From a virus: a stretch of 20,937 nt of DNA. Location of the stretch: positions 1-20,937 of the IMG/VR virus record IMGVR_UViG_3300025127_000351; one strand, given 5' to 3'. The translations under genes and the position numbers were made by a program. This document shows, piece after piece, positions 1 to 20,937 of the stretch. Each line of letters begins with the position of its first letter. Position 1 is the stretch's first letter. The notes beneath the pieces were generated by a model. That model was given only the letters and a program-made list of their open reading frames with translations, had not been told where the DNA came from and made no database searches.

Positions 1-2
1 AC

Positions 3-272
3 TCAAGTGATCAACAGGTAGCCAACGCTACAGCCGATGCTCAAATGGTTCCTACAACTCAACGAGCTAGGTTAACAGGAATACAAGCAGAGGGAGCTTC
101 TGGATCTAAAATAATTTTTAAATCTGGTGGGTCTACTGGAACTGCAATAGCTACGTTTGAGTTTGGATCTGAAGGAATAGATTTTTATGTTCCAGGTTCT
201 GGAATTCTATTTGAAGAAGGAATTTATTTAGATCTAACAGCTACACCAAGTGTTACTATAACATTTACGTAG
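3..272 (+). CDS. Small virion-associated protein, 5'-truncated by window edge
   Basis: The frame is open from base 3 to the TAG at 270-272, so at least 89 residues are visible. The first in-frame ATG is at 45, but no Shine-Dalgarno sequence precedes it and the open frame continues to the window edge, so I infer that the true start lies just outside. The protein is small, beta-rich and without membrane segments. It contains a 'GIQAEGASGSKIIFKSGGS' stretch followed by 'IDFYVPGSGILFEEGIYL', which looks like a small beta-sandwich. I recognise it as the type of small virion protein that marine podoviruses carry just before the tail adaptor, but I cannot name a function; head decoration or head-completion are both possible. 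Its stop codon overlaps the ribosome-binding site of the next gene (TAGGAG), suggesting coupled translation. Confidence 0.75.
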   Translation, partial: SSDQQVANATADAQMVPTTQRARLTGIQAEGASGSKIIFKSGGSTGTAIATFEFGSEGIDFYVPGSGILFEEGIYLDLTATPSVTITFT

Positions 273-275
273 GAG
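271..275 (+). promoter_or_regulatory. Ribosome-binding site deciding a GTG start
   Basis: AGGAG lies six bases before the GTG at 282-284 and overlaps the stop codon of the upstream gene. There is no ATG nearby in this frame, so this site supports GTG initiation. The same TAGGAGTAAA arrangement of stop plus ribosome-binding site recurs before the gene at 13048. Confidence 0.8.
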
Positions 276-281
276 TAAATT

Positions 282-1376
282 GTGGCTACAATAACTTATA
301 AAGTAACCGTAGCAACGGGTACAACACAATACGGAACTGGTAATAGATTTTATATTAACGGTGAGCTAGCTCCTGTTTTGTATTTACAAGAAGGTAATAC
401 TTATATATTTGATCAATCTGATTCTAGTAATGCCTCTGGTGGCGTTCATCAAATTGCTTTTTCTAGAAATCCCAATAATAGTCCAGTAGCTGCTTACACA
501 TCCGGTGTTACATCTACAGGGACACCAGGAAGTTCAGGAGCACAAACAACATTTAATGTTGCACCTGTGAGAACTACAGGCGCACCTTTATTATTTTACT
601 ACTGCACAAATCACAGTGGTATGGGTAATACTGCACAAACTATTTCACCAACATCTGAAGAGACACAATTTAATCCTCAGATAGATGATATTATAGAAGA
701 AGCATTTGAAAGAACAGGTGTTAAAAGTGCGAGAACAGGATATATGTTAAGATCTGCAAGAAGATCTTTAAACATTATGTTTCAAGAGTGGGCAAACAGA
801 GGCGTTCATTTATGGAAAGTAAAACTTGCAAAAGTTCCACTAGTAGAAGGTCAAGCAGAATATAATTTTGCAGCTGATTCAGAAAATTTTCCAGAAGATT
901 TAGATACAGTTTTAGAAGCTTATTACAGAAATAATTCAGATGCAACAGCACCACAAGATATTGCGTTAACAAAAATAGATAGATCTACATATTCACAAAC
1001 ACCAAATAAATTAGCTAAAGGTACACCTTCACAATATTATGTAGAAAGAAAATTAAATCCGAGTATATTTTTATACACAACACCAAGTTCAAGTGTATCC
1101 GATTCTACAACTCCAAGTAATTTTCAATTTTGTTTTTATTATTTAGCAAAAATTCAAGATGCTGGTGCGTATACAAATACATCAGATATAGTAAACAGAT
1201 TTTATCCTTGCATGATGTCTGGTCTTGCATATTATTTAAGTCAAAAATATTCACCAGACAGAAGTCAAGAATTAGAACGTAGATATGAAAGTGAATTATT
1301 AAGAGCACTTGATGCAGATAATCAAGGCACATCTACTTTCATTTCACCACAAACATTTTATGGAGATGGAGTATAA
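282..1376 (+). CDS. P22 gp4-like tail adaptor fused to an N-terminal cupredoxin-like domain
   Basis: A 364-aa protein starting at GTG with a good ribosome-binding site. Residues about 1-120 look like a small cupredoxin domain: a beta-rich segment with His56 in 'GGVHQIAF', then 'YYCTNHSGMG' supplying Cys108, His111 and Met114. This is the His/Cys-x2-His-x2-Met set of a type 1 copper site, with the short loop length known from amicyanin. Residues about 130-364 resemble the P22 gp4 tail-adaptor/head-completion family: an alpha-helical start ('IDDIIEEAFERTGV'), 'RSARRSLNIMFQEWANRG' and a helical C-terminus. That family forms the ring under the portal that joins head and tail. The gene is followed by a TAATG overlap with its neighbour. 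The adaptor assignment is fairly firm. Copper binding is inferred from residue spacing, and the domain could instead be a structural relic. Confidence 0.8.
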   Translation: MATITYKVTVATGTTQYGTGNRFYINGELAPVLYLQEGNTYIFDQSDSSNASGGVHQIAFSRNPNNSPVAAYTSGVTSTGTPGSSGAQTTFNVAPVRTTGAPLLFYYCTNHSGMGNTAQTISPTSEETQFNPQIDDIIEEAFERTGVKSARTGYMLRSARRSLNIMFQEWANRGVHLWKVKLAKVPLVEGQAEYNFAADSENFPEDLDTVLEAYYRNNSDATAPQDIALTKIDRSTYSQTPNKLAKGTPSQYYVERKLNPSIFLYTTPSSSVSDSTTPSNFQFCFYYLAKIQDAGAYTNTSDIVNRFYPCMMSGLAYYLSQKYSPDRSQELERRYESELLRALDADNQGTSTFISPQTFYGDGV

Positions 1377-2011
1377 TGGGTAAGTATGCATCAGGAAAAT
1401 ACGCGTATGCTATTTCAGATAGATCAGGATTAAGATTTCCTTATGATGAAATGGTTAGAGAATGGAATGGATCATTAGTTCATTTTTCAGAGTATGAACC
1501 AAAGCAACCACAATTAGAACCAAAACCAGTTGGCTCTGATCCACAAGCTTTATATAATCCAAGACCACAACCTGCATCAAAAGCAAGTTTAATACTTTTA
1601 AATAATAATCCTTTTACATCTGTTATTTATAGTGGAACAACTTATGTAAATGTTTTTTCAGAAGATCATCAAAGAGCAGCAGGCTCTATAGTTAGATTTA
1701 GAGGGCCACCTGAAGTAATAGCAGCGGGTCCTGGTGGTGATGATGCAGATGACACTCCAAATTTACAACAATTTCAAAACATACCTACATTTGATAATGT
1801 AAGTGATTTAAATAATGCAAGTGGTTTTACCATTGCATTAGGACAAATAGATTCTTCAGGTAATATTACAGGAGCTACAACAACAGATTCTTTAACAGAT
1901 CCAATAAATTTTTTTCATATAACTAGTACTAGCAATGCAACAACAGGTGGTGTATCAGGAGGTGGAGATAATTGTTCAGTAGGACCAGTAACATTAGAGG
2001 TGATTAATTAA
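1376..2011 (+). CDS. Conserved phage virion protein, function unknown
   Basis: A 211-aa protein whose ATG overlaps the upstream stop (TAATG). The N-terminal 50 residues ('GKYASGKYAYAISDRSG', then 'FPYDEMVREWNG' and 'EPKQPQLEPKP') form a signature I recognise from marine T7-like and T4-like phage structural genes next to the gp4-like adaptor. Residues 75-110 contain a short beta stretch ('PFTSVIYSGTTYVNVFSEDH') that resembles a small fibre or plug domain. The C-terminus is Gly/Ser/Thr-rich and low complexity, with no membrane segment or signal peptide. The order (adaptor, this protein, second adaptor) suggests a role at the head-tail joint, but no enzymatic or binding residues are visible and the exact role is unknown. 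Confidence 0.75.
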   Translation: MGKYASGKYAYAISDRSGLRFPYDEMVREWNGSLVHFSEYEPKQPQLEPKPVGSDPQALYNPRPQPASKASLILLNNNPFTSVIYSGTTYVNVFSEDHQRAAGSIVRFRGPPEVIAAGPGGDDADDTPNLQQFQNIPTFDNVSDLNNASGFTIALGQIDSSGNITGATTTDSLTDPINFFHITSTSNATTGGVSGGGDNCSVGPVTLEVIN

Positions 2012-2013
2012 CA

Positions 2014-2715
2014 ATGGCATACACTTTAACAAATTTAAGAGATGATATTAGAAACTACACAGAAGTTAGTAGTAACGTTCTAACCGACGCAGTTTTAGAT
2101 ACGATAATTAAAAATGCAGAGAATAAAATTTATAGAGCTATTGACACTGATCAAAGTGTTTTTTATGCAACATCAAATGCGATTGTTGGAAATAGATATG
2201 TAACTATACCAGACGATTTAAGAGCCATTAGATATGTTCAGTTTAAAGATTCTGCTGGTAATCAGTTCTATCTAGAGCAAAAAGATACATCTTACATAGC
2301 AGAGTTTTATTCTACACCTGGAACATCAGCTGTAGATATACCTAAATATTATGCTAATTGGGATGAAGAATTTTGGGTTTTAGCACCTACACCAGACCAA
2401 ACTTATGAAATTACACTGGCTTATGACAAAGAGCCAGAAACTATAACTGACACTACATCTACGCCCGCTCCAGCGACAGCAGGAACTTACTTATCTAATA
2501 AATATCAAGATTTACTTTTGTACGCATGTCTAGTAAATGCATATGGATACTTGAAAGGTCCGACAGATATGTTACAATACTATCAAAGCCAATATAACGA
2601 GGCAATAGAATCGTACGCGCTTGAACAAATCGGGCAAAGACGCAGAGACGAATATCAAGATGGTGAGGTTCGTGCTCAACTTAACGTTAAACCACCATCA
2701 AGTTATGGAAAATAA
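2014..2715 (+). CDS. Head-tail adaptor-like protein (SU10-type adaptor, probable)
   Basis: A 233-aa protein starting two bases after the previous stop without a clear ribosome-binding site, so probably translated by coupling. The N-terminus is helical ('LTNLRDDIRNYTE', 'LDTIIKNAENKIYRAID'). The middle is beta-rich, with 'YVTIPDDLRAIRYV', 'YYANWDEEFWVLAPTPDQTYEITLAY' split around conserved Trp residues, and a helical C-terminus ('KYQDLLLYACLVNAYGYL', 'YYQSQYNEAIESY') with a basic RRRDE segment. This helix-beta-helix plan with a late 'LL.Y.CL..AY.YLK' helix is typical of adaptor proteins that attach to the portal ring in short-tailed phages, including SU10-like ones. Its place beside the gp4-like adaptor supports this. 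The exact ring it forms cannot be told from sequence. Confidence 0.65.
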   Translation: MAYTLTNLRDDIRNYTEVSSNVLTDAVLDTIIKNAENKIYRAIDTDQSVFYATSNAIVGNRYVTIPDDLRAIRYVQFKDSAGNQFYLEQKDTSYIAEFYSTPGTSAVDIPKYYANWDEEFWVLAPTPDQTYEITLAYDKEPETITDTTSTPAPATAGTYLSNKYQDLLLYACLVNAYGYLKGPTDMLQYYQSQYNEAIESYALEQIGQRRRDEYQDGEVRAQLNVKPPSSYGK

Positions 2716-2731
2716 ATAGGAGAAAAAAAAT

Positions 2732-3178
2732 ATGGCAAATATCATACCATTTAGTTTTAGAGGTGCACTTTTGTCTGGACAACACGATTTTCAGGCATCA
2801 GGAGGAAATACTTTTAAAATTTCACTATACACAACTAATCCATATACAACAGCTTCAACTGTGTATTTAGCAGGAACTGGAAACGGTGAAGTAGATACAA
2901 CAGGTGGTACTAACTATTCAGTTAAAACATTAACAAGACTTGGAGTTGCATCGAGCACAGCAGTCGCTTCAGTTGACTTTGATAATGTTACTTATAGTAG
3001 TGCATCTTTCACTGCAGCTTTTGCAGCGATTTACAATACGGATACAGTTGACAGTACAGCAAATAGATTAGTAGTGGTTTTAGATTTTGGTGGTAACAAG
3101 ACAGCAACGAATGGTACTTTTACTATTACGTTTCCTGATCCGACTACACCATCTAATGCAATTATTAGTATGGCATAA
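2732..3178 (+). CDS. Small beta-rich virion protein
   Basis: A 148-aa protein with a good AGGAG eight bases before its ATG. It is Thr/Ser/Ala-rich with alternating hydrophobic beta strands and few charged residues. The segments 'TFKISLYTTNPYTTAST', 'TGGTNYSVKTLTRLG' and 'RLVVVLDFGGNKTATNGTF' match a phage protein type I know from many podovirus and siphovirus structural modules, annotated only as hypothetical or tail/head protein. There is no Cys, signal peptide or membrane segment. It opens a series of four short structural genes, each with its own Shine-Dalgarno site, which suggests strong independent translation as expected for multi-copy virion parts. Decoration or fibre-base roles are possible. 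Confidence 0.7.
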   Translation: MANIIPFSFRGALLSGQHDFQASGGNTFKISLYTTNPYTTASTVYLAGTGNGEVDTTGGTNYSVKTLTRLGVASSTAVASVDFDNVTYSSASFTAAFAAIYNTDTVDSTANRLVVVLDFGGNKTATNGTFTITFPDPTTPSNAIISMA

Positions 3179-3189
3179 GGAGAAAATTT

Positions 3190-3582
3190 ATGGCGTTAGT
3201 TATAAATGATAGAGTAAAAGTAACAAGCACAACTACTGGAACAGGTGCGTTTGCACTTGGAGCAGCAGTAACTGGTTTTGAAACTTTTGCAGCAGGAATA
3301 GGAAACAATAACACAACTTACTATTGTATCTTTAATCAAGGTACAAGTGAGTTTGAAGTTGGACTTGGAACATTAGATGGTACAAGTGCAAATTTAACAA
3401 GAGGATCAGGAGCTACAATTTTTAGTAGTTCTAACTCTGATAATGTTGTTGATTTTAGTGCAGGCACAAAAGATGTATTCTGTACTTTACCAGCAAGTAA
3501 ATCGGTTTTCTTGGATGCATCAGGAACACCAGTAGGAGCAGCGTCAGCTGGCTTTGCATTAGCAATGGCGGTGGCGTTATAA
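3190..3582 (+). CDS. Small virion protein with recurrent marine-phage beta module
   Basis: A 130-aa protein with AGGAG seven bases before the ATG. The sequence runs 'INDRVKVTSTTTGTGAFAL', then 'TGFETFAAGIGNNNTTYYC', 'FEVGLGTLDG' and 'DFSAGTKDVFCTLPASKSV'. This is a recognisable repeated unit in tail-fibre and virion proteins of many phages, normally 90-110 residues long; here one unit makes up nearly the whole protein. It is beta-rich and lacks catalytic motifs. The C-terminal tail is Ala/Gly-rich. A role in the fibre or virion surface is inferred from how the same unit is used elsewhere and from its neighbours. Confidence 0.7.
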   Translation: MALVINDRVKVTSTTTGTGAFALGAAVTGFETFAAGIGNNNTTYYCIFNQGTSEFEVGLGTLDGTSANLTRGSGATIFSSSNSDNVVDFSAGTKDVFCTLPASKSVFLDASGTPVGAASAGFALAMAVAL

Positions 3583-3593
3583 AGGAATAAAAT

Positions 3594-3920
3594 ATGGCAC
3601 AAGATTTTAGAAACAATTTACAAAGAAACGTAGGTACATCACCAGTTGATTTAGTAGTTGGTGGAGACTTTGATGCAGTTATAGGCATTAGAATCTGTAA
3701 TACTACAACTAGCACTGTTCAAGCTAGTTGTCAGATTGTAAATGGTGGAAACGATCACTTCATTGCAAAAAATGTAAGTATCCCACCAAACTCTGCAATT
3801 GAATTAATTCAAGGTGGTGCAAAAATTGTTTTAGAAAATGGTGATACACTTAAAGCACAAAGCGACACTGCTTCGTCTTTAGATATTGTTACATCATTTA
3901 TAGATAGTATTAGTACGTAA
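3594..3920 (+). CDS. Small virion protein, function unknown
   Basis: A 108-aa protein preceded by AAAGGA. The pattern 'IGIRICNTTTSTVQASCQIVNGG', a proline step ('IPPNSAIELIQGGAKIVLENGD') and 'LKAQSDTASSLDIVTSFIDSIS' resembles a small beta-sandwich family found beside tail-fibre genes in marine phages. In those relatives the 'P..S..EL..GG.KIVL..GD' core is the most conserved part. It has two Cys residues and no membrane segment. It resembles the 110-aa product at 15464-15796 in overall plan (an adhesin-like sandwich with 'I..ILEI' or 'I.S..SIS' ends). Function is unknown. Confidence 0.65.
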   Translation: MAQDFRNNLQRNVGTSPVDLVVGGDFDAVIGIRICNTTTSTVQASCQIVNGGNDHFIAKNVSIPPNSAIELIQGGAKIVLENGDTLKAQSDTASSLDIVTSFIDSIST

Positions 3921-3928
3921 GGAGTAAT

Positions 3929-4105
3929 ATGACGGCAGTAGTAAATGGAATCCAATATATCGGAGGCGGCACAGCCCCTGATGAATTTATAAAAAATCAA
4001 GCAGCTACCATGGATGGTACACAAACTGTTGAGAACGGTGTTCTTGCAGGGCCTATTACTATACCTGGTACAATAACAGTAACAGGAACTTTAGTAATAG
4101 TATAA
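3929..4105 (+). CDS. 58-aa fibre-associated small protein
   Basis: A short gene with AGGAG four bases before ATG 3929-3931 and TAA at 4103-4105, whose last base begins the next ATG (TAATG). The protein starts 'MTAVVNGIQYIGGGTAPDEF' and ends with a strongly repetitive beta strand 'GPITIPGTITVTGTLVIV'. That alternating Thr/Ile/Val end, with a Gly every few residues, is typical of short triple-beta-helix or fibre-tip stretches in phage tail proteins. It sits directly before three large glycine-rich adhesin genes, so a fibre cap, attachment or assembly role is plausible but unproven. The ribosome-binding site and both tight junctions support it as a real gene. Confidence 0.75.
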   Translation: MTAVVNGIQYIGGGTAPDEFIKNQAATMDGTQTVENGVLAGPITIPGTITVTGTLVIV

Positions 4106-5484
4106 TGTCAAAGATAGAAGTAAATACAGTTGCACCACAATGCGGAACTACTTTAACACTAGGTGAATCTGGTGATACAGTACAATTAGGAACTGGTGCT
4201 AGTCAATCAGGCTTTGGTAGAACAGGAACTGTAGACTGGGATACAACTCCAAAAACAACAACTTTTACTGCTGTATCTGGAGATGGATTTTTTTGTAACA
4301 CAACATCAGGTGGTTTTACAGCTAACTTACCTGCAGGTGTTGCAGGAGCTATAGTCTCTTTCGCAGATTATGCAGGAACTTGGCAAACAGGTAATCTAAC
4401 AGTATCACCAAATGGTTCAGATAAAATTGGTGGAGTAAATGCAGATATAACTTTAGATACTGAAGGTCAATCAGTAACTTTTGTATTTGCAGATTCAACA
4501 CAAGGTTGGATTAATGTTCAAGATTCAACTTCTAATGAAAGAGCATCAGCTTTTATAACTGCTACTGGCGGAACAATTTCAACTTCAGGAAATGACAAAA
4601 TTCACACATTTACAGGTCCAGGTACTTTTTGTGTATCCTCTATAAGTGGATGCACTGCAGCAAACAATGAAGTTTCTTATATAGTAGTAGCAGGTGGCGG
4701 TGGTGGTGGTGGAGCACATGATTCACCTTGTAACAGAGCAGGAGGTGCTGGTGGAGCAGGTGGTTATAGAGAAACTAAATCACCTGTCACTCCATATACT
4801 GCTAGTCCTTTAGATGGTCAACCGAGTGCACCTAATAGAATTACAGTTACAGCAACAGCTTTTCCTATAACAGTAGGAGCAGGAGGTGCGGGTGGTCGTA
4901 GATCAAGTAATAATTCAGCTAATGGTTCAAATTCAATTTTTTCAACAATAACTTCAGCAGGTGGAGGAAGAGGTGGAATGGCAATTGGTGGTCCAGTTGG
5001 TTTTCCTGGTTGTGGAGGAGATGGTGGTTCAGGAGGCGGTGGTTCTGGTGGTGGAGCTGGTACAGCAAGTGTTAAAGGAGATGGTAATACACCTCCAACA
5101 ACTCCTGCACAAGGATTTGATGGTGGTTGTGGTACTGGTCCATCTGGATCTAGTGGTGGAGGCGGTGGAGCAACTGCTGCTGGTACAGGACCAACAGGTT
5201 CTTCTGATGGTGGAGCAGGTGGTGCTGGAGCAACAAGTTCAATCAATGGAACTCCAACTGCTAGAGCAGGCGGAGGCGGAGGCGGTGGTGCTTCTGGTGG
5301 AGGTGCTTCAGGTGGAACAGGTGGTGGTGGTCCAGGTGGTAGTAGTAACACAGCAGGAACTGCAGGAACAACAAATACCGGCGGTGGAGGTGGTGGAGCA
5401 GGTTTCGGTCCTGATGGATCAACTAATTCTTTAGGTGGCACTGGAGGTTCTGGTATAGTAATAATAAGGTATAAATTTCAATAA
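4105..5484 (+). CDS. Glycine-rich adhesin / tail-fibre protein, paralogue 1 of 3
   Basis: A 459-aa protein starting at a TAATG overlap. Four parts can be seen. Residues 1-45 form an N-terminal anchor ('SKIEVNTVAPQCGTTLTLGE', 'GDTVQLGTGA'). Residues about 52-140 form a knob-like beta module ending 'STQGWINVQD'. Residues about 150-195 form a beta domain with 'KIHTFTGPGTFCV' and 'VSYIVVAGGGG'. Residues about 196-459 are a long Gly-rich region with GGGG, GGSGGGG and GPGG runs, ending 'GGSGIVIIRYKFQ'. The third and fourth parts match the Gly-rich domain common in phage and bacterial surface proteins; packed polyglycine type II helices of this sort form the receptor-binding head of the phage S16 gp38 adhesin. 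Seven Cys residues are scattered through it. I infer host-receptor binding. Two homologous genes follow directly. Confidence 0.8.
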   Translation: MSKIEVNTVAPQCGTTLTLGESGDTVQLGTGASQSGFGRTGTVDWDTTPKTTTFTAVSGDGFFCNTTSGGFTANLPAGVAGAIVSFADYAGTWQTGNLTVSPNGSDKIGGVNADITLDTEGQSVTFVFADSTQGWINVQDSTSNERASAFITATGGTISTSGNDKIHTFTGPGTFCVSSISGCTAANNEVSYIVVAGGGGGGGAHDSPCNRAGGAGGAGGYRETKSPVTPYTASPLDGQPSAPNRITVTATAFPITVGAGGAGGRRSSNNSANGSNSIFSTITSAGGGRGGMAIGGPVGFPGCGGDGGSGGGGSGGGAGTASVKGDGNTPPTTPAQGFDGGCGTGPSGSSGGGGGATAAGTGPTGSSDGGAGGAGATSSINGTPTARAGGGGGGGASGGGASGGTGGGGPGGSSNTAGTAGTTNTGGGGGGAGFGPDGSTNSLGGTGGSGIVIIRYKFQ

Positions 5485-5489
5485 TTATG
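5446..5489 (+). repeat. Conserved gene-end repeat, copy 1
   Basis: The 3' end of the first adhesin gene, from the GGTTCTGG that encodes Gly-Ser-Gly through the next ATG, is nearly identical to 6876-6919. It encodes GSGIVIIRYK plus the two-base gap and the start of the next gene. The repeat could guide homologous recombination between adhesin copies. Confidence 0.75.
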
Positions 5490-6914
5490 ACAAGTAAAAT
5501 TAAAGTAGATAATATAAATAAAGTTTCAGATGATTCTAACATTATAAAAAAATGTGGATCAACAACAACAGTAGGATCAGGATCTGGTAATACAATTGTT
5601 GTATGTGGTTCAACAATTACAATTGGAAGATGTGGTGCTAGTGTTGCTCTTGCATCAGGCGCTTCTCAAACAGGTTTTGGTAGAGAAGGTTCCGTTGATT
5701 GGCAGACAGGTTCAATTAAAACAGCTGCTACTTTTACTGCAGCGAGCGGTGAGGGTTATTTCGTAGACACGTCTAGTAATGCTATTACAGCAAATTTACC
5801 TGCAGGATCAGCTGGAGCGATTGTTGCTTTTTCTGATTATGCAAGAAATTTTGCAACAAATAATTTAACAATTTCACCAAATGGATCAGATAAAATTGGT
5901 GGTATTGGTGAAGATGCAACATTAGATGTTAATGGTCAAGCAACAACGTTAGTATATGTTGATGGAACTAAAGGTTGGATTAATGTTCAAAATGCAGAGG
6001 ACACAGAAACAGGAGTTCCTCCTTTTATTGATGCTACAGGTGGAACAATTACTTGTTCAGGAAATTGTAAAATTCATACTTTTACAGGTCCAGGAACTTT
6101 TGCAGTAAGTTCAATAGCAACTTGTTGTGCTCCAGTTAATAATTTAGTTAGTTTTCTTGTAGTTGCAGGTGGTGGCGGTGGTGCTCACGGACAAGTTTGT
6201 AGATATACAGGAGGTGGAGGTGGAGCTGGAGGAGTAAGAGAAGTAGTAAGTCCAGGTTCTCCCTACACAGGTTCTCCTTTAAATGGTTATCCAACACCAG
6301 GAAACAGAATTACAGTAACAGCAACAAGTTTTCCAATAACAGTAGGTGCCGGTGGAGCGGAAGCTCCTCCAACTGGTCCAGGAAGAGGAGAACCTGGAAG
6401 TGTAAGCACTTTTTCAACAATCTCATCTGCCGGAGGTGGATACGGTGGAAACGGTGATTATCAACCCGCTGGAGCTAGCGGTGGATCAGGTGGTGGTGGA
6501 TCAGGAGCAAGTAGTGGTGGAGCAGGTAATACACCTCCCGTAACTCCTTCTCAAGGAAACTCTGGTGGCACTGGTTGTGGGGCGTGGGCTAGTGGACGAA
6601 ACGGTGGTGGTGGAGGTGGTGGCGCTGGTGCGGTTGGTCAAACTGGTAGTCCTTCGGTTGGTGGTGCTGGTGGTACAGGTGTTGAAACAAATATTCCAGG
6701 AGGTCCTCTTAAAGTAGGAGGAGGTGGACAAGGTTCATCAACCGCTACAGTTGTTCCATGCGCTCCTTTTACTGATTTTGGAGGTGGAGCTTGGAAAACT
6801 GCAGGAACAGCTAATACTGGTGGTGGTGGTGGCGGTGGAGATTTGGGAGGTGGTCCAGGTAATGGTAGAGCTGGTGGTTCTGGTATAGTAATAATAAGAT
6901 ATAAAGCAAGATAA
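5487..6914 (+). CDS. Glycine-rich adhesin / tail-fibre protein, paralogue 2 of 3
   Basis: A 475-aa homologue of the gene before it, starting two bases after that stop, with no near ribosome-binding site, so likely coupled. The N-terminal anchor is longer and holds three Cys-Gly rungs (Cys23, Cys40, Cys49) where paralogue 1 has one. The knob module ends 'GTKGWINVQNAED'; the next domain has 'CKIHTFTGPGTFAV' followed by a Cys-Cys pair. The Gly-rich region includes GGGGGGGAG and GGGGGGGDLGGGPG runs, several Pro-rich loops ('GNTPPVTPSQG') and ends 'GGSGIVIIRYKAR'. It is the most Cys-rich of the three paralogues. Receptor binding is inferred from the architecture. Loop sequences between glycine runs differ from the neighbours, as expected if each copy has a different receptor or serves as alternative fibre tip. 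Confidence 0.8.
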   Translation: MTSKIKVDNINKVSDDSNIIKKCGSTTTVGSGSGNTIVVCGSTITIGRCGASVALASGASQTGFGREGSVDWQTGSIKTAATFTAASGEGYFVDTSSNAITANLPAGSAGAIVAFSDYARNFATNNLTISPNGSDKIGGIGEDATLDVNGQATTLVYVDGTKGWINVQNAEDTETGVPPFIDATGGTITCSGNCKIHTFTGPGTFAVSSIATCCAPVNNLVSFLVVAGGGGGAHGQVCRYTGGGGGAGGVREVVSPGSPYTGSPLNGYPTPGNRITVTATSFPITVGAGGAEAPPTGPGRGEPGSVSTFSTISSAGGGYGGNGDYQPAGASGGSGGGGSGASSGGAGNTPPVTPSQGNSGGTGCGAWASGRNGGGGGGGAGAVGQTGSPSVGGAGGTGVETNIPGGPLKVGGGGQGSSTATVVPCAPFTDFGGGAWKTAGTANTGGGGGGGDLGGGPGNGRAGGSGIVIIRYKAR

Positions 6915-6919
6915 TTATG
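6876..6919 (+). repeat. Conserved gene-end repeat, copy 2
   Basis: Second copy of the GSGIVIIRYK-encoding gene end plus the next start codon. It differs from copy 1 mainly where the last residues (AR instead of FQ) are encoded. Confidence 0.75.
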
Positions 6920-8293
6920 AGTGAAATAAAAGTAAATAAAATTAGTCCAAGAACAGCGTGTGGTACAGTTACATTAGGAGATAGTGGAGATACGTTCACA
7001 ATTCCTGCAGGTGCAACAATTAATAACCAAGGAACGGCAACAAACTTTGGTGCAACAGGTTCTGCATCGTGGACAACAACAGTTAAGACAGGAGATTTCA
7101 CAGCGGTTGCTGGTGAGGGATATTTTGTAGATACATCAAGTGGTGAAATTGATGTTGCATTACCTTCTGGAACAGCAGGAGCTGTAATAGCCATTGCAGA
7201 TTATGCAAAAAATTTTGGTACAAATAATGTAATTTTAGTTCAAAATGGTTCAGATAAAATTGGTGGTTCAACTAATAATGCAAAATTACAAACAGACGGT
7301 ATAGCTGTAACATTAATTTTTATAGATTCTACAAAAGGTTGGATTGTAACTGATGATGGAAATCAATCATCTGCTGACACTAACCCATTCTTAGTTGCTT
7401 CAGGCGGAACTGAAACAACATCAGGTAACGATAAAATTCACACATTTACAGGTCCTGGAACTTTTACAGTTTCTAAGGCAGCTGTAGATGCAGCAAATAA
7501 TCAAGTTTCATATATAGTAGTAGCTGGTGGCGGAGGAGGTGGTGGCGTTAGAGGCGCTGGAGGTGGAGCTGGTGGTTTTAGAGAAGATAAATCTCCAGTC
7601 ACTCCTTACACTGCATCACCTTTAGATGGTGCTGGAAATATAACAGTTTCAGCAACATCTTTCCCAATAACAGTTGGAGCTGGTGGAAGTGGTGGTGATG
7701 GTGGCAGCACTCCCGGATCAAATGGAAATCCTTCAGTTTTTTCAACAATAACTTCAACTGGTGGTGGTAAAGGTGGAATGGTAACTACACCTGAATCCCC
7801 AGGACAAGCAGGAGGTTCTGGTGGTGGCGGAACTTGTGGTCCAGGAGGATCAGGAAATAGTCCTCCAGTTAGTCCAGCACAAGGAAATCCAGGTGGAGGT
7901 GGAGCAGGAGGTCCTATTTATGGAGCTGGTGGTGGAGGAGGAGCAACAGCAACAGGTGCAACTGGTTTACCAGGTGCGGGCACTCCCTCTCTTTCAAATG
8001 GTGGAGCTGGTGGAGCAGGAGCTTCAACAGAGATTTCAGGATCAGCAGTTACAAGAGCTGGTGGAGGAGGTGGAAGTTATTATACTAATAATAATATAGG
8101 AAGTGGCGGACTTGGTGGATCTGGTGGTGGAGGACCAGGCGGAGGTCAATCACCTGGAGCTGGCGCAGGAACAGCAGGAACAGCAAATACTGGCGGTGGT
8201 GGCGGTGGAGGTTGGCATCCTGGACCTTGTGCATGTGAGACTGGTGGTGCAGGTGGCTCAGGAATAGTAATAATAAGGTATAAATTTCAATAG
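6917..8293 (+). CDS. Glycine-rich adhesin / tail-fibre protein, paralogue 3 of 3
   Basis: A 458-aa third paralogue, beginning two bases after the previous stop. The N-terminus 'SEIKVNKISPRTACGTVTLG' then 'GDTFTIPAGATI' is the classic anchor of marine myovirus and podovirus tail-fibre proteins. The knob module spans about residues 50-150 ('STKGWIVTDDG'). The 'KIHTFTGPGTFTV' domain is followed by Gly-rich sequence with a distinctive Tyr/Asn loop ('GGGGSYYTNNNIGSGG') and a His/Cys cluster near the end ('GWHPGPCACETGG'), then 'GGSGIVIIRYKFQ'. This is the last adhesin; a normal intergenic gap with a good ribosome-binding site follows. Receptor binding is inferred; the loops between glycine helices are the parts most likely to contact the host. 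Confidence 0.8.
   Translation: MSEIKVNKISPRTACGTVTLGDSGDTFTIPAGATINNQGTATNFGATGSASWTTTVKTGDFTAVAGEGYFVDTSSGEIDVALPSGTAGAVIAIADYAKNFGTNNVILVQNGSDKIGGSTNNAKLQTDGIAVTLIFIDSTKGWIVTDDGNQSSADTNPFLVASGGTETTSGNDKIHTFTGPGTFTVSKAAVDAANNQVSYIVVAGGGGGGGVRGAGGGAGGFREDKSPVTPYTASPLDGAGNITVSATSFPITVGAGGSGGDGGSTPGSNGNPSVFSTITSTGGGKGGMVTTPESPGQAGGSGGGGTCGPGGSGNSPPVSPAQGNPGGGGAGGPIYGAGGGGGATATGATGLPGAGTPSLSNGGAGGAGASTEISGSAVTRAGGGGGSYYTNNNIGSGGLGGSGGGGPGGGQSPGAGAGTAGTANTGGGGGGGWHPGPCACETGGAGGSGIVIIRYKFQ
8255..8293 (+). repeat. Conserved gene-end repeat, copy 3
   Basis: Third copy of the GSGIVIIRYKFQ-encoding gene end. The amino-acid sequence is kept, with several silent changes, and the downstream sequence is different because no further adhesin follows. 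Confidence 0.7.
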
Positions 8294-8332
8294 TTGAATG
8301 GTAATTAAAACTAATATATAAGGAGAAACATT

Positions 8333-8788
8333 ATGGCACATTTTGCAAAACTAGGAGCTAACGGAAAAGTTATTCAAGTATTAACACTTGATAACAAAGA
8401 TATGTTAAATGCTGATGGTGTAGAGGATGAAGCAGTAGGTCAACAATATTTAGAACATCACAACAATTGGCCTGCGCAAATGTGGATTCAAACTTCATAC
8501 AATACAACAAGTAATACACATAAATCTGGTGATAACTCAAAAGCATTTAGAGGAAACTACGCAGGTATTGGTTATGAGTGGGATGAAGATAATCAAATCT
8601 TTTGGCCTAAAAAACCATATGCATCTTGGGTAAAAAATACATCAAGTGCACAATGGGAATCACCAATCGGTGCTGCTCCTGCATTAACTGCAGAACAAAC
8701 TTCACAAAATAAAGCTGGTACTCACGGTTGGCATTATGTTTGGAATGAAGATGGCCAGTCTTGGGACTTGACAAACAGTAACGCCTAA
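8333..8788 (+). CDS. Conserved phage protein linked to fibre genes, function unknown
   Basis: A 151-aa protein with AGGAG seven bases before ATG. The N-terminus 'MAHFAKLGANGKVIQVLTL' and the central 'WIQTSYNTTSN', 'FRGNYAGIGYEWDEDNQIF', 'PYASWVKN' signature are familiar to me from cyanophages and pelagiphages, where the protein is encoded among tail and structural genes. The C-terminus repeats an aromatic theme ('HGWHYVWNEDGQSWDL'). It is acidic and rich in Trp and Tyr, without Cys, and has no membrane segment. The residues look like a carbohydrate- or protein-contacting surface, but that is a guess. Here it separates the adhesin cluster from the oxygenase cluster. No enzyme motif is visible. 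Confidence 0.75.
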   Translation: MAHFAKLGANGKVIQVLTLDNKDMLNADGVEDEAVGQQYLEHHNNWPAQMWIQTSYNTTSNTHKSGDNSKAFRGNYAGIGYEWDEDNQIFWPKKPYASWVKNTSSAQWESPIGAAPALTAEQTSQNKAGTHGWHYVWNEDGQSWDLTNSNA

Positions 8789-8806
8789 ATTACAAAGGTA
8801 TGTGGT

Positions 8807-9310
8807 ATGCAGAAGAAAGTATTATCTGAACAATCATTATATTATGGTGACGTGGCGATGCCCAAAGATTGGGATATTGACCGAGATAAATTACAAAACG
8901 ATATTTTAAAATCACAAGTTACAGATTCACCTTTTCCATTTTCACGAACGTTCGATATGCTAAGCACTTATATAAGAGAGCATATAAATTTAAACTATGA
9001 CTTTACTTTAGTTCAAAAAGAAACGTGGGGCAATATGTATAAGCCCCAAGAGACAACAATTCCTTTATTAAATATAGATCCTGTAGATTTGAGAAACTCT
9101 CCTGATTACACACTTCTTTATGGGGTTAATGTTAAAAATTGTTTTGTGCGAATACATTACGAAGACAATAGACGTAAAGGTAGAAGTTGGGACATAGAAC
9201 TTACCAATAATAAATTTATTATGTTTCCATCAACTAATATGTATTACATAACTAATAACCAACAGGATAGTTTAAATTTTGTACAAACAATAACTTATGA
9301 ATATATCTAA
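8807..9310 (+). CDS. Degenerate 2OG-Fe(II) oxygenase-like fold protein (tentative)
   Basis: A 167-aa protein. An ATG at 8800 is in another frame and gives only a few codons; AAAGG at 8794-8798 is correctly spaced for ATG 8807. The C-terminal half ('LLYGVNVKNCFVRIHY', 'WDIELTNNKFIMFPSTNMYYI', 'NFVQTITYEYI', read as separate blocks) resembles the last strands of the double-stranded beta-helix of 2OG oxygenases, including the 'FPS' turn that precedes the distal iron-binding His in its neighbours. Here that His position appears to be Tyr147, and no Arg follows at the usual place, so it is probably not an active enzyme of that type. The N-terminal half ('YYGDVAMPKDWDIDRDKL', 'ETWGNMYKP') looks like a conserved marine-phage family. 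It overlaps the next gene by 14 bases. Fold assignment is tentative. Confidence 0.5.
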   Translation: MQKKVLSEQSLYYGDVAMPKDWDIDRDKLQNDILKSQVTDSPFPFSRTFDMLSTYIREHINLNYDFTLVQKETWGNMYKPQETTIPLLNIDPVDLRNSPDYTLLYGVNVKNCFVRIHYEDNRRKGRSWDIELTNNKFIMFPSTNMYYITNNQQDSLNFVQTITYEYI

Positions 9311-9929
9311 TTATTACTGGTATTTTAGTGGTGTGCTTACACCTAAATTTTGTGATGAAGTTATTGAATATGCTAATGCACAAAAAGAAGTTATGGCTAG
9401 AACTGGTGGTTATGGTGATAAAAAATTAAATAAAGAAGAAGTTTTAAATATGCAAAGAAAAAGAAAATCAGATTTAGTATGGTTAAATGATACTTGGATA
9501 TATAAGGAATTACATCCGTATGTGCATGAGGCAAATAGAAATGCAGGTTGGAATTTTGAATGGGACAGATCGGAATCTTGTCAGTTTACAAAATATAAAC
9601 TAAACCAATACTACGATTGGCATTGTGATAGCTGGGATAAACCTTATGATAAACCAAATACTGAAGATCACGGTAAGATTAGAAAACTATCTATGACCTG
9701 TCAGTTAACAGATGGATCAGAATATAAAGGTGGTGAATTAGAATTTGATTTTAGAAATTATGACCCACATATGAGAGACGAATCAAAACATAGAGTGCAA
9801 TGTAAAGAAATATTACCAAAAGGATCTATCATTGTATTTCCTAGTTTTGTGTGGCATAGAGTTAAACCAGTAACATCAGGCACAAGATATAGTCTTGTGG
9901 TATGGCATTTAGGGAGGCCTTTTAAATAA
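9297..9929 (+). CDS. 2OG-Fe(II) oxygenase, prolyl-hydroxylase-like
   Basis: A 210-aa protein overlapping the previous gene by 14 bases. It has the full active-site set of the 2-oxoglutarate/Fe(II) dioxygenases: His109-Cys-Asp111 in 'YYDWHCDSW', distal His187 in 'FPSFVWHRV', and Arg197 in 'GTRYSLVVW', ten residues on, for binding the 2-oxoglutarate carboxylate. 'LSMTCQLTDGSEYKGGELEF' between the two sites is typical of the prolyl 4-hydroxylase/PKHD-type subgroup, which hydroxylates protein side chains; cyanophage homologues are known, without proven substrates. The N-terminal 60 residues include a helix ('PKFCDEVIEYANAQ') common to the family. It is the clearest enzyme in this window. The reaction class (2OG + O2 + substrate giving hydroxylated product, succinate and CO2) is firm; the substrate is unknown. 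Confidence 0.88.
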   Translation: MNISNYYWYFSGVLTPKFCDEVIEYANAQKEVMARTGGYGDKKLNKEEVLNMQRKRKSDLVWLNDTWIYKELHPYVHEANRNAGWNFEWDRSESCQFTKYKLNQYYDWHCDSWDKPYDKPNTEDHGKIRKLSMTCQLTDGSEYKGGELEFDFRNYDPHMRDESKHRVQCKEILPKGSIIVFPSFVWHRVKPVTSGTRYSLVVWHLGRPFK

Positions 9930-10561
9930 TGTATATAAATAGTTATTTTCCAACTGTAATATGGAGCGAAGAAAAACCAGAGTTTGTAAAATCTTTAAAC
10001 AAAGCTAGTAATAAATATATTGCTGATGCTCGTAAAAGAGAAAAAGAATTTATAAAAAAACACGGTGACTTTGGAAGATCCTATCATTCAACATCACTTA
10101 CAGGTGACAATGATTTTTTAGATTTTAGAAATTATATTGGTCAAAAGTCTTGGGAATATTTAGACCACCAAGGTTATAATATGCAACAATACACAACTAT
10201 GTTTAGTGAGTTGTGGGTACAAGAGTTTGCTAAAAAAGGTGGTGGACATCACTCTGCTCATATACATTGGAATCAACATGTATCGGGTTTCTATTTTTTA
10301 AAATGTAGTGATAAAACTTCATTCCCTATATTTCACGAACCAAAGACTGGTGCAAGAACAACAAAATTAAAAATGAAACCAGACTTAAAAGGTGTATGGC
10401 CTGGTCACGAACAATTTCACCTTAAACCAAAACCAGGAACATTAATTATATTTCCAGGATATTTAGAGCACGAGTTTTCTGTGGATTTTGGTATAGAACC
10501 ATTTAGGTTTATACATTGGAATATACAAGCTGTGCCGAAAGAAATGGCAAAAGATGTATAA
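9929..10561 (+). CDS. Putative 2OG-Fe(II) oxygenase (2OG-FeII_Oxy_5-like)
   Basis: A 210-aa protein joined to the previous gene by a TAATG overlap. The N-terminus 'YFPTVIWSEE' is the short strand with which this subgroup usually begins. 'AHIHWNQHVSGFYFLKC' places His111 and His113 before Ser119-Gly120, matching the 'HxH.....SGxY' signature of the 2OG-FeII_Oxy_5 family; 'GTLIIFPGYLEHEF' gives the distal His181 and 'EPFRFIHWN' gives Arg193. Compared with the family, Pro-Gly/Asn after the HxH is replaced by Trp-Asn, so the metal site is somewhat atypical. It shares this layout with the gene that follows, although the two have diverged strongly. Substrate is unknown; protein side chains, sugars or lipids are all conceivable. 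Confidence 0.78.
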   Translation: MYINSYFPTVIWSEEKPEFVKSLNKASNKYIADARKREKEFIKKHGDFGRSYHSTSLTGDNDFLDFRNYIGQKSWEYLDHQGYNMQQYTTMFSELWVQEFAKKGGGHHSAHIHWNQHVSGFYFLKCSDKTSFPIFHEPKTGARTTKLKMKPDLKGVWPGHEQFHLKPKPGTLIIFPGYLEHEFSVDFGIEPFRFIHWNIQAVPKEMAKDV

Positions 10562-11105
10562 TATTTTTAGTTCATATATACACGAAGAATTTTTTAATTT
10601 TAACACAAAACAATTTAAAAAAGAAATTTTAGATTTAAAAACAAAAGACAAAGGAAGAATAATAAGTAATTATGGTGGTTGGCAAAGTAATGATTTTAGA
10701 ACAGTTCCAAAAGAATTTAAAAGTCTATTTAATAAAATTAGTGCAAATGTTGAAAAAGTGGAAAAGCATTTATCACTTTCAAAAAAATTAACATTATATA
10801 ATTTATGGTACAATGTTAATGGTTTAAGTTCTTTTAATAAACCACACACTCATCCAGGAAGTATTGTATCAGGAGTGTATTATATTTCTATTCCTCAAAA
10901 TTCAGGAAATATAGTTTTTTTAAATCAAGATATGGATAAATTTTACACTTTAATAGATTCATACAACAATTATAATTCATCAACTTGGAAAATAATTTCA
11001 AAAGAAAATTTATGTATTTTTTTTCCATCTTATTTAAGACATTATGTTGAACCAAATTTTAATAAAAAAGAAAGAATTAGTATAAGTTTTAATTATGGCT
11101 TTTAA
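10554..11105 (+). CDS. Putative 2OG-Fe(II) oxygenase (2OG-FeII_Oxy_5 family)
   Basis: A 183-aa protein overlapping the upstream gene by eight bases and the downstream gene by eleven. It carries a good match to the 2OG-FeII_Oxy_5 signature: 'HTHPGSIVSGVYYI' with His98, His100 and Ser106-Gly107, a short 'GNIVFLNQD' strand, 'CIFFPSYLRHYVEPN' with distal His163, and Arg174 in 'KERISISFN'. The first 90 residues are Lys/Asn/Phe-rich. Base composition here is even more AT-rich than in neighbours, with many A and T runs, which could mean a separate origin within the cassette. Active enzyme is likely from the residues; no substrate can be named. Confidence 0.82.
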   Translation: MYNIFSSYIHEEFFNFNTKQFKKEILDLKTKDKGRIISNYGGWQSNDFRTVPKEFKSLFNKISANVEKVEKHLSLSKKLTLYNLWYNVNGLSSFNKPHTHPGSIVSGVYYISIPQNSGNIVFLNQDMDKFYTLIDSYNNYNSSTWKIISKENLCIFFPSYLRHYVEPNFNKKERISISFNYGF

Positions 11106-11754
11106 AAAAAATAAATATACAATTATTCGTCAAGCGATATCAAAAGATCTAGCAGCTTTTGTTTCAAATTATTTTTTAATGCAAAAACAAGTTTATGATA
11201 CTTGTAGACAATCAAGATATTTTTCTCCGTTTGAAACCATCATAGGATATTATGAAAGTGAAAATGAGCAGATACCAAATACATATTCTCAATATGCTAA
11301 CATGGCTATGGAAACATTATTGCTTAAATGTCAACCAGGTATGGAAAAAGCTACAGGATTAAAATTATATCCTGCTTATACCTACGCAAGAATATATAAA
11401 AAAGGTGATGAACTTAAAAGACATAAAGATAGATTTAGTTGTGAGATATCTACAACTATGAATCTTGGTGGTGATGATTGGCCTATATATCTAAGCCCTA
11501 ATGAAAATGTAGGTGCACCAGATGGTAAAAATATTACAGCAGCTAGCAAAGCAAAAGGGGTTAGGGTAGATCTAAAACCTGGTGATATGTTAGTTTATAG
11601 GGGGGTGGAGTTAGAACATTGGAGAGAAAAATTCAAAGGGAAAGAATGCGTACAAGTTTTTCTGCATTATAACAATCGTAAAACACCGGGAGCTAGAGAT
11701 AATATGTTCGACAAACGTCCACATTTAGGTCTTCCTTCCTGGTTTAAACGATGA
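11095..11754 (+). CDS. Putative 2OG-Fe(II) oxygenase, fourth active-type member
   Basis: A 219-aa protein starting eleven bases before the end of the preceding gene. 'YARIYKKGDELKRHKDRF' supplies the His110-x-Asp112 iron site, 'STTMNLGGDDWPIYLSP' is the following strand pair, and 'GDMLVYRGVELEHW' holds distal His175. The usual 2OG-binding Arg after the distal His is not obvious; Lys181 or Lys183 lies nearby, so cosubstrate binding may be altered. 'LKPGDMLVY' is a conserved turn of the family. This subgroup is familiar from marine cyanophages and bacteria and differs from the HxH-type members just upstream. The gene is the last of the cluster and is followed by a TATAAT box and a terminator-like hairpin. 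Substrate is unknown. Confidence 0.8.
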   Translation: MAFKKNKYTIIRQAISKDLAAFVSNYFLMQKQVYDTCRQSRYFSPFETIIGYYESENEQIPNTYSQYANMAMETLLLKCQPGMEKATGLKLYPAYTYARIYKKGDELKRHKDRFSCEISTTMNLGGDDWPIYLSPNENVGAPDGKNITAASKAKGVRVDLKPGDMLVYRGVELEHWREKFKGKECVQVFLHYNNRKTPGARDNMFDKRPHLGLPSWFKR

Positions 11755-11760
11755 TATAAT
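11732..11760 (+). promoter_or_regulatory. Possible promoter with perfect TATAAT box
   Basis: A perfect TATAAT occurs at 11755-11760, immediately after the stop of the last oxygenase gene. The -35 region at the right distance (TTCCTT, 11732-11737, 17-base spacer) is poor. If active, transcription would start around 11767, just at the hairpin described next. In AT-rich DNA such boxes arise by chance, but this one is in the only sizeable gap between operon halves. Confidence 0.35.
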
Positions 11761-11768
11761 CTTTAGAT

Positions 11769-11806
11769 GGAGGCAGGGCACCACCACATACCCCCTGTCT
11801 CCTTTT
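11769..11806 (+). terminator. Rho-independent terminator-like hairpin
   Basis: GGAGGCAGGG (11769-11778) pairs with CCCTGTCTCC (11793-11802) over ten base pairs with a single G-U, around a 14-base C/A-rich loop, and is followed by TTTT. It is the most GC-rich short stretch in a very AT-rich region, read on the + strand. It would end or reduce transcription of the adhesin-oxygenase half. Its closeness to TATAAT also allows a role as a structured 5' leader. Confidence 0.65.
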
Positions 11807-11816
11807 AAGGAATTTT

Positions 11817-12266
11817 ATGAGTTTAGGATTTGACGCAATATCAACATTACCATTTGCAACCTCTACGACTGAGGGTAATGTTTCAGTAGTTGTAACAGGT
11901 AATCAGGTTTCAATTAGTATTGGTAGCGCTGGAGTCATTGCAGATTCAGTTACAGAAAATTTAACACCAAATCAAGTAACTTTAGGACTTGGAACCTTAA
12001 GTATTAGAACAGACGTAGATCACACTGTTACAGGATCTCAAGTAACTTTAAATACAGGTAACGTAACAGTTAATATAGATGTAGATGTTTTACCTTCAGG
12101 TGTTGACTTGACCTTGGCTACAGGTAATGTTACAATAACTGCTGACGCAAATATAAGTCCTACAGGTTCTCAGTTAACATTAGATACAGTAGAACCAGGA
12201 GTTATTACGTGGAACGATATAGTACCAGGAGCAACAATGGTTTGGACACCAATAAAACCTTATTAA
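11817..12266 (+). CDS. Repeat-containing beta-rich virion protein
   Basis: A 149-aa protein with AAGGA five bases before ATG. About five units recur every 21-23 residues, each starting TGNQVSIS-like (residues 27, 50, 72, 93 and 116: 'TGNQVSIS', 'TPNQVTLG', 'TGSQVTLN', 'PSGVDLTL', 'TGSQLTLD') and followed by a 'GNVTVNID'/'GNVTITAD' strand. This is a beta-solenoid or stacked-sandwich pattern. The end 'DIVPGATMVWTPIKPY' is a tail familiar from many small phage structural proteins beside fibre genes. There are no Cys residues and almost no Lys. A fibre, plug or decoration role is inferred; no enzymatic function is suggested. Confidence 0.75.
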   Translation: MSLGFDAISTLPFATSTTEGNVSVVVTGNQVSISIGSAGVIADSVTENLTPNQVTLGLGTLSIRTDVDHTVTGSQVTLNTGNVTVNIDVDVLPSGVDLTLATGNVTITADANISPTGSQLTLDTVEPGVITWNDIVPGATMVWTPIKPY

Positions 12267-12267
12267 T

Positions 12268-13038
12268 ATGGCATCAACATTTTCATCAGATTTATCATTA
12301 GAACTTGTAGCAACCGGCGAAAAAGCAGGTCTATGGGGAGCTATCACAAATACTAATTTACAATTATTACAAACAGCAACGTCAGGTTATGTAGAAGTAA
12401 CTTTAAGTTCTGGTAATGTTAACTTAGATTTATCAGACGGATCGGCGACCGCGAATGGTAAAAACCTTTACATCAAAGTTGTTGGAACTTTATCTGGTGA
12501 TGCTAGTTTAACAATGCCTGCAACTACATCTGGTGGTAATGCTAACAGAGTATTTTTTGTAGAAGATGGAACTACTAGAGGTGGAGCTGGTGATAGTTAT
12601 ACAGTAACTTTATTAACAACAGGTCAAAGCGCATCTACACAAGTGCCTCTTCCAGAGGGTGCAAAAGTTTTAGTTTATTCTAGAGGTAGTGTTCCAGCTA
12701 CAACTTTAGCCATGATGGAAAAAGGATTTACAGAAGTAACTGCAGCTAGCAAAACAGCATACACAGCAGTTGCTGGAGATCAAATCGGTGTTGACACTGT
12801 TGCTAACATTGTAACAATTACACTTCCTGCATCACCATCACAAGGCGATGAAGTAACTATTATGGATGTATCTGCATCTAATGGCTTTGGAACTAACAAA
12901 TGTGTTGTTGCAAGGAACGGATCAAATATTCAAGGTGGTACATCTGATTTAGATTTAACTTCAAACAATCAATGTGTAACACTAATCTTTACAACTGCCA
13001 CAAAAGGCTGGCAAATAAAAACTAATAGTACATCATAG
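12268..13038 (+). CDS. Tail-fibre protein with shared knob module
   Basis: A 256-aa protein starting one base after the previous stop. The N-terminal 45 residues ('STFSSDLSLELVATGEKAG', 'LWGAITNTNLQLLQ') form a signature seen in fibre proteins of very many phages, where it is thought to attach the fibre to the tail. The middle (about 48-160) is a beta-rich stalk. Residues about 163-253 ('YTAVAGDQIGVDT', 'VVARNGSNIQGGTSDLDLTS', 'ATKGWQIKT') match the knob module of the three glycine-rich adhesins in the same order ('SPNGSDKIGG', 'STQGWINVQ'), so this protein uses the same building block without the Gly-rich tip. It is probably part of the same fibre apparatus or an alternative fibre. Confidence 0.75.
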   Translation: MASTFSSDLSLELVATGEKAGLWGAITNTNLQLLQTATSGYVEVTLSSGNVNLDLSDGSATANGKNLYIKVVGTLSGDASLTMPATTSGGNANRVFFVEDGTTRGGAGDSYTVTLLTTGQSASTQVPLPEGAKVLVYSRGSVPATTLAMMEKGFTEVTAASKTAYTAVAGDQIGVDTVANIVTITLPASPSQGDEVTIMDVSASNGFGTNKCVVARNGSNIQGGTSDLDLTSNNQCVTLIFTTATKGWQIKTNSTS

Positions 13039-13047
13039 GAGTAAAGC

Positions 13048-15297
13048 ATGCTTACTAAAATTAAGTTTGCTCCTGGTATTGACAAACAAGACACTGCTGT
13101 AGGAGCAGAGGGTCGTTGGGTTGATTCTGATAATGTTAGATTTAGATATGGTCTTCCCGAAAAAGTAGGTGGTTGGCAATCATTACTTAATGATTCTATT
13201 GTTGGTGTTGCTAGAAAACAACATGCTTTTGTAGATACTGAAGGTAATAGATATGTTGCACTTGGCACAGATAAATTTTTATTATTGTATTTTGAAGGTC
13301 AGCTTTTTGATATAACACCTTTTAGATGTAATAACGCAGGAGTTGTAGATAGTTTTACTAGTTCAACATTAGCAACAAATAGTACATCAGTCAAAACTTG
13401 TACAATTACAACAAGCACAGATCATGATTTATCTGTGGGAGATATTATAGAACTATCATCAGTTACTTTACCAAGCGGCACAGGGTTAAACGCAAGTGAT
13501 TTTGAAGATAAATTATTTCAAGTATTAACTGTACCTACTCCTACAACATTTACAATTAACTCTTTAAATCAAGCATCTGCAGTTATATCAACAGGTGGTA
13601 GTATGACTGTTAAAGTCTACCAACCTATTGGTCCTGCAGCACAAACTTATGGTTATGGTTTTGGTATTGGAAACTATGGTGGTACAATTACCGGTGCTTT
13701 AACAACAACTCTTAACGGAGCGTTGCTCGCGGATACAGCGGGTACAGGTGGATCAGGGACAGCAATCACTTTAACATCAACAACTGGTTTTCCAACAACA
13801 GGCACAATAGCTGTTGGTGATGAATTAATTACATACACAGGTATAGCTGGATCTGACATAACAGGTATTACTAGAGGAGCATTAGGCACAGCAACATTTG
13901 GTACATCAAATGGACAAGCTCACAGTGGTGGAGCAACAGTTACAAACGCTACAAATTTTTCTGGATTTGGTAGTGCAGTTGAAGCGTCATCAGTAACACT
14001 GGAACCAGGACTTTGGTCATTAAGTAATTTTGGTGAAGTATTAGTTGCAACAATTGCAAACGGTAAAACATTTACCTGGAACGCTGGTATTACAGCAAGA
14101 CTTACGACAAGAGCCTCCATGTTAACATCTGGTTTTGAAACGCGAATAGATGCAGCTACAGATAGTGGTAATCCTACAGCTACTAGAGTTACACTTATAT
14201 CACCAACAACAAGACACTTAATTCATCTTGGAACAGAAGTAACTATAGGAAGTCCGGATACACAAGATGATATGTTTATAAGATTTTCTGAAGACGAAAA
14301 TATAAATAAATATACACCACAAGCCACCAACACTGCAGGCACACAAAGACTACAAGACGGTACAAAAATTGTAGGTGGTTTAGTTGCAAAAGAAAATATT
14401 TTGATTTGGACGGACAATGCATTGTACACAATGAAATTTGTTGGAGCTCCTTTTACATTTGGTTTTGAACAGGTTGGTACAAACTGTGGATTGATTGGTA
14501 AAAATGCAGCAATTGAAATTGATGGTGTTGCATACTGGATGGGAAATAATGGATTCTTTTCTTTTGATGGTACGGTTAATACATTACCTTGCTCTGTTGA
14601 AGATTATGTCTATGACGATTGTAATACTACAAAAGGTCAACAAATAAATGCAGGTATTAATAATTTGTTTACAGAGGTAATATGGTGGTATCCAACTCAA
14701 AATTCAGATTTTAATGACAGATACGTTGTTTATAATTATGGCCAAGACAATGCAAAATTACCTATGGGTAATTGGTATACAGGCACAAACACAAATTCTA
14801 TTAGAACCACTTGGATTGATTCATTAGTATATCCTAAACCATATGCTACAGCTTACAATAGTTCTAACACAGGAACATTTCCATCAGTTATTGGTGAAAC
14901 AGGTTTAGGTCAAACTGTATTTTTTGAACATGAAATAGGAACAGACCAAGTTAATCCGGATGGTAGTGTTACCGCTTTAACATCTTTTATAAAATCATTT
15001 AGTTTTTCTTTGCAAAAAGATCAAAGCGAAATATTTTTAGCTATGAGAAGATTTTTACCTAACTTTAAAGTATTAACTGGTAATAATCAGATTACATTAG
15101 CAATAAAAGATTTTCCTGCTGATAGTGATACACAAACTTCATTAAGTCCTTTTACAATTACATCTACTACAACCAAAGTGGATACACGTGCAAGAGGGCG
15201 ATATGCAAATATAAAAATAGAAAATACTGGTGTAGGTGAATCGTGGCGATTTGGTACATTTCAAGTGGATCTACAACCTGATGGAAGGAGAGGATAA
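13048..15297 (+). CDS. Nozzle / tail-tube-like structural protein (P22 gp10-type, probable)
   Basis: A 749-aa protein with AGGAG six bases before ATG, overlapping the previous stop. The N-terminus ('KIKFAPGIDKQDTAVGAEG', 'RWVDSDNVRFRYGLPEKVGG', 'QHAFVDTEGNRYVALGTD') is a conserved podovirus sequence that starts a beta-propeller-like fold, and 'YWMGNNGFFSFDGTVNTLPC' and 'EVIWWYPTQNSDFNDRYVVY' are later blades. Such proteins form the nozzle at the end of the short tail in P22-like and related phages. Two inserted modules look foreign to the propeller: about 105-190 ('TDHDLSVGDIIELSSV', 'TPTTFTINSL') and about 230-305 ('VGDELITYTGI', 'ITGITRGALGT', 'AHSGGATV'), both common add-on domains in marine phage virion proteins. 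Structural role is likely; the nozzle label is inference. Confidence 0.65.
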   Translation: MLTKIKFAPGIDKQDTAVGAEGRWVDSDNVRFRYGLPEKVGGWQSLLNDSIVGVARKQHAFVDTEGNRYVALGTDKFLLLYFEGQLFDITPFRCNNAGVVDSFTSSTLATNSTSVKTCTITTSTDHDLSVGDIIELSSVTLPSGTGLNASDFEDKLFQVLTVPTPTTFTINSLNQASAVISTGGSMTVKVYQPIGPAAQTYGYGFGIGNYGGTITGALTTTLNGALLADTAGTGGSGTAITLTSTTGFPTTGTIAVGDELITYTGIAGSDITGITRGALGTATFGTSNGQAHSGGATVTNATNFSGFGSAVEASSVTLEPGLWSLSNFGEVLVATIANGKTFTWNAGITARLTTRASMLTSGFETRIDAATDSGNPTATRVTLISPTTRHLIHLGTEVTIGSPDTQDDMFIRFSEDENINKYTPQATNTAGTQRLQDGTKIVGGLVAKENILIWTDNALYTMKFVGAPFTFGFEQVGTNCGLIGKNAAIEIDGVAYWMGNNGFFSFDGTVNTLPCSVEDYVYDDCNTTKGQQINAGINNLFTEVIWWYPTQNSDFNDRYVVYNYGQDNAKLPMGNWYTGTNTNSIRTTWIDSLVYPKPYATAYNSSNTGTFPSVIGETGLGQTVFFEHEIGTDQVNPDGSVTALTSFIKSFSFSLQKDQSEIFLAMRRFLPNFKVLTGNNQITLAIKDFPADSDTQTSLSPFTITSTTTKVDTRARGRYANIKIENTGVGESWRFGTFQVDLQPDGRRG

Positions 15298-15464
15298 TGA
15301 CAAAAGTAGTAGTAAGATTACCAGAACCTAAAAAAGAATATAGTGAAGACAACCAAAGACAAATTAATAGAGCTTTAACTACAATTATAGAACAGTTAAA
15401 CTCCACATACTTAACACAACAAAAAGAAGACCAAGAACGATTTACTTGGCTAGGATTAGGGTAA
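15297..15464 (+). CDS. 55-aa small conserved tail-module protein
   Basis: A short gene sharing TAATG junctions with both neighbours (ATG 15297, stop TAA 15462-15464). The protein is 'MTKVVVRLPEPKKEY' then a helical segment rich in Gln, Arg, Asn and Glu ('EDNQRQINRALTTIIEQLN') and ends 'RFTWLGLG'. Proteins of this length with 'N.R...RA...I..LN' and a C-terminal 'W(L/F)G..G' recur after tail genes of podoviruses. It could be a short coiled-coil clamp or assembly factor. The double coupling and codon use match its neighbours, supporting a real gene. Confidence 0.75.
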   Translation: MTKVVVRLPEPKKEYSEDNQRQINRALTTIIEQLNSTYLTQQKEDQERFTWLGLG

Positions 15465-15796
15465 TGGCAAATATATACAAAAACGATAAAGTAAGTTTAA
15501 CAAACACAGATGTTACAACTCTATATACAGTGCCATCTAATTCACGTGCAATTGTTAAATCGCTTTTAGTTGTAGAAGATGCAGCTGGATCGGCAGTAGT
15601 TAAAGTAACATTAACTAGCGCGGCAGGCACAGCTTTTGTAGTTGATAATGATGTCACTTTAACATCGGGTCAAAAAGAACAAGTATTAAGTGAGCCTTTA
15701 ATTATGTTAGAAAGTGAGATATTGAAGGTACAAGCAACTAGTGGTAATGTAGATGTTATTGCATCTATACTAGAAATTAACAGGGAGGATAGATAA
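15464..15796 (+). CDS. Small beta-sandwich virion protein; start set at 15464
   Basis: The frame is open from 15446, where a TTG could start, but ATG 15464 (15464-15466) overlaps the upstream stop in a TAATG and gives 'MANIYKNDKVSLTNTDVTTL', the start seen in related phage proteins. The 110-aa product follows a known small phage pattern: 'TTLYTVPSNSRAIVKSLLVV', then 'VVKVTLTSAAGTAFVV', 'EPLIMLESEILKVQATSGNV', ending 'ILEI'. It resembles a small jelly-roll domain of head or fibre decoration type. Residues are mostly hydrophobic and Thr/Ser, without Cys. It probably decorates the virion or sits at the fibre base; function is not proven. Confidence 0.75.
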   Translation: MANIYKNDKVSLTNTDVTTLYTVPSNSRAIVKSLLVVEDAAGSAVVKVTLTSAAGTAFVVDNDVTLTSGQKEQVLSEPLIMLESEILKVQATSGNVDVIASILEINREDR

Positions 15797-16047
15797 TGCC
15801 GTTTGTAGAAACAGAGGCCTCAGTTAGGTATGAAACAATTAATGGTAAAAGAGTGCCAGTAATTACACCGAAAACAGAGGTTACATTAACTAATACAGTA
15901 ACAGGCCAAGAATACATGTCTGATGCAGAAGCCATGGCTGATGTGCAGAATCCAAGCACAGATACCAAGTCTGAACACATTAGAAGAGACGTAAATGTGA
16001 CTGTAGAAGAGATAAAAATAGGCGCTGGCTTTAATATCAGCGATTGA
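15796..16047 (+). CDS. Conserved 83-aa hypothetical phage protein
   Basis: ATG overlaps the upstream stop (TAATG), with GGAGG nearby. The protein starts 'MPFVETEASVRYETINGKRV', is moderately acidic and has the middle segment 'TVTGQEYMSDAEAMADVQNP' and an end 'RRDVNVTVEEIKIGAGFNI'. The 'G.EY.SDAEA..DV.NP.T.T' pattern is one I recognise from marine phage structural modules, where it sits directly before internal virion protein genes; no experimental role is known to me. It has no membrane segment or Cys. It ends the run of tightly coupled small genes; a 33-base gap without a ribosome-binding site follows. Confidence 0.7.
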   Translation: MPFVETEASVRYETINGKRVPVITPKTEVTLTNTVTGQEYMSDAEAMADVQNPSTDTKSEHIRRDVNVTVEEIKIGAGFNISD

Positions 16048-16064
16048 TTATTAGTAAAAAAGCA

Positions 16065-16080
16065 AGTAAATTAGTAAATT
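16065..16080 (+). repeat. Short direct repeat AGTAAATT twice
   Basis: AGTAAATT occurs back to back at 16065-16072 and 16073-16080, immediately before an ATG that has no recognisable Shine-Dalgarno sequence. It may be chance in AT-rich DNA. Confidence 0.4.
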
Positions 16081-17094
16081 ATGCCATTAAGGAAAATAAA
16101 ACGAGCAGTTAAGAAGGTAACTAAACCAATAGCAAAGGTATTAGATAAAATAATACCTAACGAAATTAAACCTTTCTTACCTTATGCGGCTGCGTTTACT
16201 CCATTTATGTTGCCTGCGAGTTTTGGTATTGGTAGTTTAAGTCCAATGGTAAGTAGAGCTCTAGCAGCAGGTGCAGCTAATTTAGGATCACAGTTAGCAC
16301 AAGAAGGTAGTGAAGGAGATTTTAGTGCAACATCATTAGCACTTGCTTCTGGTATTGGTGCACTATCTGCACCAGGTGCAGGAGATACGTTAAGAGGTGG
16401 AATAGCAAAAACTACCGGAAGAGAAGCAGGTATAATGGCTCAATCAGGAGTTACACCAGCAGGTGGAATAGGTGAAGGGTTTTTACAAGGTGCAGAAAAT
16501 ATTGGTAGAGAGGCATTAGCTGGAAGTGCTGATTTTTTAAGTGTGAAACCAGGAAGCGGAGGCATAGGAGATATCTTGAGACCAGGTGGAACAAAAGTTG
16601 GTTTTAATATGCCAACGGCAAAAGCACTTTCTGTTCCATTTACGCAAGGAACAACTGATTTAGCTATGGCTACAGCTAGAAAAGCTTTAAAAGATTATGA
16701 AGATGAATTAGCAGCTTATGAAGCTGAAACAGGAGAGGCACAGTTTGCTTCTGATGAAGCTAGAAGAACAGCAATTAGAGCTGCTATGACGGCAGGACAA
16801 CACTCTGAGGATGTTATTAGTGAAACACTAGCATTATTAGGATTAAAAGATGGGGGTGTTGTAAAAATGAAAGATGGTGGTATAATGGATCTTGGTGGCA
16901 AAGAAATGGATCTACGAGGTGGTGGATTCGTGCCAATAGGTAAAAAAGAGAGAGCGGACGACGTCCCTGCAAGATTAAGCAAAAACGAATTTGTAATGAC
17001 AGCCGATGCTGTAAGAGCAGCGGGTGGTGGAAATATTAATGAGGGTGCAAAAAGAATGTATGAAACAATGAACAGATTAGAGGCGCGAGCATAA
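16081..17094 (+). CDS. Internal virion (ejection) protein with conserved C-terminal motif
   Basis: A 337-aa protein. The N-terminus is strongly basic ('PLRKIKRAVKKVTKPIAKVL') followed by a hydrophobic Ala/Gly stretch (about 33-70) that could insert in a membrane, a plan typical of DNA-ejection proteins of short-tailed phages. Residues 197-225 form a charged helix. The C-terminal 80 residues hold Gly motifs ('LKDGGVVKMKDGGIMDLGG', 'MDLRGGGFVP') and the sequence RADDVPARLSKNEFVM (291-306), then 'DAVRAAGGGN' and 'GAKRMYETMNRLEA'. I know this C-terminal block from cyanophages and pelagiphages, where it recurs in internal virion proteins; its function is unknown. No ribosome-binding site is visible. 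The next gene overlaps by TAATG. Confidence 0.75.
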   Translation: MPLRKIKRAVKKVTKPIAKVLDKIIPNEIKPFLPYAAAFTPFMLPASFGIGSLSPMVSRALAAGAANLGSQLAQEGSEGDFSATSLALASGIGALSAPGAGDTLRGGIAKTTGREAGIMAQSGVTPAGGIGEGFLQGAENIGREALAGSADFLSVKPGSGGIGDILRPGGTKVGFNMPTAKALSVPFTQGTTDLAMATARKALKDYEDELAAYEAETGEAQFASDEARRTAIRAAMTAGQHSEDVISETLALLGLKDGGVVKMKDGGIMDLGGKEMDLRGGGFVPIGKKERADDVPARLSKNEFVMTADAVRAAGGGNINEGAKRMYETMNRLEARA

Positions 17095-17837
17095 TGGCTG
17101 AAACAACTACGATAACACGACCGGCACCGGTACTAGAAGCATCACTAACTAATTTTTTAAAATCAATAGATCCTTTAGTAGGTCAACAAATACAGACAGG
17201 TGCGTTTGCACCAAAGATTGCAGCAGAATCTGCACTACAACAAGATGCTAGAACTGCAGCAGCAGGATTAGGAGCACTTACAGGACCAGAAGCTTTTAGA
17301 CCTTTTATGTCACCTTATCAACAAGAGGTGATTGATACAACTTTATCAGAATTTGATAGACAACAAGCCATAGCAGATACAGCAAGACGTGATGCAGCAA
17401 TAAGAGTTGGAGCTTTTGGTGGTGGTAGAGAAGGTGTACTTGGAGCAGAAGCAGCAAGAGGAGCAGCACAAAGCAGAGCAGGATTACAAGCACAATTATT
17501 AGCACAAGGATTTCAACAAGCACAAGCAGCAGCGGCACAAGACTTAGCTGCAAGACAAGGTCTTGGTACTTACCAAACACAATTAGGTCAGGCTGGCCAA
17601 GCACAACAACAAGCAGTGTTAGATGCAGCAGCAGCGGCGGCAAGAGAAGCAGAATTCGAACCATTCACTAGATTAGGTTTAGTTGGTCAACAACTTGCAC
17701 AGGTACAACCTGGTGCATTCCCAACTCAAACTGTTGGTTATCAACCACCAGCAGCACCAACTAGTCCATTACAAACTGCATTAGGTGTTGGAACTGGCCT
17801 TGCTAGTATTGGTTCTAAACTAGGAATATTTGGCTAA
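17094..17837 (+). CDS. Internal virion (ejection) protein, Ala/Gln-rich helical
   Basis: A 247-aa protein overlapping neighbours by TAATG on both sides. It is mostly helical, with 'FMSPYQQEVIDTTLSEFDRQ' then a long Ala/Gln/Arg-rich stretch (about 85-185) whose heptad spacing suggests long coiled helices. 'GAFGGGREGVLGAEAARG' (106-123) is a block typical of podovirus ejection proteins (G.FGG.R......E.AR). The C-terminus is Pro-rich ('PPAAPTSPLQTALGVGTGLA') with a short hydrophobic end. There is no Cys and low sequence complexity, as is usual for proteins packed inside the capsid and threaded through the tail. The role as a DNA-ejection component is inferred from motifs and order. Confidence 0.75.
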   Translation: MAETTTITRPAPVLEASLTNFLKSIDPLVGQQIQTGAFAPKIAAESALQQDARTAAAGLGALTGPEAFRPFMSPYQQEVIDTTLSEFDRQQAIADTARRDAAIRVGAFGGGREGVLGAEAARGAAQSRAGLQAQLLAQGFQQAQAAAAQDLAARQGLGTYQTQLGQAGQAQQQAVLDAAAAAAREAEFEPFTRLGLVGQQLAQVQPGAFPTQTVGYQPPAAPTSPLQTALGVGTGLASIGSKLGIFG

Positions 17838-18892
17838 TGAGTAGAATTTTAAGAAGACCGATGTTTAGAGGTGGTAAAGTAGATAGCTACGGCACGGGGA
17901 TCGCGAGTGGTCTTGGAACTAGATCAGGATACTTTAGAGGTGGTGGTGTATCGTATAATCCATTTAGTCAATCACAAACACAAAATTTAGTTCAGTCATA
18001 CACACCACAAGGAGTACCACAACCATTTATAGATTTCTTTAAAGCTAACCAAGCAAATCAAAGATCATCTAATAGATTTAGAACTATGGGTCCAGGAACA
18101 GAATTAAATGAATCTGAACTTGCGTATGAAGAGTTTCCAGAAATATCAAGTGAAATGCCAAAAGGTTTAACAGCGAGTGCAGATCCAGATTTTATACCAA
18201 AAGGAGGTATAGAAGATTTAAAATCTACAGCAGATGTAGAATTAGATTTACCAATTTCTAAAATAGAAACTTCACCAAAAGATGTTAAGACACCTAAACC
18301 TGGTGATGACGAACCAGAAGTAACTATGACCGATCTTGAAAAAGCTTTAGGTTTAGACAAAGCTAGACAAGAGTATGCAGCAGATGCATTAGCTGCAGCA
18401 TCAAAAGCATTCTTTGAGGGTAAAGGTTTTGGTGCGATAGCAGACGCAGCAGCTGTTAAGAGTAAAGCACCAGATATCAAGAGACTTGCAGGACTAGAAG
18501 AGTTTAAAGCAGATAGAAGAGAAAAACTTTTTGATAAACAACAAGAAGCTCTTCGAAAACAAAAAGAAGGCACTAAAGGAGCTTTTCAAAAAAAATTAGA
18601 AACAATTACAGCTCAAAAAGAAGGCACTCAAGGACATATAATAGCTTTATCTGAACAAAAACTTCAACCAACTATACAAGGTGAAGTTGCTAATAAAACT
18701 AGCAAAAATTTTGTAAGACCAAGTCCTGCTGAAATTAAGGGACTAATGATTGCATATTATCCTCAATCATATAAAGGCGCAGTTTCTGCAACGGAAGAAA
18801 TGACAGGAAAAGAGGCAGGAACTTACATTACAGAAGATGCAACACAGCTAATTTTTTGGGACGGCACAGAAGCAAGAACTCAATCAATTTAA
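17837..18892 (+). CDS. Internal virion (ejection) protein with N-terminal FRGG motifs
   Basis: A 351-aa protein overlapping the previous gene by TAATG. The N-terminus 'RILRRPMFRGGKVDSYGTG' followed by 'YFRGGGVSYNPF' is a repeated Arg-Gly-Gly motif seen at the start of marine phage internal virion proteins, and similar to 'MDLRGGG' in the 16081 product. Residues about 85-165 are acidic and Pro-rich; about 165-265 are Lys/Glu/Ala/Gln-rich, likely coiled helices ('LGLDKARQEYAADALAAASK', 'EALRKQKEGTKGAF' repeated as 'ITAQKEGTQGH'). The end is globular ('LIFWDGTEARTQSI'). No enzyme motif is visible. The protein probably belongs to the complex formed with its neighbours inside the capsid. Confidence 0.75.
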   Translation: MSRILRRPMFRGGKVDSYGTGIASGLGTRSGYFRGGGVSYNPFSQSQTQNLVQSYTPQGVPQPFIDFFKANQANQRSSNRFRTMGPGTELNESELAYEEFPEISSEMPKGLTASADPDFIPKGGIEDLKSTADVELDLPISKIETSPKDVKTPKPGDDEPEVTMTDLEKALGLDKARQEYAADALAAASKAFFEGKGFGAIADAAAVKSKAPDIKRLAGLEEFKADRREKLFDKQQEALRKQKEGTKGAFQKKLETITAQKEGTQGHIIALSEQKLQPTIQGEVANKTSKNFVRPSPAEIKGLMIAYYPQSYKGAVSATEEMTGKEAGTYITEDATQLIFWDGTEARTQSI

Positions 18893-18896
18893 AGTT

Positions 18897-18901
18897 AGGA
18901 G
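18897..18901 (+). promoter_or_regulatory. Ribosome-binding site for the large internal virion protein
   Basis: AGGAG lies six bases before ATG 18908-18910, after a 15-base gap from the preceding stop. It fixes the start of the long gene that leaves the window. Confidence 0.8.
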
Positions 18902-18907
18902 ACCTTA

Positions 18908-20937
18908 ATGCCAACGGTAGCAGAACTTTTACAATCTAAACAAGAATCTCAAACAATTGGACCAGAAGATAACAATGAAGTAAGTACAATTGCTTCTATT
19001 TTTGCAGGTATTGGATCTGGTTTAATTGACATACCAAAAGGTTTATTTTCATTAGGTGCAAGTATCTATGATCTAACAAACGATACTAACAAAGCAGCAG
19101 AAATAGAAAAATACTTTGATGATCTTACAAATCTAGATGAAATGGCAGAGGCTACGGCTGCGGGTAAAATTACCAGATTATTAACAAACGTTGGTATACC
19201 TGGCGGTGTTGCATTTAAAGCTGGAACAAGTTTAGCAAGTAAAGCAGTGCAAACTAAAAAAGCTGGTACATATTTTAAAGTTACAGGATCAAGTGGTAAA
19301 GCGTTGCGTAATGCTGCAAACACAGCAGATGAACTAAACAGAAAAGGTAAGACTGCAAAATTTATTGGTGGTGCTACAGCTGGAGGTTTGGCTGAAGGTG
19401 TATTTGTTGGTGATGTAGAAGAAGCAGGTACATTTGGTGATTTGTTAGGTGGACCTACAGAATTAGAAAGAGATGATGAGTACGATCCAGAAAGAGAATT
19501 AATTAACAGAGTTAAGTTTGGTACAGAGGGTGCATTATTTACAGGATTAATTGGTGGTGTGGGTTCTACATTAAAAGCATTATCTAAAAGAGGTAAGGAT
19601 ATGCGATTCTCTAATTCTAAGTTAGATAGATTTTATGATAAAGTTGCATCTAAAGTTAGAGCAAGAGGCGGTAAGACACAAGAATTTTTTGATATAGAAA
19701 GAGGACAGGTTGGTGCAAGATCAGCTGACGTAAACTTTGCACAACAAGTCTCAAGAGAGCTAGATAAAAATATAGATGCTATTTTTCCTGCGTACAAAAC
19801 AGTTACAAATAAACTAGTTGCAAAAGAAAGAAACGATTTATTAAGAGCTTTAAACGAAGCAATGTTATCAGGTTCACCTAAAGTTAGTGAGAGAACAGGT
19901 AAAGTTGTATTTGGTGAAATAGATGCAGCAAAGAAAAAAGTAGTTGATGAATTATTAGATAAAGCACAAGCTAAACCTCAAATAAGAACAGCTATTTATG
20001 GCAATTTAAATTCTATTAGAACTGGTTGGGGTGATATGTTTAGTGCATTAGGTGGTAAAATATCTAGAGATAAAACAGCATTTAAAGAATTTAAACAATT
20101 ATTTGGTAAAAAGTTTCAAGACTATTTAGGTTCTACATATGATATATTTTCTAATAGATCTATAGTGCCTTTTTTAAGTTATAAACCTACAGATGAGGCT
20201 GTGCAAAAAGCAATAACTTTATTTAGAGATGTTGCAAGACAAAATGGTAAACCTATCTCAGAACAACAGGCAGAGTATTATGTAAATAGATTGGTTAAGA
20301 CAGCACAGTTACCAAAAGGATTTAAGATGGATAAACCATCCGATGTTGTATTTCAAATACCAGATTTTTTTGTAGGTAAAACTGTTTTAGATGATGCGGT
20401 TACATCAAAAGGTTATGCTAATATGGTAAACCTACCAGCAAATGCACAGAAAGTTATTAAAGAATTATTAGGAGAACAAAAAAATCCTATGCAAACAATA
20501 CTTGCAGGTACAAGTAGATTATCTTTGATCACAAGACGTAATGAATTTTTTGATGATTTAGTTAAACAATCAGATGCTGATAAAGCTGCAGGTAAACGTG
20601 GTATGTTTTATGATACAGAGGCAGAAGCATTTGATGCATTGGGTCCAAATATTAGAAAAATAAATGTAGATCCAAACAAAGCATTAGAAGCTGGTATTAC
20701 AAACCCAATTAATGGTAAGTTTGCAATTGATGAGATAGCTGATGCATTAGAGGAAACAAATAATGCATACAAAACTAAAGGCACAGGTCAACAAATTTAT
20801 GAAGGATTACTTTTATATCCAAAAGCAACATCACAGATTGCTAAAACTATTTTATCACCAGTAACACATGCAAGAAACTTTGTATCTGCAGGTGCGTTTG
20901 CAACAGCAAACGGTATCATACCATCACCCATTGCAAT
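18908..20937 (+). CDS. Large internal virion protein, 3' end beyond the window
   Basis: The frame is open from ATG 18908 to the last base, at least 676 residues, with no stop, so this is a very large protein. The first 55 residues contain a hydrophobic Gly/Ile stretch ('IASIFAGIGSGLIDIPKGLF', 28-47); two more small-residue hydrophobic stretches occur near 152-167 ('FIGGATAGGLAEGVFVG') and 207-219 ('EGALFTGLIGGVG'). The rest is largely helical and charged. Near the edge comes 'ILSPVTHARNF' (about 648-658), a motif I recall from large late proteins of marine podoviruses and cyanophages. I infer the large DNA-ejection protein (role like T7 gp16 or the P22 ejection proteins). No lysozyme or protease motif is visible in the part shown; such a domain could lie beyond. 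Confidence 0.75.
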   Translation, partial: MPTVAELLQSKQESQTIGPEDNNEVSTIASIFAGIGSGLIDIPKGLFSLGASIYDLTNDTNKAAEIEKYFDDLTNLDEMAEATAAGKITRLLTNVGIPGGVAFKAGTSLASKAVQTKKAGTYFKVTGSSGKALRNAANTADELNRKGKTAKFIGGATAGGLAEGVFVGDVEEAGTFGDLLGGPTELERDDEYDPERELINRVKFGTEGALFTGLIGGVGSTLKALSKRGKDMRFSNSKLDRFYDKVASKVRARGGKTQEFFDIERGQVGARSADVNFAQQVSRELDKNIDAIFPAYKTVTNKLVAKERNDLLRALNEAMLSGSPKVSERTGKVVFGEIDAAKKKVVDELLDKAQAKPQIRTAIYGNLNSIRTGWGDMFSALGGKISRDKTAFKEFKQLFGKKFQDYLGSTYDIFSNRSIVPFLSYKPTDEAVQKAITLFRDVARQNGKPISEQQAEYYVNRLVKTAQLPKGFKMDKPSDVVFQIPDFFVGKTVLDDAVTSKGYANMVNLPANAQKVIKELLGEQKNPMQTILAGTSRLSLITRRNEFFDDLVKQSDADKAAGKRGMFYDTEAEAFDALGPNIRKINVDPNKALEAGITNPINGKFAIDEIADALEETNNAYKTKGTGQQIYEGLLLYPKATSQIAKTILSPVTHARNFVSAGAFATANGIIPSPIA

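Follow-up and report, generated by a model that had tools for sequence, protein, structure and literature searches.

Co-located 2OG-Fe(II) oxygenase genes in pelagiphages of the HTVC023P type have already been published and were interpreted there as auxiliary metabolic genes (AMGs) with a 'ferrochelatase' partner (PMC9599517). One cyanophage carries 24 2OG genes (PMC9602691). The window analyzed here, which is the whole stretch of 20,937 nucleotides of IMG/VR record IMGVR_UViG_3300025127_000351, belongs to the HTVC023P-type pelagiphages based on its gene order, which is conserved, and on a homologous structural module, and it shares the phage group and core gene order with 023Pt_psg01 and HTVC023P (PMC9599517). 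Between the window and MW574966/MN698239, the first and last genes of the oxygenase array, g1 and g5, share 72-86% identity. The sequence-only reading had considered such a run of genes unusual. Both reports speak against this view, and the array is standard in HTVC023P-type Pelagibacter podoviruses, where 69 of 122 loci hold four genes and 50 hold five to ten.

SAR11 are the most abundant bacteria of the ocean. Clues to a possible SAR11 host of the window come from the growth of HTVC023P on HTCC1062 and from a close g5 homolog on the Pelagibacteraceae-assigned contigs L267 and L269.

The array comprises five overlapping open reading frames on the plus strand, g1 (8807-9310), g2 (9297-9929), g3 (9929-10561), g4 (10554-11105) and g5 (11095-11754), with consecutive overlaps of 14, 1, 8 and 11 bases, and it is flanked by tail and adhesin genes. 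Its extent, its overlaps and its location in a virion module were thus correctly described beforehand. All flanking features are likewise on the plus strand. Upstream lie three tandem glycine-rich adhesin-like genes, gly1 (4105-5484), gly2 (5487-6914) and gly3 (6917-8293), of which gly1 matches Pfam Gly_rich_2 (1.2e-12) and phrog_2295, and gly3 matches phrog_2295 and tail families. Glycine-rich genes precede the array in most relatives whose sequence extends that far. The near-invariant left neighbor is g0 (8333-8788), a small W-rich protein of phrog_7759 (2.1e-32) that adjoins g1 in 142 of 144 loci. Downstream, a conserved RNA-like hairpin (11760-11811) caps the array, followed by h1 (11817-12266), h2 (12268-13038) and a virion structural protein of phrog_3287 (13048-15297). 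No terminator-like structure was found in the window between the adhesin genes and the array, or within the array.

All five products share the double-stranded beta-helix (DSBH) of 2OG-Fe(II) oxygenases, g2 to g4 by Pfam matches above the gathering cut-offs and g1 and g5, which had no Pfam match in the window search, by predicted structure. The g2 product (phrog_61) matches PF13640 with 55.7 bits, and its nearest curated relatives are the PKHD/YbiX/PiuC hydroxylases. PF13759 is matched by g3 (phrog_81) with 46.7 bits and by g4 with 76.2 bits (2.9e-21), the gathering cut-off being 27 for all three genes. The scores of g2 and g3 fall under the curated NCBIfam cut-offs; g4 reaches 110 bits against TIGR02466 (cut-off 62.5) and also matches PDB 2rg4 (2.4e-9). 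TIGR02466/PF13759, represented by 2rg4 and 3bvc, is the sequence family of g3 and g4 and the nearest fold of g1, and both structures were deposited as uncharacterized proteins. The active-site residues previously named for four genes are at the claimed positions and are conserved in diverse homologs: H109/D111/H187/R197 of g2 in 20/20, H111/H113/H181/R193 of g3 in 15/15 and H110/D112/H175 of g5 in 26/26, while in the g4 family H98/H100/H163 is invariant (17/17) and R174 is R or K in most. The predicted metal triad of g3 and g4 is HxH...H, with three histidines, and not His-Asp/Glu-His. The basic residue about ten positions past the distal His, the 2OG-binding position, is invariant as R197 in g2 and R193 in g3.

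For g1, the AlphaFold2 model (pLDDT 88, pTM 0.86) is closest to 2rg4 and 3bvc (VIA Z 14.6-14.7; Foldseek 3bvc 3e-6). AlkB is among its fold neighbors, and its resemblance to prolyl-4-hydroxylases is weaker than that of g5. An HxD/HxH...H metal set was absent from all 27 g1 homologs aligned, which agrees with the earlier description of a gene with the same fold but without the residues. Judged by these alignments, g2 to g5 keep invariant metal-site residues, those of g3 and g4 being putative ligands, and g1, a probable pseudo-oxygenase, has the fold only. The array contains at least three oxygenase subfamilies. A recent tandem duplication of the core was rejected since g1, g2, g3/g4 and g5 are different families, which supports the earlier view that the array was assembled and not merely duplicated. 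By profile comparison, g3 and g4 are distant relatives, a weak similarity connects g1 with the g4 family (E 2.8e-4, probability 41%), and no similarity was found between g5 and g2 or between g1 and g3.

The annotation of g5 (phrog_2954) as 'ferrochelatase' was rejected. The ferrochelatase family PF00762 had no match in 9/9 phage records and matched in 9/14 control genomes, the predicted fold is a DSBH and the HxD...H motif is present; phrog_2954 itself matched in 0/14 control genomes. The AlphaFold2 model (pLDDT 86) matches 2OG oxygenases with VIA Z of 15-16. Its closest folds include protein hydroxylases such as PHD2 and the EF-Tu complex of P. putida P4H, the latter being the top Foldseek match, and the ribosomal oxygenases MINA53/NO66 are listed as well. 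However, the closest fold says little about the substrate because the small-molecule enzymes SnoN, AviO1 and EctD appear in the same lists. Prolyl-4-hydroxylases (P. putida P4H, PHD2, viral vCPH) share the fold and HxD...H with g5, but there is no detectable sequence similarity and no conserved basic residue at H+10. Position 185, about ten residues past the second His, varies and lacks the usual Arg/Lys, and therefore the use of 2OG by g5 is not certain; R99, R113 and R177 are invariant. No relative of g5 among solved structures was found with single-sequence or profile queries. According to its model, g5 is not a ferrochelatase and has a prolyl-hydroxylase-like fold with HxD...H.

Among the relatives, the order g1-g2-g3-g5 is constant, and these four genes form a conserved core with the glycine-rich adhesin genes on one side and the tail genes that follow on the other. 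The position of the array is thus constant and not random, and in five complete podovirus-type genomes every detected 2OG-type gene is located within 1.2-4.9 kb of the tail module. Neither of the outcomes that the sequence-only reading had named as refuting it was therefore observed, as g1 and g5 are predicted to have the DSBH and the array does not occur at random positions. g4, situated in the g3/g5 slot, is missing from most relatives, including 023Pt_psg01, which has a phrog_274 insert instead, and HTVC023P. It is an accessory gene, one of many inserts, and the five genes do not form a fixed unit. Three junctions hold almost all inserts (g1/g2 in 20/147, g2/g3 in 14/118 and g3/g5 in 33/128), and the overlapping stop/start is mostly kept at the seams in the examples examined; apparent g5/h1 inserts in L069 and L074 turned out to be h1 homologs. 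Nearly all inserts are further oxygenases. The families found are PF13759/PF13640 oxygenases and a cupin/JmjC-like DSBH, and a few inserts are sulfotransferases, methyltransferases or tryptophan halogenases, the latter with VirX1 (6qgm) as the best solved match. The commonest insert, phrog_274, is labeled 'DNA endonuclease V'. This reading was rejected because neither PF04493 nor PF03013, the endonuclease V families, is matched by the endonuclease-labeled insert genes, H94/D96/H138/R149 is invariant as an HxD...H...R site, and phrog_274 aligns by profile with PF13759-type oxygenases. In L339, five different 2OG-type genes take the place of the entire array between unchanged flanks (glycine-rich genes and g0 on one side; hairpin, h1, h2 and stab on the other).

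The hairpin at 11760-11811 (MFE -25.1, z -4.4) consists of two stacked stems with a loop of about 14 nt, CACCACCACATACC. It is single-copy and strongly covarying, its loop contains an invariant ACCACC, and Rfam had no family match anywhere in the window, the hairpin included. Owing to its long loop, it escaped a simple terminator scan. The stem is strong and GC-rich, and in most loci only 3-4 T follow, which are drawn into the conserved lower stem. The sequence-only reading had ended the array in a terminator. A strong structure is indeed present there, and its conservation exceeds that of an ordinary terminator. The 3' arm overlaps an AAGGA preceding the next start codon (11817). Sequestration of a ribosome site for h1 is possible in the window but not general, as the AGGAG of HTVC023P lies outside the stem.

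Comparable gene runs exist outside this group. Like the window, HTVC008M, Mosig, Sf-CH11 and Syn10 have 2OG runs with one g5 homolog beside tail fibre or neck genes, and several of these arrays hold a VirX1-type halogenase. They differ in their subfamilies, gene orders and extra scattered 2OG genes, and a hairpin of the window type was not found in these cyanophage and pelagimyophage arrays. Across the unrelated marine phages Sf-CH11, Mosig, HTVC008M and HTVC033P, 2OG and 'ferrochelatase' genes, partly with a halogenase, are placed beside tail-fibre, adhesin or neck genes. In contrast to the metabolic AMGs described in PMC9599517, the genes are regarded here as one array in the adhesin module, whose 'ferrochelatase' itself has an oxygenase fold. 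Arrays of this type were known from the literature; what appears to be new is the dedicated swappable locus, the correction of the annotations, and the hairpin.

The most likely reading, for which we consider the chances about even, is a content-swappable 2OG-type array in the tail-adhesin module whose enzymes oxidize the phage's own adhesin or tail proteins. The array and the adhesins would share a single message for their translation, presumably late, and the enzymes would hydroxylate or otherwise oxidize amino-acid side chains of these proteins before or during assembly, with g1 possibly acting as a non-catalytic partner or scaffold. This reading is based on the oxygenase folds, the invariant sites and the fixed position beside the tail module, on the confinement of inserts to the seams and the swap in L339 between the same flanks, and on the placement of such genes beside tail-fibre, adhesin or neck genes in unrelated marine phages. 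The protein hydroxylases among the g5 fold matches and the lack of a terminator-like structure from the adhesins to the array also argue for it. Nevertheless, gene neighborhood is at best evidence of co-expression and not of the substrate. T4-like phages also have 2OG genes far from tail genes, and a g5-like gene of S-P4 is located in a replication module. The missing basic residue of g5 and the three-His triad of g3 and g4 count against the reading as well. No report of phage tail hydroxylation was found in the literature searched. Core enzymes are well conserved and adhesins vary widely; therefore, any recognized motif must be a conserved one.

A metabolic role, which the literature has put forward for cyanophages and pelagiphages and in which the enzymes consume or redirect host 2-oxoglutarate or iron or take part in the nitrogen, haem or iron metabolism of the host, is in line with the proposed 2OG/NtcA model (PMC3037559), the proposal of 'ferrochelatase' and 2OG partner AMGs (PMC9599517), the seasonal enrichment of phrog_61 and phrog_2954 (PMC11561400) and the increase of iron uptake genes during HTVC027P infection (PMC12753301). 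However, the partner is not a ferrochelatase, and a 2OG drain needs neither four to ten subfamilies nor a pseudo-oxygenase nor a fixed adhesin-side location, which makes this role unlikely. Hydroxylation of host proteins such as translation factors, the ribosome or surface proteins, serving takeover or the exclusion of superinfecting phages, is similarly unlikely. The P4H-EF-Tu complex and MINA53/NO66 among the g5 matches would fit such targets, but takeover genes are usually early, the array lies in the virion module with no terminator-like structure separating it from the adhesins, and its content differs among phages with presumably related hosts.

If some of the DSBH proteins served as parts of the virion or as chaperones of its assembly, with catalysis secondary, this would explain why g1 is retained in nearly every locus without any ligands. 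Such a role seems rather improbable given that the metal residues of g2, g3, g4 and g5 are kept without exception in the sampled homologs; moreover, the accessible part of the S-SCSM1 virion proteome report, with 29 structural, 13 unknown-function and 3 likely non-structural proteins, names no 2OG oxygenase (PMC9602691). Nucleic-acid modification or repair, AlkB/TET-like or by an 'endonuclease V', is the most improbable of these explanations. AlkB as a fold neighbor of g1 and the PHROG endonuclease label of phrog_274/2297 point in this direction, but the label is contradicted by the family searches and the oxygenase site of phrog_274, and the genes sit in the tail module and not in the replication module.

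The modification of virion adhesins gives the array genes a specific hypothesis, and the haem/ferrochelatase interpretation is removed from two published analyses (PMC9599517, PMC11561400); phrog_274, another common family, likewise loses its endonuclease V label. The natural substrate of VirX1-type viral halogenases may be sought among the same virion proteins. Lineages that exchange array members, or now and then acquire a halogenase, sulfotransferase or methyltransferase, would come to differ in adhesin chemistry. More tentatively, and with considerable doubt, the locus could be a hairpin-bounded 'modification island' in which protein-oxidizing, halogenating and sulfating enzymes are swapped at one fixed adhesin-side position, diversifying adhesins combinatorially, covalently and post-translationally. 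If true, such an island would be a chemical counterpart to the sequence diversification of tail fibres in very abundant ocean phages.

In the 20,937-base virus record that forms the window, the five overlapping open reading frames of the array, g1 to g5, occupy positions 8807-9310, 9297-9929, 9929-10561, 10554-11105 and 11095-11754, exactly where the sequence-only reading had placed them, with successive overlaps of 14, 1, 8 and 11 bases. Matches exceeding the curated Pfam cut-offs were obtained for g2 (PF13640, 1e-14), g3 and g4 (PF13759, 4.5e-12 and 2.9e-21), which belong to phrog_61, phrog_81 and phrog_81, respectively. No match was found for g1 and g5 in the Pfam search of the window proteins, and g5 falls into phrog_2954, annotated as 'ferrochelatase'. 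For these two, AlphaFold2 models built from natural alignments were confident (g1: pLDDT 88.1, pTM 0.86; g5: pLDDT 85.7, pTM 0.82). The best Foldseek matches of g5 are the prolyl hydroxylases 4iw3 (3.6e-9) and 4j25 (4.6e-9), and superposition on SnoN, PHD2 and P4H gave VIA Z values of about 15-16 over 160-190 residues (rmsd 2.4-3.9). The g1 model matched 3bvc at 3e-6 and superposed on 2rg4 and 3bvc with VIA Z of 14.7 and 14.6 over about 150 residues (rmsd 3.0-3.1). Since both models match oxygenases, all five products have, by Pfam or by predicted structure, the fold that had been proposed for them, contrary to the outcome that would have refuted the proposal.

The active-site residues named from the sequence for g2 to g5 were all correct and are invariant across diverse homologues: H109, D111, H187 and R197 in g2; H111, H113, H181 and R193 in g3; H98, H100 and H163 in the g4 family; and H110, D112 and H175 in g5. 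Ten positions beyond H175, the g5 alignment does not conserve a basic residue; the invariant R99, R113 and R177 may be candidates to replace it, judging from the alignment. None of the metal ligands is present in g1 across 27 aligned homologues. As its model is closest to 2rg4 and 3bvc, which are both PF13759-type judged by sequence similarity to g4, g1 looks like a PF13759-type protein that has lost its site; the weak match (E 2.8e-4, prob 41%) in a profile comparison with the g4 family is consistent with this.

The nearest isolates to the window are 023Pt_psg01 and Pelagibacter phage HTVC023P. Among IMG/VR loci, a near-invariant order was observed, running from the glycine-rich adhesins through g0 (a small tryptophan-rich protein), g1, g2, g3, g5 and a hairpin to the flanking genes h1 and h2 and a structural protein. 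These loci were collected by similarity to the window proteins, and the sample is therefore biased towards close relatives. In the window, the adhesin-like genes are three in tandem (gly1-3, 4105-8293), with 8-13 GGTGGT codon runs per kb versus about 1-2 elsewhere. Among the 122 loci spanning g0 to g5, 64 have exactly g1, g2, g3 and g5; four genes are present in 69 and five to ten in 50. Extra genes occur at the g1/g2 seam (20/147 loci), the g2/g3 seam (14/118) and the g3/g5 seam (33/128, including g4 of the window), almost never at the g0/g1 junction (2/144), and no true insert was found at the g5/h1 junction, where two apparent ones are h1 homologues. The seams are short overlaps, that of g1/g2 being 14 bases in 136 of 137 insert-free loci, and most of the inserts examined overlap their neighbours again by 4-14 bases.

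The 78 insert ORFs form 19 clusters, nearly all of which belong to the oxygenase superfamily or to cupin/JmjC-like double-stranded beta-helix proteins according to Pfam and PHROGs. A tryptophan halogenase (PF04820, 9.3e-111), whose closest relative of solved structure is VirX1 (6qgm), a sulfotransferase and a small methyltransferase fall outside these groups but are modifying enzymes too. In podoviral pelagiphages, the VirX1-like halogenase occupies the g2/g3 slot in L067, L068, L076 and L190, with a shorter ORF at g0/g1 in L061; cyanophage Sf-CH11 has the same halogenase and oxygenase pairing beside adhesin genes. The sulfotransferase (L026, 1907-2710) and the methyltransferase (L008, L027, L039) could be further adhesin-modifying activities.

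Replacement extends to the whole array. Locus L339 (6180-8943, minus strand), which surfaced through a hairpin-only scan, carries five different oxygenase-type genes (two PF13759, two phrog_274, one PF13640) and no g5 homologue ahead of the hairpin. Its flanks match, with glycine-rich genes and g0 (phrog_7759) on one side and the hairpin, h1, h2 and the phrog_3287 structural protein on the other, h1 and h2 being assigned from tblastn and position. L304 likewise has the same hairpin as the window but a wholly different oxygenase-type gene set. The conserved feature is the place rather than the gene set.

Within each of five complete genomes of podovirus type, the detected 2-oxoglutarate (2OG)-type genes all lie in a single 1.2-4.9 kb stretch of the tail module (P about 0.0002-0.005 per genome for random placement, a rough value that assumes independent placement). 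In T4-like phages, such stretches adjoin tail fibre, neck or LamG genes, with scattered copies elsewhere; the replication module of S-P4 includes a g5-like gene. One contig as long as a phage genome (QCMS01000007.1, 59,509 bases), from a record assigned to Pelagibacteraceae AG-422-I02, contains a g5 homologue and the hairpin and is a possible direct host link.

The hairpin (11760-11811) lies directly 3' of g5; its two stems are stacked, and its loop has about 14 bases. Among 172 loci with sufficient sequence, 119 have a CCACC-loop hairpin at this place, and 35 different inner stems occur among them. Both-side changes occur in 17 of 19 pairs, 92.8% of cells are paired versus 45-61% in slid controls, and none of the shuffles attained the score. 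With a covariance model, it was found at most once per genome and directly after g5 wherever g5 was located; L279, L280, L281 and many other loci have the same single-copy, strongly covarying element. A loop-pattern scan of viral contigs gave 72 usable matches, of which 70 are located 15 bases downstream of a g5 homologue; the remaining two (L339 and L304) follow another 2OG-type gene, identified by Pfam and by sequence reading, respectively. Neither the array-internal junctions nor the region before g0 contain such a structure, and Rfam gave no match. The hairpin, possibly a novel structured RNA, may act in termination or processing of the adhesin-oxygenase message. Because its loop, ACCACC, is nearly invariant, recognition by a bound partner is suggested. 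Glycine codons frequent in gly1-3 (GGTGGTG) are complementary to its CACCACC; that this is meaningful is only an idea.

Two family labels require correction. The annotation of g5 as ferrochelatase is rejected by its predicted fold, its HxD...H site, the absence of PF00762 (0/9 phage records; 9/14 control genomes) and the distribution of phrog_2954 (8/9 phages; 0/14 control genomes). This matters because PMC9599517 and PMC11561400 build on this label, the latter using phrog_2954 as a category. The same applies to phrog_274, annotated as 'DNA endonuclease V': its alignment shows an invariant HxD...H...R site (H94, D96, H138, R149), and it matches a PF13759-type profile (prob 96%), while the families of genuine endonuclease V give no match to the genes so labelled. 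The oxygenase-fold families phrog_2954 and phrog_274, and probably phrog_3531 and phrog_2297, thus carry the names 'ferrochelatase', 'DNA endonuclease V' or 'DNA endonuclease'. Such wrong labels have spread into published AMG analyses.

That these phages, and cyanophages too, carry several 2OG genes together has already been published in PMC9599517, PMC3037559 and PMC9602691, the last of which describes their function as lacking specific investigation. No earlier description was found of a fixed core with seams for insertion, of exchange of the whole array, of the two corrected labels or of the hairpin, all of which are apparently new. Metabolic, host-directed, nucleic-acid and structural roles are alternatives for the array; based on its position and structure, modification of virion proteins is the most likely one. 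The array and the adhesins would share one late message, with the array genes coupled through their overlapping stop and start codons. Several oxygenases would then act on shared virion protein substrates, with g1 as a putative non-catalytic partner, and insertions and replacements would provide varied chemistry.
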